Source: Nitrosospira sp. NpAV (GTDB taxonomy: Bacteria; Pseudomonadota; Gammaproteobacteria; Burkholderiales; Nitrosomonadaceae). Taken from it: DNA of 64,000 bases. Below the pieces are notes generated by a model. The model had not been told where the DNA came from, did not search any database, and worked only from the letters and a program-made list of their open reading frames with translations. Within the stretch, counting starts at the first letter, position 1, and the number at the start of each line of letters is the position of its first letter. The stretch is taken from the NCBI RefSeq assembly GCF_000832065.1, contig NZ_JXQM01000001.1:186001-250000 (forward strand), written 5' to 3'. This document shows positions 1-64,000 of the stretch, piece after piece. The position numbers were made by a program, and so were the translations under genes.

Positions 1-362
1 ATGGCGCGATGCGCGTAGACGGCAACTATGGGGGCACGCTTGGCTATGAACCGAACAGCTACGGCGAGTGGCAGCAACAACCGGATTTCTCCGAACCGCC
101 GTTGAGCCTCGAGGGTGCCGCCGACCATTGGAATCATCGCGTGGACGAGGATTACTACTCCCAGCCCGGCAACCTGTTCCGTCTGATGTCTCCGGCACAG
201 CAACAAGTGTTGTTTGAGAATACCGCACGTTCGATCGGTGGTGCGCCTCGGGAAATCCAGATTCGCCATATAGGGAACTGCCTGAAAGCCGACCCGGCCT
301 ATGGCCGGGGAGTGGCCAATGCGCTGGGAATTCCGCTTAATGAGGTATCTTGGAAAGGATAA
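1..362 (+). CDS. catalase, C-terminal part (cut by window edge)
   Basis: The last ~118 residues of a monofunctional haem catalase, which breaks hydrogen peroxide into water and oxygen. The frame is open to the left edge. Visible family landmarks are the MRVDGN segment, the tyrosine/asparagine-rich stretch after it (YEPNSYGEW), a [12 protein letters not shown] stretch and the [17 protein letters not shown] helix, ending with a [11 protein letters not shown] motif typical of clade-3 catalase C-termini. The haem-binding and catalytic residues lie outside the window. The gene converges on the LuxR-type regulator that follows. Identification is secure; subtype is not. Confidence 0.93.
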
Positions 363-448
363 GGAAAACGGCATATTCCGTTGCGTGCACCAATCATGAT
401 GCAGATGCTAGTTAACTGTGGCGAACTGTGCAAACACCCTCGTATTTC

Positions 449-1636
449 TTATGCATTCTGGCTTAATGTCACTAACAATTTAACTAGCATCGCGCGGTTT
501 GCCGTATTCGTTTTTCCATATATGCGGTTAAGGTGGGTTTTGAGCGTATTGATGCTCAAGCCGCATTTGACGCTACTTTCCTCTAGACTCTTTCCGTCCA
601 TTATCAATTCCGCGACAGAAATCTCTGCCTTAGTTAAGCCATACGCATTTGTCAGCAGGGTATGGTTAATTTCAACTGGTGCAGCACCATCCGTAATAAA
701 CGCAATAGCCTTTGGATTGCTGTGCACGCCAACCGCAAAACCATGTTGGACGGGCAAGGATGAAAAATTGAGCGTAAATACCGGCTTTCCCGAGGGCCGC
801 GATATAACCACCGTTTTTGAGAAATGTTGAGCGGACAAAATACTTGGCTTCACGGCTTCGCGTATGGCTTCGTCCATTAATTCCTGATTGCGCGTCAATT
901 TAGCCACAAGATGTGTCCGGCAATGTTGATGATTTTGGACCTGTAAGCGTAAGCCGTCCTCCAGGCTGAGTATGCGCAATGCTGCCTGATTGCTGAATAC
1001 CACTTCTTCGTTTTCACCCATCAGCAAAATGCCGTGGTTTAACCGATCCAGTGCCGTCAGCGTATTTGCCAGCTGATATTCCGCATTGCGCAGCCGCGAC
1101 GCGACGCCCATGGCACGCGAAACGTGCGGCAACAAGAGCGAAGATTTCCACCTGTCCTGAACGCTAAAGCCGGTGTCATTCAGATTACGAAAATAGGATA
1201 TCACCGTGGGGCGATGCACCTGGGAATCGAAACCATAAACTGTATTAACAAGTACCTGCCCAATTCCGATCTTGGATAGAAATTCCTGATACCAGGTTGA
1301 TTTCGCCAATTCCTCGGTTGACACAATATCTTCACCGGTGAATATCAGGCCTTCCTGAAAGCGATTACTTTGTATTGCAGCCGTGGTCCATATATCTAGA
1401 GGTTGATAGCGAGTTCGCCACAACTCCATTGCAGCTTCCGGAATACCGTAGTTGAAATAGAAGCCCCCGTCTTGAGGCAGCATCGTCGGCGTGAACAACA
1501 TTGCCATGGGCGCTTCCAGCCACTCTGCCATGGCCGGTAAAGTATCACTCCAAGCCGATGGGTTAAGCGCCGCTTGATATACGCGATCAACCAGTCCGCT
1601 CAAATCGTTGAGTTCTGTTTGGACGATGGAAGACAC
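449..1636 (-). CDS. LuxR-family transcriptional regulator with PAS-like middle
   Basis: A 395-residue DNA-binding regulator. Residues ~332-392 form a LuxR/GerE helix-turn-helix: LTKAEISVAELIMDGKS, then the recognition-helix segment INTLKTHLNRIYGKT. Residues ~198-225 (HGILLMGENEEVVFSNQAAL) look like the start of a PAS fold. The N-terminal ~190 residues resemble the uncharacterised sensor region often joined to this HTH in proteobacterial one-component regulators. The ligand is unknown. It is transcribed away from the truncated protease gene, and a perfect dyad at 1766-1785 lies in the shared upstream region, so auto- or divergent regulation is possible (inference). Confidence 0.85.
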   Translation of the reverse strand: MSSIVQTELNDLSGLVDRVYQAALNPSAWSDTLPAMAEWLEAPMAMLFTPTMLPQDGGFYFNYGIPEAAMELWRTRYQPLDIWTTAAIQSNRFQEGLIFTGEDIVSTEELAKSTWYQEFLSKIGIGQVLVNTVYGFDSQVHRPTVISYFRNLNDTGFSVQDRWKSSLLLPHVSRAMGVASRLRNAEYQLANTLTALDRLNHGILLMGENEEVVFSNQAALRILSLEDGLRLQVQNHQHCRTHLVAKLTRNQELMDEAIREAVKPSILSAQHFSKTVVISRPSGKPVFTLNFSSLPVQHGFAVGVHSNPKAIAFITDGAAPVEINHTLLTNAYGLTKAEISVAELIMDGKSLEESSVKCGLSINTLKTHLNRIYGKTNTANRAMLVKLLVTLSQNA

Positions 1637-1765
1637 GACTTGGCTCCCTCTAAAACGTGTCAGTTGGATTCCGATTCTTATGGAAGCAAGTTAATTAACG
1701 CTCACCTCGTTAGATATTTGTAGCACATTATTTGAAAAATATTTTAAGCAAATTATTCTGAAGCG

Positions 1766-1785
1766 CGTCACCCGAACGGGTGACG
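1766..1785. promoter_or_regulatory. 9-bp perfect dyad in divergent intergenic region
   Basis: CGTCACCCG, AA, CGGGTGACG: a perfect 9-bp inverted repeat with a 2-base centre, 130 bp upstream of the LuxR-type regulator and 115 bp upstream of the protease fragment. No T-run follows on either strand, so an operator is more likely than a terminator. The role is inferred. Confidence 0.45.
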
Positions 1786-1900
1786 ACATTGATGTGTCGC
1801 ATGTTTAGAATGGCATCAGAAGTTGGCTATCAATAATACTTAAAGACAAGCACTTACTCTTTGAAGACTTAGAAAAACCCTGTTACTGGCCTATTAAAGG

Positions 1901-2281
1901 GTGCTATCAATAAGAATTATGGAAAGTATTGAATCGATCATTAGCGACGGAAGCGAAATTCTTGCAGCACTTCCTAAAGGTGACCCTCGAATTAGAGTTG
2001 CTCTCCTTGATGGGCCGGTGGATGTTACACATCCTTGTCTTGAAGCAGCAGCCATCCAGCTAAGCGATCCGTTTGAGTTTGGCCGACGAGTTGGTGGTAA
2101 GGCAACAGAGCATGGCACTCAGATAGCCAGCGTCATTTTTGGTCAACCCGGTACATGTATAGAGGGGTTAGCTCCCATGTGCCATGGAATTTCGATAGCA
2201 ATCTATCGGGACGAAGATTCCGGACGTATCGGGGGCACGTCACAACTGATGTTGGCATCAGCCATCGAATCGGAATATTGA
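1901..2281 (+). pseudogene. truncated subtilisin-like (S8) protease
   Basis: A ~120-residue fragment matching the first third of a subtilase of the PatA/PatG (cyanobactin maturation) style. The catalytic Asp motif (RVALLDGPVD) and the catalytic His motif (EHGTQIASVIFG) are both present, about 40 residues apart. The frame then stops shortly after LASAIES, so the Asn and Ser motifs are absent and no active enzyme is possible. Another frame just after the stop reads IGILIISSA, which might be decayed downstream protease sequence. Starts at GTG 1901 or ATG 1919 are possible. Family is fairly sure from the two motifs; calling it a decayed gene is inference. Confidence 0.7.
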
Positions 2282-2470
2282 TTATTTCTTCAGCTACTAG
2301 AGGTTAATATGCCAATCGTATTTCTTCCTCAGTAGTGACCCTACCCCATCATGAAGCTAATGAAAGGGCAGGTCAGACCTGCGTCTATAAATAAAACATG
2401 TGTCGGGGACAGATGGGTTTGTTCTCGTTTGGAAGCTAATTTTTAACAACAATCAAAAGGAGAAGAGATC

Positions 2471-3928
2471 ATGTACCCATTAGTTGACAGCCCTGTAAAA
2501 GACATAACTTTCGGCGATGCTACGCAACTGACCTTAGACAATTACTACGACGTACTAAAACTCCATGTCGGCACACTGCAGAAAGAAGAATATCTGCAGC
2601 TTAAGGTAGCCGCGGATACGTTAGATATTTCATCAAAAGGAGTTCCAGATGGAGGCTACAAGTGGTTTTCGTACTACAACATGCTGCGGCGCTCAGATAG
2701 AGCGATCTCACCAAGTCCTGTAATGGGAACAGTTCAAACAGCCGTTGCCGATCTGTCGCAGGTTTACGGAAATTTCTTGCATCTTCTTAGACAATATGTG
2801 GTGAAGAAGGTCCTCACACCGGAAGAGCAGTTGTTATTGGCGGACTTAGATAAAACACTCGAAATGATCCGCAGGCAAATGAGGGAGTTCGCCATACAAG
2901 ACCGAGCAGATTGGAAAGATTATGCGGAGGCCATGGGATATGAAATAGGCGATATGAGCGCTTACGTTCAATGGAGCAACGTATACGGGCATCTGCGCGA
3001 CATCGAAGAAAAGATGCGTGAGCAGCAAACAGTCACATTTGACAAGAAAACCATTCTGGATCGCCAATACCCGGAACCGGCCGACAGAGAGGTCGTGGAT
3101 GCCGAATTTAACTTTGACAATCCTTCAATGCGTCTGCGGTATCCCATATTTCCGGATTATGAGTATCCAAATGGTGAGCAATTCAATCTTACGTACTTAG
3201 CATTATTACCACTTGGCTCTACAGCACTGTTCGATGATCGACGCGTGCTTACGTGGAACATGACGCTTGAAACCATTAAAACGAATCCGGCCGGCGCTTT
3301 TACTGGTAGTTTTAATAAGGCTACACAGGCTTCTAAATCGATAACTACCGATTGGGGTGGTTCCGGGAACGTTAGTTATGGTTTCATAAGTGCGAGCGCA
3401 AGCGCATCGGAACACAAAGAAATTTCCGAAGATTTTAAGAAAGGGTTGAAAATTTCTATTGGTTCCAAAGCCGCGTTCTCGGTGGGAATTCAGTATCCCG
3501 CATGGTTCAAACCCACTTTATTTACACACAAACGAGTCTTGGAAAATATCCGTGATTTCGAAGAATTCTTTGGAGCTAAGGGTACACTTCTTTACTATCC
3601 GACGCAGTTAATCATTGTACGAGGTTTTGCGGTCGAATTCGAATCCTCGCAGGCTTGGAAATATGACTTCGTCAAGAAATTTAGCGCTTCAGCTGGAGGG
3701 GGCTTTAACGCATTCGGCATTGGTTTCGGCGGAAAGGCCAGTTATAGCTCACATGAGGAAGAGCATAAAGTTGATCAGAGTGGAACTAAATTAACTATTT
3801 CCGATGGGGAGGGTACGCTCCGATTCGTTGGATATGCTTTAAAAAAGAACACAGTTTTTGTGGATGAAGTAAAGAAAGATATGGCGAAATCACTTGGGCA
3901 GGCGGTCATTGATGAACAAGACCAGTAG
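2471..3928 (+). CDS. unrecognised 485-residue protein
   Basis: I do not recognise this family. A strong ribosome-binding site (AAGGAGAAGAG) precedes the ATG. There is no signal peptide or clear membrane helix. Residues ~95-195 are helical and charged, with heptad-like stretches. From ~230 on the protein is rich in Gly, Ser, Thr and aromatic residues in alternating strand-like patterns (SYGFISASASASEHKE; SASAGGGFNAFGIGFGG), followed by a strand-rich C-terminus. Such small-residue amphipathic strands occur in pore-forming and shell-forming proteins, but that is only a resemblance. Its 3' end overlaps the next gene by 17 bases, so the two are probably co-translated. Confidence 0.75.
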   Translation: MYPLVDSPVKDITFGDATQLTLDNYYDVLKLHVGTLQKEEYLQLKVAADTLDISSKGVPDGGYKWFSYYNMLRRSDRAISPSPVMGTVQTAVADLSQVYGNFLHLLRQYVVKKVLTPEEQLLLADLDKTLEMIRRQMREFAIQDRADWKDYAEAMGYEIGDMSAYVQWSNVYGHLRDIEEKMREQQTVTFDKKTILDRQYPEPADREVVDAEFNFDNPSMRLRYPIFPDYEYPNGEQFNLTYLALLPLGSTALFDDRRVLTWNMTLETIKTNPAGAFTGSFNKATQASKSITTDWGGSGNVSYGFISASASASEHKEISEDFKKGLKISIGSKAAFSVGIQYPAWFKPTLFTHKRVLENIRDFEEFFGAKGTLLYYPTQLIIVRGFAVEFESSQAWKYDFVKKFSASAGGGFNAFGIGFGGKASYSSHEEEHKVDQSGTKLTISDGEGTLRFVGYALKKNTVFVDEVKKDMAKSLGQAVIDEQDQ

Positions 3929-4325
3929 AATTTCAGCAATTATTTTGGCGAGTGCCGTCTCGGCTTGTGCAACAATTCGAGTTCCCCTATGCCCTGCTAT
4001 TGCAGAGAAAAGCTATCCCAGCGAACAAGTTGGCGAAGTGGTTAATCGATATATGGCTGAGCGGGCGGCAAGTAAAAACGTTGCAATTAGTCCCCTTTCC
4101 TCCTTCGCTGCAGAAATCAGTGGCTCAATATTTGCCATAGAGTGGTTTGATCGAAATTACCCGTGGATGATGTGCGCTTTTGAATCGAGGCACATGTTAT
4201 TAGACCGTCAAACATTTATGTCGTGCATGCATCATGCATCCGAGTGGATGAGAGTTGTAAAGTCAGACCAACCGGAACATCTGATGAACAGAGAGACGAA
4301 ATACGAAGAGAATTGCGTCAACTAA
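3912..4325 (+). CDS. small lipoprotein of unknown function
   Basis: 137 residues from the ATG at 3912. An in-frame TTG at 3894 is possible, but the 3912 start puts the positive n-region (MNKTSR) directly before the hydrophobic stretch. A lipobox-like ASAVSAC suggests lipidation at Cys-15 or so and anchoring to a membrane. The remainder has four to five Cys and several Trp/Met (WMMCAF, FMSCMHHASEWM) and matches no family I know. It overlaps the end of the 485-residue protein in another frame, suggesting a two-gene operon. Low GC and odd codon use mark both as accessory. Confidence 0.65.
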   Translation: MNKTSRISAIILASAVSACATIRVPLCPAIAEKSYPSEQVGEVVNRYMAERAASKNVAISPLSSFAAEISGSIFAIEWFDRNYPWMMCAFESRHMLLDRQTFMSCMHHASEWMRVVKSDQPEHLMNRETKYEENCVN

Positions 4326-4867
4326 AGAACTAGACATCATTTTAATTAAACTGACGGCGGACAATGAGATGGGGGAACGGCTCTGTTGGTTCAACTGTGA
4401 AAGAAGCTCGTCATTAGGGGAGTGGTAAGCCTGAAATGCGGTATTTCAGGCTTACCCTCGGAAAGTGGTGGAGTTATACAAGGGCCTGAATTTTGTGGTC
4501 TGCAAAGAAAAGCTGCCGACCCAAAACTTCTCATAACCAAGAGATTTTTTCTGAACATGAATAAATTATGCTGATCGCATAAAAAGAAAACTGGAGGCAC
4601 AGATGATTCAGAACGGATCGGCGCGTTTGCATGATTCTTGTTATCGAGCGCAACGATCTAAAAGACGCTAGAACGACACAAGCTCTAAACGTGCATACAG
4701 AAAGTTCGTAACCCGATACAGTCGCGGATTCCCTGTCACTGCGTGCAAAGAGATGTCTGCAAGATTATGCTAGGGGATATTGGTGCATAAGTTTCCCCGT
4801 CAAGTAGACAGTTCAGAAGTAGAATTCTTCCCTGCTGACGTCCCCTCAATTCCGATGGGATTCAAAA
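4326..4867. other. gene-free stretch before IS remnant
   Basis: About 540 bases with stops in all frames and no convincing coding sequence. The only clear structure is the 14-bp inverted repeat at 4424-4456. The outer end of the neighbouring IS remnant should lie near 4800-4867, but I could not define a terminal repeat there. Confidence 0.5.
4424..4456. repeat. 14-bp perfect inverted repeat (hairpin)
   Basis: GGTAAGCCTGAAAT, loop GCGGT, ATTTCAGGCTTACC: a perfect 14-bp stem with a 5-base loop about 100 bp after the small lipoprotein gene. No U-tract follows, so it is an atypical terminator. It could be a transcript-end hairpin or a mobile-element end. Confidence 0.6.
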
Positions 4868-5711
4868 CTAGAATCTGGCCACTTCTGGCAATCTGACCTG
4901 GTTGGATTTAACGTATTCGCTTGGGGTCAGTTTTCCAAGCGAACCGTGGGGCCTATGATCATTATAGTCGCGTCGCCAAGCTTCAATGATACGCTTTGCC
5001 TGTTCCAGGGATTCGAATTCGTGCGTATTCAAACATTCGTCACGTAGACGACCATTGAATGACCCGCAAAGCCCGTTGTCCGTAGGCTTCCCAGGGCGCG
5101 TGAAGTCAAGCTGCACCTTGTTCTCCCAAGCCCAGAAGTCCAGTGCCCGGGAAGTAAATTCGGTGCCATGGTCCACCGTGATGGATGCTGGCAGGCGAAC
5201 CGTCTTGCCTACTCGGCCGAGTGCCTCAACCACGCTGCTGCCGGTTAACCGAAATCCCACCTCTAATACCGGGCTCTCACGACTCCAGTTATCGACGACC
5301 GTCAGAACCCGAAACGCTTGCCCATTGACCAACTGATCGTGCACAAAATCCATGCTCCAACGCTGTCCTGGCGCTGTAGGCACCGGTGCCGGCCCACGGT
5401 GTAGGCTCATATGCTTCTTTCGGCGTACCCGCATGCGCACTTGAAGACCTTCCAGGCAATATAGCCTGTGGACACGTTTGAGATTGACATGCCAACCTTC
5501 GCGCCGAAGCAAAACGTGAATGCGCTCGTAACCAAATCGTGGACGGCTCATGGCAATGTCGCGAATGCGCATGCGCAATCCTGACTGATCCTTGGCCGTA
5601 CTCTTGCGGTACCAACTGCCGCGAGAGAAATTTGCCTAGCCGACACGTCCGTTCAACGCTCACCTTGCACATATCGATGATCCATCGAACAATTTCCCGG
5701 CGGCGTGTCGG
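4868..5711 (-). pseudogene. IS3-family transposase orfB, frameshifted, catalytic Glu lost
   Basis: DDE integrase-type transposase. The first ~30 codons (LTPTRRREIVRWI, then a VERTCRL stretch) are in one frame. From near 5622-5637 the matching frame changes (SRGSWYRKSTAKDQSG) and stays open to 4868, so there is one frameshift. The HTH_21 segment (RPRFGYERIHVLLRREGW) and the rve core are clear, with catalytic Asp in WSMDFVHD and in ITVDHGTEFTS. The position of the third catalytic residue, normally Glu directly before SFNGR, is Gly here (LCGSFNGRLRDECLN). A single base change (GAG to GGG) would explain it. The copy must be inactive. Confidence 0.85.
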
Positions 5712-5713
5712 CG

Positions 5714-5820
5714 TCAGACTTTTTTTCGGATGACGTCCTGTAGGATGTGCTTGTCCAGCGTCAGATCAGCCCCCACGCGCTTCAACCGCGCATTCTCTTC
5801 CTCAAAGCAAGTCGAAAGCA
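5714..5820 (-). pseudogene. IS3-family transposase orfA, 3' fragment
   Basis: The closing ~34 codons of orfA: a leucine-zipper-like EEENARLKRV segment followed by DLTLDKHILQDVIRKKV and a stop, the typical orfA end. The A7G run at the end gives the -1 frameshift into orfB. The N-terminal HTH part is missing. Confidence 0.75.
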
Positions 5821-5991
5821 TTACACAATTCAACGCAACAGCACAGTTCACTGGGCGCTATGACGCCCGCCAGATTCGTGAGACCGCATCGTTACAACCC
5901 AGGGTGCTCCTGCACTTTATAGCTAACCCTAAGAAGAACATCAGTTACAGTAGGGCATCATTTCGAGAGGGCGCACGACCAGTTGCTCGGA

Positions 5992-7173
5992 TTAGTATCT
6001 AGAGCCACACCTAATCTTTTCTGTCCCACAGGCAATCAGTCGCATGACTGACGGATTAGCTAGATAGGTAGTATGAGCCGTCTCAGGAGGTTCAAAAAAA
6101 CCGAAGTAGGTATTCTTGTTCGATACGACGACGTCTACCACGTCATAAGTTGCAACCTCCTTTGAGGGAACTAAAATGTATGAGAATAAGTCATTTGGGT
6201 CCGAAAACGCGATAACTTTGGGTATTGAAGGAGCCGTAAGCGAGGGACGCATCTTCTTAATGGCAATCAATGCTGCTAATGGATCGGTCGGATAATTTGC
6301 GCTGTTAGTAAGAAAAAATGAAGTGCCATCAAGCGACTGATCGGCCAACGCAAGGATGGGCATCTGGTTGGCACCCATGAACACTAAGGCTGTCCTGTCA
6401 AAGGTACGCAATCCAGCTGCCTTTGCATTTTTCTCTTCGCTATGGATCAGTTTGTAAATGGCGTCAAAGGTTATTTTACTACCTAGACTCTCGGTAATAA
6501 ATACCAACGGTGTTGACTCTGTGGCGGCGATATTAAAGTCGTAGGCAGAGGCTGATTCTCTATTTAACGAAGATACCGCAGTTAGAATAGCCTTCTGTAC
6601 CTGTTGAACGATGGCATCTCGAGACTTACCCTGATAAATAATAGCGTCCGCAAGGCAGTCGTTCAACAATCTGTCCTTGAGTTTTCGATTGAAGGTGGCT
6701 CTTTCATACGGATATGCGGGTTTTGAAAAACCACTATCGGTGCAGGTTTTGGACTTCTTTGTCTGGTCGGCGCAAAGCTGATGCTTTAGCGGCGCTACGA
6801 CGGGCGACCAAACCAGAGCACTGGTCCGGACATTTCCCCCATCTACGGAAAGATTCGATTGGTAAAGGGTTACTTGAGTACCATCAACTTGGGTTGTTTC
6901 AACCTGCGGATCGGGCTCTCCACCCAAGATCAAATTGAGCTGCTTGATACTATCCTTGGCCCATTCCGCACTATGAGTGCACATGCCGTGTACCATAAGC
7001 ACGTCCAAGGTATGATTTGGTGCTACGGCCACTAGTTGCGAGATTCCATGGAATTTGGTCTCTCCTGACGGGCGGGACTCGAACGCAGGATTTTTGAAGG
7101 GAGTTGAGCATGCAAAAAGCAATGACACACTGCTAAGTAACACAACGGCGCGAGAAAAATGACTGAATTTCAT
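5992..7173 (-). CDS. lipoprotein with alpha/beta-hydrolase signature
   Basis: 393 residues. The start MKFSHFSRAVVLLSSVSLLFACS is a lipoprotein signal peptide with the lipobox Cys near residue 22. After a strand (LDVLMVHGM, residues ~57-64) typical of the first core strand and oxyanion loop of alpha/beta hydrolases, the segment VFITESLGSK (~225-233) fits a nucleophile elbow of form x-E-S-x-G with Ser-229. A catalytic Asp/His pair cannot be assigned with certainty; candidates are in FSDPNDLF and in the C-terminal PPETAHTTY. Substrate unknown. It is followed on the same strand by another lipoprotein gene upstream (94-base gap), so they may act together at the envelope. Confidence 0.75.
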   Translation of the reverse strand: MKFSHFSRAVVLLSSVSLLFACSTPFKNPAFESRPSGETKFHGISQLVAVAPNHTLDVLMVHGMCTHSAEWAKDSIKQLNLILGGEPDPQVETTQVDGTQVTLYQSNLSVDGGNVRTSALVWSPVVAPLKHQLCADQTKKSKTCTDSGFSKPAYPYERATFNRKLKDRLLNDCLADAIIYQGKSRDAIVQQVQKAILTAVSSLNRESASAYDFNIAATESTPLVFITESLGSKITFDAIYKLIHSEEKNAKAAGLRTFDRTALVFMGANQMPILALADQSLDGTSFFLTNSANYPTDPLAALIAIKKMRPSLTAPSIPKVIAFSDPNDLFSYILVPSKEVATYDVVDVVVSNKNTYFGFFEPPETAHTTYLANPSVMRLIACGTEKIRCGSRY

Positions 7174-7267
7174 TTTTTTTCCTCATCGATACTGGCCTAC
7201 AACGAATATCTCCGCATATTCAAGATGCTTCTATAACTGTTGAAAGTGAGAATTGAATAGCTTGAGA

Positions 7268-8722
7268 TTACTTTACCGGTATAGCCGCTGGTTTTACAGT
7301 ATCTTGGAGAAGTTTATTATTATTATATTTTTGAAGTTCATAGGTTAGTTGTTCAGCCTGGGCCTGAGTCATATCACGTTCATCCCGAATTCGTTTGACA
7401 CGAAGCGTTAAAAGTTCGCCGGGTACGCTAAGTACTAATTTCAGTATATCCAACGGAATGTTGATCACTCCGATCAGAGAGCTGGGCTTGGTTACATCAA
7501 TTTTAGTCAGCATTCCATCGACGATTGTCAGATTAGTCTTCTTAGTAATTAATGCTCCACGGTTGACGTCCACTGCGTAAACTCTTCCTTTGTTTGGAGC
7601 CATCACCATCATTTGATGCGTTTGAGGGTCCACACACCAAGGATGGTCTTGTACGCTCATATTTATTTCTGGCCCAAAGGACAGTTCTAACACATAGGGC
7701 ACCGAAGTTCGAAAGAGTAGGCCTGTGGTTCGGTCTTTGCTAACTTCTTCTAACTCATTAGTCGCTGAATTGCTTGTTTCAGCATCCGTTGCTTTATTTT
7801 GTTGCTCCTTCAGTTCTTTTTCCATCGTGCCTATTGCAACGTTTGCCGTATCTCGATACTTATTATATGTCGATCTTTCTTCGTTGTTTTTTGCGTTCTT
7901 TAAATTCTTTTCTGACTCGGCTTTCCATTTCTTCAGATCATCTATTTTTCTTTGTAAGACACCTGCTCTCTTCGGCACGGTTACAGAGACAGGAGTTACC
8001 GAAAATTTCATGGGCACACGGTTAAGTGTCAGCAAATCGTTTAAGTCGTCGATGGAAAACGGGGATGCTTCATTTTTGACCGACGAGGGGTCGAGGTAAG
8101 TAAATATTTTTACAGGCTCAAGTTCTGGGCATTGAGAGCCATCAAGAGCCATTATTTCTGCCAACCGAATTCCGATTTCGGCAAGTTTTATGATTGCTTC
8201 TCCTGACTTATCTATTGATGTAGCTTCTATAGTTTGTAGCAATTGATTAGCTCCAACTCCAATTTTTATGTCATCCTCCGTAGCACTCTCCGGGTTGTAT
8301 TCCAGAAAAAAGGGTGGCCGACTGGTATCGGGAATTAGCAATGGTGCTCCAATTGTTACTTCGTACTGGCCAATTTTTTGGGAAACAGGGGTCGGACTCA
8401 TGGGTGTGCCCGGCTTTACAGCCGGGGTTTCGGCATCTGCGAGCTCTGGCGTTTTTTTATCTTTAATTATTTTTGAGTTTTTGGTTTCGGGAGTATCTGC
8501 AGGTGGTTTGTTTGTAGCTAGAGTGATGGTTATAGGAATGAGAGCCTGGGGTAAATAATATGGGACACCAATTCGGGCGGGAGCGGTAGATGATTTTGGG
8601 TAGGACACTGAATCTGAGGGTGGCGTAAAGATTGAATTCGGAAATTTCGTTGTCCTCAATATCGGTGTGGAGCAAGCACTCATAACCAGCAACAATATAG
8701 ATGCCAAAATAACTTTTTTCAT
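7268..8722 (-). CDS. lipoprotein of unknown function with coiled coil
   Basis: 484 residues starting MKKVILASILLLVMSACST: a lipoprotein signal with Cys at ~17. Then comes a Pro/Thr/Lys-rich low-complexity linker (~75-115), a mixed region, a lysine/glutamate-rich coiled coil at ~255-325 (LKKWKAESEKNLKNAKNNEE), and a C-terminal domain ending in a further charged helix (RIRDERDMTQAQAEQL). No family recognised. It lies directly upstream of the hydrolase-like lipoprotein on the same strand. AT-rich codons and its place beside an integrase remnant mark it as accessory. Confidence 0.7.
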   Translation of the reverse strand: MKKVILASILLLVMSACSTPILRTTKFPNSIFTPPSDSVSYPKSSTAPARIGVPYYLPQALIPITITLATNKPPADTPETKNSKIIKDKKTPELADAETPAVKPGTPMSPTPVSQKIGQYEVTIGAPLLIPDTSRPPFFLEYNPESATEDDIKIGVGANQLLQTIEATSIDKSGEAIIKLAEIGIRLAEIMALDGSQCPELEPVKIFTYLDPSSVKNEASPFSIDDLNDLLTLNRVPMKFSVTPVSVTVPKRAGVLQRKIDDLKKWKAESEKNLKNAKNNEERSTYNKYRDTANVAIGTMEKELKEQQNKATDAETSNSATNELEEVSKDRTTGLLFRTSVPYVLELSFGPEINMSVQDHPWCVDPQTHQMMVMAPNKGRVYAVDVNRGALITKKTNLTIVDGMLTKIDVTKPSSLIGVINIPLDILKLVLSVPGELLTLRVKRIRDERDMTQAQAEQLTYELQKYNNNKLLQDTVKPAAIPVK

Positions 8723-8913
8723 ATTTATTCCCCTGAAATTTTTTGTGAGTTTTTTTTCACTGAGATTAGTTCTTTATAGTTGATCTTGGGAAATAATCAA
8801 ATCCTGGCCAACACCTGTGGAGCTTATTCATGCCGATATTAAGACGGTGCTGAAGCAATTCTTCCCTTGAATAGCTATAGATCCAACCGCTTGTGACATG
8901 AAGTACACCAGCA

Positions 8914-9426
8914 TTAACCCCCCGCGATAATATCTTGCCGCGTTACGTGGCTTATTTTCTTATCGCCGATAAGTGTTATTAGCCGGTCGAGGCGGTAGCG
9001 AACCGCAGCTGCGCTTTTCTTCCCCTCCATGATCTTCGCCATAAACCATACCGCAGCTTCCTTCACGGTTGGCGACGCAGCCTCGGCTTCCGCCACCGCG
9101 AGCTTTGCCGCCGCTAGATCGATCTCTTTCAATAGCAGGGCTGCCCATTCAGCCGCGGGGTCGCGCCCAGCCCTTCTCGCGGACCTCCACGTTCCAGCGA
9201 TCGAATGGGCTTGGGTTAGAGATAGTTGGCCGTGCCGCAGCCATTCTGATATGCTTTCCCCAGGTGCGCCGCCCCATGAATAACCGCCAATAGTATATTT
9301 TGTGCGACTTCCCTGAAACTCATATTCTATTGTCCATGTTTTTGTGCCGTGTGGTCGTACTCGAAGAGACAAGCCATCGCCATCCCAGCAGGCGCTCGCG
9401 CTCTGGATCTGGTTTGGCTGTCTCAC
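8914..9426 (-). pseudogene. tyrosine integrase, N-terminal fragment
   Basis: 170 residues matching only the N-terminal half of a P4/prophage-type integrase. The arm-binding (DUF4102-like) domain is recognisable from WDGDGLSLRVRPHGTKTW and YEFQGSRTKYTIGGY, followed by a helical segment (LSLTQAHSIAGTWRSARR.GRDPA) and the start of the SAM-like core-binding domain (ASPTVKEAAVWFM, KKISHVTRQDI). The frame ends there, so the catalytic domain with the Arg-His-Arg-Tyr set is missing. It is the footprint of an integrated element that may have delivered the preceding accessory genes (inference). Confidence 0.8.
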
Positions 9427-9617
9427 ATGTCACTGCTGCAAGTTTCCCCATATTTGTTCCTGAGACGGGTTAGCCATAGATATTTGGATGGGAATCTGGG
9501 TGGGATTACGATCCGGATTTTATAGGACGTGTGTATGGAACAATCAAGGCCATGTGTATAAACATCTTTCGATTAGACAATTAGTTAAAAATATTATAGG
9601 AACTGAGTGAATCTACT

Positions 9618-10073
9618 ATGCGTTACTGGCTAATGAAATCGGAGCCTTCCGATGTAAGCATCGACGACCTTGCATCGATGCCCAAGCAAACTGTCGCATG
9701 GTATGGGGTGCGCAATTATCAGGCACGCAACTTCATGCGCGACCAGATGCGTGTCGGCGATCAGGTTTTCTTCTATCATTCGAGCTGCGAGCAACCTGGA
9801 ATCGTGGGGATTGCCGAGGTCAGCAAGCGCGCGTATCCAGACGCCACTCAATTCGATTCCGGCAGCAAATATTTCGATCCGAAAGCGACGCCGGAGAATC
9901 CACGCTGGTTCAATGTGGATGTGCAGTTTGTCAAGAAGACCCGCCTGGTTGGCATCAAGGAGTTACGAGGTTACCCGGAGCTGGCCAGCCTGCGCATCCT
10001 GCAAAAAGGCAGCCGCCTGTCCATTACGCCGGTAGATCCGGCAGAATGGAAATTCATTATGGGAATTTTGTAA
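9618..10073 (+). CDS. EVE domain-containing protein
   Basis: 151 residues forming a single EVE domain (PUA-like fold, thymocyte nuclear protein 1 family): MRYWLMKSEPSDVSIDDL at the start, then VAWYGVRNYQARNFMR, VFFYHSSCEQPGIVGIAEV and the C-terminal LRILQKGSRLSITPV. EVE domains bind modified bases in DNA or RNA; in bacteria the partner is mostly unknown. This standalone form is common in proteobacterial cores. It stands between the integrase remnant and a permease gene on the same strand, probably co-transcribed with the latter (42-base gap). Confidence 0.92.
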   Translation: MRYWLMKSEPSDVSIDDLASMPKQTVAWYGVRNYQARNFMRDQMRVGDQVFFYHSSCEQPGIVGIAEVSKRAYPDATQFDSGSKYFDPKATPENPRWFNVDVQFVKKTRLVGIKELRGYPELASLRILQKGSRLSITPVDPAEWKFIMGIL

Positions 10074-10115
10074 TGACCCGCTCCCAGCTACTGAAACCGT
10101 ACAGCAAAATTTGAC

Positions 10116-10916
10116 GTGGAGTGGTGGCCGGCATATTTGCTGTTGGGCACGGTTGTCGGTTTCTTCGCCGGATTGCTGGGTATCGGCGGCGGGTTAATCA
10201 TGGTGCCGGTGCTCACGTTCATTTTCAGTGCCCAGCATTTTCCTCCTGACCGCATCCTGCACCTGGCCCTCGGCACTACCATGGCGGCGATCATATTCAC
10301 TTCCGTTTCCAGCCTGCGCACTCATCATGCTCACGGCGCGGTGAACTGGCAAGTCGTAAGAACTATTACACCAGGAATCATCGTCGGCACAGTGGCGGGG
10401 GCAACGCTGGTCAGCACGCTTTCCAGCCAGCTTCTGAGTGTTATTTTTGTTGTATTCATATATTACGCTGCCACCCAGATGCTGCTGAGAATGACTCCCA
10501 AGCCCAGCCGCACGCTTCCCGGCAGACTGGGCATGTTCGGGACCGGGAGCATTATCGGCGCGGTATCCAGCTTTGTTGCAATCGGCGGGGGATTGTTGAC
10601 GGTACCATTTCTTTCGTACTGCAACGTCAGGTTGCAGCATGCCATTGGTACCGCCGCTGCCGTGGGCTTTCCTATCGCGGTGGCGGGAGCCATCGGCTAC
10701 ATTGCCAATGGCATGGCGCAATCCCAGCCGTTGCCCGAATACAGCCTGGGATATGTTTATTTGCCGGCATTGGGGTGGATAGTCTTGGCCAGTACGCTCA
10801 CCGCGCCGTTGGGTGCGAAAACGACTCACATCGTGCAAACCGCCACGCTTAAGAAGATTTTTGTAGGGCTGCTTTATCTGTTGGGAACAAAGATGCTGAT
10901 CGGGTTGTTTGAGTAA
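10116..10916 (+). CDS. TSUP/TauE-SafE family permease
   Basis: 266-residue inner-membrane protein with about eight hydrophobic segments. It starts at GTG 10116. The paired glycine-rich repeats typical of the TSUP fold are visible twice: GLLGIGGGLIMVPVL near residue ~20 and SFVAIGGGLLTVPFL near ~150, showing the internal duplication of the family. Members move sulfite, sulfonates or other organic anions across the membrane; the substrate cannot be read from the sequence. It converges on purC. Confidence 0.88.
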   Translation: MEWWPAYLLLGTVVGFFAGLLGIGGGLIMVPVLTFIFSAQHFPPDRILHLALGTTMAAIIFTSVSSLRTHHAHGAVNWQVVRTITPGIIVGTVAGATLVSTLSSQLLSVIFVVFIYYAATQMLLRMTPKPSRTLPGRLGMFGTGSIIGAVSSFVAIGGGLLTVPFLSYCNVRLQHAIGTAAAVGFPIAVAGAIGYIANGMAQSQPLPEYSLGYVYLPALGWIVLASTLTAPLGAKTTHIVQTATLKKIFVGLLYLLGTKMLIGLFE

Positions 10917-10937
10917 GTTTGTACGCAGTCCGCGGGT

Positions 10938-11828
10938 TTAACCGTTCAGCCGACGAAGCGCTTCCTGATATTTCTCCGTAGTCCTGGCAAGAATATCCGG
11001 AGGCAGTGCAGGAGCGGGCGCTTTTTTGTTCCAGTCCTGAGTTTCCAGCCAGTCGCGCACAAATTGCTTGTCATAACTGGGCGGATTTTTTCCCGGTGCA
11101 TACTGATCGGCCGGCCAGAAACGGGATGAATCGGGAGTCAGCGCCTCGTCTATGAGATAAAGCCTGCCCGCGTCATCCTGGCCGAACTCAAACTTGGTAT
11201 CCGCGATAATAATGCCTTTTGTTATCGCATAATCCGCCGCTTCGGTGTAAAGGGCGATGGCCTTATCGCGCACCTGTACCGCCAAGTTCCGGCCCAATAG
11301 CTTCTCCACTTCGGAAAAAGGAATATTTTCGTCATGCGCACCCGCCGCTGCCTTGGTGGATGGGGTGAAAATCGCCCCACCCGGCAGCTTGGCAGCTTCC
11401 TGCAAGCGGGAGGGAAGCGCAATGCCGCAGATTGCGCCGGTGCGCTGATAATCCTTCCATCCAGAACCCACGACGTACCCGCGCACGATGGCTTCTATCG
11501 GCAGCGATTTCAACCGCTTGACCACAAATGCACGACCGGCTACTTGTTCGCGTTCCATCTCTGTTACCACCGATTCGGGGGCGATCCCGGTCAAATGATT
11601 GGGAATAATGTGACCGAGTTTCTCAAACCAGAAACTGGATAATGCCGTGAGCAATCTGCCCTTGCCCGGTACCGGCGTGGGCAAAATGACGTCGAACGCT
11701 GAAAGCCGATCGGTCTGGACAATCAATAACTTGTCATCACCCACCGCATAAATGTCGCGTACCTTGCCCCGATGCAGGAGAGGCAGGCTTTGTATGCTGG
11801 TTTCAAACAGTGCGGGTTGGCCAGCCAT
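10938..11828 (-). CDS. purC: phosphoribosylaminoimidazole-succinocarboxamide synthase
   Basis: 296 residues. Joins CAIR and aspartate with ATP to give SAICAR in purine synthesis. The N-terminal SAICAR fold is clear ([30 protein letters not shown]), with [17 protein letters not shown] and the IADTKFEFG and [12 protein letters not shown] signatures. This is the longer (~300 residue) bacterial/fungal-type form. Last gene of the purE-purK-purC block, 6 bases after purK, so certainly co-transcribed. Confidence 0.97.
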
Positions 11829-11834
11829 GATGAT

Positions 11835-12980
11835 CTACACCAGCGCCTGCTTGATTTCCAGCGCAAGCTGCAACGCGGCTTCGGTGGTATCGGCAAGCAC
11901 GGTATAGTGTCCCATTTTTCGCCCAGGCAGGGCGGCAAGCTTACCGTATAAGTGGAGCTTGACGGAGGGATGCCGCAGCACTTTTTCCCATTTCGGCTCG
12001 CCTCGTTGCCATAGATCGCCCAATAGATTTACCATCACCGCCGCACCGTGCATGGCGGTACTCCCAAGCGGTATGCCGCAAAGGATTCGCAGCTGTTGCT
12101 CGAATTGGGAAGTGACACAAGCATCGATGGTGTAGTGGCCGCTGTTATGGGGGCGCGGCGCGATTTCATTGACCAGCAATTTATGACACGAGCCATCGGC
12201 GAATACAAAAAACTCGACGCACAGTACGCCGCGATGATCAAGCTTCTCCGCTATGTCGACTGCAATCTCGCGCGCGCGCTGAATAATTTCCGGGGATATT
12301 CTGGCGGGAACAATACTGACGTCCAGGATGCCATTGCGATGCTGATTCTCGGATGCGGGAAACGTAACCACCTCGCCATCGAATCCGCGTGCCACGATTA
12401 CCGACACTTCGCTCTCCAATGGCAGCAATTGTTCCAGTACACATGGTTCGCGGCCGAATCTGGTAAATGCGGCGTCAAGCTCCGTCGCGTTATTGACCCG
12501 TATTTGACCCTTGCCGTCATAACCGAAGCGGCTTACTTTGAGTAGCCCGGGAAACAATTCCGGGTGCGTTTGCGGCAACGCTTCATTCGAATTGTGCGAA
12601 TTCTGAATCACCGCATACGGGGCGGCCTCAAAACCATTGGTCACAATAAATTTCTTTTCCAGAATGCGATTCTGGGCGACAGCGATGCTGCTTGCGGCGG
12701 GGCTTACCACACCGTGTTCAGCCAGGGTCCTGATGGATTCGGCCGGCACGTTTTCGAATTCCGTGGTGACACCCGCGCAGGTCGATCCCAATTTATACAA
12801 GGTATCGGCGTCGAGGTAATCGGCACGCAAATGCCGGTCAGCGATGCTGCTCGACGGGCTGTCCTTGGCGGGATCCAATACCGTGACGCGGTAACCCATG
12901 CTGTGCGCCGCCATGATGAACATACGCCCGAGCTGGCCGCCACCCAGGAGCCCCAGCATCGCGCCCGGCATGATGCTCAT
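11835..12980 (-). CDS. purK: N5-carboxyaminoimidazole ribonucleotide synthase
   Basis: 381 residues, ATP-grasp enzyme converting AIR, bicarbonate and ATP to N5-CAIR. The N-terminal Rossmann-like preATP-grasp domain opens with [18 protein letters not shown]; the ATP-grasp domain carries [12 protein letters not shown] and the metal-binding segment [15 protein letters not shown]. Its start codon overlaps the stop of purE by 4 bases (ATGA-type), indicating translational coupling, and purC follows after 6 bases. Confidence 0.97.
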
Positions 12981-13468
12981 AACTTGGGCAAGGTCATGGC
13001 CGCAACCCGCGCTGCCTGGGTTTTGCGAAAGTCCGCAAGCAGCGTGGCGAGCCCCGTGTCTTCCACCGCTAACAGTGCCGCCGCGAACAGGCCCGCGTTA
13101 AATGCGCCCGGCTCGCCTATAGCGAAGGTGGCAACGGGGATGCCTCTGGGCATTTGCACGATGGAAAGAAGCGAATCCATTCCCAGAAGCTGTTTGGATG
13201 GAATGGGCACACCCAACACCGGCAGAATAGTTTTGGCGGCAACCATACCAGGAAGATGCGCCGCGCCGCCCGCGCCGGCAATAATGCATTTCAGCCCGCG
13301 CTCGGCCGCGGTTTCTGCATACTCGAACATGCGGTCCGGTGTGCGATGGGCGGAAACCACCTCGGCTTCATAAGGCACATTAAAGTCCTTTAATATACTT
13401 GCCGCATGCTTCATCACTTCCCAGTCGCTATTGCTGCCCATGATGACGCCAACCAGGGGTTTTTCCAT
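12977..13468 (-). CDS. purE: N5-CAIR mutase
   Basis: 163 residues, class I PurE, which shifts the carboxyl group of N5-CAIR to give CAIR. Recognised by the N-terminal [17 protein letters not shown] phosphate-binding segment, [16 protein letters not shown] with the catalytic His, and the [11 protein letters not shown] loop. First gene of a three-gene purine block (purE, purK, purC). The PsiE-like gene upstream is 17 bases away on the same strand and may share the transcript. Confidence 0.97.
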
Positions 13469-13485
13469 TAAGTGCCTTTCAGGTA

Positions 13486-13929
13486 TCAGTCGCGCAGATT
13501 GTTTTTTTTGGGGGTAGCATCCGCCAAGTCCTCCAGATCCTCAAGGTAGGGATAACGCACATGCCCATAGCGAATAACCAGCACCGCCACCGCGATAAGC
13601 ACTATCGAGGCGGATACGCCCAATAATCGGATGTTGTCCATCTCCTTGATATCCACAATCACATAGCGCGCCATGGCCACCATTGCGATATAAAGAGGAA
13701 ATCGTACCGGCAGCTTGCCTGACTCGAAATATAAACCCACCATGGTCAGGATTTCCAGATAGAGAAACATCAGCAACAAATCCGCCAAGGTAACCCTGCC
13801 ATTGTTGATCATCAACATGGTTTCCTGGTAGCCCGCATATATCGTGGCCAGCGCGATAACGACCAGCCCGGCGCTTTCAAAGAAGTACAGGGTCCGGCGG
13901 GAATAGATAGCGGTGCGGGGATGCAGCAT
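13486..13929 (-). CDS. PsiE-like inner-membrane protein
   Basis: 147 residues with four hydrophobic segments: [35 protein letters not shown], the segment around [16 protein letters not shown], and [16 protein letters not shown]. This is the layout of the phosphate-starvation-inducible PsiE family. Function is unknown; in E. coli PsiE answers to phosphate starvation, but no PHO box could be identified here. It ends with a charged cytoplasmic tail. It lies just upstream of purE. Confidence 0.75.
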
Positions 13930-14033
13930 ATTTTCTTGGCGGAGATTTGTCAGTTATAAGTAAATGACAATACTACCTTTTCCATATGACAATTCCAATT
14001 TCGGCCTGAAACTGATGAATTGTTTGAGTTTAT

Positions 14034-14831
14034 TTAGTCCGTGAATATTCCACGCTGAGCTTTCAGTCTTGCCAGCAGTTCGATATCCACCCATCCGCCG
14101 CCACCAGTATCTCCTTCGAATACTATAAATGGCCGCGTTGGCTCGCCCAGATCCGACAACACGACCGCTGCACCCGTGAAATCCTGCGGGCGAGTGTACT
14201 CGTTGACGGTAACGACGGTGTCGAGCCCTGCGGCAAGCGATGCTCTCAGTCCGTTCTCCGAGTCTTCCACTGCGATGCATTGCTCCGCCGGCAAACCCAG
14301 CTGTTCCAATACCCAATGATAAATATCCGGTTCGGGTTTTTTTCCCGGAACGATATCACCCGCACCGATGACGTCAAACCAGCCGGGAGAATCTTCTCCC
14401 AGAGTGGATTTTAATAAGGAAGTTACGTTTTCCGGCGTAGTAGTGGTGGCAATGGCAATTTTTATTTTGGCTTCGCGCAGCTGGCGTATCAAACGGGCAA
14501 CACCCGGGCGCAATGGCGTCTCCCCGCGTTCAAGCAGAGCCACATAGTGCCTCGTCTTGGCCTTGTGCAAGCCGGCGATCCAGTTATCCAGCTCAGCTCT
14601 GTTCAGTTCGGCAGGCACATATTTCTCCATGTAATGGCGAATACGCTCTTTGCCGCCGGTGATGGCCAGCAACTCTCCATAGAGTTCGACATCCCATTCC
14701 CAGTCAAGACCGAGTTCCTTAAAGGCGGCGTTGAAAGCGAGCCGATGGCCATCCCGCTCAGTATCTGCCAGCGTGCCGTCAACGTCAAACAATACCGCGC
14801 GAACGGGGTTATCTCTATCTTTATATGACAT
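14034..14831 (-). CDS. HAD-superfamily hydrolase, CbbY/beta-phosphoglucomutase-like
   Basis: 265 residues from the ATG at 14831. This start is preferred because the catalytic AVLFDVDGTLADTE motif then falls at the normal distance from the N-terminus; a longer in-frame start at 14945 lies deep in the upstream gene. Motif II is in IKIAIATTTTPENV, motif III Lys in GKKPEPDIYHWVL and motif IV in CIAVEDSENGLRAS. CbbY-type proteins dephosphorylate sugar phosphates such as xylulose-1,5-bisphosphate, a Rubisco inhibitor, but no cbb operon is nearby, so the substrate stays open. The start overlaps the end of the Sua5 gene by 11 bases. Confidence 0.88.
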   Translation of the reverse strand: MSYKDRDNPVRAVLFDVDGTLADTERDGHRLAFNAAFKELGLDWEWDVELYGELLAITGGKERIRHYMEKYVPAELNRAELDNWIAGLHKAKTRHYVALLERGETPLRPGVARLIRQLREAKIKIAIATTTTPENVTSLLKSTLGEDSPGWFDVIGAGDIVPGKKPEPDIYHWVLEQLGLPAEQCIAVEDSENGLRASLAAGLDTVVTVNEYTRPQDFTGAAVVLSDLGEPTRPFIVFEGDTGGGGWVDIELLARLKAQRGIFTD

Positions 14832-15876
14832 TTGTAATATTCCTATCCTCTTGTGGCGAGGTGTAATCATTAACTTTAATCGCAGGGTCCGGAAGGCGGC
14901 TCGCACGCTGCAAACGATCCATAATTGCCATCCAGGCAGGGCCATCGGGAGGCGTCTCGATCAACAAGCGGTCGAAGCACTCGCGATCAAGCTGGCGCAA
15001 GGTTGCATACAACCGGCTGCCGTAGACTTTGGGTTCCAAGGGCATGGGGAAATGGGTCAAATTTCTCGTGCCCGATCGTTCAGGGTTCTGATCCGACCAC
15101 GTCATGATTACCGTGCGCAATCCTCGCGCCTCCAATTCGAGCGCACGCCGCCACAAAGACTCGGTCGGCAAGAGCTCCATTGGCGTTGCCGGGGCGTAGT
15201 GAGAAGCAAGGGAACCCGGCACGCGCCCAGCGCGATGCGTCTTCTCGGGCACGATAACTTTGCCGCCCAACACCTCCGCCAGTGCTTCCAGCGGAATACC
15301 GCCCGGCCGCAGGATGATGGCGGTGTGATCGTTAAAACCAACAATGGTGCTTTCCAGGCCAACCCTGCACGCCCCGCCATCCAGCACCAAGTCTACAGCA
15401 TCGCCAAATTCCTCGCGCACATGAACTGCCGTGGTGGGGCTCAACCGTCCAAACCGGTTGGCTGAAGGTGCGGCAAGGGCTCCTTCCGGTCCCAACGCGT
15501 TCAACAGGGCAAGCGCAATGGGGTGATCCGGCACCCGGAGTCCAACCGTGTCCTGGCCCCCTGTTACATTTTCAGGCACGTGGCGGCTGCGCGGCAGTAT
15601 CAACGTCAAAGGTCCGGGCCAGAAGTGCTCAGCCAGTTGGCTGGCCTGCTCCGGTATCTCCCGCGCCCAATGGTGCAATCGGGATGCATCGGCAAAATGA
15701 ACGATCAGCGGATGGTCCGCAGGCCGTTTCTTGATTTCGAATACCCGCCGCACAGCGGAAGAATTAGAGACATCCGCCCCAAGTCCATAAACCGTTTCTG
15801 TGGGAAAGGCCACGATGCCGCCGGCTTTTAGCAGAGCGGCAGCGGCAATGATCTCGTCATGGTTATCAGGCATCAT
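14821..15876 (-). CDS. L-threonylcarbamoyladenylate synthase, Sua5 type
   Basis: 351 residues. Makes threonylcarbamoyl-AMP from Thr, bicarbonate and ATP for the t6A37 modification of ANN-decoding tRNAs. The YrdC/TsaC catalytic domain covers ~1-205 (GGIVAFPTETVYGLGAD, KKRPADHPLIVH, ILRPGGI). A C-terminal Sua5 domain is joined by the usual linker (GRVPGSLASHYAPATPMEL). This is the long form rather than the short TsaC. Its start overlaps the end of the upstream EEP gene by 4 bases and its end overlaps the HAD gene by 11, so the three are translationally coupled. Confidence 0.94.
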   Translation of the reverse strand: MMPDNHDEIIAAAALLKAGGIVAFPTETVYGLGADVSNSSAVRRVFEIKKRPADHPLIVHFADASRLHHWAREIPEQASQLAEHFWPGPLTLILPRSRHVPENVTGGQDTVGLRVPDHPIALALLNALGPEGALAAPSANRFGRLSPTTAVHVREEFGDAVDLVLDGGACRVGLESTIVGFNDHTAIILRPGGIPLEALAEVLGGKVIVPEKTHRAGRVPGSLASHYAPATPMELLPTESLWRRALELEARGLRTVIMTWSDQNPERSGTRNLTHFPMPLEPKVYGSRLYATLRQLDRECFDRLLIETPPDGPAWMAIMDRLQRASRLPDPAIKVNDYTSPQEDRNITNVI

Positions 15877-16625
15877 CTTCGGATCATATGTGCCGACAGG
15901 ACGGCGTGATCGGAAATTTTGGACCAGGGACGGCCCTGGTGCACCTGCGCGTTTTGGACGTGGAAACCGCGCACGTAGATGCGATCGAGGCGGAACAACG
16001 GCAAAGCGGCGGGAAAGCTGCGCGCGGCTCTCCCGCCCATCAATTCGAATACTTCGGCCAGGTGCAGCCGTTTAACCAGAATGCGGCTTGCCATTTCACG
16101 CCAATCGTTGAAATCCCCGGCGATAACGAGTGGCGCCTGCTGAGGCACCACCTCCTCAATGTGCTGTTCCAATGCCTGCAATTGTTTTGATTGCCCGCGT
16201 TTGAACAGTCCCAGGTGGACGCAGATGCAGTGCAGATTCTCCGGCCAGCCGGGAATACCCATTTCGCAATGAAGCAAACCACGGCTTTCGAAACGATGCG
16301 CGGAAACATCCATGTTGTCCCAATGCAAAATAGGATAACGGCTCAGAATCGCATTGCCGTGGTGCCCCTCATCGTATACCGCATTCTTTCCATAGGCAAA
16401 ATCAGACCAGACCGAATCCGCCAGAAACTCATGCTGCGGGCCGCGCGGCCAATTCTCGAAACGGGCCGCATGCCCGGTATGCAGGCCGACCACTTCCTGC
16501 AGAAAGATGATATCGGCATCAAGAGCACGCAAGTTATCGCGCAGCTGATGCACCATCATATGCCGCTTGAAATGCGAAAAACCTTTATGAATATTATAGG
16601 TGGCGATATGCAGCTTATTGGGCAT
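15873..16625 (-). CDS. endonuclease/exonuclease/phosphatase family protein
   Basis: 250 residues with a full EEP fold: HIATYNIHKGFSHF (metal-binding Asn), DIIFLQEV (metal-binding Glu), HCICVHLGLF, the catalytic VIAGDFNDW motif, LDRIYV and the final ISDHAVLSAHM with the catalytic His. Family members cut phosphodiesters in DNA, RNA, lipids or small molecules; the form without signal peptide, like this one, is probably cytoplasmic. The substrate is not known. First gene of a three-gene overlapping set with Sua5 and a HAD hydrolase; the grouping suggests one transcript. Confidence 0.9.
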   Translation of the reverse strand: MPNKLHIATYNIHKGFSHFKRHMMVHQLRDNLRALDADIIFLQEVVGLHTGHAARFENWPRGPQHEFLADSVWSDFAYGKNAVYDEGHHGNAILSRYPILHWDNMDVSAHRFESRGLLHCEMGIPGWPENLHCICVHLGLFKRGQSKQLQALEQHIEEVVPQQAPLVIAGDFNDWREMASRILVKRLHLAEVFELMGGRAARSFPAALPLFRLDRIYVRGFHVQNAQVHQGRPWSKISDHAVLSAHMIRR

Positions 16626-16734
16626 ATGATGAACAGCGAGCTTTAGCTCGGGAGATTTCGCGGAAATTTGATATTCTTATCGCGCGACAACACATCTGCT
16701 TCCGGTCAACCATGGAGAAATGGTGTCGTCATTT

Positions 16735-17844
16735 CTATGAGGCCTCCAGCATCCGTTCCAATGCAAGCTTTGCAAGTGTCGCCTCGGCCAGAGGCACTTT
16801 GATCTGATTCACCACCTTTCCCGCCACCAGATTTTCCAGCGTCCAGGCCAGATGCTGCGGATCAATGCGGGCCATGGTGGAGCACATGCATATCGTCGGC
16901 GCCATGAACTGCACTATCTTTCCTTCGGGTTTGAACTCCTCGGCAATGCGGCCAACCAGATTCAACTCCGTACCGACCAGCCAGCGAGTTCCTTTTTCCG
17001 CTTCGCGGATGGTATTAATGATGTACTCGGTGGAACCGACGTAATCGGAATTCTTGCATACCTCAAAACTGCATTCCGGGTGCGAAATCACCTTTCCATC
17101 CGGGTATTGGTTGCGGAAACGCAGTATGTGCTGCGGCTGGAACATCTGGTGTACGGAGCAATGTCCCTTCCATAACAAAATCTTGGCTTTCTTGATTTGT
17201 TCGGGAGTCAACCCGCCCATCGGCTCATCAAAATCCCATACCGGCATTTCTTCCAGTGGAATCCCCATCTTGTGACCACTCCAGCGCCCCAGATGCTGGT
17301 CCGGAAAAAATAGCACCTTCTCGCGCCGCGAAAAAGACCACTGCAAAATCTTCACGGCGTTGCTGGAAGTACAAACGATACCGCCATGCTCGCCACAGAA
17401 GGCTTTCAGGTCGGCGGCGGAATTGATGTACGTTACCGGGGTGATGGCCTCGTCAGGCTCAAGCACTTCCGCCAGCTCGCGCCATGCCCGTTCCACCTTG
17501 GAAAGATTGGCCATGTCGGCCATTGAACAACCGGCCGCCAGGTCGGGCAGGATGGCAATCTGCTCCGGCTTCGACAGAATGTCGGCTACCTCAGCCATGA
17601 AATGCACGCCGCAAAATACCAGATAGTCCGCATCCGTTGCGGCGGCAAGGCGTGAAAGCTTCAGGGAGTCACCGGTGAGATCGGCATGCTTGTAAACATC
17701 CGCGCGCTGATAATGGTGCGCGAGTATGACCGACCGCTTTCCCAGCGCGGCCTTGGCTTCAATGATGCGTTGCTCGCAGTCATCGTCCTGCAAAGTGTCA
17801 TAACGTTCAAATGCTATGGCTTCTGCTTGCATGGCTACTCCCAT
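16735..17844 (-). CDS. nadA: quinolinate synthase
   Basis: 369 residues. Condenses iminoaspartate with dihydroxyacetone phosphate to quinolinate, the first dedicated NAD precursor. The three Cys that bind the [4Fe-4S] cluster are visible in YLVFCGVHFMAEVA, GGIVCTSSNAVKIL and TICMCSTMARID. The triplicated fold is supported by KRSVILAHHYQRADV, GHKMGIPLEEMP and HPECSFEVC. Start is either the ATG at 17844 or the one four codons on. nadB and nadC are not in view; the gene stands alone with ~90-base gaps on each side. Confidence 0.97.
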   Translation of the reverse strand: MGVAMQAEAIAFERYDTLQDDDCEQRIIEAKAALGKRSVILAHHYQRADVYKHADLTGDSLKLSRLAAATDADYLVFCGVHFMAEVADILSKPEQIAILPDLAAGCSMADMANLSKVERAWRELAEVLEPDEAITPVTYINSAADLKAFCGEHGGIVCTSSNAVKILQWSFSRREKVLFFPDQHLGRWSGHKMGIPLEEMPVWDFDEPMGGLTPEQIKKAKILLWKGHCSVHQMFQPQHILRFRNQYPDGKVISHPECSFEVCKNSDYVGSTEYIINTIREAEKGTRWLVGTELNLVGRIAEEFKPEGKIVQFMAPTICMCSTMARIDPQHLAWTLENLVAGKVVNQIKVPLAEATLAKLALERMLEAS

Positions 17845-17938
17845 TTATTCCTTGCTCATCGGAAAATATATCGAACCCTATAAGACCGGCATACCGGCTA
17901 TCGGTTCTACCGGATTCCTGTTTTCCCTTTCTGCCATC

Positions 17939-18394
17939 CTAGCCTCTCCCGCCACATCTATCCGCAGCCAGCTTTCGTATCGCCTCGGCGTTACTGGGAG
18001 AAAAAGTCTTTTCCGCCGCTTCTCGCCAGGGCAGCCACATAAAGTTCAAATGCTCTCGTGCAGCCACTGTGACAGGTACGGGTCCCGGCAAAAGCAGAGC
18101 GAAAACATGTTCGGTATTGCGCGTCACCTCCGGCGCGTAGCGCCAGCGCCACTCCTCATAAATCTCATATTCGTTCTGAATGTTGCAACCGGTTAGGCGG
18201 TAGCGGGCTGCATCCAGTCCTGTTTCTTCCGCCACTTCCCGCACTGCCGTTTGCACGAGCGTTTCACCCGGATTCTGACTACCCGTCACCGACTGCCAAT
18301 ACCCTGGATGATCAGCCCGCTCCAGCAGGAGGACTTGCATATCGGGTGTATGGATCACTACCAGAACGGAAATCGGGATTTTATACATTTTCAC
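17939..18394 (-). CDS. nudB: dihydroneopterin triphosphate diphosphatase
   Basis: 151 residues, a Nudix hydrolase that removes pyrophosphate from dihydroneopterin triphosphate in folate synthesis. The Nudix box reads GSQNPGETLVQTAVREVAEE followed by TGL, with all expected Glu. PISVLVVIHTPDMQVLLLER and the C-terminal LNFMWLPWREAAEKTFSPSN match the NudB subfamily. It follows aspS on the same strand (~90 bases), a pairing common in beta- and gamma-proteobacteria where nudB comes right after aspS. Confidence 0.92.
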   Translation of the reverse strand: MKMYKIPISVLVVIHTPDMQVLLLERADHPGYWQSVTGSQNPGETLVQTAVREVAEETGLDAARYRLTGCNIQNEYEIYEEWRWRYAPEVTRNTEHVFALLLPGPVPVTVAAREHLNFMWLPWREAAEKTFSPSNAEAIRKLAADRCGGRG

Positions 18395-18483
18395 CCCGGA
18401 AGCAGAGATTCAAGAGTGCGCCGGCGAATAACGCTTACTATCGGGGTTCCATAGCGTAAGCATTAACCCGTCATCCTTGGCTC

Positions 18484-20265
18484 CTAGCCTTTTAGCGCCT
18501 CCACGTGCCGCAACTTGATATGCAGTTCCCGCAATTGCTTTTCATCTACCCCACTGGGCGCATGAGTCAGCAAACATTGCGCGCGCTGGGTCTTGGGAAA
18601 GGCTATCACATCACGGATCGATTCTTCACCCGCCATCATGGTAACGACCCGGTCCAGGCCGAATGCGATGCCACCATGAGGCGGCGCACCATATTGCAGC
18701 GCCTCCAGCAGAAAACCGAATTTCTCATGCGCCTCTTCGGCCCCGATATTCAAGGCGCGAAATACTTTTGACTGCACTTCCTGGCGATGAATACGCACCG
18801 AGCCGCCACCAATTTCCGATCCATTCAGCACCATGTCGTACGCCTTGGATAAGGCTTTTCCAGGATCGGTTTCGAGCAAATCTTCGTGACCATCGGCAGG
18901 CGAAGTAAAGGGGTGGTGCAAGGCTTTCCAGCGATTCTCTTCGTCATCATGCTCAAACATGGGAAAATCGACTACCCACAAGGGCTGCCATCCGGGTTCC
19001 GCAAGTCCCCGATCATGTCCGGCCTTGGCCCGCAGCGCGCCCAGTGCCTCATTCACCACATGGGCCTTGTCCGCACCAAAGAATATGATATCGCCATCTT
19101 TTGCCCCTGTGCGCTCCAGGATAACTTTCACCACTGCCTCCGGCAGGAATTTCAGTATCGGCGATTGCAAGCCTTCATGGCCTTTTTCCAGCGCATTGAC
19201 TTTAATATAAGCCAGCCCTTTTGCACCATATATCGCCACAAAACTGGTGTAGTCGTCTATCTCCTTGCGTGATAATTCCCCACCGGCCGGAACCCGCAGC
19301 GCCGCCACACGCCCGCCCGGTTTGTGTGCCGCCTCGCGAAAGACCTTGAATTCGACATCCTTCATTACGTCGGTAAGCTCGGTCAGAACCAGCGGCACGC
19401 GCAAATCGGGTTTATCGGAGCCATACCGGGACATGGCTTCGGCGTGTGTCAGGCGCGGAAAAGGGGTGGGAAGATCGATATTCATTACGCTTTTGAACAA
19501 ACCACAAATCATCTCCTCCATCAACGCCATGATTTGGGTTTCATTCAAAAAAGAAGTCTCGATATCAATCTGGGTGAATTCAGGCTGGCGATCCGCGCGC
19601 AAATCCTCGTCACGAAAACATTTGGTGATCTGATAATAACGATCGAACCCCGCGACCATCAGTAATTGCTTGAACAGTTGCGGTGACTGCGGCAACGCAA
19701 AGAAATGTCCGAAGTTGACGCGCGAGGGCACCAGATAATCGCGCGCGCCCTCCGGTGTCGATTTCGTCAGCATCGGCGTTTCGACATCGATAAAGCCGTG
19801 CTGGTCGAGAAATATACGGACCGCCATTGCCACCTTGTAGCGCAAACGCAAGTTCGCCTGCATCTGCGGACGCCGCAGATCGAGATAGCGGTGTTCCAGA
19901 CGCACGGCCTCGCTCAGGTTTTCGTCATCCATCAGGAACGGCGGCGTCAGCGAGGCGTTGAGGATCTCGATGGACTGCACCAGCACTTCTACTTCACCGC
20001 TGACGAGATTGGGATTCACCGTACCAGCGGGACGATGCCGTACCGTGCCGGTAATTTTCAGCACGTACTCATTGCGGATCTTTTCCGCATTCTGGAAAGC
20101 CGCTACATTGTCCGGATCACACACCACTTGCACCAGACCCTCGCGGTCACGCATATCAATAAAAATAACGCCGCCATGATCGCGGCGACGATGCACCCAG
20201 CCGTAGAGAGTGACCATCTGGTTCAAATATTTGGCATCAATAAAGCCGCAGTAGTTGGTGCGCAT
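18484..20265 (-). CDS. aspS: aspartyl-tRNA synthetase (probably non-discriminating)
   Basis: 593 residues, bacterial class II form. Anticodon-binding OB domain at ~1-105; motif 2 ([23 protein letters not shown] is the surrounding region) at ~215; bacterial GAD insertion around 290-410; motif 3 in [13 protein letters not shown] near the end. The OB-fold segment has His in [10 protein letters not shown] and a Gly in KITGTV, residues linked in Pseudomonas and other bacteria to relaxed recognition of tRNA-Asn as well as tRNA-Asp, so Asn-tRNA may be made by the indirect GatCAB route (inference; no asnS or gat genes here to check). First in line before nudB. Confidence 0.97.
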
Positions 20266-20297
20266 GGATGTGTCGGAGAATCGGAGAAAAGTGGAAA

Positions 20298-20984
20298 TCA
20301 GGATTTGTCGTTTGCTGCAGCCGTAGAGCTGGCGGAACTGGCAGGATTATTGCCATGCAGCAATACCGCTTGTGACTGGCCGGGATGTTTTTTGCCGTTG
20401 CCGGGCGTTACGACACCCATGGAAATAATATATTTGAGCGCCGCATCCACGCTCATATCGAGCTCGATCACGTCGCTTTTCGGCATCATCAGAAAGAATC
20501 CGGAAGTGGGATTGGGCGTGGTGGGCACATACACGCTCACATACTCTCCCGAGAGATGATTAACCACATCACCACCGGGATAGCCGGTCATGAACGCGAT
20601 AGTCCATGAACCCTCACGCGGATATTGCACCAGCAATGCTTTACGGAAGGCTTCGCCCTGGCTAGAAAACAACGTGTCACTGACTTGCTTGACGCCATAA
20701 TAGATCGATTTCACCACCGGGATGCGCCATAAAACGCCTTCCCAGAACAACACCAACCGCTGGCCGATGATGTTGGTCGTCAGCAAGCCGGTGATGAATA
20801 CCACCAGCAGCGTCAGCACCGTGCCGACACCGGGAATATGAAACCCCACCAGGGCCTCGGGATGAAGCTTGGCCGGTAATAACAGCAGCGACTGGTCCAT
20901 GGTGCCAATCAAAAAATTCAACGCCCAGGCGGTGATGCCGAGAGGTACCCAGATAAGGAGTCCGGTGACGAAATAACGTTTCAT
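20298..20984 (-). CDS. DUF502 family membrane protein
   Basis: 228 residues. [24 protein letters not shown]-type first membrane helix (~1-30) and a second helix around 60-85 ([21 protein letters not shown]), then the conserved [19 protein letters not shown] segment and a soluble C-terminal domain with [18 protein letters not shown]. Function unknown in bacteria; a plant homologue affects membrane trafficking. It sits between FmdB and aspS on the same strand with 26-32-base gaps, a conserved arrangement in beta-proteobacteria that implies one operon. Confidence 0.92.
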
Positions 20985-21010
20985 TATTGGGAGATGCCCG
21001 CTCCGGGGAT

Positions 21011-21307
21011 TCAGTCAGTGGTGCAGGCCGGGCACGAGGCATCGGCTGCTGGTGCGGTTGTACCGGCGGTTTCGCTCTTTGTAGCCGCAGCGGTTTCTGC
21101 ATCGGCCTTGGGTTTCGGCTTCGCGCCATTCTTGAAATCGGTCGCGTACCAGCCACTGCCCTTCAACTGAAACCCCGCGGCGGAAATAAGTTTCGTGTAA
21201 GCATTGCTGCCGCACGCGGGGCAAGCCGCAACCGGCGCATCATTCACTTTTTGCAGATATTCTTTTTCAAACCCACAAGATCCACAGCGATATTCATAAA
21301 TCGGCAT
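21011..21307 (-). CDS. FmdB-family zinc-ribbon protein
   Basis: 98 residues starting MPIYEYRCGSCGFEKEYLQK; this ATG at 21307 is chosen over an upstream in-frame one because the family always begins with MP-x-YEY. Two CxxC pairs (CGSC, CPAC) form a zinc ribbon at residues 8-40. The Ala/Thr/Lys-rich tail ends with another CPAC pair. The family is called putative regulatory protein after FmdB of formamidase operons, but its role is unknown. It heads the FmdB-DUF502-aspS block. Confidence 0.92.
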   Translation of the reverse strand: MPIYEYRCGSCGFEKEYLQKVNDAPVAACPACGSNAYTKLISAAGFQLKGSGWYATDFKNGAKPKPKADAETAAATKSETAGTTAPAADASCPACTTD

Positions 21308-21475
21308 GACAACCTCCAGCAAAGCGGAATTTGAAAGAAACAGGATTATACCTCAACCACTTGGTTTTACCGGATATATGGGCTGCAATTGAGATTACAA
21401 GGGAAAATATGGCCACAATGGCGTATCAAAATATAGGCATGGGAGCAAGGCGCATGGGGATATTTATAATTTGCA

Positions 21476-21895
21476 TCAAACCGGCTCCCCACGATTGGCT
21501 TGCCAGAATCCTTCTAAATCAAACGAAAGCTGGCGGTAATGGCGGATCGTTAGCAGGTATACCGTAATTGGCTGTCCCGTGGTTCCGGGGCCATCCTCCG
21601 CGCCATAGAGGATCAAATAGTCGCCTGAAAGATACTCGCGTACGTCGATATTGCCCAGGCGCTGTTGCAACTTGGAGACACGGTCACGGACTTCCAGTGA
21701 TTGAGGTGAGCGGGCGAAAAAGCGTCGCCCTATGCCGGGATGCCGTTCCAAGTTGTCGATGATGGTCTGTTCCAGGTCTTCAAGTAACTGCATGAAGGCG
21801 TGCGAAGCTTCCTGATCCAACCAGAATGCATCAATCGATGCAAGATTGAACTCGAAGTTAGCGGTAAATTTGACGGTGGCTTTTGGTGAAGCCAC
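21476..21895 (-). CDS. RelE/ParE-like toxin
   Basis: 139 residues. FTANFEFNLASIDAFWLDQEA and a helix with LEDLEQTIIDNLERHPGIGRRF match the two N-terminal helices of ParE/RelE-type toxins; the strand pair GDYLILYGAED and ITVYLLTIRHYRQLSFDL gives the C-terminal sheet with the usual IRHxRQ ending. Such toxins block gyrase (ParE) or cut mRNA on ribosomes (RelE); which applies is unknown. The antitoxin expected just upstream is preserved only as a C-terminal remnant 4 bases away. First gene at the left edge of the defence island. Confidence 0.8.
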   Translation of the reverse strand: MASPKATVKFTANFEFNLASIDAFWLDQEASHAFMQLLEDLEQTIIDNLERHPGIGRRFFARSPQSLEVRDRVSKLQQRLGNIDVREYLSGDYLILYGAEDGPGTTGQPITVYLLTIRHYRQLSFDLEGFWQANRGEPV

Positions 21896-21899
21896 GGGT

Positions 21900-22022
21900 T
21901 CAGCGCTTGGGGGAGCGAGCGGCGTGTTTTGCGTTGCGCTTCAAGCCGGCCAGGACCGTTCGAGCATTGCGCGTACGGCCAGCTTCTATATCGGCTAGAC
22001 CTTTCTCGACATCGTCGATTAA
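21900..22022 (-). pseudogene. antitoxin remnant of the ParE-like pair
   Basis: About 40 codons (IDDVEKGLADIEAGRTRNAR, then a basic tail) look like the toxin-wrapping C-terminal half of a ParD/RelB-type antitoxin, in the expected place 4 bases before the toxin start. The frame stays open upstream to 22160, but that part (CHFVAHSAIVFIHCLSPFF) resembles no DNA-binding domain, and no good start lies near the conserved part. The N-terminal half seems lost. A non-ATG start making a very short antitoxin cannot be excluded. Confidence 0.5.
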
Positions 22023-22298
22023 CAGGAGGTGGATACGAAAGAATGGTGACAGGCAGTGGATGAAGACTATGGCAGAATGTGCGACAAAGTGGCAATAAAT
22101 GTGCCGCAATGTGTCAAGAATATGTGAATACCGACTGTAGGATGGATGTGGCAAAAGCACGCTGAAACACTCACGTTCATACGGGCAGTGGTTTTTCGGC
22201 CGATTGACCTCGCCGCTGCGACCGGCCGGATGGCCAAGCGTCCATCCCGAACATCAACCCAGGTCCTATGAGGACTTTGCAGCGGCGTGCCCTTTCGC

Positions 22299-22341
22299 GG
22301 CCAATTTTTGGCTGGCTACGCTACGCATGGTAAAATTGGCC
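22299..22341. promoter_or_regulatory. inverted repeat upstream of the defence cassette
   Basis: GGCCAATTTT at 22299-22308 and its exact complement AAAATTGGCC at 22332-22341, 23 bases apart, ending 48 bases before the HTH gene. The right arm runs on into a TTGGCCAAACTTGGC stretch. A plausible operator for the small HTH protein, which would then control its own cassette (inference). Confidence 0.45.
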
Positions 22342-22389
22342 AAACTTGGCAACTAAAATTCAATCTCGGCAAACACCGAAGACGAGACA

Positions 22390-22590
22390 ATGACTGGTAC
22401 AGAGGACGAAATCCTGACGCTCGACGAAGTTGCTGCATTTCTCAAGACCGGGAAGCGGACGGCCTACCGTCTCGCCCAGAAGGGCGAAATTCCGGCCTTT
22501 AAGCTTGGAGGAACTTGGCGTTTTCGCCGCTCCGAGCTGGATAGCTGGATCGCCGAAAGCATCAACAAGATGAAGCCAGAGGCAGAGTAA
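22390..22590 (+). CDS. small excisionase-type HTH protein
   Basis: 66 residues: a single MerR/Xis-like helix-turn-helix of the HTH_17 kind. ILTLDEVAAFLKTGKRTAYR forms the two HTH helices, LAQKGEIPAFKLGGTWRFRR the wing, and SELDSWIAESI the closing helix. Such proteins act as recombination directionality factors or as small transcriptional regulators. No integrase is near, and the gene is 61 bases before the Snf2 helicase on the same strand, so control of the cassette is the more likely job (inference). An inverted repeat lies just upstream. Confidence 0.85.
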   Translation: MTGTEDEILTLDEVAAFLKTGKRTAYRLAQKGEIPAFKLGGTWRFRRSELDSWIAESINKMKPEAE

Positions 22591-22651
22591 ACGTGAGCAA
22601 GGTCAGCAACCGAGTCACGTCTGGACAAGGAAAAAGAGAGGGCCGCCACTG

Positions 22652-25516
22652 ATGACACAGCAGCTTCTGACACCGCATCAGAGTCAGTACTACGCATGGC
22701 TGCTGACTCGACGCGCGGCAGGCGATACCGTGGAATCGCTCGCATCCACGTTGGTGGACTCGCAAGTCGATCTCAACCCGCATCAGGTTGAGGCTGCGCT
22801 GTTCGCCTGCAAGAACCCGCTGTCGAAGGGAGTGATCCTCGCGGATGAAGTTGGTCTTGGAAAGACCATCGAAGCTGGACTGGTCATCTCGCAGCGATGG
22901 GCGGAGCGCCGTCGTCGCATTCTGATCATTGTCCCTGCCAACTTGCGTAAGCAGTGGCATCAAGAACTGCAAGACAAGTTCGGATTGCAGTGCACGATTC
23001 TGGAAGCCAAGAACTACAACACTGCCCGGAACGGTGAGTGCCATAATCTACAGCTTGCCGGGCCGATTATCTGCTCGTATCAATTTGCGAAGAGCAAGGC
23101 CGACGATGTTAGGGCCATAGATTGGGACCTCGTCGTGCTTGATGAAGCGCATCGGCTACGCAACGCCTATAAGACGAGCAACATTATCGCGCGCACATTG
23201 AAAGATGCGCTGTCGAAAGTGCATTCCAAAGTATTGTTGACTGCGACACCATTGCAGAACTCGTTACTGGAGCTGTACGGTTTGGTCAGCATTATTGATG
23301 ACCGTGTTTTCGGCGACCTCGATAGCTTCCGCACGCAGTTTGGCGGGCAGGCAAAGGGCGCAGGATTCAATAGTTTGAAAACTCGCCTTGCACCGATCTG
23401 TAAGCGCACCTTGCGACAACACGTCCAGCCCTATGTGTCGTATACCGCTCGCAAAGCCATCGTACAGGAATTCACACCGTCGAACGATGAACGCGAGCTA
23501 TCCGATCTTGTAGCTGAATATTTGCGGCGGCAAAACCTCAAGGCGCTGCCGGATGGTCAACGGCAACTGATTTCCCTCGTGCTGTGGAAACTGCTGGCGT
23601 CATCCTCGCATGCGATTGCAGGCGCGTTGGACACCATGGCGAATCGCTTGCAAGGCTTGCTCGATGATGCAGCATCAGCTCCCGATCTGGCGGAAAAGTT
23701 CGACGAAGATTACGAATCGCTCGACGAAACTGCAGATGAGTGGGACGGTGACGGTAGCGACGGCCCGGCACTAGCGCCGCAGAATCGGGATCTGATTGCA
23801 CAGGAGATTGAGGAGCTACGGCGCTTCAAGAATCTGGCAACCAATATTCGCAACGATGCAAAAGGAAGTGTACTTCTAACTGCGCTCGACAAAGCATTTG
23901 CTGAACTGGAGCGATTACAGGCTCCAAAAAAAGCAATCATCTTTACCGAGTCAAAGCGCACGCAGGAATACCTGCTGTCGTTGCTAGCAGACTCGTCGTA
24001 TGGCAAAGGCATTGTGCTGTTCAATGGGACGAACAGCGATGCCCGCGCACAAACCATTTACAAGGATTGGTTGAAGCGACACGAGGGAACTGACAGAATT
24101 AGCGGCTCGAAAACCGCCGATACGCGCGCTGCCTTGGTCGAGCATTTCAAAGAGCGCGGCACGGTCATGATCGCGACCGAGGCCGGGGCCGAAGGTATCA
24201 ATCTTCAGTTCTGCTCCCTAGTCATCAACTATGACCTGCCGTGGAACCCGCAGCGTATCGAACAGCGAATCGGTCGGTGCCATCGCTATGGGCAGAAATT
24301 CGATGTTGTTGTTGTCAATTTCGTTGATCGGAGCAACGCGGCAGACGCTCGGGTGTATGACCTGCTTGACCAGAAATTCAAGCTGTTTGAAGGCGTGTTC
24401 GGAGCCAGTGACGAGGTGCTGGGAGCGATTGGTTCCGGCGTCGATTTCGAGCGGCGAATTGCCGAGATTTATCAGAATTGCCGCGACTCGGATGCCATCA
24501 AAACAGGTTTTGAACAGCTGCAACTTGAACTCTCCGGCGAGATCAATGAGGCAATGGTCAAAACACGGCAGCTATTGATCGAAAACTTCGACGAAGAAGT
24601 ACAAAACAAGCTGCGGGTGCGTAAGGAAGACAGCCTTGCCGCAAGAAGCCGGTTCGAGCGGATGTTGCTAGACCTGACGTTTTCCGAGCTTGGGACCGGC
24701 GCGGCATTCGACGAGCATGGATTTGTGCTCAGTCAACTGCCCGCCAGCGACGTGCTTAGCATTGAGTTGGGCCGCTATGAGCTTCCACGGAGAAGCGGTG
24801 ACGCTCACCTGTACCGGCTCGGCCACCCACTCGCTGAATGGGTACTAAATCAGGCGAAAGATCGTCAGCTAACCTCAACACGCCTCGTGTTTGATTATGA
24901 GGCACACGGCACACAAGTAAGTACCTTATTGCCATACCGCCAAAGGACTGGCTGGCTTACCGTGAACCTCGTCAAGGTTGAAGCACTGGACCGCTGGGAG
25001 GAGCACCTGATCCTGTCCGCAACCACAGCCGACGGTAGCGTACTTGAAGAGGATGATCCGGCAAAGTTGCTGCGCCTCCCTGCGCATGCGAAGCCGATAG
25101 GCTCTGTTGCCATAGAAAACGCGGCGCTATCGGCAGACTTGGAGGCACGCAAGGTCGAAATTCTACACGGCATCAATCAGCGCAACCTTGGCTATTTCGA
25201 GCAAGAAGTCGAAAAGCTCGACGCTTGGGCAGATGACCTAAAATTGGGCTTGGAGCAAGAAATCAAGGAAACGGACCGAGAGATAAAAGAGGTCCGTCGC
25301 ACTGCTGCTGTTTCGCCCACACTCGATGAAAAACTCCACTGGCAAAAGCGCCAACGGGAACTTGAAGGTAAACGTAGCAAGCTCCGCCGCGAATTGTTTG
25401 ATCGGCAAGACGAGGTCGAGTCGCAACGCAACGATTTGATTGCGCAGCTTGAGCAGCAATTGCAACAAAAGGTGGAGGAGAAGACCCTGTTTACCGTCGA
25501 ATGGGAATTGCTCTGA
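22652..25516 (+). CDS. Snf2/RapA-type DEAD-box helicase of the defence cassette
   Basis: 954 residues. A Snf2-family superfamily-2 helicase: Walker A in LADEVGLGKTIEAG (65-72), DEAH box at 164-167 in VVLDEAHRLRN, motif III TATPLQNS (~197), and motifs V-VI in ATEAGAEGINLQF and QRIGRCHRYGQ (~538-548). The acidic linker at ~350-375 separates the two RecA lobes. Residues ~840-950 are a long charged coiled coil. No nuclease motif seen. Snf2 proteins translocate on double-stranded DNA; a similar subunit (DrmD) is used by class 1 DISARM, but the other DISARM genes are absent. The stop overlaps the AIPR start (ATGA), so the two are coupled. Confidence 0.9.
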   Translation: MTQQLLTPHQSQYYAWLLTRRAAGDTVESLASTLVDSQVDLNPHQVEAALFACKNPLSKGVILADEVGLGKTIEAGLVISQRWAERRRRILIIVPANLRKQWHQELQDKFGLQCTILEAKNYNTARNGECHNLQLAGPIICSYQFAKSKADDVRAIDWDLVVLDEAHRLRNAYKTSNIIARTLKDALSKVHSKVLLTATPLQNSLLELYGLVSIIDDRVFGDLDSFRTQFGGQAKGAGFNSLKTRLAPICKRTLRQHVQPYVSYTARKAIVQEFTPSNDERELSDLVAEYLRRQNLKALPDGQRQLISLVLWKLLASSSHAIAGALDTMANRLQGLLDDAASAPDLAEKFDEDYESLDETADEWDGDGSDGPALAPQNRDLIAQEIEELRRFKNLATNIRNDAKGSVLLTALDKAFAELERLQAPKKAIIFTESKRTQEYLLSLLADSSYGKGIVLFNGTNSDARAQTIYKDWLKRHEGTDRISGSKTADTRAALVEHFKERGTVMIATEAGAEGINLQFCSLVINYDLPWNPQRIEQRIGRCHRYGQKFDVVVVNFVDRSNAADARVYDLLDQKFKLFEGVFGASDEVLGAIGSGVDFERRIAEIYQNCRDSDAIKTGFEQLQLELSGEINEAMVKTRQLLIENFDEEVQNKLRVRKEDSLAARSRFERMLLDLTFSELGTGAAFDEHGFVLSQLPASDVLSIELGRYELPRRSGDAHLYRLGHPLAEWVLNQAKDRQLTSTRLVFDYEAHGTQVSTLLPYRQRTGWLTVNLVKVEALDRWEEHLILSATTADGSVLEEDDPAKLLRLPAHAKPIGSVAIENAALSADLEARKVEILHGINQRNLGYFEQEVEKLDAWADDLKLGLEQEIKETDREIKEVRRTAAVSPTLDEKLHWQKRQRELEGKRSKLRRELFDRQDEVESQRNDLIAQLEQQLQQKVEEKTLFTVEWELL

Positions 25517-27261
25517 TGGCGGCCCCAATACGCCCGCTGGAGCTGACTTTGTTATGCGCGCGACTGGATGAATTTTTCGCAGAGCGCATTATTGGAACCG
25601 GCCAAACGGATGAAGCTCGTCGCAGCAATTTTTTGTCGAAGGCCATTGCAGCGTTCGTGCTCTATGAGGATGCAGGTGCAAGCCTGGATGAAGCCATCGC
25701 AGCAAGCATTGACGGCGGTTTCGATCAAGGAATTGATTCGGTTTTTATTGCTGCCGACCAAACAATATGGCTCGTCCAATCAAAGTACAAAGATACTGGT
25801 GTCGGCGAGCCAGAGCTAGGTGAAGTATCGAAATTCCGCGATGGCGTGTTCGATCTGCTGCAAGGACGTTGGGAGCGATTTAACGCAGCGCTACAAGCGC
25901 ATGGAGCCGCACTCATGAGTGCATTGAGTAACGAAGCCCGCGTGCGCGTCGTGCTCGTTCATTCAGGCACGGCTATCTCCGACGACCGACGCCACATCTT
26001 CAGTGAAATAGAACGAGCCTTCAACGGTGCGAGACCCGACTTCGTGAAGTGTTATAGCTACGGTTTGGTGACTTTGCACGAGCTGCACATTGATGGTCGA
26101 TCCGCGCCGGACATCGAGGAAAATATCGTGTTACGCGATTTCGGCCATACCGTCGCTCCCTACAAAGCAGTGTATGGGCGTATCGACGCCAAACGTCTGG
26201 CTGAATTATGGGCTGAGTATAAGGATCATCTCGTCGAGCGGAATATTCGTCGTTTCAAAGGCTCTACCGTCGTCAACGCGGGGCTAAGCGAGACGCTGCA
26301 ACAAGAGGCTGATCACTTTTTTTATTTCAACAATGGCGTGACCTTCCTTTGCGACAGGTTCAGGGAGCAGGCCCCCATAGATCCTTACCGATTATCCGGG
26401 ACGTTTCAATTCAAAGGGCTTTCAATCATCAACGGCGCACAAACCGTTGGAGCCATCGCGCAAGAACCGGCCGCCTACTATGACGCACATCCTGCCGAAG
26501 TCCTGGCTACGTTTGTCTGCCTTGAAAATGCCCCCGATGATTTCGGCGACAGGGTGACAAGATCACGAAATCGGCAGAATGCTGTCGATCTGGAAGATTT
26601 TGCCGCGTTGGACGAGCGACAGTCGGTTTGGCGGCAAACGCTGGAAATGGCAGGCGTGGAGTATCAGGTCAAGCACGGCGATGACGATGCCCCAGCGTCC
26701 AATACTTGCTTCAGCATCAGGGATGCCGCACCGATTCTGGCATGCACGATGACTGGGAGCGATTGGCAAGAGTTTGTCGTGGCTGCCAAGACCGATAAGA
26801 GGCGTTTGTTTGGAAGAGCTGGACTCGTCGGCGAAAGTGATTCTTTACGTGATGCCTATTTCCGGCTATTCCCCGACTCGCTCACGGCAAGACAGATTTG
26901 GCGTTCTGTGCAAATCGGCCGGATCGTACAGACCAAAGTTCGGGATCGTGCAAGTGCTGAGGCCGACCCGGCAAATCTTCCTGCGGAAACGCTGCCAGCG
27001 CGCGAAATCCTTAAGCATTGTGGATGGCTACTTCTGCACGTCCTGTTCATCCGCACACAGCTGCAAAACGGCGTCGAGTTAATGCTGACGATGAATGAAT
27101 GTGGCGACCTCTCAAGAGAGATCGACACGGTAGCGCAACGCATGGTGGATGTTGTGCAGGCCATGCAATGGAACAAACAAGCGCGCAGCGTGTTCGAGAA
27201 CCGGGCAGATTGTCGCGCAGTGAAGGGTCGCCTGATGGCGGCGCTCGCGCAGCAGAATTAG
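25516..27261 (+). CDS. AIPR family protein (abortive phage infection)
   Basis: 581 residues from the ATG inside the helicase stop overlap (25516); an in-frame start 15 bases earlier would overlap more. The AIPR domain is shown by FFYFNNGVTFLCD (~268-280) and by the LSIINGAQTVGAIAQ segment (~300-315). The N-terminal region has a restriction-fold signature: Asp-74 in GGFDQGIDSVFIAADQ and the Gln-x-Lys pair in WLVQSKYKD (88-90), the D-(x)n-QxK form of the PD-(D/E)xK nuclease core. AIPR proteins are linked to phage abortive infection and found near restriction genes. It ends 8 bases before the methyltransferase start. Confidence 0.88.
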   Translation: MAAPIRPLELTLLCARLDEFFAERIIGTGQTDEARRSNFLSKAIAAFVLYEDAGASLDEAIAASIDGGFDQGIDSVFIAADQTIWLVQSKYKDTGVGEPELGEVSKFRDGVFDLLQGRWERFNAALQAHGAALMSALSNEARVRVVLVHSGTAISDDRRHIFSEIERAFNGARPDFVKCYSYGLVTLHELHIDGRSAPDIEENIVLRDFGHTVAPYKAVYGRIDAKRLAELWAEYKDHLVERNIRRFKGSTVVNAGLSETLQQEADHFFYFNNGVTFLCDRFREQAPIDPYRLSGTFQFKGLSIINGAQTVGAIAQEPAAYYDAHPAEVLATFVCLENAPDDFGDRVTRSRNRQNAVDLEDFAALDERQSVWRQTLEMAGVEYQVKHGDDDAPASNTCFSIRDAAPILACTMTGSDWQEFVVAAKTDKRRLFGRAGLVGESDSLRDAYFRLFPDSLTARQIWRSVQIGRIVQTKVRDRASAEADPANLPAETLPAREILKHCGWLLLHVLFIRTQLQNGVELMLTMNECGDLSREIDTVAQRMVDVVQAMQWNKQARSVFENRADCRAVKGRLMAALAQQN

Positions 27262-27269
27262 GAATACTT

Positions 27270-28961
27270 ATGTCAAAACAAAAACTAGAACTCACTTGGA
27301 TCGGCAAAGAGAAACGGCCGAAGCTGGAGCCGCGCATCTTGCTTGAGGACCCGGAGAAATCGTATCACGCAAAGCATCGTGTGTCCGAAGATGACATCTT
27401 TGACAACCGGTTGATCTTTGGCGACAACCTGCTTGCACTCAAAGCGCTGGAGCAGGAGTTTTCCGGAAAGGTGAAATGTGTCTTCATTGATCCTCCGTAT
27501 AACACGGGTAGCGCCTTCACCCACTATGACGATGGGCTAGAACATTCAATCTGGTTGGGGCTGATGCGGGATCGACTGGAGATCATTCAGCGCTTGCTGT
27601 CTGAGGATGGATCATTGTGGATTACGATTGACGACAAAGAGGCACATTACCTCAAGGTATTATGTGATGAGATATTTGGGCGAGGAAATTTTGTCGCGAG
27701 CAATATCTGGCAGAAGCGATATTCACGTGAAAATCGTGAAGCCATCGGCGATGCACATGATTACGTCATTCTATATGCCAAGAATGCTGAGCGTTTTAAA
27801 GCAATTCGCAATAGGGTTCCGATTACTGGAGAACAGGCAAAGATATACAAAAATCCTAACAATCATCCTCGTGGTCGCTGGCGCGGTATCCCGATGACGG
27901 CGCAAGGGTATCGCTCGAATCAAATGTACAAGATCACTGCTCCAGGCGGTGCAGAACACTATCCACCCGAGGGGCGTTGCTGGTCGACGATTGAACCAGA
28001 ATTCCAAAAACTTCGTGATGCAGGCCGTATTTACTTTGGAAAGGACGGAAACGGACAACCGAATTTGATTCGCTTTCTCGATGAAGTTGAGGGTTTTGTT
28101 CCGTGGACTTGGTGGCCGCATGAGGAAGTCGGACATACGGACGAGGCAAAGAAAGAAATGTACGCACTCTCAGGAAAAGAAGATGTGTTCGCTACGCCTA
28201 AGCCGGAGCGTCTTCTGAGGCGAGTCATTCACATAGCCACGAAGCCCGGCGATCTGATTCTCGACTCTTTCGCAGGATCTGGCACTACTGGGGCAGTCGC
28301 TCACAAGATGGGTCGACGCTGGATCATGGTCGAACTTGGTGAACATTGTCATACCCACGTCATTCCACGCATGAAAAGAGTTGTTGACGGTGAAGACAGA
28401 GGAGGAGTCACCGAAGCCGTAAACTGGCAAGGCGGCGGCGGTTTTCGCTACTACAAATTGGCGCCGAGCCTGATCGTCAATGACCGCTGGGGCAACCCAG
28501 TCATTAATCCTGAGTACAACGCTGCACAGTTGGCGGAGGCTCTGGCCAAGCTCGAAGGGTTCGCCTATGCGCCATCTGAAATGCGATGGTGGCAACACGG
28601 TCATTCCAGCGAACTCGATTTCATTTATGTCACGACGCAGAACCTGTCGCACGATCAGTTGCAGTCGCTCTCCGATGAGGTCGGCGGCGATCAGAGTTTG
28701 CTCGTGTGTTGCGCGGCTTTCCACGGCGTAACCGCAGCCAAGGCGGCTGAGCGCTGGCCGAATCTGACACTTAAGAAGATTCCGAAAATGGTGTTGGCTC
28801 GCTGCGAATGGGGCCATGACGACTACAGTTTGAACGTGGCGAACCTACCAATGGCTCAGGTGGAAATGCCATATGCTGCTAACCCCTCTAGTACTGCTAA
28901 GACATTGATAGACAAGAAAGTAGTCCCTGAGCAAGGCGGCCTGTTCAGAGAGGGCGAATAA
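27270..28961 (+). CDS. type III-like DNA methyltransferase (Mod)
   Basis: 563 residues from the ATG at 27270; the frame extends further upstream but that part overlaps the AIPR gene. A beta-class amino-methyltransferase: the catalytic DPPY (74-77, in VFIDPPYNTGS) comes before the SAM-binding FAGSGTT (334-340), the order of type III Mod subunits and adenine-N6 or cytosine-N4 enzymes. LIFGDNLLALKAL precedes the DPPY. The middle (~150-290) would hold target recognition; the C-terminal ~180 residues are a further domain ending in a basic tail. It would protect host DNA and, in type III systems, guide Res. The next gene starts on its last stop base. Confidence 0.93.
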   Translation: MSKQKLELTWIGKEKRPKLEPRILLEDPEKSYHAKHRVSEDDIFDNRLIFGDNLLALKALEQEFSGKVKCVFIDPPYNTGSAFTHYDDGLEHSIWLGLMRDRLEIIQRLLSEDGSLWITIDDKEAHYLKVLCDEIFGRGNFVASNIWQKRYSRENREAIGDAHDYVILYAKNAERFKAIRNRVPITGEQAKIYKNPNNHPRGRWRGIPMTAQGYRSNQMYKITAPGGAEHYPPEGRCWSTIEPEFQKLRDAGRIYFGKDGNGQPNLIRFLDEVEGFVPWTWWPHEEVGHTDEAKKEMYALSGKEDVFATPKPERLLRRVIHIATKPGDLILDSFAGSGTTGAVAHKMGRRWIMVELGEHCHTHVIPRMKRVVDGEDRGGVTEAVNWQGGGGFRYYKLAPSLIVNDRWGNPVINPEYNAAQLAEALAKLEGFAYAPSEMRWWQHGHSSELDFIYVTTQNLSHDQLQSLSDEVGGDQSLLVCCAAFHGVTAAKAAERWPNLTLKKIPKMVLARCEWGHDDYSLNVANLPMAQVEMPYAANPSSTAKTLIDKKVVPEQGGLFREGE

Positions 28962-31702
28962 TGAATGTACGCGTTCAGAACGCCGTTACCGGTCGTTTGT
29001 CTCTTCGTCCGCCACAAGCTGAATCTCTCTCGAAATTGATTCGCGCACTCCAAGCCGCTCCTGATCTTCTATGTCACGAGCGTGATGTCTCGGCCATCCT
29101 TTCCGTACTGAAGACCGAGTTCACCACACTAGAGGACTTTGAGCGCGAATTCCCATCGGTGTGTTTTTCGCTCGCTACTGGTGTTGGCAAGACGCGCCTG
29201 ATGGGTGCGTTCATTGCTTACTTGCACCTGGCACACGGCATCAACAACTTCTTTGTGTTGGCACCCAACCTGACGATTTACAACAAGCTGATCAATGACT
29301 TCACGCGCAATACACCGAAATATGTCTTCAAGGGCATCGCCGAATTTGCACAACAGTCTCCCTTGATCATTACCGGTGATAACTACGATCAGACCGGTGC
29401 CGCCGTTGAAAATCAGGGTATGGGCTTCGCCCATGATGTACGCATCAACATCTTCAACATCTCCAAGATCAATTCAGAAGTGCGGGGGGGCAGAGAGCCA
29501 CGCATTAAGCGGATGAAGGAAGTGCTGGGTGAGAGCTATTTCGATCACCTCGCCAACCTGACCGACCTCGTGCTGCTGATGGATGAGTCGCACCGCTACA
29601 GAGCAAGCGCGGGCGTGCGATCCATTAACGAACTCAAGCCACTTCTCGGCCTTGAAGTGACCGCGACGCCCTTTGTGGAATCCACACGCGGACCTGTTCC
29701 GTTCAAGAATGTAGTGATGGACTATCCGCTGGCTCGCGCCATGGAGGATGGTTTCGTCAAAGAACCTGCTGTTGTCACCCAGTGCAACTTCGACGTTAAG
29801 GCGCACACGCCGGAAGAGGTCGAGAAGACCAAGCTGGAGGACGGCGTGCGCCTGCACGAAACGACTAAAGTCGAGTTGCTGACTTACGCCCGCGAAAACA
29901 GCGTCAAAGTAGTCAAACCGTTCATGTTGGTTATTGCACGCGATACTACGCATGCGGCACAGCTTAAAACACTGATCGAATCTGCAGCTTTCTATGAAGG
30001 GCGCTATGAAGGCAAAGTGATTCAGGTCGACTCCAGCCGTACCGGCGCGGAAGAGGAGGAAATGATCACGCGCCTGCTCGCGGTAGAAAGCGTGGATGAG
30101 CCAACCGAGATCGTGATTCACGTCAACATGCTCAAAGAGGGCTGGGACGTGACTAACCTCTACACCATCGTGCCGCTGCGCGCAGCCAATGCGCGCACAC
30201 TGATCGAACAATCCATCGGTCGCGGCTTGCGCCTGCCCTATGGCAAGCGTACAGGCGTAGCGTCAGTAGATCGCTTGAACATCGTCGCGCACGACAAATT
30301 CCAAGAAATCATCGACGAGGCCAACCGTGGCGATTCGCCGATTCGCTTGAAGCAAGTCATTCTCGATGCGCCGAGCGCTGATGATAAGAAGGTCAGTGTG
30401 CAGGTGGGATCGGGAGCGATGACGCACCTTGGTTTAGCGGACGCGCCGGTAGTGGCGCTGGCCCCATCTGGTAATGGCACTGCCGCTGGTACAACGTCAG
30501 CGACCCCGCCTGCCCCGGTATTCACAACGGATGCAGAGAAGCAGGCCGCTCGCGTCGTGATAGATGTGATCGGTAAGTACGAGGTCAAACGCGATCTCGT
30601 TCCGACCAGCGCAGCGTTGCTGAAGCCCGAAGTGCAGAAAGAGATTCTGGCCGAGGTAGCCGAGCGTCTAAAGCCAATGCAAGGGAATTTGCTGGCAGGC
30701 GCTGACAAGAGCGCTCCAGAACTCGATCTGTTGGCAGTGGTGACAAAAACCACGGAGATAGTGATTCAGCAAACTATCGACATTCCGCGCATCGCAGTAG
30801 TGCCGACTGGCGAGGTCACAACTGGCTTTCATCCGTTCAAGATCGACGTGAGCCAACTTCACCTCCAACCCGGCCAACGGGAAATCGTGGGGCAGATGTT
30901 GCGTACTAACGAGCAGTTTACCTTAGCGGCGGAAGTGGGCCTGAAGGAACAGCGTCCAGAGGACTATATCGTCCACGCGCTGGTGGACTTCGACGACATC
31001 GATTACTTCACGCACGCCAATCTACTGTATGACTTATCCGGGCAGACGGTGCAACACCTCCGGAGCTATCTCTCCGAAGACGAGGCTGTCAATGTGCTAG
31101 ACCGAGATCGCCGCCTGATCGCACGCGAGATTCGCGCGCAGATGATGGCACATTTCTGGGAAGAAGCGACTGAGTACGAGGTGCAAGTTAGCCGTGGCTT
31201 CACAGAATTGAAACCCTGCAACTACACCGCGACGGCAGGCCAGACGGCGCATCACTTCCGGGAAACGGTCGTCGAGATAAGCCGCATCAAGCAGATGCTG
31301 TTCGGTGGCTTTGCCCGGTGCCTGTATCCGCTACAGAAATTCGACTCGGATACCGAACGCCGATTCGCGATCATCCTGGAGCGTGATACTTCGAAGTGGT
31401 TTAAGCCAGCCAAAGGGCAGTTCCAGATTTTTTACAAGCTCGGTACTGAGCAGCCCGAGTACATACCGGATTTCGTTGCGGAAACGGACACAACGGTTTT
31501 CATGGTAGAAACCAAGGCGCGCACCGACATCAATACCCAAGAGGTTCAGGCGAAGGCCGCTGCAGCAGCACGCTGGTGCAAGTACGCATCAGATCATGCC
31601 GCGACGGTGGGCACAAAGCCATGGAAGTACCTGCTGCTGCCCCACGATGAGATTGCAGAATCGAAGCGACTCTCGTATTACTTGCGATTTGAGGTGAAGT
31701 GA
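28961..31702 (+). CDS. type III-like restriction helicase-nuclease (Res)
   Basis: 913 residues. Superfamily-2 helicase with Walker A ATGVGKT (72-78), DESH box (208-211 in LLMDESHRYRA), TATPF motif, and motif VI in EQSIGRGLRLPYG. The C-terminal region carries a PD-(D/E)xK endonuclease centre: YIPDFVAE (Pro-836, Asp-837) and, 13 residues later, VETKAR with Glu-850 and Lys-852. This matches the Res subunit of type III enzymes, which translocate and cut after Mod finds unmodified sites. A Thr/Ala/Pro-rich linker sits at ~485-515. Start and previous stop overlap (TAATG), so Mod and Res are coupled. Confidence 0.92.
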   Translation: MNVRVQNAVTGRLSLRPPQAESLSKLIRALQAAPDLLCHERDVSAILSVLKTEFTTLEDFEREFPSVCFSLATGVGKTRLMGAFIAYLHLAHGINNFFVLAPNLTIYNKLINDFTRNTPKYVFKGIAEFAQQSPLIITGDNYDQTGAAVENQGMGFAHDVRINIFNISKINSEVRGGREPRIKRMKEVLGESYFDHLANLTDLVLLMDESHRYRASAGVRSINELKPLLGLEVTATPFVESTRGPVPFKNVVMDYPLARAMEDGFVKEPAVVTQCNFDVKAHTPEEVEKTKLEDGVRLHETTKVELLTYARENSVKVVKPFMLVIARDTTHAAQLKTLIESAAFYEGRYEGKVIQVDSSRTGAEEEEMITRLLAVESVDEPTEIVIHVNMLKEGWDVTNLYTIVPLRAANARTLIEQSIGRGLRLPYGKRTGVASVDRLNIVAHDKFQEIIDEANRGDSPIRLKQVILDAPSADDKKVSVQVGSGAMTHLGLADAPVVALAPSGNGTAAGTTSATPPAPVFTTDAEKQAARVVIDVIGKYEVKRDLVPTSAALLKPEVQKEILAEVAERLKPMQGNLLAGADKSAPELDLLAVVTKTTEIVIQQTIDIPRIAVVPTGEVTTGFHPFKIDVSQLHLQPGQREIVGQMLRTNEQFTLAAEVGLKEQRPEDYIVHALVDFDDIDYFTHANLLYDLSGQTVQHLRSYLSEDEAVNVLDRDRRLIAREIRAQMMAHFWEEATEYEVQVSRGFTELKPCNYTATAGQTAHHFRETVVEISRIKQMLFGGFARCLYPLQKFDSDTERRFAIILERDTSKWFKPAKGQFQIFYKLGTEQPEYIPDFVAETDTTVFMVETKARTDINTQEVQAKAAAAARWCKYASDHAATVGTKPWKYLLLPHDEIAESKRLSYYLRFEVK

Positions 31703-31854
31703 AATAGACGTGCGGCCGACTCGCTGTGAAACATGGCGAATGCATTCATTTAGTTAGAGTGAATCCACTTTGAACCGGGAGCGGCATAGTGGGCACGAGA
31801 AAGAGTAATGAGCGATCTATCGGGAAGCGGACGCCGCAAGCTCGGAAAGCTGGT

Positions 31855-32575
31855 ATGAGCAGCGACTACACTCTGAACTTCTTGGATCACACCTATGGGG
31901 AGTTCTTCGAAGAGGACCGTGTTAAGATCGACGCAGAGTGCTACAAAGTGCGCAGCACCTCATAGGCTGACCGGATGCGCACCTTCTGGGGAAACCGACG
32001 GCAATCATATGGTCGGTCGAGTGATTGACGACCTGATCGGGTATGGAGCTGACGAGCAGTGCTTTGGCGACAGCAATTCATTGCTGATTGACGACTGCCG
32101 CAAGATCGCACAACGCCTGCTCAGCGATCAGCTCGAAGGCGGCTTGGATCGCCTGAATACCTTCGTCAACAAGTTCATCCGTGTGACCTGCGAGCCGCAC
32201 GGCATCGAGATCAACCAAGGCAAGCCACTGCATAGCGTCTTCGGGGAATATGTGAAAGCGCTGCGCGATGATGCTCACCTTGAGTCAGTGATGACCGAGC
32301 ACATCCTGAAATCCAGCATCTCGGTGTCGGAAGCGTTCAACGATGTTCGCAACAACAAGAGCCTCGCGCACGACAACCCGATATTGAACTATGACGAAAG
32401 CCTGCTGATCTTCACCCACGTCGCCGCGTCGATCCACTTCATCAAGTCGCTGGAAACAAAGATCAAGGCCAACAAGCCGCCATCAAGGCTCATAGCTGGG
32501 CAGACGATACTGATACATTGCCCTTATGACGCAGGGTTCTTTGGCATCTGCCAGAAGCTTTGTGAAATCTCCTGA
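31855..32575 (+). pseudogene. abortive-infection protein (Abi_C/HEPN-like), broken N-terminus
   Basis: Reading from the ATG at 31855 gives a plausible start (SSDYTLNFLDHTYGEFFEED) but hits TAG at 31963-31965 where the family usually has Lys. The same frame then continues ADRMRTFWGN, and the match shifts to the +1 frame (MVGRVIDDLIGYGADEQ) by ~32010, so there is one stop and one frameshift. The C-terminal part fits the abortive-infection C-terminal domain and keeps RNNKSLAH, matching the HEPN R-x6-H motif of many RNase toxins. It may still make a C-terminal product from an internal start, but a full-length protein is not encoded. It follows Res by ~150 bases. Confidence 0.7.
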
Positions 32576-32590
32576 AATCACCTTGACGAC

Positions 32591-33682
32591 TCAGACGTTA
32601 AACCGAAAGTGCATCACATCCCCATCCTTGACCACGTACTCCTTGCCTTCCAGTCGCATCTTGCCTGCCTCCTTCGCACCCTGCTCGCCTTTGCAGGCGA
32701 TGAAGTCGTCATAAGCGATGACTTCCGCGCGGATGAAACCTTTCTCGAAATCGGTATGAATCACCGCGGCGGCCTGCGGAGCAGTATCGCCCTTGGAGAT
32801 GGTCCAGGCGCGCACTTCCTTTACACCGGCGGTGAAGTAGGTTTGCAACCCGAGTAGCTGGTAGGCAGCGCGAACCAGCCGATTCAGCCCCGGCTCTTCC
32901 AGATTCATATCAGCCAGAAAAACTTGTTTATCCTCATCCGGCATTTCCGCGATTTCCGCTTCCAGGGCTGCGCAGATCGCCACCACTGGCGCACCCTCTT
33001 TGGCGGCGTATTCCTGTACGCGCGCCAGCAGCGGGTTTCCGGTGAACCCCATTTCGTCCACATTGGCGACGTAGATGGCGGGTTTGCCGGTCAGCAGGCA
33101 GAGCGGCTTCAGTAATTGCTGTTGCTCCTTGTCCAATCCCAGGCTTCTGGCGGGGTTGCCCTGATCGAGATGAGCCCGTGTCATTTCCAGCAGCGCCACC
33201 AGCTTGATCGCATCCTTGTTGCCGGACTTGGCCAGCTTGGTTTCACGTTGCAGCGCCTTTTCCACCGTCGCCAGATCGGCCAGGGCCAATTCGGTCTGTA
33301 TGGTTTCGATATCCGAGACCGGGTCCACGTTGCCGTTGACATGCACGACATTGTCATTGACGAAGCAGCGCACCATGTTGATGATGCCATCGGTTTCACG
33401 GATGGTGGCGAGAAATTTGTTGCCCAGCCCTTCGCCTTTGGATGCACCCGCGACAAGACCGGCGATATCGACAAACTCGACGATGGCAGGCTGCACCTTT
33501 TGCGGGTTGACGATCGCGCTGAGTTTGGACAAGCGCTGATCGGGCACTTCGACGATGCCGATATTCGGTTCGATGGTGCAGAAGGGATAGTTTTCCGCCG
33601 AGATGCCCGCCCGGGTCAGCGCATTGAACAGCGTGGATTTTCCTACATTGGGCAGGCCCACGATACCGCATTTCAGGCTCAT
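32591..33682 (-). CDS. ychF: redox-regulated ATPase/GTPase YchF
   Basis: 363 residues. OBG-family P-loop NTPase that binds ribosomes and prefers ATP. G1 is [18 protein letters not shown] (~8-25), G3 is in [20 protein letters not shown], the G4 site is the unusual NVDE form in [10 protein letters not shown], a coiled-coil insertion follows ~140-190, and the C-terminal TGS-like domain ends [18 protein letters not shown]. Last gene of the lolB-ispE-prs-rplY-pth-ychF run; its 3' end borders the defence island directly. Confidence 0.97.
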
Positions 33683-33753
33683 AAATTTATTGAATCCTAG
33701 TGGTAAATTCGAGCCACGAATGGCAAGAGAGAGAAATGAGAGGTAACACTTCT

Positions 33754-34338
33754 CTACATTTCATCCTTGATTACTTTTGTATGCAGTTTCAGCATGGCCG
33801 CCTGGCAATTGCCTTGCGCGATAAGCGGCCAGACTTCCAGGCTGCGGTGGATCGCCTCGTCTATCAGCGGTGCTTCTTCCTTACGCGGCGGCTGCAATAC
33901 ATAATTTACCACGGCGTTTCTGTCGCCGGGATGGCCGATGCCGATACGCAAGCGCCAGAAATCCTTGGTGGCAAGGTGCGCGGCAATATCCTTCAAGCCA
34001 TTATGCCCGCCCAGCCCCCCGCCCAGTTTCAGTCTGGAAACACCCGCTGGCAAATCCAGTTCGTCATGAACCACGAGTATCTGTTCAGGCTGAATTTTAT
34101 AATAGCGACATAATGCCGCCACGGCTTTCCCGCTGGCATTCATGTAAGTCTGCGGATTGAGCAGCCATAACTCCGCATCGCCTTGACCGGTACGCGCGCA
34201 CAAGCCATGAAATCTCGCCTCTGCTTTCAGCGTAATGCGCAATTCATCCGCCAGGCGGAATATCCACCAGGCCCCGGCATTATGACGCGTGGCGGCGTAT
34301 TCCCTGCCCGGATTGCCGAGACCGACGATGAGTTTCAT
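33754..34338 (-). CDS. pth: peptidyl-tRNA hydrolase
   Basis: 194 residues from the ATG at 34338, which places [20 protein letters not shown] (with the catalytic His and its Asn) at the usual start; a longer in-frame start would run into the adjacent mobile element. It frees tRNAs from peptidyl-tRNA that drops off ribosomes. [33 protein letters not shown] and GHNGLKDI are the other family motifs, including the catalytic Asp. Between rplY and ychF as in most proteobacteria, but here parted from rplY by a 269-bp MITE-like element. Confidence 0.97.
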
Positions 34339-34391
34339 CGAACGTAACAGAAGGAAGTCACATACTAAAAAGAAAAGCCCGCCGGAACTTG

Positions 34392-34660
34392 GGAACCTCT
34401 GAATAAATCTTCCGTGGGCGCGTTGCGGCAAAATCGGCGCTCACCGCGCTTCACTCCTGGCAATGTAGACCAAGCTATGACTGGCGTCTTGCGTCTTGTG
34501 AGCATGCCGATTTGCCGCAACCCGAAGGGACAGCGGCTTTGCGGGCGATCTGCTTTGTCAGGCTCCTAGCGAAGGGGATCGCCATTCGCGTCGTTGCCTT
34601 TCGCGCATCTCATCCCACAAAGCTACCGTCGCGCCCACGAAGGACTTATTCAGAGGTTCC
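34392..34660. mobile_element. MITE-like element with 31-bp terminal inverted repeats
   Basis: 269 bp without a coding sequence. Both ends begin GGAACCTCTGAATAA and pair over 31 bp with 28 identical positions (left 34392-34422, right 34630-34660). A second inverted pair lies further in: GTTGCGGCAAAATCGGC on the left and GCCGATTTGCCGCAAC near 34507-34523, one base off perfect. This is the build of a small non-autonomous transposon. The ends remind me of IS5-group elements, but I cannot verify that. I saw no target duplication. It lies between rplY and pth, so read-through transcripts would carry a long hairpin. Confidence 0.75.
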
Positions 34661-34692
34661 ACCCAGCGGGCTGCATGAAAAACTACAAATTA

Positions 34693-35379
34693 CTATTTCT
34701 TCTTCCCAGCGTCTTTCTTCTCACCCTCTTTTGCAACACCTTCTTTCTTCTGTACGGTCGTCGGGATGTCCGCTGCGGCCACCTGGGCGGCCGCTTCCTC
34801 GGCAGCCACGGCACGCGGAATGACGATAGTCGCGACCGGCAAATTCTCGCCTTTGGCAAGCGCGGGAATCTCCACGCCTTCCGGTAGCGTCAGATCACTC
34901 AGGTGCAAGGTATTTCCGGCGGCAAGGTCGGTCAGATCAACCGTGATGAATTCGGGCAAATTTTTCGGCAGGCAGGAAACATCCAGTTCGGTGAGCACAT
35001 GACTGACGATACCGCCAGATAATTTCACCCCCGGCGCAATCTCCGCGTTAATGAAGTGCAACGGCACCTTCATGTGTATTTTCTTATTCTTGTTTACGCG
35101 CTGGAAGTCGATGTGCAACACCTGCAGCTTGAACGGGTGCATTTGTATATCACGCAACAACACCTGTTCTTTCTCTCCATCCAGTTCCATGGATAGGATG
35201 GAAGCATGGAAGGCCTCCTGCTTGAGTTTGTGATAAAGACCGTTATGATCCAGCTCAATTGCTTGCGCCGGACTCTCTCCGCCATAAATGACGCCCGGCA
35301 CCTTGCCGGAACCACGCAGGCGGCGGCTCGCACCTTTGCCCTGTAACGTGCGCTTGTTGGCGCTGATTTCGATTTGCAT
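34693..35379 (-). CDS. rplY: ribosomal protein bL25, long (CTC) form
   Basis: 228 residues. The N-terminal ~90 residues bind 5S rRNA ([53 protein letters not shown]). The C-terminal TL5/CTC domain follows ([37 protein letters not shown]), ending in an Ala/Lys/Glu-rich tail of the kind common in beta-proteobacteria. Lies between prs and pth. The MITE-like element begins 32 bases after its stop. Confidence 0.96.
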
Positions 35380-35436
35380 CTTGCTTTCTCCAGAATGGGG
35401 AGCATCCGCGACCAGATGACTCCGATTAATAAACGT

Positions 35437-36387
35437 TTACTCCATGAACAATGAACTCACCGAATCCTCGTTACTGATCCTCAACATTGTCTCCGCCAGC
35501 AGGCTCGCCACGCTCAACTGATGAATGCGATCACAGGCTTTGGCATCCTCGCGCAGCGGAATGGTATCGGTGACCACCAGCTTGTCAAGCGAGGAATTCT
35601 CAATCCGCTCCACCGCCTTGCCGGACAGGACCGCGTGAGTACAATAAGCCAGCACGCTCTCGGCACCTTCCTCTTTTAAGGCACGGGCCGCCTCACATAA
35701 CGTGTTGGCGGTATCCACCATGTCATCCATGATAACGCAGGTGCGCCCATCCACCTCGCCAATGATGTTCATCACCTTGGCAACGTTGAATTTCGGACGG
35801 CGCTTGTCTATGATCGCCAGATCGCATTCCAGGCGTTTAGCCATCTGCCGCGCTCGCACCACGCCGCCTACATCGGGCGAAACCACCACCAGATTCTGAT
35901 AATCGCTTTTCCACAAATCTCCCAGCAGGATCGGCATGCTGTAGATGTTATCCACAGGAATGTCGAAAAACCCCTGAATCTGGTCCGAATGCAAATCCAT
36001 GGTCAGCAGCCGATCTATCCCGACCGTGGTCAGCATGTTCGCCACCACTTTAGCGGTAATCGGCACTCGTACCGAACGCGGCCTCCTATCCTGACGGGCG
36101 TAGCCGAAATAGGGCATTGCCGCGGTAATGCGCCCCGCCGACGCCCGTTTCAGCGCATCCACCAATACCAGCAATTCCATCAACGTATCGTTGGTGGGCA
36201 TGCAGGTGGATTGCAAAACAAACACATCCTTCCCCCGGACATTTTCGAGGATCTCCACCATCACTTCGCCGTCGCTGAAACGGCCCACCGATGCGCGTCC
36301 TACGTGGATATTGAGATGCCGCACCACATCCTGCGCCAGCTTGGGATTGGCATTGCCGGTGAAAACCATCAAGCTATCGTAGGCCAT
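35437..36387 (-). CDS. prs: ribose-phosphate pyrophosphokinase
   Basis: 316 residues. Makes PRPP from ribose-5-phosphate and ATP for nucleotide, His and NAD synthesis. Features: [17 protein letters not shown] start, the [10 protein letters not shown] loop, the [19 protein letters not shown] flexible loop, [17 protein letters not shown], and the PRPP-binding [17 protein letters not shown] motif. The class I length (~316) is standard. Located just after tRNA-Gln and before rplY on the same strand. Confidence 0.97.
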
Positions 36388-36487
36388 GGGCAGTTGACTA
36401 TGTGAAATTCTTAACCGGCACTAAAGGATAAAGAAATACAAGCCATTCCTCGTACATCCGGAATGACTGATCTGGCACTTCAAAACG

Positions 36488-36562
36488 TGGCTGGGGAGGT
36501 AGGGATCGAACCTACGAATGCCGGAATCAAAATCCGGTGCCTTACCACTTGGCGACTCCCCA
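36488..36562 (-). tRNA. tRNA-Gln (UUG anticodon)
   Basis: 75 bases including an encoded CCA end. The acceptor stem pairs TGGGGAG with CTCCCCA. The D-arm is GCCAAGTGGTAAGGC. The anticodon stem/loop CCGGATTTTGATTCCGG carries TTG. The T-arm is CGTAGGTTCGATCCCTACC. In the normal place for beta-proteobacteria, between ispE and prs. Confidence 0.97.
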
Positions 36563-36567
36563 AAAAT

Positions 36568-37416
36568 TTACTGCTCCGCAAAATCATGCATCGGGTGGCG
36601 ATCCAATCCTTGCGCCATAAAACTTGTCATATCGGCTGGAACCTGCGCCAAGGCGATTTCCGCGGCCCGCTCCGTGGAAAACTCGGCAAACACACAAGCG
36701 CCGGAGCCTGTCATCGCTACCTTCCGGGTGTTTTCGAGCCGCCTGAGCCACTCCAGATGGCGCGCTACCTCGGGATATGTCCGGCATACCACCGGCTCCA
36801 GATCGTTATGCCCAAGCTCGACCGAAAAGGGCGGTATTTTGATTGGAATCGTGTTTCGTGTCAATTCTTTACTGGCAAAAACCTCCGGGGTTGAGACATG
36901 CACCGGTGGCATCAGGATGAGATACCACGCGGGCGGGAGCATGATGGATGTAAGCTTTTCACCCACCCCTTCGGCAAAAGCATTTTCGCCGAAGATGAAT
37001 ACAGGCACATCCGCACCCAGCTCAAGCCCAAGGGTCAATAGCCGGCTCCTTTTCCAATCCAGTCCCCATAAGCGGTTGAGCGCCAGCAATGTCGTCGCCG
37101 CATCGGAGCTCCCGCCGCCCAATCCACCTCCCATCGGAATACGCTTTTCGAGAAAAATATCGACACCCAAAGAGACACCGCTTTCCCGCCGCAGGAGTTT
37201 TGCGGCACGCACACACAGATCCTTATCCTCTGGCACGCCGGGAGTAGGCGTATGCAGTTTAATCACGCCGTCTTTCCGCACAGCAAAATTGAACCGGTCC
37301 GAAAAATCGACGAAGCGAAAAACCGTTTGCAACAGATGATAGCCATCTTCTCTACGCCCGACCACATGCAGGAACAGATTGAGCTTGGCTGGGGCGAGGC
37401 AAATGAGCTTGGTCAT
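36568..37416 (-). CDS. ispE: 4-diphosphocytidyl-2-C-methyl-D-erythritol kinase
   Basis: 282 residues from the ATG at 37416, chosen because it puts APAKLNLFLHVVGRREDGYH right at the N-terminus as in the family; an in-frame ATG at 37449 would overlap lolB. A GHMP kinase of the MEP isoprenoid pathway: it phosphorylates CDP-ME. The glycine-rich ATP loop is IPMGGGLGGGSSDAATTL (~90-107) and the third motif is MTGSGACVFAEF. Followed at once by tRNA-Gln. Confidence 0.95.
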   Translation of the reverse strand: MTKLICLAPAKLNLFLHVVGRREDGYHLLQTVFRFVDFSDRFNFAVRKDGVIKLHTPTPGVPEDKDLCVRAAKLLRRESGVSLGVDIFLEKRIPMGGGLGGGSSDAATTLLALNRLWGLDWKRSRLLTLGLELGADVPVFIFGENAFAEGVGEKLTSIMLPPAWYLILMPPVHVSTPEVFASKELTRNTIPIKIPPFSVELGHNDLEPVVCRTYPEVARHLEWLRRLENTRKVAMTGSGACVFAEFSTERAAEIALAQVPADMTSFMAQGLDRHPMHDFAEQ

Positions 37417-37432
37417 CGAATCGGCGCTGACC

Positions 37433-38143
37433 TCAGTGATTACCCGCATTCCAGTTATCTATGACAAGTTTTATTTGAAGGCCGGGGCGTTTAAGCATCA
37501 ACAATTTCGGATGCGCTGGTTGGGTCTGCGTGGTTTTTGTCTGCATGGTTTGTGTTGCCAACATCGGAAAATAGCCCAAATAACTTATCTCCCAGCCGTC
37601 CTGACGAATCGCCACAACGGTCCCGTCGATATCCATATCCACCTCGGACACCGTTGCAGGTGAATTCACGCTTCGCACCCAGTATTGCAAACCCATAAGT
37701 GGCAAACGCCAGCCCAACACCCGTTCAGTCAGGGTTTCCACATCATCGGCATAAAAAGTTTCCTGCTCGGAAGTCGTCAGATAAACGCCTTCACGATTGC
37801 GCTGTATTTGCGCCACAGCCTGCCCCAGCGGGGAAAGGAGGAGGATTTCATCACCTGTATCGGTGTGATGCCATTGCACGCCACCAGAAAAACTATCTTT
37901 ACCGCCCGTTACCGAGGCTCTGCCAATCAGCCGGAAAGCAGCCGGCTTTGCCTCCGCGGCGCCTGCCACCGGTTCAATGACGATGGTATTGACAGGGGTG
38001 CCCTTATGAACAAGGGCGGTGCATCCGGGAAGGAGAAACAGCCCGCATAAAACCAGACTCCACCACGGTACATCATGCCGCCCTTTAAAAAGCGGAAACA
38101 GCCGAATCCCGGATTGTGCCGGCATTACATCAGCATGATCCAT
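37433..38143 (-). CDS. lolB: outer-membrane lipoprotein LolB
   Basis: 236 residues. Receives lipoproteins from LolA and inserts them in the outer membrane. The hydrophobic stretch SLVLCGLFLLPGC ends in a lipobox Cys at ~42, so the true start may be later than the ATG at 38143 (next ATG 38125). SFSGGVQWHHTDTGDEILLLSPLGQAVA-type strands and ETLTERVLGWRLPLMGLQYWV match the LolB half-barrel. Set between the TPR lipoprotein and ispE, the usual beta-proteobacterial order. Confidence 0.9.
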   Translation of the reverse strand: MDHADVMPAQSGIRLFPLFKGRHDVPWWSLVLCGLFLLPGCTALVHKGTPVNTIVIEPVAGAAEAKPAAFRLIGRASVTGGKDSFSGGVQWHHTDTGDEILLLSPLGQAVAQIQRNREGVYLTTSEQETFYADDVETLTERVLGWRLPLMGLQYWVRSVNSPATVSEVDMDIDGTVVAIRQDGWEISYLGYFPMLATQTMQTKTTQTQPAHPKLLMLKRPGLQIKLVIDNWNAGNH

Positions 38144-38149
38144 TCGGTA

Positions 38150-39871
38150 TTACTTCATGAATTTCTTCATGGTATTGATCAACGTCTCGTTACCGGGATT
38201 ATTTTTGAGTGAGGATTGCCAGATTTCTTTTGCTTCGTCCTTTACTCCCTGCACCCAAAGAACTTCGCCCAGATGAGCGGCGATTTCCGGGTCCGGATTC
38301 ATTCCGAAGGCCTGCCTCAGATAACTGAGTCCCTGGTTGAGGTTGCCCATACGGTAGTGCACCCAGCCGAGACTGTCCATAATGTAGGCGTCATTAGGGG
38401 AAAGCGTAATGGCTTTCTCAATAAGTTCCAATGCTTCCGGCAAACGGCTGCTGTGCTCCGCGAGGCCGTAACCCAGCGCGTTATAAGCGTGAGCGTGATC
38501 AGGCTTCAATTGAATGAGCTTGCGTAAATCCTGCTCCATAATATCGGTTTTACCAATTTTCTCCGCTGCCAGAGCCCGATCATAGAGCAGGTCGATATGG
38601 TCGGGTTGTTTTTCCAAGCCGTTGCTCAGCAACTGAAATGCTTTCTGATAGGCGCCCGTCTCTCTTAACAATTGGGCTTCGGCGATCGTCAGCTGGGCAC
38701 GCTGCTGATTATTCGTGACCGGCAGTTGCCGCAAGTATTTGAGAGCCTCATCCGTTTTACCCTTCTTGGTCAGCAGAACGGCATATCTTATCTGTGCCGG
38801 AATATATTGACTTCCACCCGCTACGGAGCGATACCACTCCATCGCCTCATCAAAACGCTGAGTTTTCTCATATATGCCACCAAGATAAAAGCGCACCATG
38901 CCCGGGTCTCTGTAGTCCAGCTCCAGCGCTTTTTTGAAATTCGATTCGGCAATGTCGAACTCGCGCAACTCCATGGATAGCAAACCCACCGCTAGGGCGA
39001 CGTCGGCATTACCCGGATTTTCAGCCAGCAATCTTTCGAATTGCTCACGCGCCTTGACATAATTTTTTTCCACCAATAGCAGGCGGGCATAGGTTATGCG
39101 TGTATCATTGGCTTTTGGATAAGTCTTTAGATAGTCGTCGTAAAACTCCATGGCGCTGGCATTGGAAGTTCGCGCCAGGATCCGCCCTTGATAAATGGCC
39201 GCCATCTCCCAATCCGGGCGGAGCGCCAAAGCCTGCTTCATCTCAGCCAGCGCAATATCGAAATGGTTGGCAAACCATGCGGCCTGAGACACCGCGAAAT
39301 GCGCTTCCGGTAGCTTAGGGTACGGTTCGGCAAGCTGTTTCACCAGCTCGAACGTTGCATTTTTATTGGAGTTGCGGACCAGCAGACTGTTCAACTGCAT
39401 GAAAGCCTCATCGGTACTACCTCCCTCCAAAGCCAGCAGTTTCTCCAGATGCGGCCGCGCCTCGTCCAGCCTGTCCGCACTCACCAGCAGCGCCGCGGTG
39501 GTCTGACGCGCGGGAACCGAATTCGGATCAAGTTCCACCCAAATCCTTGCGGCCTCAAGCGCCGGCGCGGCTTGACGTGAATGAAGCGCAATTTCAGTGG
39601 CTCGCTGGGCGACGCGTGGATCACGGGTGGTTTTCGCCAGTTTGAGATAAGTACGGGTGGCGATTTCCTGGTCACCGCGCTGCAAGGCCGTTTCACCCAG
39701 TAAAAAATCAAACAGGATGGGGGGGGTCAAGTCCTGACTGGGTAATTTTGACCGTCCAGCATCAGCCTGCTCCGCTGGCTTGCGTGCATTGACAGGGGCC
39801 TTGCCTGGAATTTGTGCACAGGCAGCGAGGAAGAACAGCAGCAGCAATGCGCCGGGAATTTTAAGATTCAT
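38150..39871 (-). CDS. TPR-repeat lipoprotein
   Basis: 573 residues. The signal MNLKIPGALLLLFFLAACAQ has a lipobox Cys at ~18. The rest is about a dozen tetratricopeptide repeats, e.g. LLGETALQRGDQEIATRTYL, FKKALELDYRDPGMVRFYLG and ALELIEKAITLSPNDAYIMD with the following SLGWVHYRMGNLNQGL. TPR solenoids serve as protein docking platforms; homologues lie before lolB-ispE in many beta-proteobacteria and may help outer-membrane assembly, but the role is unproven. Ends 6 bases before lolB, so in one operon. Confidence 0.88.
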   Translation of the reverse strand: MNLKIPGALLLLFFLAACAQIPGKAPVNARKPAEQADAGRSKLPSQDLTPPILFDFLLGETALQRGDQEIATRTYLKLAKTTRDPRVAQRATEIALHSRQAAPALEAARIWVELDPNSVPARQTTAALLVSADRLDEARPHLEKLLALEGGSTDEAFMQLNSLLVRNSNKNATFELVKQLAEPYPKLPEAHFAVSQAAWFANHFDIALAEMKQALALRPDWEMAAIYQGRILARTSNASAMEFYDDYLKTYPKANDTRITYARLLLVEKNYVKAREQFERLLAENPGNADVALAVGLLSMELREFDIAESNFKKALELDYRDPGMVRFYLGGIYEKTQRFDEAMEWYRSVAGGSQYIPAQIRYAVLLTKKGKTDEALKYLRQLPVTNNQQRAQLTIAEAQLLRETGAYQKAFQLLSNGLEKQPDHIDLLYDRALAAEKIGKTDIMEQDLRKLIQLKPDHAHAYNALGYGLAEHSSRLPEALELIEKAITLSPNDAYIMDSLGWVHYRMGNLNQGLSYLRQAFGMNPDPEIAAHLGEVLWVQGVKDEAKEIWQSSLKNNPGNETLINTMKKFMK

Positions 39872-40585
39872 GGAAAATCAAGACAGGGTAGGTCCGAAAA
39901 TAAGGCTAATAAGAAAATATGGGGCAGCGCTGACCTTCAGTACAGCCCACATATTAGGTATATTTTACACTTCTCACAAGTGGACGTTGCCAAGCAAGGA
40001 GACTTGGACGAACTTCTATAGGCAGCCTTATAAATTCAAAGTTCCAAACAAATCCACTTACCGATTGAGCTGAATCCGGTGGCTGATCGCCCGCTTAATA
40101 GATCAGTGGCATGATTTAATAACAATATTTCGTATTTTTCCGTATTATTGACTCTCACATTCTCGGGTGAGGGCTGTGGCGGGGCGAATTGCACAGTTTT
40201 TGCGACATGGGACTGCCTAGCGATTCCTTGAAATGGAATAGCCATTCCGCGTTGTTGACCTTGCCCTGCGCTCCAAAATCGCACCTCATCCCGTCCAATT
40301 ACCGGATTCAGATTGAACCAACCGGGAAAACAATTAATGAACTTTCGAATATGTTGCTTGAGTTCTGTGAAGCGCTAACCTGACAAGTGAGTGGGCACAT
40401 GCCGGGCAAAATCGGAAATGAACATACAGGAGAGCAGCCGCGGTGAACGTGATTTTACCACAACCATATACGGCGGTGCTTTGCAGGTAATCTGCTTTGG
40501 AAATGGACGGACGGTTAACTACAGGATTTAGGTTTATAGTGATACTCCTCGGCGCACGCCGCCCAGTCAAAGCCGGCGGATTCAG
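39872..40585. other. 714-bp gene-free region between divergent operons
   Basis: Lies between the divergent TPR lipoprotein and ABC exporter genes. No supported coding sequence. It holds one copy of a ~33-bp repeat (40099-40131) followed by a small CTCAC/GTGAG hairpin near 40155-40172, and a GGATTTAGG word 54 bases before the ABC gene. Promoters for both operons must be here, but I could not place them. Confidence 0.5.
40099..40131 (+). repeat. intergenic repeat, copy 1
   Basis: TAGATCAGTG, then ATGATTTAATAACAATATTTC: matches 44411-44441 with two mismatches and a few one-base gaps or shifts. A Ctc/gggtgag hairpin follows in both copies. See copy 2. Confidence 0.6.
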
Positions 40586-41347
40586 ATGACTGAACAAATC
40601 GCTTCACCCACCATTTCCGCACGTAGCTTATCCCGCTATTTCGGCAATCGCGTCGCCGTGCGCGAAATCAACCTGGAACTTAAGCATGGTGAAATTTTGG
40701 GACTTCTCGGCCCCAACGGTGCGGGTAAAACCACCATCATGCGCATGCTCACCGGCAATCTTGCTCCGAGCGCCGGTTGCGTCGAGATCTGCGGAATAGA
40801 TTTGCTGGACAAACCTCGCGATGCCAAGGCATGCATCGGTTATCTACCCGAGATACCCCCACTCTACCGGGAGCTAACAGTAAACGAATACTTGCAATTC
40901 GCCGCCAGGTTGCATCGCCTCAGCAACGCAGAAATCCAGTTTGCGCTGGATAGAGTTATACACCGCTGCGGGCTGGATGACGCAGGTAAACGTCTGATTG
41001 GTTCGCTGTCAAAAGGCTATCAGCAGCGTGTGGGAATTGCCCAGGCCATTATCCACGATCCGGGTGTGATCATACTTGATGAACCGACAGTCGGACTCGA
41101 CCCTAACCAGATACGGGAAATTCGTACTCTTATCCGTGAGCTGGGTACTGAGCGGAGCGTCATTCTCTCGACTCACCTTCTGCCTGAAGTCGAAAGCATA
41201 TGCGATCGGGTACAGATCATGCATAAGGGAAGCACGGTATTGAGTGACTCCCTCAACAACCTGAAACAGAAGGGAATCAGCCTGGAAGAAACATTCATGC
41301 AATTCACCATGGATACGGAAAATCCCAAAAGTTCTTCATCGCCATGA
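40586..41347 (+). CDS. ABC transporter ATP-binding protein (GldA-like)
   Basis: 253 residues. Complete ABC ATPase: Walker A in GLLGPNGAGKTTIMRML, the Q-loop/helical region GYLPEIPPLYRELTV, the signature LSKGYQQRVGIAQA, Walker B VIILDEPTVGLDP and the switch His in VILSTHLLPEV. It energises the two membrane proteins that follow. The set ATPase, ABC-2 permease and GldG-like protein resembles the Gld gliding/exporter module but occurs widely in non-gliding proteobacteria, where the cargo is unknown. Its end overlaps the permease start (ATGA). Confidence 0.92.
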   Translation: MTEQIASPTISARSLSRYFGNRVAVREINLELKHGEILGLLGPNGAGKTTIMRMLTGNLAPSAGCVEICGIDLLDKPRDAKACIGYLPEIPPLYRELTVNEYLQFAARLHRLSNAEIQFALDRVIHRCGLDDAGKRLIGSLSKGYQQRVGIAQAIIHDPGVIILDEPTVGLDPNQIREIRTLIRELGTERSVILSTHLLPEVESICDRVQIMHKGSTVLSDSLNNLKQKGISLEETFMQFTMDTENPKSSSSP

Positions 41348-42090
41348 TTCTGGTTATTGCCCGGAAAGAGTTAAAAATCCTGTTTGGCTCACCGCTAGCC
41401 TGGATATTACTTGCATTGGTGCAGCTCGTGCTGGCCTGGATTTTCCTGGCGCATCTCGATACTTTTCTGCAGATTCAGCCGCAACTTGTGAGAATCGCCA
41501 ATCCACCGGGCGCGACGGAAACGATTATTGCGCCGGTATTCGCTATGGCCGCGATAGTGCTGCTGATGATCACCCCTCTTTTAACCGCGCGCCTCATCGC
41601 CGAGGAGCGCCGCAACCACACCATGACCTTTCTTATTTCAGCACCTATTTCGATGATCGACATCGTTCTGGGAAAATTCCTCGGCCTGATGGTGTTCTTT
41701 TCTATAATGATCATGCTGGTCGTAATGCTGTCGATGTCTCTACTGGCAGGCGGCCCGTTGGATTTCGGCTTGCTGCTGAGCAATGTCGCCGGCTTGTTCC
41801 TGATAGCCGCTTGTTTCGCCTCTCTCGGACTTTATTTCTCCTGCCTTAGCGCCCATCCGGCGATTGCGGCTGCCGGCGCCCTGGGCGCACTGCTGATATT
41901 GTGGGTGCTGGACATCGCGGCGGGGGACGATAAGGATAGTGTCACACGTGATCTCTCTCTGCTCGCACATTATGAAAATTTCAATCGCGGCATGATCGAT
42001 ACTTTTGATCTAGCGTACTTCTCGCTGTTCGTCCTAGTCTTTCTGGTGCTATCTATCCGCCGGCTGGATAAGGAACGGCTGCGTGGTTAA
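41344..42090 (+). CDS. ABC-2 type permease (GldF-like)
   Basis: 248 residues with six hydrophobic segments, from LAWILLALVQLVLAWIFLA to LAYFSLFVLVFLVLSIRRLD. The conserved ITPLLTARLIAEERRNHTM segment between helices 2 and 3 is typical of ABC-2/GldF-type permeases. Overlaps the ATPase gene by 4 bases and precedes the GldG-like gene by 12, so a single operon. Confidence 0.9.
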   Translation: MILVIARKELKILFGSPLAWILLALVQLVLAWIFLAHLDTFLQIQPQLVRIANPPGATETIIAPVFAMAAIVLLMITPLLTARLIAEERRNHTMTFLISAPISMIDIVLGKFLGLMVFFSIMIMLVVMLSMSLLAGGPLDFGLLLSNVAGLFLIAACFASLGLYFSCLSAHPAIAAAGALGALLILWVLDIAAGDDKDSVTRDLSLLAHYENFNRGMIDTFDLAYFSLFVLVFLVLSIRRLDKERLRG

Positions 42091-42102
42091 CCGTGGCGTC
42101 AT

Positions 42103-43464
42103 GTGATAATGACTATGGTCACTCACCAACGGCGACTGTACTGGTTGATGCAAAACAGCGTATTTTTGGTGCTGCTGATATCGTTGGCCGGGTTGCTAGG
42201 TTACCTTGCGCGTGAAACCCGCATTCAGTGGGATATCAGCCAAAATGGGCGCAACAGCCTAAGCCAAGCAAGCGTCGAGGTATTAAAAAAAATCAACGGC
42301 CCGCTTGGCGTCACTGTCTACGCCACGGCTCAAGACGCGCAATCGGGGGATATTCGTAAAATCATCCGTGAATTCCTCTCGCGTTATCAGCGTATCAAAC
42401 CTGACCTTGTCGTTACATTCATCGACCCCGCAACGCAGCCGAAGCTCACGCAGGACGCGGGTGTCCAGGAAAACGGGGAAATGGTGGTAACGTTCAATGG
42501 CAAAAGTGAACGCCTCATCACGGTCAACGAACAGGCGCTCACCAATCTGCTGATGCGGCTGGCGCGTTCCAGGGAAAAACCGGTGATAATGCTTGGCGGA
42601 CACGGCGAGCGCAAACTGGACGGGTTTGCGAGCCATGACCTGGGGGAATTCGGCAAACAATTAATGACGAAGGGGCTCAAAACCGGGACACTCAATCTTT
42701 CTACCGCTCCCGATGTACCGGCCAACGCGGGCGTACTCGTAATTGCCTCGCCACAAGTTGACCTGCAGGAAGGTGAAGTGGACAAGCTGCTTGCATATAT
42801 CGGCCGCGGCGGCAATTTGTTGTGGCTAATAGATGAGGGACCCTTGCATGGCCTGCAACCGCTTGCCGAGAAACTGGATTTGACGCTCACACCAGGCGTG
42901 GTGGTTGATCCTCAGGCTCAGCAGCTAAAATTGCCCATCACTGTCGCGTTGGGCGCGAATTATGGGCAGCATCCAGTCACTCGCAACTTCGACTATATTA
43001 CGATGTTTCCTTTTGCTCGTCAGATAATCGTCAACGAAAATGACAATTGGCATAGCGTTTCACTGGTGGAGGCGGCTGACCATGGATGGGTGGAAACAGG
43101 CAAGCTGGATTCCGGCATCGCCTTTGACAAACTGTATGACGTATCCGGTCCTGTAAGCATCGCCGCCGCCCTGAACCGTATCGTGCATGACCGCGAACAG
43201 CGTATCGCCATTATCGGCAGCGGGAATTTTCTTGCGAACACGTATCTTGGCAACGGCAACAATCTGGATTTTGGCATTAATCTCGTCAACTGGCTCACCG
43301 GCGACGAGAATCTCATTACTATTCAACCCCGGGCCACACTCGACAGCAACCTGGTGTTAAATGAATCAACGCTTTTCATGATTGCTGGCGGTTTTCTCAT
43401 CGTTTTGCCGCTGGTTTTCCTGGCAAGCGGATTGATCACATGGTGGCGGCGCGGAAGGAGATGA
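42103..43464 (+). CDS. GldG-like ABC transporter accessory protein
   Basis: 453 residues. A first membrane helix (~15-35, FLVLLISLAGLLGYLA), a large periplasmic DUF4350/ABC_transp_aux-like domain (residues ~40-410; KKINGPLGVTVYA, VTFIDPATQPKLTQD, VIMLGGHGERKL, LLWLIDEGPLHGLQPLAEKL) and a C-terminal helix (FMIAGGFLIVLPLVFLASGL) followed by a basic tail. Start at 42103, or ATG 42109/42115. Third gene of the exporter module. Confidence 0.88.
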   Translation: MIMTMVTHQRRLYWLMQNSVFLVLLISLAGLLGYLARETRIQWDISQNGRNSLSQASVEVLKKINGPLGVTVYATAQDAQSGDIRKIIREFLSRYQRIKPDLVVTFIDPATQPKLTQDAGVQENGEMVVTFNGKSERLITVNEQALTNLLMRLARSREKPVIMLGGHGERKLDGFASHDLGEFGKQLMTKGLKTGTLNLSTAPDVPANAGVLVIASPQVDLQEGEVDKLLAYIGRGGNLLWLIDEGPLHGLQPLAEKLDLTLTPGVVVDPQAQQLKLPITVALGANYGQHPVTRNFDYITMFPFARQIIVNENDNWHSVSLVEAADHGWVETGKLDSGIAFDKLYDVSGPVSIAAALNRIVHDREQRIAIIGSGNFLANTYLGNGNNLDFGINLVNWLTGDENLITIQPRATLDSNLVLNESTLFMIAGGFLIVLPLVFLASGLITWWRRGRR

Positions 43465-43491
43465 ACCCCGAACCTTGCAGAGGTATTCTAA

Positions 43492-44307
43492 TTGCCTGAA
43501 CTACCCGAAGTCGAAGTTATCCGCCGTGGCATCGTCTCCCATCTCGAGGGGCATCGTCTTACCGGTGCGACGCTGCGAAATCCGAATCTGCGCTGGCCGG
43601 TACCTCACGATCTCGGACACAAAATTTGCGGGTTGAAAATCAATACGGTGACGCGGCGAGGCAAATACCTCCTGCTTGACTGCGGTACCGGCACGCTGAT
43701 CCTGCATCTCGGCATGTCGGGTAGCCTGAGATTGCTGTCGGCCGCCACGCCGCCACAGAAGCACGATCATATCGATCTGATACTGGATACCGGCATGATT
43801 CTGCGTTTCAGAGATCCGCGCCGTTTTGGTGCGGTGTTGTGGGAAACAGGCGATGTTGTCCATCACGCATTGCTGGCTCGACTTGGGCCTGAGCCGCTTA
43901 CCGCAACATTCAATGGAAATTTACTCTATGCGAAAACCCGAGGCCGCAGTGCCAGTATCAAGGAAGTATTGATGAACAGCCGGATTGTCGTCGGCGTCGG
44001 CAATATTTACGCCAGCGAAGCGCTCTTTAGCGCGGGTATAAGCCCCATGACTCCCGCAGGGCAGATCGGCGTGCGCAGGTACGAGAAATTAGCACAGGCA
44101 ATAAAGGAAACGCTTAATCTCTCGATCGAAGCGGGCGGCAGCAGTTTGCGCGACTTCGTCAACAGCAACGGCAATCCCGGCTATTTTCAGCAGCAATATT
44201 GGGTATATCAACGAAATGGGCAACCGTGCCGGAAGTGCGATACGATCATCATGCAAATCAGACAGGGACAGCGTTCCAGTTTTTATTGTCCGCGTTGTCA
44301 AAAATAA
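43492..44307 (+). CDS. mutM: formamidopyrimidine-DNA glycosylase
   Basis: 271 residues, beginning at TTG 43492 so that after Met removal Pro is the catalytic N-terminus ([13 protein letters not shown] with Glu-3). Removes 8-oxoguanine and FapyG from DNA and nicks the abasic site. [21 protein letters not shown] holds the catalytic Lys region, [14 protein letters not shown] the H2TH domain, and C-terminal CRKC and CPRC form the zinc finger with the Arg of GQRSSFY. 28 bases after the GldG-like gene. Confidence 0.97.
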
Positions 44308-44410
44308 GCAAGGAGCAGGTGCACAGCGAAGCCGAAACTCCAATTCGCGATATTATCGCGTTTACGAGATTCACAATCATCCTAAACATTGGTGGTTAAC
44401 GGCTCGTTTA

Positions 44411-44441
44411 TAGATCAGTGTTATGATTAATAACAATATTT
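44411..44441 (+). repeat. intergenic repeat, copy 2
   Basis: Second copy of the 40099-40131 repeat: TAGATCAGTG, two changed bases, ATGATTAATAACAATATTTC, then TTGATTCTCAC and a short CTCAC-type hairpin. 63 bases before proC. As in copy 1, a GGATTTAGG word lies between the repeat and the gene. Confidence 0.6.
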
Positions 44442-44503
44442 CTTCTTGATTCTCACCTTCGGGCAAGAGTCACTACTACCGGATTTAGGATCATAGGAGC
44501 GAC

Positions 44504-45316
44504 ATGAATATTACATTTATCGGCGGCGGCAATATGTCTTTCGCCTTGATCGGCGGACTATTGCAGCAGGGTTATTCGCCTGGGCAAATATGTGTAGTCG
44601 AAATCAATGCCGAAAGGCGTGAAAAAATAAAGCACGAATTTGAAGTTGAAACCGTGACGGAACTCGCCGAAGGCTTATCCGATAGCGACATCATTGTGCT
44701 GGCCGTAAAGCCGCAACAGCTTTCAGCCGTGGCGCGGGAGCTTGCGGCATTGCTCAACAATCATTTGATTATATCTATCGCGGCCGGTATACGCGCAACG
44801 GATATAAGCCGCTGGATGGAAGGTTATGCACGTGTGGTACGGGCCATGCCCAACACACCCGCGTTGATTCGCGCAGCCGTCACGGGACTATATGCCCTGG
44901 CTGGCGTTAGTGCGGAGGATAAGCGCAACGCAGAGGCCATACTTGCGGCGGTGGGTTCCGTGCTATGGTGCGATCGCGAAGAACTGCTGGATGCGGTTAC
45001 GGCCATATCGGGCAGCGGTCCGGCTTACGTATTTTATTTCATCGAGGCCATGCAGAAGGCAGCACAGGAACTGGGATTGGATGCAAGCCAGGCACGGCAA
45101 TTAAGCCTGGAAACCTTTATCGGCGCTGCCCGGCTTGCAATTCAAAGTAATGAAAACGTCGCCACGCTACGTGCCCGCGTAACTTCCCAAGGCGGCACCA
45201 CGGAGCGTGCGATCCAAGCCCTCGAGAATGACAACGTCAAGCATGCGGTCGTACATGCGATCCATATGGCGAATCAGCGCTCGCATGAATTGGGCGACGA
45301 GTTTGGCCGGACTTAA
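44504..45316 (+). CDS. proC: pyrroline-5-carboxylate reductase
   Basis: 270 residues. Last step of proline synthesis, NAD(P)H-dependent. The Rossmann motif is ITFIGGGNMSFALIGGLLQQG; then VVRAMPNTPALIRAAVTGLYA and the C-terminal signature LSLETFIGAARLA, with VTSQGGTTERAIQALE. Standard length. Followed by yggT and a DUF167 gene, the frequent proteobacterial order. Confidence 0.97.
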   Translation: MNITFIGGGNMSFALIGGLLQQGYSPGQICVVEINAERREKIKHEFEVETVTELAEGLSDSDIIVLAVKPQQLSAVARELAALLNNHLIISIAAGIRATDISRWMEGYARVVRAMPNTPALIRAAVTGLYALAGVSAEDKRNAEAILAAVGSVLWCDREELLDAVTAISGSGPAYVFYFIEAMQKAAQELGLDASQARQLSLETFIGAARLAIQSNENVATLRARVTSQGGTTERAIQALENDNVKHAVVHAIHMANQRSHELGDEFGRT

Positions 45317-45352
45317 AATTTACCGCATGGGCCACTGTTTTCCAGGACGTAT

Positions 45353-45925
45353 ATGCTCAACCAGATACTGATATTTCTGCTGGATACTCTGCTGGGTTTG
45401 TTTTCTCTGGCGCTGCTGCTACGCTTCTATATGCAACTGCTACGCGCGCCCTACCGTAACCCACTCTCACAATTTCTCGTGGCACTCACCGATTTTATCG
45501 TACGGCCCGCACGCCGGATAATTCCCGGATACAGCGGAATAGATCTTTCCACGCTATTACTGGCGTGGCTTGCGCAATGCATGCTGCTGACCGGCATGCT
45601 TATGCTTCAAGGGTACGAATTCAGATCGAATATCGGTATCGCGATCACGGGGCTGGCGCTGCTGGGGTTGATGGAAATCATCAAAATGACGCTCTATATC
45701 ATCTTGGTGGCAGTAATCATGCAGGCAGTGCTCTCTTGGTTCAACCCTCATACTCCGCTGGCCCCGACGCTCGACAGCTTCACACGGCCATTCCTGGGAA
45801 TTATCCGCCGGCGTATTCCGCCGATCGGCAATGTCGACTTGTCGCCCTTGTTTGTGCTGGTGATCATTCAATTATTGCTGTTCGTTGTGGCGGGAACAGC
45901 AAAGGAAATCTCTCTTCTGTTCTAA
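45353..45925 (+). CDS. YggT family membrane protein
   Basis: 190 residues in two YggT repeats, each with two membrane helices: LLDTLLGLFSLALLLRFYMQ with NPLSQFLVALTDFIVRPARR, then ILVAVIMQAVLSWFNPHTPL with TRPFLGIIRRRIPPIGNVDL. Family is linked to division and osmotic tolerance in some bacteria, but the mechanism is unknown. Sits 37 bases after proC and just before the DUF167 gene. Confidence 0.93.
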   Translation: MLNQILIFLLDTLLGLFSLALLLRFYMQLLRAPYRNPLSQFLVALTDFIVRPARRIIPGYSGIDLSTLLLAWLAQCMLLTGMLMLQGYEFRSNIGIAITGLALLGLMEIIKMTLYIILVAVIMQAVLSWFNPHTPLAPTLDSFTRPFLGIIRRRIPPIGNVDLSPLFVLVIIQLLLFVVAGTAKEISLLF

Positions 45926-45935
45926 TGCTTAGTGA

Positions 45936-46295
45936 TTGATTGATACGTCACGGGAGATTCATGTGCCGCCGCCTATGATGCCCGATCAGACTTGGTACCG
46001 CAGCGATGATGGAGGCCAGCGGCTTGTCCTTACGCTTCACATACAACCTGGCGCAAAACGCACCGAGGCCGTTGGGCTGCATGGCGACGCACTGAAAGTC
46101 AGACTGGCCGCGCCACCCGTGGAGGGGGCAGCCAACACCGCACTGCTGGAGTTTCTCGCTGCGACTTTTGATGTACCGCTACGTCAGGTGACGCTTAAAC
46201 ACGGAATCAAATCCCGGCGCAAGGTGGTTGAAATCCGGCGAACAGTGCTGGGGCCGGACGTATTATGTAAAGCACCCGATTTCGACACGGACTAA
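45936..46295 (+). CDS. DUF167 (YggU-like) protein
   Basis: 119 residues; a start at an in-frame ATG 13-14 codons in (MMPDQTWYRS) would give a more usual length. The family core reads RLVLTLHIQPGAKRTEAVGL, LKVRLAAPPVEGAANTALLE and VTLKHGIKSRRKVVEI. Function unknown. Eleven bases after yggT, same operon as proC. Confidence 0.92.
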   Translation: MIDTSREIHVPPPMMPDQTWYRSDDGGQRLVLTLHIQPGAKRTEAVGLHGDALKVRLAAPPVEGAANTALLEFLAATFDVPLRQVTLKHGIKSRRKVVEIRRTVLGPDVLCKAPDFDTD

Positions 46296-46369
46296 GGTCT
46301 GTTTCATTTCTTCGGCGAGAGCCGCGCGGTCCATCACTGAAGTTTCATTAGCCGTATAGATAAAGAACC

Positions 46370-46924
46370 ATGTCTCGTCTGATTCTCTTCAATAAGCCCT
46401 ACGGAGTCATTTGCCAGTTCACGCCTGAGGCGGGGCACAAATCTCTTAAGGACTTTATACCATTGCCGGGTTTTTATCCCGCCGGGCGACTCGATGTCGA
46501 TAGCGAAGGCCTGGTGCTTCTCACCGATGATGGCAAATTGCAAAACAGAATCAGCAGTCCCGAGCACAAGCTATCGAAAACTTACTGGGTGCAGGTAGAG
46601 GGTATCCCCGGGGAAGTTGCACTGGACACGCTACGCCGGGGTGTGGTGTTGGGGTATTTCAAGACAATGCCCGCGCAAGCACGCCTGATGGATGATCCGG
46701 CAAATCTCTGGCCGCGCATACCGCCTATTCGCTTCCGGAAAAATATTCCTGCTTCATGGATTGAATTGACGCTCACGGAAGGCAAAAACCGCCAGGTGAG
46801 GCGCATGACGGCGGCTGTATCTTTCCCTACGCTGCGATTGATCCGCCATGCTATCGGCGCATATTCCCTGCATGGCCTTGCGCCGGGAGAATGGCGCTTC
46901 TCAAAATACGCAGGCCCCCAATAA
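46370..46924 (+). CDS. rluE: 23S rRNA pseudouridine synthase, RluE-like
   Basis: 184 residues, the short RsuA/RluB/RluE form without an S4 domain. The catalytic Asp is in the [20 protein letters not shown] loop; [13 protein letters not shown] and [13 protein letters not shown] are the other family signatures. RluE modifies U2457 of 23S rRNA in E. coli; RluB-type specificity cannot be excluded from sequence alone. 74 bases after the DUF167 gene. Confidence 0.88.
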
Positions 46925-47047
46925 AACAATCCCGTTGATTGCAGCATTCAGCAGCGCCACAGCGGGCCCGGCAGTTGCGTGCTTAATCCCTTCACTTTCC
47001 CACAACGAAACATCCTCAGCACCTCTTGAGACTTTCGAGGATACGGC

Positions 47048-48253
47048 TTATTTGGCAATGGTAATGCTCGGCACACCGGTACGGGGCAAATCGGTTACAG
47101 TCATTTGAAACAGAAGGTACACCATCTGGAAGGCACTCCGGTTCCAACGGGCAAGAGGTCCCTTTGTATTCACCGCATAGTACCGGTTATATGAACGAAT
47201 CGATAAATCCTCTTCCGGAAGGACCGAGTCCGATACGACGAGTTCCATTGTGGTGATGGGATTTTCATCATCCTTGATGGGTGGAGTTCTTGGGTCCTTC
47301 TCAACATGATGCTCCGGCTCGTCGCCAATAGAGCGGCCCAGAAAACTGATAACTGCATGGAAACTTCGAAGCCGGAAAACTCCCCTCATAGGCCAGTCTC
47401 CACCCAAATGATTAGGACGGATGTCAAAGGCAACATCGTTGGCGTTCCAGACCCCCGCCTCGTCGTTCAGCTGCGCGCGTTCCTCCGGGGATAGCGTTTC
47501 GGGATCGTAGTTGGTGATGAGAATCGGTCCCGGGACGTGTTTACGAAGCGTATAGGTATTGTCCTGCTTGTTATACTGCACAAAAAACTCTTTCTCCAGA
47601 GCCTGGAAGCCTTCTGCTGAAACTGAACCGGCGGGAATGATCCAGGTGCGTTCCAGATTTAACGGTTCGGCATGAAGCTGGTTCTGGTCTTGAATGGCTG
47701 AAAGATGAAGTACCACGCGACGGAACATTTCATAACCCGATGCATCGGAGGGTCTATTGCGATATGACATCTGTTTTGCGGGGCCCTGAATGCGTACCTC
47801 CTGCGCCATCAGCCTCAGCAACAGATCAATATCGAAGCGCTGGCGGAGCAACAGAGTGAACTTACCTTGCTGAAACGGTGTAAGGAGCCGCTTTGTGAAC
47901 TCCTCCCCTTCAACCGGAACAATGCTGATAGTGGGATTTTCAGCAACGCTGCCGCCGAATATCGGCATCAGAACTTGCCCGGCAAGCCCCCCCAGTGCGG
48001 GGGTAGCCCCTGCGCTGAAACGAAAATCAAAAGTGGCAGCAACGTTCGAAACGCCAGTAAAATGAATCGGTTGATGATGATGTGCGCGGGCGATATTCAT
48101 CAGCAGTTGTTTGGACGCAGCATTAGTAATGGCTTCATCATAGGCCCCCACGGCGCGGTGTAGAGCAATAGGCGATACACAGCCGGAGAGCGCGAGAAAG
48201 GACGCAAGACATACCAGCGTGCCTAATACGGATCGAAGCTGAAGGGCTTTCAT
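47048..48253 (-). CDS. lipoprotein of unknown function
   Basis: 401 residues. The signal LVCLASFLALSGCVSP carries a lipobox Cys at ~25. Conserved-looking parts are LHRAVGAYDEAITNAASKQL followed by LMNIARAHHHQPIHFTGVSN, the Gly/Ala-rich FSAGATPALGGLAG, and a C-terminal RSAFQMVYLLFQMTV. I recall similar hypothetical proteins in other proteobacteria but no assigned role. A 14-bp-stem hairpin at 48284-48317 stands 30 bases before its start and may control it. Monocistronic. Confidence 0.8.
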   Translation of the reverse strand: MKALQLRSVLGTLVCLASFLALSGCVSPIALHRAVGAYDEAITNAASKQLLMNIARAHHHQPIHFTGVSNVAATFDFRFSAGATPALGGLAGQVLMPIFGGSVAENPTISIVPVEGEEFTKRLLTPFQQGKFTLLLRQRFDIDLLLRLMAQEVRIQGPAKQMSYRNRPSDASGYEMFRRVVLHLSAIQDQNQLHAEPLNLERTWIIPAGSVSAEGFQALEKEFFVQYNKQDNTYTLRKHVPGPILITNYDPETLSPEERAQLNDEAGVWNANDVAFDIRPNHLGGDWPMRGVFRLRSFHAVISFLGRSIGDEPEHHVEKDPRTPPIKDDENPITTMELVVSDSVLPEEDLSIRSYNRYYAVNTKGPLARWNRSAFQMVYLLFQMTVTDLPRTGVPSITIAK

Positions 48254-49035
48254 GTGCCTATTTTCATCGGAGTATTGGTCAAAAACGTTTTGGGCAGTTC
48301 TTCGAACTCAAAACGTTCACTGGCCCCAGGTGAGCAATACGGGTTTCGGCTTCATCGAAACTGATCAGGAATGAGCTTCGGATTGCCACCGCCATAATGA
48401 CAGTCCAAGTGGCTAACTCAGGGCTTTAGGCCGACGTAGCGTAATGATTCATGAGCCAATAGCGCGGATATTGTACTTTGGCCGTTACGGAGTGTCTATC
48501 GCCCCGGCATGAAGAATTATGATGACGAGTTATTCAATGGGCCTGCCAGAACCCCTACCAAAGTTCGAGAGTCACGATACGAACACCCATTGAAAACCAC
48601 TGTCGTGAATGACCTTCGTCGAGCCGACAGTCCCATCCAGTTAAACTGGAACTGAAGATATAGAGCTGAAACCTGCTGAACGCTACTTGAGACCCGCCAT
48701 AACCTCACCCCCGGGTCCTTGGGTCACTACGGTAAATCTCCCCCCAAAGAAATTAAGCTGTCCCATGATCTTTGCCTGATAGCCGGAGTCGCAGGTATAA
48801 ACCCTGAAATCCGCTGAAAATGTTGCCGGCATTAAAGAACAGGAACTCCAACGCCGCTTTTTCGGTCTATTGCCGCATGAGGTTAGCAACTAGGATGCGC
48901 TGATCGCATCTGACATTTTGGGTTAAATTGGGCGGCTGGACATGTTCTTTGCTATATTGACATGGAGGCAATCATGATGACAAGAGCAACGCTCGAAAGA
49001 CTGTGATTCGGGATTTCTATATAACGGAGGATCAA
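48254..49035. other. gene-free region of ~780 bp
   Basis: No convincing gene between the divergent lipoprotein and cupredoxin genes. Short open frames (48517-48708 and 48683-48889, minus strand) lack family resemblance and good start sites. The hairpin at 48284-48317 is the only structure found. Confidence 0.5.
48284..48317. promoter_or_regulatory. strong hairpin upstream of lipoprotein gene
   Basis: AACGTTTTG then GGC then AGTTC on the left; GAACT then CAAAACGTT on the right, loop TTC. It gives 14 base pairs with a 3-base bulge. It lies 30 bases upstream of the minus-strand start codon at 48253: an operator, or a 5' leader hairpin able to mask or expose the ribosome-binding site. Confidence 0.5.
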
Positions 49036-49515
49036 ATGAAAAAGATATTGATCGCATCTGCGTTAACCTTGGGCTTGATCTCGACCAGCGCCCTTACTCA
49101 GGATTACGACAACAAAGAGAGAGCTGCATCCGTCGGCAGCCCGGGCGACCCGGCCAACGTGTCGCGTACCATTGAAATAACAATGGTCGAAAACCGTTTC
49201 AAGCCTTCTGAAATAAAGGTGAAGCAGGGGGAAACGGTAAAGTTTGTACTCCAGAACGCTGGCAAGAAAAAGCATGAGATAATGATAGGTACCCCGGAGG
49301 AAATTGATCAGCATGGCAAGATGATGAAAAAATTCCCCGGCAAGGAACATCCCGATGAACCGAATATGATCTCGGTCAACCCGGGCAAGACTGGAGAATT
49401 GGTGTGGCATTTCACTGAAGCGGGCGTGGTCGACTTCGCCTGCCCGTTGCCAGGCCACTTCAAAGGCATGAACTTCAAAGGTATGAAAGGAATAATCGAA
49501 GTGGAGACCAAATGA
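49036..49515 (+). CDS. periplasmic cupredoxin-like protein
   Basis: 159 residues from ATG 49036, which has GGAGG five bases before it and gives a clean signal peptide (MKKILIASALTLGLISTSAL). The mature part is a plastocyanin-like fold: TIEITMVENRFKPSEIKVKQ, then GETVKFVLQN. Candidate type 1 copper ligands are His in GKKKHEIMIG and Cys, His and Met in DFACPLPGHFKGM. Probably a small blue copper carrier or a copper-binding chaperone. Its stop overlaps the start of the DUF411 gene, so the two are coupled. Confidence 0.9.
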   Translation: MKKILIASALTLGLISTSALTQDYDNKERAASVGSPGDPANVSRTIEITMVENRFKPSEIKVKQGETVKFVLQNAGKKKHEIMIGTPEEIDQHGKMMKKFPGKEHPDEPNMISVNPGKTGELVWHFTEAGVVDFACPLPGHFKGMNFKGMKGIIEVETK

Positions 49516-49994
49516 ACAAACTGACTCACAAATTTTTAGCTGGATCTATTCTGGCCGGGGCCTTATGGGGTGTCGCTATGGGCGCCGGTGCGACAACGGT
49601 CGACGTCTACAAGAGCCCAACCTGTAAATGCTGCGCAAAATGGGTCGACCATATGCGCGCAAATGGCTTTACCGTCAACACCCACGATGTGGGCAACAAG
49701 GAAGTACGCGAGCGTGCGGGAATCTCCACCACGCTTGGTTCATGCCATACCGCCCTGGTTGACGGTTACGCGATTGAAGGTCACGTGCCTGCCCAGGATA
49801 TCAAGCGGTTTCTCAAAGAACGTCCCCGCGCTATCGGCTTGACCGCTCCGGGAATGCCCCACGGCTCTCCCGGTATGGAAGGCGCGCGCAGCGATCCTTA
49901 CGATGTCCTTCTAATCAACAAGCAAGGCGATACTACCGTGTACAGCCGCCATCTTCCCTCTGATTCAAAAGAATCCCTGATGAGACTGAAGTGA
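49512..49994 (+). CDS. DUF411 metal-binding periplasmic protein
   Basis: 160 residues. Signal peptide (KFLAGSILAGALWGVAMGAG) then the DUF411 core: VDVYKSPTCKCCAKWVDHMR with the CxCC metal motif, STTLGSCHTALVDGYAIEGH with a further Cys-His pair, and DIKRFLKERPRAIGLTAPGM. DUF411 proteins occur beside copper export genes and are thought to bind copper. Overlaps the cupredoxin gene by 4 bases and runs into the cytochrome gene; together they form a periplasmic copper/redox cluster. Confidence 0.92.
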   Translation: MNKLTHKFLAGSILAGALWGVAMGAGATTVDVYKSPTCKCCAKWVDHMRANGFTVNTHDVGNKEVRERAGISTTLGSCHTALVDGYAIEGHVPAQDIKRFLKERPRAIGLTAPGMPHGSPGMEGARSDPYDVLLINKQGDTTVYSRHLPSDSKESLMRLK

Positions 49995-50089
49995 GGGGCA
50001 TGAAATCTCCTCTTACTGTCACTGTCCCTGGGAACCAGAAAAGAAAATCTTTAACCGCCGCATTCGTGCGGATGAATACAAAAGGTATC

Positions 50090-50665
50090 ATGAACCTGCA
50101 TTACTTCTTTCTGGCAAGCGTAGCTGTCTTTGTCGCCGGTTGCGGTGAATCGAAGCCTCCTGCCGCTGCGCCGGCACCACCCGTTGTTGCGCCCGCGCCT
50201 ACCGCTGCCGCGCCGGCCGCGCCCTCTATCGACTCAGCCCCTTCCGTTGCCAAACCGGCACCCTCTGCCCCGCCGGCGGCGGAACCAAAAAACCTAGCGG
50301 CGCGTAAGCTGGATCCAGAGAAAATCAAGCGGGGCGAAGCGGTTTATCGCGCAAATTGTGCCAATTGTCATGGACCCAATGGGGAAGCCACGCCAGGCTG
50401 GCGCACTCCCGGCGCTGACGGCAGGTACCCGCCGCCGCCACTGGACGGCAGCGCCCACGCCTGGCATCACTCAACCGAGACACTGGAAAGAATGATCCGG
50501 GTAGGCAGTCCGGCTGATATCGGAGGCATGCCAGCGTGGGATGGCAAGTTGACAAACCAGCAAATCGATGACGTGATTGTCTGGATCAAATCACTATGGC
50601 CAGATGAAGTTTACGATATCTGGTATAAGGAAATAGAGAATAAGCCGGAACCGAAGAAAAATTGA
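50090..50665 (+). CDS. lipoprotein c-type cytochrome
   Basis: 191 residues from the ATG at 50090, which fits the lipoprotein signal YFFLASVAVFVAGCGES; a start at 49991 overlapping the DUF411 end is open too. A Pro/Ala-rich tether (~22-75) leads to a single class I haem domain: NCANCHGPNGE (CxxCH) and a distal Met in GGMPAWDGKLT. Such membrane-anchored monohaem cytochromes pass electrons to oxidases or reductases. Its neighbours suggest a role with the cupredoxin. Also follows DUF411 closely. Confidence 0.9.
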   Translation: MNLHYFFLASVAVFVAGCGESKPPAAAPAPPVVAPAPTAAAPAAPSIDSAPSVAKPAPSAPPAAEPKNLAARKLDPEKIKRGEAVYRANCANCHGPNGEATPGWRTPGADGRYPPPPLDGSAHAWHHSTETLERMIRVGSPADIGGMPAWDGKLTNQQIDDVIVWIKSLWPDEVYDIWYKEIENKPEPKKN

Positions 50666-50711
50666 GCGCCTACTATAGTTTCCTGTAGATTTCGCCAGGT
50701 GAAACAGCGGC

Positions 50712-51429
50712 TCATTCTGAACTGCTGGGACTCCAGAAGGCTTGGCTGATGTAAGCTTCGAGCGCCAGCCGCGCGATAAGACGGTCAAGTTCCTCACCGT
50801 CGACCGAGGCAGCCAGCAGTACGGCCTCGATCTCCACTTCGTTCGCCCCGAAGGGATGCACTACAAGATCGCTTGTCGGGTAGTTGGCCTCTTCAAGGCT
50901 CTGCTCCAACAATGCGAGCGCATCCTTCTGATACTCACGTTTGGCAATCACATAGACTGTGTTGGTCATCTCCACGCCTGGCGTGTAGTTGGGCTGGCGG
51001 TTGATGCGATTCACCACCGGCCGCAAAAGTGTGTTGGCCGTGAGCACGAAGATCGTGCCGAGTAGCGCTTCCAGGATCAGATCGGCCCCGGCCGCGGCCC
51101 CCACCGCCGCCGAACCTCACAGTGTAACAGCGGTGTTGATTCCCCGGACATTACCTTCCTCGCGCATGATCACCCCGGCACCGAGGAAGCCAATGCCGGA
51201 GACTACGTAGGCGATAACATGAACAGCCCCCTTCGTGACCCTGCAGACGATTCGCCATGTCCACAAATAACGCTGCACCGACGGCTACTAGCACGTTGGT
51301 TCTGAGCCCTGCCGTGCGTTGCCGGAATTGACGCTCCAGGCCGATGAGCCCTCCCATGATAAATGCGGTGGCGAGACTCAACGAGGTGTCGGCCAGAGAG
51401 AGCAAGTTGATATTTTCGATTGCTTCCAT
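50712..51429 (-). pseudogene. mgtC: MgtC/SapB-family protein, two disruptions
   Basis: N-terminal part (51429 down to ~51230) has the MgtC signature FIMGGLIGLERQFRQRTAGL and NVLVAVGAALFVDMANRL. A run of five C on the plus strand at 51227-51231 (one more than the open frame needs) shifts the frame; after correction the sequence continues AVHVIAYVVSGIGFLGAGVI, then an in-frame TGA at 51117-51119 stands where Trp of the family's TLW-G-SAA motif belongs. The C-terminal part (GAAAGADLILEALLGTIFVL and an ACT-like domain) is intact to 50712. MgtC is a membrane protein needed for growth at low Mg2+. A sequencing error could explain the G run, hardly both changes. Confidence 0.8.
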
Positions 51430-51649
51430 AATGTACCTCGCTGCCCGCCGTAATGGCGGGAGAATCGAGTGCTTGGCCTCAAGTTATCGGGAACCGGACT
51501 AAAGATAGGCGTCGGCATGGGCAAACATAACATGCGGGCTCCATCTTAAGACAATACGCTATCGCAAAGCCAAACGCACTTGTCTTTCTGCTCTGTGGTT
51601 TTATATCCCGGAAAACATCAAGAATTCCCTTGCGGAATCGGGCTGGAAA

Positions 51650-53098
51650 CTAAAACTCGGCATGGACTCTCATCCCGAAAACATTTATGGGGCCACGATC
51701 AGCGTTGAAGCCCGGGTTGGTAATATGCTGATAATCGGCCGTCACCCATAGCGAGCTCAGTAGACTGAGGCTATAAAAAATATCCACGACGTTTTCAGGA
51801 CCCCTTTTAATCCGGCCGTCGCCGACGAATCCATCAATACCGCCCATACCCAGATACCTGGCATGCTCGTCCGAAATCCAGCCTGCGGCAAATCCGATTC
51901 CAAGCGAATCCCTTTTACGCCCCCACCGGGAACCGCGGGCCAGAGCACCTAAGGAGATTGATCTGTCAGTTGACGTATAGGTATACACTTCGGTTTTGCC
52001 GTCGCTGTACATTCCCCGGAAGAACAATCCGATATCGCCCAACACCTGCTGCTCGAGATTGATCCCTATGCCCATTTTCTCGTTGGGTCTACGTGCCCAG
52101 CATAAATCTGGGGCTCCCGCGTTTGCGGATCCATAATTGAAACTCGTGCAGGTTGTGGCATTTCTATTAGGGTCGGATTGGAAGGCGGCAATGGCATCAC
52201 TGAATTTACCCATGTTTTCATGATTCCTGTAAGCCAGCACCCTTACGGCGCCAGGCTGGCCATTCAACAGATGCTTATGCTCAAACTCAACTTGCTGTCC
52301 ATAATAGGTAAATATTCTCGTGTCGATGGCAAGTTGGTTGGGATCGATGGGAACGGCTGCATGACCGAAGCGCACCGCCCAATTGTCATGAATGTATTCG
52401 CCTACAGCACCCCAGGTATATCCCTTCGCATCTGCGGCAAAATCGAAGGCAGCATACGTCATGAAGCCCATGTTAAAAAATTGCCGGCGCAAATCGCCGG
52501 AGTACGAATTCTTGTCGAAGAAATCGAGGACACTGAATTTGCCAACCCTGACAACGAGGCGCCTGCTGTCCACGGTTGTGCCAAGTTGCATTGGATCGGA
52601 GTCAAGTTGTATGCGGTCTCCACCAAACCCCCAAGTCTGCTTGAAAAATAATCTGGATGTAAAATAGACAGGAACTTCAGAGCCGCCCTTTTGCAGCTCG
52701 AAGTTATGTATCGCTCCCCCCAGACCCTTCAAATCGGATAAAGGCCGCGTGGAAATCATGTCCGGCGCATAATAAATTTCACCACCGTTCCAGGTCTTGA
52801 ATCCCAGATACAGCGTAGCGGTTCCGCTAAAGCTTCTTTCGCTTTCCGGCAACAGAGAGTTGGGGCTTCCATTCAGATTGGTATACAAGGCCGGGAATGC
52901 GCCTTTCCAACTGGAAATATAGGTGAACTGGCCATAGGCGTTCCAACGTTCGTCCTTCAGATCATGCCACCCCTTTTTTGCCAACAAATTCATGAAATCG
53001 AATGCATCTGTAGCGCGTGGATCCGGCTCGGTCTGTGCCTGAACCGACACTACGGTAAGCAACATGGAACAAAGAAAAAGTATCCTTACAAGCGCCAT
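51650..53098 (-). CDS. outer-membrane porin, OprB/carbohydrate-selective type
   Basis: 482 residues from ATG 53098, giving the signal peptide LVRILFLCSMLLTVVSVQAQ. A longer start at 53191 is open but would bury the signal. The mature protein is all amphipathic strands with aromatic belts, e.g. WNAYGQFTYISSWKGAFPAL, ATLYLGFKTWNGGEIYYAPD, LWVTADYQHITNPGFNADRG, and ends with the C-terminal Phe used for barrel insertion (VHAEF). The family admits sugars or other small solutes. Likely regulated: a 600-bp upstream region with an inverted repeat. No transport genes adjacent. Confidence 0.88.
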   Translation of the reverse strand: MALVRILFLCSMLLTVVSVQAQTEPDPRATDAFDFMNLLAKKGWHDLKDERWNAYGQFTYISSWKGAFPALYTNLNGSPNSLLPESERSFSGTATLYLGFKTWNGGEIYYAPDMISTRPLSDLKGLGGAIHNFELQKGGSEVPVYFTSRLFFKQTWGFGGDRIQLDSDPMQLGTTVDSRRLVVRVGKFSVLDFFDKNSYSGDLRRQFFNMGFMTYAAFDFAADAKGYTWGAVGEYIHDNWAVRFGHAAVPIDPNQLAIDTRIFTYYGQQVEFEHKHLLNGQPGAVRVLAYRNHENMGKFSDAIAAFQSDPNRNATTCTSFNYGSANAGAPDLCWARRPNEKMGIGINLEQQVLGDIGLFFRGMYSDGKTEVYTYTSTDRSISLGALARGSRWGRKRDSLGIGFAAGWISDEHARYLGMGGIDGFVGDGRIKRGPENVVDIFYSLSLLSSLWVTADYQHITNPGFNADRGPINVFGMRVHAEF

Positions 53099-53697
53099 TG
53101 CTCTGATATTTTCTGAACCCCGGCGTTTTGTCCCAAGCAATTTGGAATTTGACCGGCAATTGGCGTGGACAATTTTTTGAAAGGATGCCACTGGCTTATC
53201 ACTCCAGACGGGGAGTTTTGAATTTTAATCATTCTGCTCGATGTAGCTATCAAACGGCATCAGTGGTGGAGCCCGAATGCGCAGACTGATTGAGATTTAT
53301 TAAAACCATTCGTAGGTATATGCTTGGATAGCCCGGCACAGTGACGGTGGCGAATACGCATCACTTCCGCGCAGGCAATACCCACATGGCATCAGACCGA
53401 AATCATGCAGAAGCCTCGCGTACTAAACCGAAGATTCAACAATCAATAGGTATATTTTTGGGGTAACCAGAATGTTAACGACAGGGGCCACTAACATTGA
53501 GATACCACCATCCGCCTACGGCAAGATGATGGCAAGGGAATCTTGCGTGATCTTACCGCGACAGGGCCAAAACATTATTTTGGTAACTACAACTACCAGA
53601 ACTAGTGCCCACAAGTGGACTCCATAAAATAAGTATGGGCGCACCATACTTAAAAAATACACGAGTAAAGTTAAATTTTTATTACTATTAAGCGGAA
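53099..53697. other. gene-free region upstream of porin
   Basis: About 600 bases without a supported gene. AATGTTA at 53471-53477 and TAACATT at 53492-53498 form a 7-bp inverted repeat 370 bases before the porin start; whether it is an operator is unknown. AT-rich toward the right end, where the ATPase remnant begins. Confidence 0.4.
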
Positions 53698-53880
53698 TTA
53701 AGCGGAAATCTGCTTCCGGCTTCTATCCGGCGGTCGGCTGATCCACTCGTAGAGCAGCCGCTGTACCAGAAGTTGCACCGGCAACATGGGCAGAAAGGTA
53801 CTCGTCCCCAAAACCGAGAAGATGTTGCTAAAGTTGAATGGAGTGGAATCCACCCAGGTGGGATCTGCGATTCCATAAGC
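53698..53880 (-). pseudogene. P-type Mg2+ ATPase remnant (MgtA-like)
   Basis: 60 codons and a stop, without a start, reading PFNFSNIFSVLGTSTFLPML then PVQLLVQRLLYEWISRP. This resembles the NFGN-x-FSVL / FLPMLP-x-QLL-x-QNL stretch before the late membrane helices of MgtA/MgtB magnesium-import ATPases. The rest of the gene (~800 residues) is absent on both sides. Near the broken mgtC, with the porin gene between. Identification rests on one segment, so moderate. Confidence 0.5.
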
Positions 53881-54058
53881 ATATTATCCCACGGGCGATA
53901 ATTAGCTTAATAAGAAAGACTGCGATATCGGCTTAAAGCGGGTAAGTGCCCCAAGGGTTGGGATATCAAGCCAATCAATTGGCTATCTACTGCTAAATAG
54001 CCATCACTGACTTTGTCCCATTAATTCCGTTCCGGATCGCGGGCATCACAATGAAAAC

Positions 54059-54457
54059 TTAGGCCGGCTCTACCTTCGGCGCTGCTTTCTTTACCGCGGC
54101 ACGGGCGGGAAGCTTCTCGCGAATGCGCGCCGATTTACCGGAACGATCCCGCAGATAATAAAGCTTGGCGCGGCGGACATCGCCACGACGTTTGATCTCT
54201 ACGCTGGCAATGAGCGGTGAATAGGTCTGAAAAGTCCGTTCCACGCCCTCGCCGCTGGACACCTTACGCACGGTAAAGGCCGAATTGAGACCACGATTAC
54301 GCTTGGCGATAACAACGCCTTCATAAGCTTGTACGCGTTTACGGTCGCCTTCAACCACTTTGACGTTAACGATGACGGTATCGCCCGGGGCGAAATCCGG
54401 AATTGTTTTGCTCAGACGGCTGATTTCTTCGTTTTCAAGTTGTTCGATCAGATTCAT
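54059..54457 (-). CDS. rplS: ribosomal protein bL19
   Basis: 132 residues: a 50S subunit protein at the 30S interface. The core [40 protein letters not shown] and [20 protein letters not shown] is canonical; an Ala/Lys-rich tail is appended. Last gene of the rpsP-rimM-trmD-rplS operon. Confidence 0.97.
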
Positions 54458-54497
54458 TTGCTACTCCTTACTTTTATTTCGCTTGGTTTCTATTGCT

Positions 54498-55268
54498 TCA
54501 ATTCGATTCATAAGCGTGCTTGAACGCTTCGAGCAACTCCCTTTCTTCTCCGGTCAGGCCACGTTCGATTTTCAACGCCAGTAAATCCGGCCTCCTCAGC
54601 CATGTCCTGCCCAGCGATTGCTGCAGACGCCAGCGCCTGATTCTGGCGTGATTGCCGGACATGAGAACTTCCGGCACGGGCTCACCCTCATAGACTTCCG
54701 GTCGTGTATATTGGGGAAAATCAAGCAGCCCGCTCACAAACGAATCCTGGCTGGCTGAATCCGCATCTCCCAACACCCCTGGCATCTGCCGCACCATACT
54801 ATCTATCAACACCATTGCCGCCAGCTCTCCGCCCGAGAGCACATAATCGCCGATGGAAATTTCGTCATCCACCATACGCCCAATCAAGCGCTCATCCACA
54901 CCTTCATAACGACCGGCAAGCAGCACCAATGATGGCAGTTCACACAGTTTCATTACCAGATCATGGTCTAGCAAGCGTCCCTGTGGGGAAAGATAGATTA
55001 CTTTTGCCCCATCAACGCCATTGCCCGTCTGCCGGATCCTGGCTGCGTTGACGGCTTTTTCCAGCGGCTGCGCCAGCATCAACATTCCAGGGCCGCCGCC
55101 ATAAGGACGATCATCCACCGTACGATGATTATCCTCAGTAAAATCGCGCGGATTCCAGGTATGCAACCGGTAAATCCCGTTTTCCTTCGCCCGGCCGGTT
55201 ATCCCGTATCGGGTGATGGCGTCGAACATTTCGGGGAACAGCGTAATGACGTCGAACTCAAAAGTCAC
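54498..55268 (-). CDS. trmD: tRNA (guanine-N1)-methyltransferase
   Basis: 256 residues. Methylates G37 of tRNAs with SAM. SPOUT knot fold: [57 protein letters not shown] and the knot [20 protein letters not shown]; the catalytic Asp-Arg region in YGGGPGM and the trailing [19 protein letters not shown] are present. Two bases after rimM and 40 before rplS. Confidence 0.97.
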
Positions 55269-55270
55269 GA

Positions 55271-55840
55271 CTAGTAGTCCATACCCCAGTCCACCGTTAT
55301 CCGATAAGCCTTTAAGTCCACCTTAACGATCACCTGACTGACAAAGGGGATCAAGCGTTCCCTTTCTCCTTCTATCGGGCTTTGTACTTGAAGCACATCG
55401 TTGGCGCCGGTTTCCAATAATCCGGTTACTTTCCCCAATTCTTCATTCCGCAGATTGATGACGTCAAGGCCGATCAGATCCGACCAGTAGTAGCCATCTT
55501 TACCACTTTTTGACAAATCCGGTAACTGGCTGCGAGGCACCGCAATCTGCATACCTTTCAACCGCATTGCCGCAGTACGATCGGCATATGGTTCAAGTGC
55601 GGCCGTCAATAAGCTCCCGTGAACTTCGCAGCCGGTAACTTTTACCTCACGCCATTCCCCATTGCCTCTGCCCAGCCACCAGATGGGGTAGTCAAGCAAT
55701 CCATCCACAGATTCAGTATAGGGAAAAACCTTGATCCAGCCTAATACACCAAAGGGGCCGGCAACGCGCCCCATCACTACCATTGGCTCGATTTCTATGC
55801 CCGAATTAACTGCTTCCCGCGGCTTTTTGTTTTGCACCAA
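55271..55840 (-). CDS. rimM: 16S rRNA processing protein RimM
   Basis: 189 residues as drawn. The RimM N-terminal barrel starts [20 protein letters not shown], the PRC-barrel half holds [20 protein letters not shown] and the C-terminus [20 protein letters not shown]. The ATG at 55840 overlaps rpsP by 35 bases; an in-frame ATG at 55783 also fits the family's start (MVVMGRV) and leaves 22 bases after rpsP, so the start is uncertain. Helps 30S head assembly by acting on bS1-free 16S rRNA and uS19. Confidence 0.94.
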
Positions 55841-56072
55841 ACTGTCTGATCAGTCTTGTGACGGTGTCGGATAACCGTGCGCCTTGTGACTGCCAATGAG
55901 TGACGCGATCCAATTGAACACGCAATGTTTCTTCGCTTTCAACCCCCCTGGGGTTATAAAAACCAATGCGCTCAATGAATTTGCCATCACGGGCATCGCG
56001 GGAATCCGCTACTACCATATTGAAAAACGGGCGTTTCTTGGCACCGCTGCGCGCCAATCGAATAATGACCAT
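55806..56072 (-). CDS. rpsP: ribosomal protein bS16
   Basis: 88 residues: [40 protein letters not shown] and a Val-Thr-rich helix at the C-terminus. 30S subunit protein, first gene of the rpsP-rimM-trmD-rplS operon. No promoter could be set with confidence in the ~290 bases before it. Confidence 0.97.
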
Positions 56073-56358
56073 ATATATGCCTGTATGGGTCCGAAACCGA
56101 AAAGGGTGTGATTTTACGGTAATTTTTACCCTGTTAGCAAGTTATATCATGTTGCTGGCAGTATAAAAAACTGCCGCCGGAAGAAGGCACGCTCCACGGA
56201 AGATTTGTCGCGCGATTTCCGGCAGCCTGCTGGACTTGAAGAATCGCAGGCGGAAAAAACTGGACGAGACAGATTTGACGATCTCAAGGGCCAACAGTTG
56301 CTTCATATGGATCGGCCAGTCACTTTTGCAACCGGTTTCCTCCAAGTCCGGCAAGCTG

Positions 56359-59079
56359 TTAGTGTGCCTGTTCCCAATTCGGCCCCACGCCCACCTCCAC
56401 CAACAGTGGCACATCGAGTTTCGCTGCGCCACCCATCAGCAGCGGCAACTCAGCTTTTATCGTTTCGATTTCATCATCCGGTACTTCCAGTACCAACTCG
56501 TCATGGACCTGCATGATAAGCTTGCTACGCAAATTCACCCTCGCTAACCAGCCATGCACCGCGATCATGGCGAGCTTGATGATATCGGCGGCGGTGCCTT
56601 GCATGGGCGCGTTGATTGCAGCGCGTTCCGCACCCTGCCTGCGATTGCCATTGGAACTATTGATCTCCGGCAACCATAGTCTGCGTCCGAATACGGTTTC
56701 GACATAGCCGGTTTTTCTGGCGTTTTCCCGGGTGCGTTGCATGTAATTCGCGACTCCCGGATAGCGGGTGAAGTACCGCTCCATGTACGCACGGGCAGCA
56801 GAGCGTTCAATACCGAGCTGCGAGGCGAGACCAAATTCAGACATGCCGTAAATCAGCCCGAAGTTGATGATTTTGGCGTAGCGGCGCTGCTCATTGTTTA
56901 CCGCCTCCAGTGCGGCGCCAAACACCTCCGCTGCAGTGGCGCGATGGATGTCCTCGCCTGCGGCGAATGCTTTGAGTAATCCCGCGTCCTGTGATATGTG
57001 CGCCATGATGCGTAGCTCGATCTGCGAATAGTCGGCGGAGATAATGTGATGCCCCGGCGATGCGATAAACGCTTCGCGGATACGGCGCCCTTCGGCAGTG
57101 CGCACCGGGATGTTTTGCAGGTTGGGCTCGTTGCTGGCGAGCCGCCCGGTCACTGCTACCGCCTGCGCGTAATTGGTGTGCACGCGTCCGGTGGCGGCAT
57201 CTACCATGCGCGGCAGCTTGTCCGTGTAAGTCGACTTGAGCTTGGCAAGCCCCCGGTAATCGAGCAGGATTTTTGCCAAGGGATAATCCCGCGCAAGTTG
57301 TTGCAGCACGTCTTCATCGGTGGACGGTGTGCCGCCCGGTGTTTTCTTGATAACCGGGAGCTTGAGCTGATTGAACAGTATCTCCTGAATTTGCCTGGGT
57401 GAATTCAGATTGAATGGTTGCCCGGCGATTGCGTGTGCCTGGTTTTCCAGCGCCAGCATTTTCTCCCCCAGTTCACGGCTTTGGATTTCCAGCAACTTCA
57501 AGTCCAGCAATACACCGTTACGCTCCATTTCAAATAGTATATTCAATACAGGCATTTCAAGTGCGCGATAGATATAATCGAGCTTTACCTCCTTCGCTAT
57601 TTCGGGATAGAGGTGTTGATGCAGTTGCAGCGTGATATCGGCATCCTCTGCCGCATATTGCGCCGCGCGTTCGATATCCACCTGATCAAAACTTATACGC
57701 CCCGCCCCCTTGCCGGTGATTTCGTCATAGGCAATGGTCTTGGCTCCAAGGTGCCTCAGCGCAAGATTATCCATGTCATGCGGACGGTGCGACTCCAGTA
57801 CGTAGGATTGCAATAGCGTATCGTGGGCAATACCGTTCAAGGTAATGCCATGGTTGGCAAAAATGTGTTTATCATACTTGAGATTCTGGCCTGCTTTGGC
57901 TTTGCCCGCATCTTCCAGCCAGGGTTTGAGTTTATCGATCACGCGATCGACCGGCAGTTGCTGGGGAGCGCCTGCATACCGGTGCGTCAGCGGCAGGTAA
58001 GCCGCCTGATGAGGTTCAACGGAAAACGAAATTCCGACGAGTTGCGCCTGCATCGGATCCAGCCCGGTGGTTTCCGTATCCAACGAAACCAAAGGAGCGG
58101 CATGGATGCGTGCGATCCATTCATCCAGTTGGCCTTGCGTGAGAATAGTCTGGTAGTCCGCCGCCGGCATCGTATCCGCATCCGCTTTCTGAGATATGAT
58201 GGCTGAGGACGTATTGTCAATCGCCCCTGGACCGGTCTCCCGCAATTCCCGCAACCAGGTTTTAAAATCCAGCCGCTCATACAGCTCGGCCAGTTTTATG
58301 GTATTCCGCGGCTGCAGCCCAAGATCGTGTAGACCGACAGGTAACACCACGTCACACTTGATAGCCAGTAATTCGCGCGACCGGCTTAGCCAATCGAGCG
58401 CCGCGCGCAAATTTTCCCCCACCACCCCGCCAATCTCACTGGCATGAATAACAAGATTATCCAACGTGCCATATTGGGTGAGCCATTTCACCGCGGTTTT
58501 GGGACCGACCTTTTCCACGCCCGGAATGTTGTCCACCGTGTCGCCCACCAATGCCAGATAATCAAGCATGCGTGCGGGTGGCACGCCAAATTTGGCAAGC
58601 ACCGCCGCTTCATCGAGCATCTCGTTGCTCATGGTATTGATCAGCGTCACTTGCGGATCCACCAGTTGCGCGATGTCCTTGTCACCGGTGGAAATAATGC
58701 AACGCATGTTTTCGCGCACGGCCTGTTTAACCAGTGTACCAATCACATCATCCGCCTCTACGCCTTCCACGATCAGCATGGGCCAACCCAGCGCGTTTAT
58801 GCACTCATGCAGCGGCGCGATCTGCGCCGCCAGATCGTCAGGCATGGGAGGACGATGCGATTTATATTCCGCATAGAGGTCGTCGCGAAAAGTCTTGCCT
58901 TTTGCATCAAATACGCACGCGCTATAATGAGCCTGGTAATCCTTGTGCAAACGGCGCAGCATGTTGAGGACGCCATAGATCGCACCGGTCGGTTCATTAT
59001 TGCGATTGCGCAAATCCGGCAGCGCGTGGAAAGCACGATACAGATAGGACGAACCATCAACCAGCAGCAATGTTTTCAT
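56359..59079 (-). CDS. polA: DNA polymerase I
   Basis: 906 residues. 5'-3' exonuclease domain at ~1-290 (LLLVDGSSYLYRAFHALPDL, GVEADDVIGTLVKQA, STGDKDIAQLVDP); 3'-5' proofreading domain at ~310-500 with the catalytic pair in VSLDTETTGLDPMQAQLVGI; polymerase domain to the end with motif A ISADYSQIELRIMAHIS, motif B RRYAKIINFGLIYGMSEFGL and motif C MQVHDELVLEVPDDE. All active-site residues are present. Divergent from the LOG gene (20 bases between starts). Confidence 0.98.
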   Translation of the reverse strand: MKTLLLVDGSSYLYRAFHALPDLRNRNNEPTGAIYGVLNMLRRLHKDYQAHYSACVFDAKGKTFRDDLYAEYKSHRPPMPDDLAAQIAPLHECINALGWPMLIVEGVEADDVIGTLVKQAVRENMRCIISTGDKDIAQLVDPQVTLINTMSNEMLDEAAVLAKFGVPPARMLDYLALVGDTVDNIPGVEKVGPKTAVKWLTQYGTLDNLVIHASEIGGVVGENLRAALDWLSRSRELLAIKCDVVLPVGLHDLGLQPRNTIKLAELYERLDFKTWLRELRETGPGAIDNTSSAIISQKADADTMPAADYQTILTQGQLDEWIARIHAAPLVSLDTETTGLDPMQAQLVGISFSVEPHQAAYLPLTHRYAGAPQQLPVDRVIDKLKPWLEDAGKAKAGQNLKYDKHIFANHGITLNGIAHDTLLQSYVLESHRPHDMDNLALRHLGAKTIAYDEITGKGAGRISFDQVDIERAAQYAAEDADITLQLHQHLYPEIAKEVKLDYIYRALEMPVLNILFEMERNGVLLDLKLLEIQSRELGEKMLALENQAHAIAGQPFNLNSPRQIQEILFNQLKLPVIKKTPGGTPSTDEDVLQQLARDYPLAKILLDYRGLAKLKSTYTDKLPRMVDAATGRVHTNYAQAVAVTGRLASNEPNLQNIPVRTAEGRRIREAFIASPGHHIISADYSQIELRIMAHISQDAGLLKAFAAGEDIHRATAAEVFGAALEAVNNEQRRYAKIINFGLIYGMSEFGLASQLGIERSAARAYMERYFTRYPGVANYMQRTRENARKTGYVETVFGRRLWLPEINSSNGNRRQGAERAAINAPMQGTAADIIKLAMIAVHGWLARVNLRSKLIMQVHDELVLEVPDDEIETIKAELPLLMGGAAKLDVPLLVEVGVGPNWEQAH

Positions 59080-59099
59080 TTAACTTCCAAAGGTTTCCA

Positions 59100-59828
59100 A
59101 TGAGCACGCAAGACAAATTGGCGCGTACCATGACGAATGATTTCCGGGAAAAAACCTGGTCGGCGAGGGAATCGTGGCGCGTGTTCGGCATTATGGCAGA
59201 ATTTGTGGAAGCTACGGAACGCTTGAATTCGATTCGGCCAGCAGTGAGTATTTTCGGCAGTGCACGTACGCTTCCTGATCATCCCAACTATATATTAACC
59301 GAACAGATCGCCCGGCAATTGTCCGATGCCGGCTTTTCGGTAATTTCGGGAGGCGGTCCAGGTATCATGGAAGCGGCTAATAAAGGCGCCTATTTTGGCA
59401 CGTCGCCGAGTATCGGCCTGAATATTCAGCTTCCACACGAACAACATCGCAATATTTACCAGGACGTCAGCCAGACATTTCGTCATTTCTTTGCGCGCAA
59501 ATACATGTTCGTGAAATTCGCCACCGCTTATGTCGTGTTACCGGGCGGATTCGGCACGCTGGACGAACTGATGGAAGCACTCACGCTGGTTCAAACCGGC
59601 AAGACCCGGAAAATGCCGATTATTCTGGTTTGCTCGGACTTCTGGCGCGGCATGCTCGACTGGTTGCAGCATACCCTCGTAACCGAGGGCATGATCGCGC
59701 CAGAGGATATGGATTTGATTCAGGTGATCGATGAACCCCGTGAGGTAGTCAAGGCAATCTTCCAGTATTATGAAACGAGCGGTTTCGAACCCTCCGCGGC
59801 GGAACGGGAAGTTCAACTCAATCTATAA
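59100..59828 (+). CDS. LOG-family protein (TIGR00730)
   Basis: 242 residues from ATG 59100. SIFGSARTLPDHPNYILTEQ, the nucleotide-binding ISGGGPGIMEAANKGAYFG (~88-106) and the PGGFGTLDELMEAL motif (~157) define the lysine-decarboxylase-like / LOG fold. LOG enzymes release cytokinin bases or hydrolyse AMP; the long bacterial forms like this may be PpnN-like in activity, which is untested here. Starts just before polA on the other strand, with the DUF2782 gene 52 bases downstream. Confidence 0.9.
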   Translation: MSTQDKLARTMTNDFREKTWSARESWRVFGIMAEFVEATERLNSIRPAVSIFGSARTLPDHPNYILTEQIARQLSDAGFSVISGGGPGIMEAANKGAYFGTSPSIGLNIQLPHEQHRNIYQDVSQTFRHFFARKYMFVKFATAYVVLPGGFGTLDELMEALTLVQTGKTRKMPIILVCSDFWRGMLDWLQHTLVTEGMIAPEDMDLIQVIDEPREVVKAIFQYYETSGFEPSAAEREVQLNL

Positions 59829-59880
59829 AATCCGGGTTCTTTCAGATAGAATGGGTGCGTTGACCCTGCCAGGAGCAGTC

Positions 59881-60252
59881 ATGCGTCTAATAATTCTGAT
59901 TTTGTTATTGAGCGCCGCACTGCCAGCAGCGGCGCAATCCAAGCCCAGTAGGCCCAAAGACCTGCAGCCCATACCGGAAGTACCAGAACCACCAGAAATC
60001 GCCTTGCCATCGCCGGGCAGTGACCAGGATGATGCCGCGCTTGAACCACAGGTTACCATCACCAAACGCGGAGAGGATAAGATCGAAGAATACCGTATCA
60101 ATGGACGTCTCTATATGATTAAAGTAACTCCCCGCATTGGTCTGCCGTATTATCTGATTGACAACCAGGGAGACGGGACGTTTTCCGCTGGCGGCTCTGG
60201 CGGCCTCGATCAGAATATCCGACCACCCATGTGGATATTACGCCAGTTTTAA
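59881..60252 (+). CDS. DUF2782 periplasmic protein
   Basis: 123 residues. A signal peptide (MRLIILILLLSAALPAAAQS), a Pro/Glu-rich linker, then the small DUF2782 core: QVTITKRGEDKIEEYRINGR, YMIKVTPRIGLPYYLID and a Gly-rich end with MWILRQF. Function unknown; in beta-proteobacteria it is regularly found between polA and thrB, as here. Confidence 0.88.
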   Translation: MRLIILILLLSAALPAAAQSKPSRPKDLQPIPEVPEPPEIALPSPGSDQDDAALEPQVTITKRGEDKIEEYRINGRLYMIKVTPRIGLPYYLIDNQGDGTFSAGGSGGLDQNIRPPMWILRQF

Positions 60253-60612
60253 CCAGCTAATCCGTCGGGACGCGTGTGATGGCGAGGCGGGTTGCGAGAC
60301 AGTTTGCCGGTTGAAAGAAAGTCCATAGCGGGTCTATGGACACCGGGCAAGCAGCGAGAATGGCCGCAAACCGACCACTGGCACTCGGGCACGCTCGCGG
60401 CGCCGCCTAATGGGATTATCCATGTTTAACTTGATTCCTGTGGTTGGACAGGATGAAGGTTTGCGGAGAATCTGTGCGGCTCATGGCGGCCAATTGACAA
60501 ATGAATTGAAAAATGAGCAGTCGACCTCCGGATTTAGGTTAAAATATCCGTAAAGAATAAGAAGATCGCGCATCTTATCCATCTTCTCCTCCCCCTTCTT
60601 TTTCTCTCGCTC
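60253..60612. other. gene-free region before thrB
   Basis: 360 bases with a perfect 8-bp hairpin, GTCCATAG, loop CGGGT, CTATGGAC (60321-60341), without a T-run. A GGATTTAGG word lies at 60530-60538, 75 bases before thrB, shared with the regions before the ABC exporter and proC. No gene seen. Confidence 0.45.
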
Positions 60613-61563
60613 ATGTCTGTCTTCACTACCGTTACTCAGCCTCAGCTTTCCGCATGGCTGAAAAACTATTCGCTGGGCACACTGATTGATCTGCAGGGCA
60701 TCTCCTCCGGCATCGAAAATACGAATTATTTTGTTACCACCAGTCAAGGTAGGTATGTTCTCACCTTGTTTGAGAAACTAACCTCGTCCGAGCTGCCTTA
60801 CTACCTGAATCTGATGGCATATTTGTCGCGCTGCGGCATCCCTTGTCCTTGTCCGGTCGCCAATCTCAACCAGAGACTTCTTGGTGAACTAAACGGTAAG
60901 CCGGCAAGCATCGTTACCTGTTTGCCCGGCAAATCACAGGAACATCCTACCCTCGCACATTGTGCCGAAGTGGGTGCGCTCCTGGCGAATATGCACTTGG
61001 CGGGCCTTGCCTATCCTGAAAAAATGGAAAACCCGCGGGGTCCCGAATGGTGTAAAGCCACGGCACCCTTCGTCATACCATTTCTTACCAGGGAGGAAAG
61101 AGCGATTCTCGAAGAAGAGTTGCATTTCCAGTCGTTGTATCGTTTCGAAGATCTGCCGCGTGGCGTGATCCATGCGGACTTGTTTCGCGACAACGTACTG
61201 TTCATCGACGACACGATAGGAGGGGTCATCGATTTCTATTTCGCCTGCAACGATGTGTTGCTGTACGATCTCGCCATTACGGCCAATGACTGGTGTCTGA
61301 ATGAAAATGGCGAACTGGATGTAAACCGTGTGCTGTCGTTACTCGAAGCCTATCACCGCATCCGACCGCTCACCCCTGTCGAACACGGTGCCTGGCCAGT
61401 GCTGCTGCGAGCCGGGGCTTTGCGTTTCTGGTTGTCGCGGTTGCATGATTATCACTTGCCGCGCATGGGAGAACTTACCCATGCCAAGAATCCTGCTCAC
61501 TTTATGCGCACCTTAAAAAACCATGCGGCTTTCCACACAAGGCTGGCACAAGTTTGGGTATGA
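60613..61563 (+). CDS. thrB: homoserine kinase, APH type
   Basis: 316 residues. Phosphorylates homoserine on the way to threonine. This is the aminoglycoside phosphotransferase-like form used by beta- and alpha-proteobacteria, not the GHMP one. [20 protein letters not shown] is the P-loop-like start, the catalytic loop is [13 protein letters not shown], and the metal-binding Asp is in [19 protein letters not shown]. Standard length; upstream of a BPSS1780-type gene as usual. Confidence 0.95.
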
Positions 61564-61620
61564 GCTGTAACCGCACGCCAAGATTGGATAGCAGGCGCTA
61601 CTCTATCGGAGATACAAAAA

Positions 61621-62352
61621 ATGGAAGTCAGGCAAGTCGATGCAAAACAAGGGTGGCAATGGATTATGACGGGCTTCTTCATATTCCGTCAGATTCCGGT
61701 GATGTGGATATTACTGTGCACCACCTTGCTTCTCATCGCTGCCACGTTGTCGCTTATCCCAATGGCAGGGCAATTCATTTTTACGCTTCTTTCACCGGTA
61801 TTTTTAGCGGGACTGATGATAGGATGCAGGGCGCTCGAACAAGGCGAAAAACTGGAGATCGCTCACTTGCTTGCAGGTTTCAGGAACACCTCTGGACCTC
61901 TGATCACGATAGGAGGAATTTATCTGGTAGGACAAGTATTAATCCTTGGCATATTCATGCTTGTCGGGGGTGACGTACTGATGGACCTGTTGATAGAAGG
62001 AAAGCGGGTCGACGAGAATGAATTGAAAAATGTCTCCGGCGATATGTTGTCCGCCTCGCTGGTCGGGCTATCGCTTTCCATCCCGCTGATGATGGCTACC
62101 TGGTTTGCGCCTCTGCTGGTGATATTCAATGGCATGCCCGCGGTGGATGCGATGCGGCTAAGCTTTTTTGCTTGCCTGAAAAACATTATAGCGTTCCAGA
62201 TTTATGGCATTACGCTAGTGGCGCTGACGATACTCGCCTCGATACCCTATGGTCTGGGATTATTCGTATTGGTGCCGACCCTGTTTGCCTCGATTTACGC
62301 AAGCTACAGGGATATCTTCGTGGATACAGCCGAATCAGCCGAATCAGCTTGA
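61621..62352 (+). CDS. BPSS1780 family membrane protein
   Basis: 243 residues with five to six hydrophobic segments, e.g. LLCTTLLLIAATLSLIPMAG, MIGCRALEQGEKLEIAHLL (cytosolic loop), ILGIFMLVGGDVLMDLL and YGLGLFVLVPTLFASIYASY. The WQWIMTGFFIFRQIPVMW start is typical of the DUF2189-like/BPSS1780 set seen after thrB in beta-proteobacteria. Function unknown. Confidence 0.85.
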   Translation: MEVRQVDAKQGWQWIMTGFFIFRQIPVMWILLCTTLLLIAATLSLIPMAGQFIFTLLSPVFLAGLMIGCRALEQGEKLEIAHLLAGFRNTSGPLITIGGIYLVGQVLILGIFMLVGGDVLMDLLIEGKRVDENELKNVSGDMLSASLVGLSLSIPLMMATWFAPLLVIFNGMPAVDAMRLSFFACLKNIIAFQIYGITLVALTILASIPYGLGLFVLVPTLFASIYASYRDIFVDTAESAESA

Positions 62353-62360
62353 GCGGTGAA

Positions 62361-64000
62361 TTACGCAGGGGTCAGCTTGGCATATTCCAGCAATAACCAC
62401 TTCGTGCCGGTACGGCCGAATCTGACCTCAACGCGGGCGTCCGCTCCGTGACCTTCACAATTGACTATCACCCCCGTGCCGAACTTGGCGTGAATCACGT
62501 TCTGTCCTATGCGCCATTGGGATGCCGCGGTATCCCGAATATTCGATGCGCGAGCTTGAGCACCATAATCAGTTTCCTGGATAACCCGGCCTGGACCTTG
62601 CCTCCTTGTCCCCCATTCCTCGTTCATGAGCGATGTCTTCTGCACTGGCTGAAGCCACTTGAGCAAGCTATCCGGAACTTCGTGCAGGAAACGTGAGGGA
62701 ATATTGTAGCGGGTCTGGCCATGCAACATGCGGCTTTGAGCAAAACTCAGATACAACCGCCGTCGGGCCCGGGTCAACGCTACATACATTAAACGTCTTT
62801 CCTCTTCCACGCCTCCTGCTTCGTTGCGACTGTTGTCGTGGGGAAATAAACCCTCCTCCAGTCCGCTCAGAAAAACGCTGTGAAATTCCAATCCCTTGGC
62901 TGAATGCACCGTCATCAACTGCAGCGCATCCTGGCCGCCACCGGCCTGATGCTCACCCGCTTCCAGCGATGCATGGCTTAGAAATGCCGTGAGACTATCA
63001 TCTTCGGCTTCATGCACAAAGCTGGTGGCGGCATTGATCAATTCATTCAGGTTTTCCAGGCGATCCGCCCCCTCGCGTTCAGCACGATAATGCGCCACTA
63101 GTCCGCTACGCTCCAGCATATGTTCGACGACTTCCGGTAACGGCAATTTTTCGCAAACTTGATGCATCGATTCGATCAATACGGCAAACCCCTCGACCCC
63201 CTTCTTTGGCTTATCCAACCATGGATTGCCGTCAAGCCTGCCCGTGGCTGGGACGGAAACTGCTCCACTTCTGTATTTTGACAGCATTGCCGCCCATAAA
63301 CTTCCTCCCTGCCGCTTGGCCTCGTCCTGCAACTGCTCCAGGCTGCGCATACCAATACCTCGCACGGGGAAGTTGATGACCCTGAGCAACGCGTTGTCGT
63401 CTTCGGGATTTGCTATCAGGCGCAAATATGCCAAGGCATGCTTGATTTCCTGACGTTCGAAGAAACGCATGCCGCCATATACCCGGTAAGCCAATGAAGC
63501 ATTGAACAAGGCGTGCTCCAGTACGCGCGATTGTGCGTTGGAACGATAAAGCAATGCTATTTGGGACAGTGCCACGCCCTCGGCACGAAGCGATTTTACT
63601 TCGTCCACGATGAAAGAAGCCTCATCGAAATCGGTCGGGGCGTTATACACGCGCAGCGGTTCGCCATGGCCTTCCGAAGTCCACAGATTCTTGCCAAGAC
63701 GACTGCTATTGTTGCGTATCAGCGTATTGGCCGCATTTAGAATATTGCCGTGAGAGCGATAGTTCTGCTCCAGCTTGATGATTTTAGAGATGTGAAAATC
63801 TCTCTCGAAATCCTTCATATTGCCGGTGTTCGCACCACGGAACGCATAAATGCTCTGATCATCGTCGCCAACCGCAAACACCGCGGCCCGGTTGCCGGCG
63901 AGCAGTTTTAGCCATCGATACTGCAAGCGATTGGTATCCTGAAATTCATCCACCAGGATATGGGTAAAGCGGCCACGATAGTGCTCGCGCAGATGTTCGC
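62361..64000 (-). CDS. uvrD: UvrD/Rep-type DNA helicase, C-terminal part
   Basis: About 546 C-terminal residues; the N-terminus lies beyond the right window edge and the frame is open to base 64000. Superfamily 1A helicase motifs: II (HILVDEFQDTNRLQY), III (VGDDDQSIYAFRGA), IV (KLEQNYRSHGNIL), V/VI (LMTVHSAKGLEFHSVFLSGL and YVALTRARRRLYLSF). The C-terminal Tudor-like end, with WRIGQNVIHAKFGTGVIVN, is typical of UvrD/PcrA rather than Rep. Acts in mismatch and excision repair as a 3'-5' helicase. Converges on the BPSS1780-like gene, 8 bases apart. Confidence 0.93.
   Translation of the reverse strand, partial: EHLREHYRGRFTHILVDEFQDTNRLQYRWLKLLAGNRAAVFAVGDDDQSIYAFRGANTGNMKDFERDFHISKIIKLEQNYRSHGNILNAANTLIRNNSSRLGKNLWTSEGHGEPLRVYNAPTDFDEASFIVDEVKSLRAEGVALSQIALLYRSNAQSRVLEHALFNASLAYRVYGGMRFFERQEIKHALAYLRLIANPEDDNALLRVINFPVRGIGMRSLEQLQDEAKRQGGSLWAAMLSKYRSGAVSVPATGRLDGNPWLDKPKKGVEGFAVLIESMHQVCEKLPLPEVVEHMLERSGLVAHYRAEREGADRLENLNELINAATSFVHEAEDDSLTAFLSHASLEAGEHQAGGGQDALQLMTVHSAKGLEFHSVFLSGLEEGLFPHDNSRNEAGGVEEERRLMYVALTRARRRLYLSFAQSRMLHGQTRYNIPSRFLHEVPDSLLKWLQPVQKTSLMNEEWGTRRQGPGRVIQETDYGAQARASNIRDTAASQWRIGQNVIHAKFGTGVIVNCEGHGADARVEVRFGRTGTKWLLLEYAKLTPA

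Follow-up and report, generated by a model that had tools for sequence, protein, structure and literature searches.

EcoP15I-like type III restriction-modification systems combine a Mod subunit, carrying an N6/N4 methylase domain, with a Res subunit, in which an SF2 helicase is joined to a C-terminal PD-(D/E)XK-type motif; they methylate a single strand and cleave at sites arranged head to head. Class 1 DISARM contains a DrmD-type Snf2 helicase together with drmA, drmB and drmC, and MADS is made up of eight genes, namely MAD1, encoding an HTH protein, and MAD2 to MAD8. Other systems pairing Snf2 with a methylase are BREX-related ones and YprA, as far as the accessible parts of two papers describe them (PMC12839542, PMC12458937). 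Effectors embedded among restriction-modification genes are known from PrrC in EcoprrI and from the rlo inserts of type I hsd loci, and excerpts of three papers (PMC2610378, PMC12707154, PMC11411939) give PrrC, RloC, GmrSD-type and HEC nested defences as precedents. An identification of RloF as an AIPR protein was rejected, RloF being a DUF262 protein in the available text of PMC11411939. Further examples of defences inside larger restriction loci are the Hma-embedded candidates and those of the BrxU/TgvAB type, whose hosts, according to a citing passage, are DUF499 ATPase-methylase-helicase, BREX or type I loci. AIPR proteins are reported to be common in restriction-modification operons (PMC2292703, in part). 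A coupling hypothesis of 2012 linked them to restriction-modification and proposed repeated displacement of toxins in type I and type III loci (PMC3506569, in part).

The locus described here lies in a window of 64,000 nucleotides from Nitrosospira sp. NpAV (positions 186,001 to 250,000 of contig NZ_JXQM01000001.1); the contig measures 531 kb and the genome 3.45 Mb. Features are listed below in window positions.

20985 to 32590, no strand: variable interval housing the cassette, from the presumed DUF502/aspS pair to the presumed ychF (flank comparison in same-genus genomes)
22390 to 22590, + strand: small HTH protein of the excisionase type (66 aa), probably a regulator and not constant among relatives (HTH_17, 68.1 bits; MAD1 model NF047737, 79.9 bits, cut-off 80)
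22652 to 25516, + strand: Snf2/RapA-like SF2 helicase, 954 aa, core (SNF2-rel_dom, 115 bits; Helicase_C, 79 bits)
25516 to 27261, + strand: AIPR protein occupying the slot (AIPR domain, PF10592, with a PD-(D/E)XK-like nuclease domain at the N-terminus)
27270 to 28961, + strand: Mod, type III-like DNA methyltransferase, 563 aa, core (N6_N4_Mtase, PF01555, 156 bits; PADLOC MTase_III, 707 bits)
28961 to 31702, + strand: Res, type III-like restriction subunit, 913 aa, core (ResIII, 85 bits; PADLOC REase_III, 689 bits)
31895 to 32575, + strand: Abi_C-domain ORF 3′ of Res, possible further effector, outside the core (PF14355, 47 bits)

All five cassette genes, HTH to Res, were intact and lay on the + strand between 22390 and 31702 with near-zero gaps. 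The first-pass annotation had read them as one unit, and the operon-like packing bears this out. Following a spacing of 61 bases between HTH and Snf2, the Snf2 stop overlaps the in-frame ATG of AIPR at 25516 (TGATG), the AIPR stop is separated by 8 bases from the Mod ATG at 27270, and the Mod stop overlaps the Res start at 28961 (TAATG); all four junctions were read from the sequence, and the last three were those reported at first pass. The likely AIPR start was taken as 25516, 15 bases beyond that of the ORF caller (25501), and Mod was taken to start at ATG 27270, the ORF caller's start (27099) making it too long. No telling repeats were found in 20900 to 32700. The Abi_C ORF may be decayed (31808 to 32575), as sequence just 5′ of it resembles an earlier part broken by a stop.

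Both type III-like assignments made at first pass stood. Mod contains an N6/N4 methylase domain with DPPY placed before the FxGxG-type motif FAGSGT, and Res contains an SF2 helicase (TGVGKT, DESH) followed by a C-terminal nuclease motif of the PD-(D/E)XK type (PDF..ExK), all as in EcoP15I-like systems. Unlike these, the present locus regularly includes Snf2 and provides a slot for effectors, and the best PDB profile match of Res, EcoP15I Res, was distant, with an E of 8e-8 and a longest good stretch of 49 profile positions. AIPR scored 125 bits against PF10592 (curated cut-off 25). Among the NCBIfam matches listed for the five proteins, TIGR01764, a generic excisionase domain, was the only one above its curated cut-off; the PADLOC matches listed for them were component models.

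Snf2 carries the motifs DEVGLGKT, DEAH, TATP and QRIGRCHRYGQ, with RapA as best PDB profile match and the DrmD model (651 bits) as best PADLOC match. The occurrence of Snf2 helicases in class 1 DISARM had been noted at first pass; the link extends to the shared helicase family and no further. Snf2 reached 660 bits against NCBIfam DrmD (cut-off 950), a type III-like Res is present here instead, and neither DrmB nor DrmC occurred among the matches listed for the cassette proteins, these lists being full for HTH, AIPR and Res and ending at the best 25 for Snf2 and Mod. A DrmA match to Snf2 was dismissed as a helicase cross-match. The DUF499 AAA+ ATPase by which BREX-related/Hma systems are defined in the accessible text of PMC12839542 was absent from the Pfam matches of the cassette. 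Concerning MADS, the HTH protein fell 0.1 bit under the MAD1 cut-off and no other mad gene was among the PADLOC matches listed. The profile matches of the cassette proteins argued against filing the locus under DISARM or Hma and, less firmly, under MADS.

Presence of the core genes was scored in 150 related genomes, the own genome included, at E 1e-150 or better for Snf2 and E 1e-100 or better for Res. Snf2 was found in 27 genomes and Res in 24; the two coincided in 21, where 4.3 were expected (Fisher, 2e-17). In all 21, Snf2 and Res occurred at least once on a shared contig and strand at a distance of 1.7 to 7.8 kb, a pairing that further matches in G060, G061 and G068 lacked. Of 566 Snf2 relatives in named genomes, the best 80 were kept; 59 of these had 5 kb downstream in view and were followed by Mod and Res (45), Mod only (3) or neither (11, three of which have Mod-like genes upstream). 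Starting from Res, 20 places from the class search (window excluded) showed Snf2 upstream in 10, no Snf2 in four (L046, L051, L054, L061) and a cut by the contig end in six. The order Snf2, slot, Mod, Res recurs across phyla. A set of 53 loci (52 plus the window) was compiled, for which Snf2, Mod and Res had to be above set scores, ordered and on one strand; contig-broken loci, a class with a methylase of about 1050 aa and the presumed duplicates L078 (of L074) and L167 (of L107) were excluded. An HTH gene of the window type preceded Snf2 in 13 of the 113 loci with at least 700 bases upstream in view, other regulator types being uncounted.

Snf2, Mod and Res form a recurring restriction-type core, and the HTH gene is optional. 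The small HTH protein of the first-pass annotation was confirmed and is a probable regulator. Of the five-gene order sought in other genomes, the core was recovered, AIPR and HTH being inconstant. The refutation put forward at first pass, that homologues of Snf2 and AIPR would mostly occur apart from Mod-Res, did not apply to Snf2 (linked Res in 21 of the 27 Snf2 genomes); it did apply to AIPR at large, though not in near relatives (counts below).

Similarity of Mod was confined to stretches: in L041, L054 and L072, it aligned well with the window Mod over only about 219 to 255 residues, as would be expected if target-recognition parts had been exchanged. A second class of loci joins the same Snf2 to a methylase of about 1050 aa and a helicase of about 1100 aa (L035, 10763 to 20515; L110, L134 and others, including a Klebsiella plasmid). 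A relative of Res, 56% identical, occurs in 15 Salmonella plasmid records; in the one inspected (L034, 6232 to 16247), an IS256 element and an Abi-family gene lie between Snf2 and Mod. Phage records searched at E 1e-30 contained no match to Res.

Between Snf2 and Mod, a same-strand gene of at least 150 aa was present in 40 of the 53 loci, and nine of the 53 had one between Mod and Res as well. Taking a slot without such a gene as empty, the content was AIPR in 13 loci, other cargo in 27 and none in 13; since a quarter of the slots (13/53) are empty, the slot product is not needed everywhere. Cargo other than AIPR comprised DSR2, IetAS, SIR2-HerA, PtuAB-like, PrrC/RloC-like, Schlafen and Abi_2 or Abi_C genes. 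Genes of at least 150 aa within the Snf2-Res interval ran 66 with the core to 8 against, compared with 53:41 in upstream and 51:35 in downstream flanks. The 68 same-strand slot genes (window excluded; best 25 of 37 Pfam families, the AAA families overlapping) were assigned to AIPR (12), AAA_21 (9), AAA_13 (5) and Schlafen AlbA_2 (4), followed by RhuM, DUF4276 and Abi_2 (3 each), YhcG/DUF1016, subtilase and zeta toxin (2 each) and, once each, AbiEi, ThsA Macro, SIR2, HepT, DUF2130 and transposase. In 89 nearest flank genes, counted on either strand, so that the comparison with the same-strand slot genes is uneven, 119 Pfam families were found, none with more than four members among the best 25, several of them housekeeping and a few defence.

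PADLOC named slot cargo as DSR2 (1e-143), IetS (4e-257), PtuB (8e-44), ThsA Macro (1e-60), PDC-S05 and PDC-S06, and a cargo protein of 785 aa as distantly LmuB-like. Its HEC-01A model matched seven of the 68 slot genes (among the best 25 of 348 families), a likeness to the Hma-embedded and BrxU/TgvAB-type defences, as described in the passage citing them; Snf2-Mod-Res is not among their hosts there. PrrC/RloC-like AAA_13 ATPases occupy the slot in L299 (631 bits) and L045, and DUF262 (GmrSD_N) cargo lies beside this Snf2 in L038 and L064, which have more distant Mod/Res and fall outside the 53-locus set. AAA_13 and DUF262 cargo recalls PrrC and the rlo inserts as partially available sources portray them, the host locus being type I there and Snf2-type III-like here, and AIPR being a different protein. 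Twenty further stretches from close relatives yielded DSR2, SIR2-HerA, IetAS, DUF2130, OLD-like and PrrC/RloC-like ATPases, Schlafen, distantly GmrSD-like and Abi_C cargo; one of them (genome G120) had no slot cargo. Slot labels were taken from cluster representatives, and in the 20 further stretches from BLAST to earlier cargo or from Pfam. IetA/IetS-like pairs of AAA and subtilase genes also recur next to the core, or to its Mod-Res part, in unrelated genomes (L048, L053, L061, L312). The gap between Snf2 and Mod is, with little room for doubt, an exchangeable slot.

In the 13 loci with AIPR in the slot, mean pairwise identity was 62% for Snf2, 58% for Mod, 63% for Res and 37% for AIPR. Distances of Snf2 and Res correlated strongly (r 0.91) and those of Snf2 and AIPR weakly, yet above chance (r 0.37; Mantel, 0.008). 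Compared with L074, L075, L077 and L079, the window is 76-78% identical in Snf2 and 79-87% in Res, and only 25-27% in AIPR; the AIPRs of these four loci are 69-77% alike among themselves. The five loci form a clade in the Snf2 and Res trees (100/100), which AIPR rejects (AU 7e-5) and which the Mod tree neither recovers nor rejects (AU 0.053). AIPR pairs the window with L049 (100/99), whose core is distant, and this pairing is rejected by Snf2 (AU 1e-61), Res (8e-7) and Mod (6e-7), the groups for these AU tests having been picked after the identities were seen. On these trees, the window AIPR has been exchanged between cores.

Across 369 genomes of the class, two of 13 places with PF10592 belonged to a Snf2-Mod-Res locus, one other being at a contig edge where it could not be judged; the same was true of one of 78 AIPR loci from viral contigs, which included short ones. 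Among the 150 nearest relatives, by comparison, AIPR was in the slot in five of the seven genomes bearing it. Slot AIPRs cluster, with two changes against 12.2 in shuffles, and a single clade was not rejected (AU 0.57), long branches being present. Exchange, clustering and distribution together suggest a lineage of AIPR proteins transferred mainly from slot to slot among loci of this type. An AIPR also takes the same position in a distant locus from Deinococcus. The genome of strain NpAV has a second, distant AIPR gene (contig C297, 120475 to 121227; L190). The 17 kb around it contained no match to Snf2, Mod or Res.

The cassette is bordered by genes that we take to be aspS, a DUF502-like gene and a ychF-like gene. 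The ychF neighbourhood was compared in 20 of 22 other genomes of the genus: 14 show all three flank genes, with 0.8-9.0 kb from the DUF502-like gene to ychF (11.6 kb in the window), and in six the DUF502/aspS pair lies beyond the stretch examined. No other same-genus genome contains AIPR at E 1e-20, and two (G010 and G018) have Snf2 and Res, located on a different contig from ychF. Because the flank interval varies, AIPR is absent from the other genomes of the genus and Snf2/Res are sited elsewhere in these two, gain of the cassette at this interval, a hot spot of gene gain, is most likely. In G018, Snf2 and Res are 79% and 87% identical to those of the window and the slot content differs.

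AIPR had no match among PDB sequences. Its predicted model has an N-terminal FokI-like nuclease domain, in which the core fold and the acidic/K active-site motif of the PD-(D/E)XK group were recognized, and NNG and NGAQT are invariant in 30 AIPR sequences. Foldseek returned no match for the better model at E 0.001 or below; the search with an earlier model (pLDDT 66.8) was weak. Judged by the modelled fold, AIPR is probably a nuclease. Its second domain is perhaps ParB-like, the resemblance being weak. The HEPN label given to the AIPR N-terminus in the accessible part of PMC3506569 is unsupported by the predicted fold, which has a FokI-type nuclease look.

The best explanation of these data, to which we assign a probability of about 0.65, is a Snf2-assisted, type III-like restriction core carrying an exchangeable effector, probably as a back-up. 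The gene set, the joint inheritance of Snf2 and Res, the swapping of slot content and the nuclease-like model are observed here, and restriction activity, the role of Snf2 and the back-up role and trigger of AIPR are inferred. By family, Mod would mark host DNA, and Res would cut DNA that lacks the mark, following a movement driven by ATP. The Snf2 motor, a usual companion of this Res, would probably clear or remodel protein-bound or replicating DNA for Res; its likeness to RapA, DrmD and BrxH proteins suggests that it may act in this way. AIPR, with its FokI-like domain joined to a perhaps ParB-like one, would be expected from the model to cut DNA, or RNA, and this cutting may serve as a second line once the core is evaded or overwhelmed. 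We lean slightly towards AIPR acting as a back-up in the same response as the core. Restraint of AIPR through direct contact with the core seems unlikely.

Whether a trigger is shared between core and cargo separates the main alternatives. By analogy with PrrC in EcoprrI, as presented in the available text of PMC2610378, PMC12707154 and PMC3506569, the slot protein could be kept silent by a Snf2-Mod-Res complex and freed when a phage inhibits restriction, so that a swap would alter the weapon and not the trigger. The PrrC/RloC-like ATPases that share the slot, the tight packing of the genes and the separate clustering of slot AIPRs, moved between cores, all fit such a guard, which we nevertheless consider doubtful: slots also host the self-sufficient DSR2, IetAS, SIR2-HerA and PtuAB, and a common docking surface for such unrelated folds is hard to imagine. 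These cargo types are whole systems with their own triggers. Because several types can thus work alone, nested and mostly autonomous back-up effectors are favoured over one docking-based guard mechanism. A broader variant, in which Snf2-Mod-Res is an effector-exchange platform whose core would detect either infection or a block of its own activity and then permit any slot effector to act, with slot-adapted lineages such as the slot AIPRs shuttling between cores, is likewise doubtful.

The first-pass annotation had favoured an expanded type III system in which Snf2 and AIPR add a second branch. Snf2 did prove to be a regular partner; AIPR is not fixed, being present in 13 of the 53 loci. An enzyme with AIPR and Snf2 as obligate subunits would agree with the close packing and with AIPR at the same position in those 13 loci, the distant Deinococcus one included. 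Empty slots and slots with other families (27 of 53), together with the conflict between AIPR and core trees, led us to reject AIPR as an obligate subunit and leave the integrated five-gene system very improbable. Only little more credit is due to passive clustering, by which defence genes accumulate at a hot spot through horizontal transfer and the slot has no functional meaning. The chromosomal site is indeed a variable interval, and flank genes also include defence genes (Mrr, reverse transcriptase, YhcG), but slot genes are co-oriented with the core and richer in effectors than the immediate flanks, and several junctions overlap. Least credible is a remnant of DISARM, a BREX-related/Hma system or MADS after loss of the other genes: the DrmD match of Snf2 and the near miss of the HTH protein at the MAD1 cut-off are outweighed by the recurrence of the Snf2-Mod-Res order in 53 loci, the Snf2 scores below the NCBIfam DrmD cut-offs and the lack of DUF499 in the Pfam matches of the 68 slot genes (best 25 of 37 families).

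Embedded effectors in restriction loci are already known; as far as the literature search goes, the novel part is a Snf2-Mod-Res platform with a swappable slot. No description of this gene set with a cargo slot was found among the best-ranked papers of that search, subscription journals and most preprints lying outside its reach, and the accessible text of the 2012 coupling hypothesis (PMC3506569) has no Snf2 core or tree test. With its core fixed and its slot variable, the locus type is widespread and mechanically searchable, and the unknown genes in its slot are strong candidates for new effectors. One core with varied cargo permits a direct test of a question raised by PrrC, namely whether abortive effectors are set off by restriction systems or simply travel with them. 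If the platform were real, one conserved sensor would fire many unrelated weapons.
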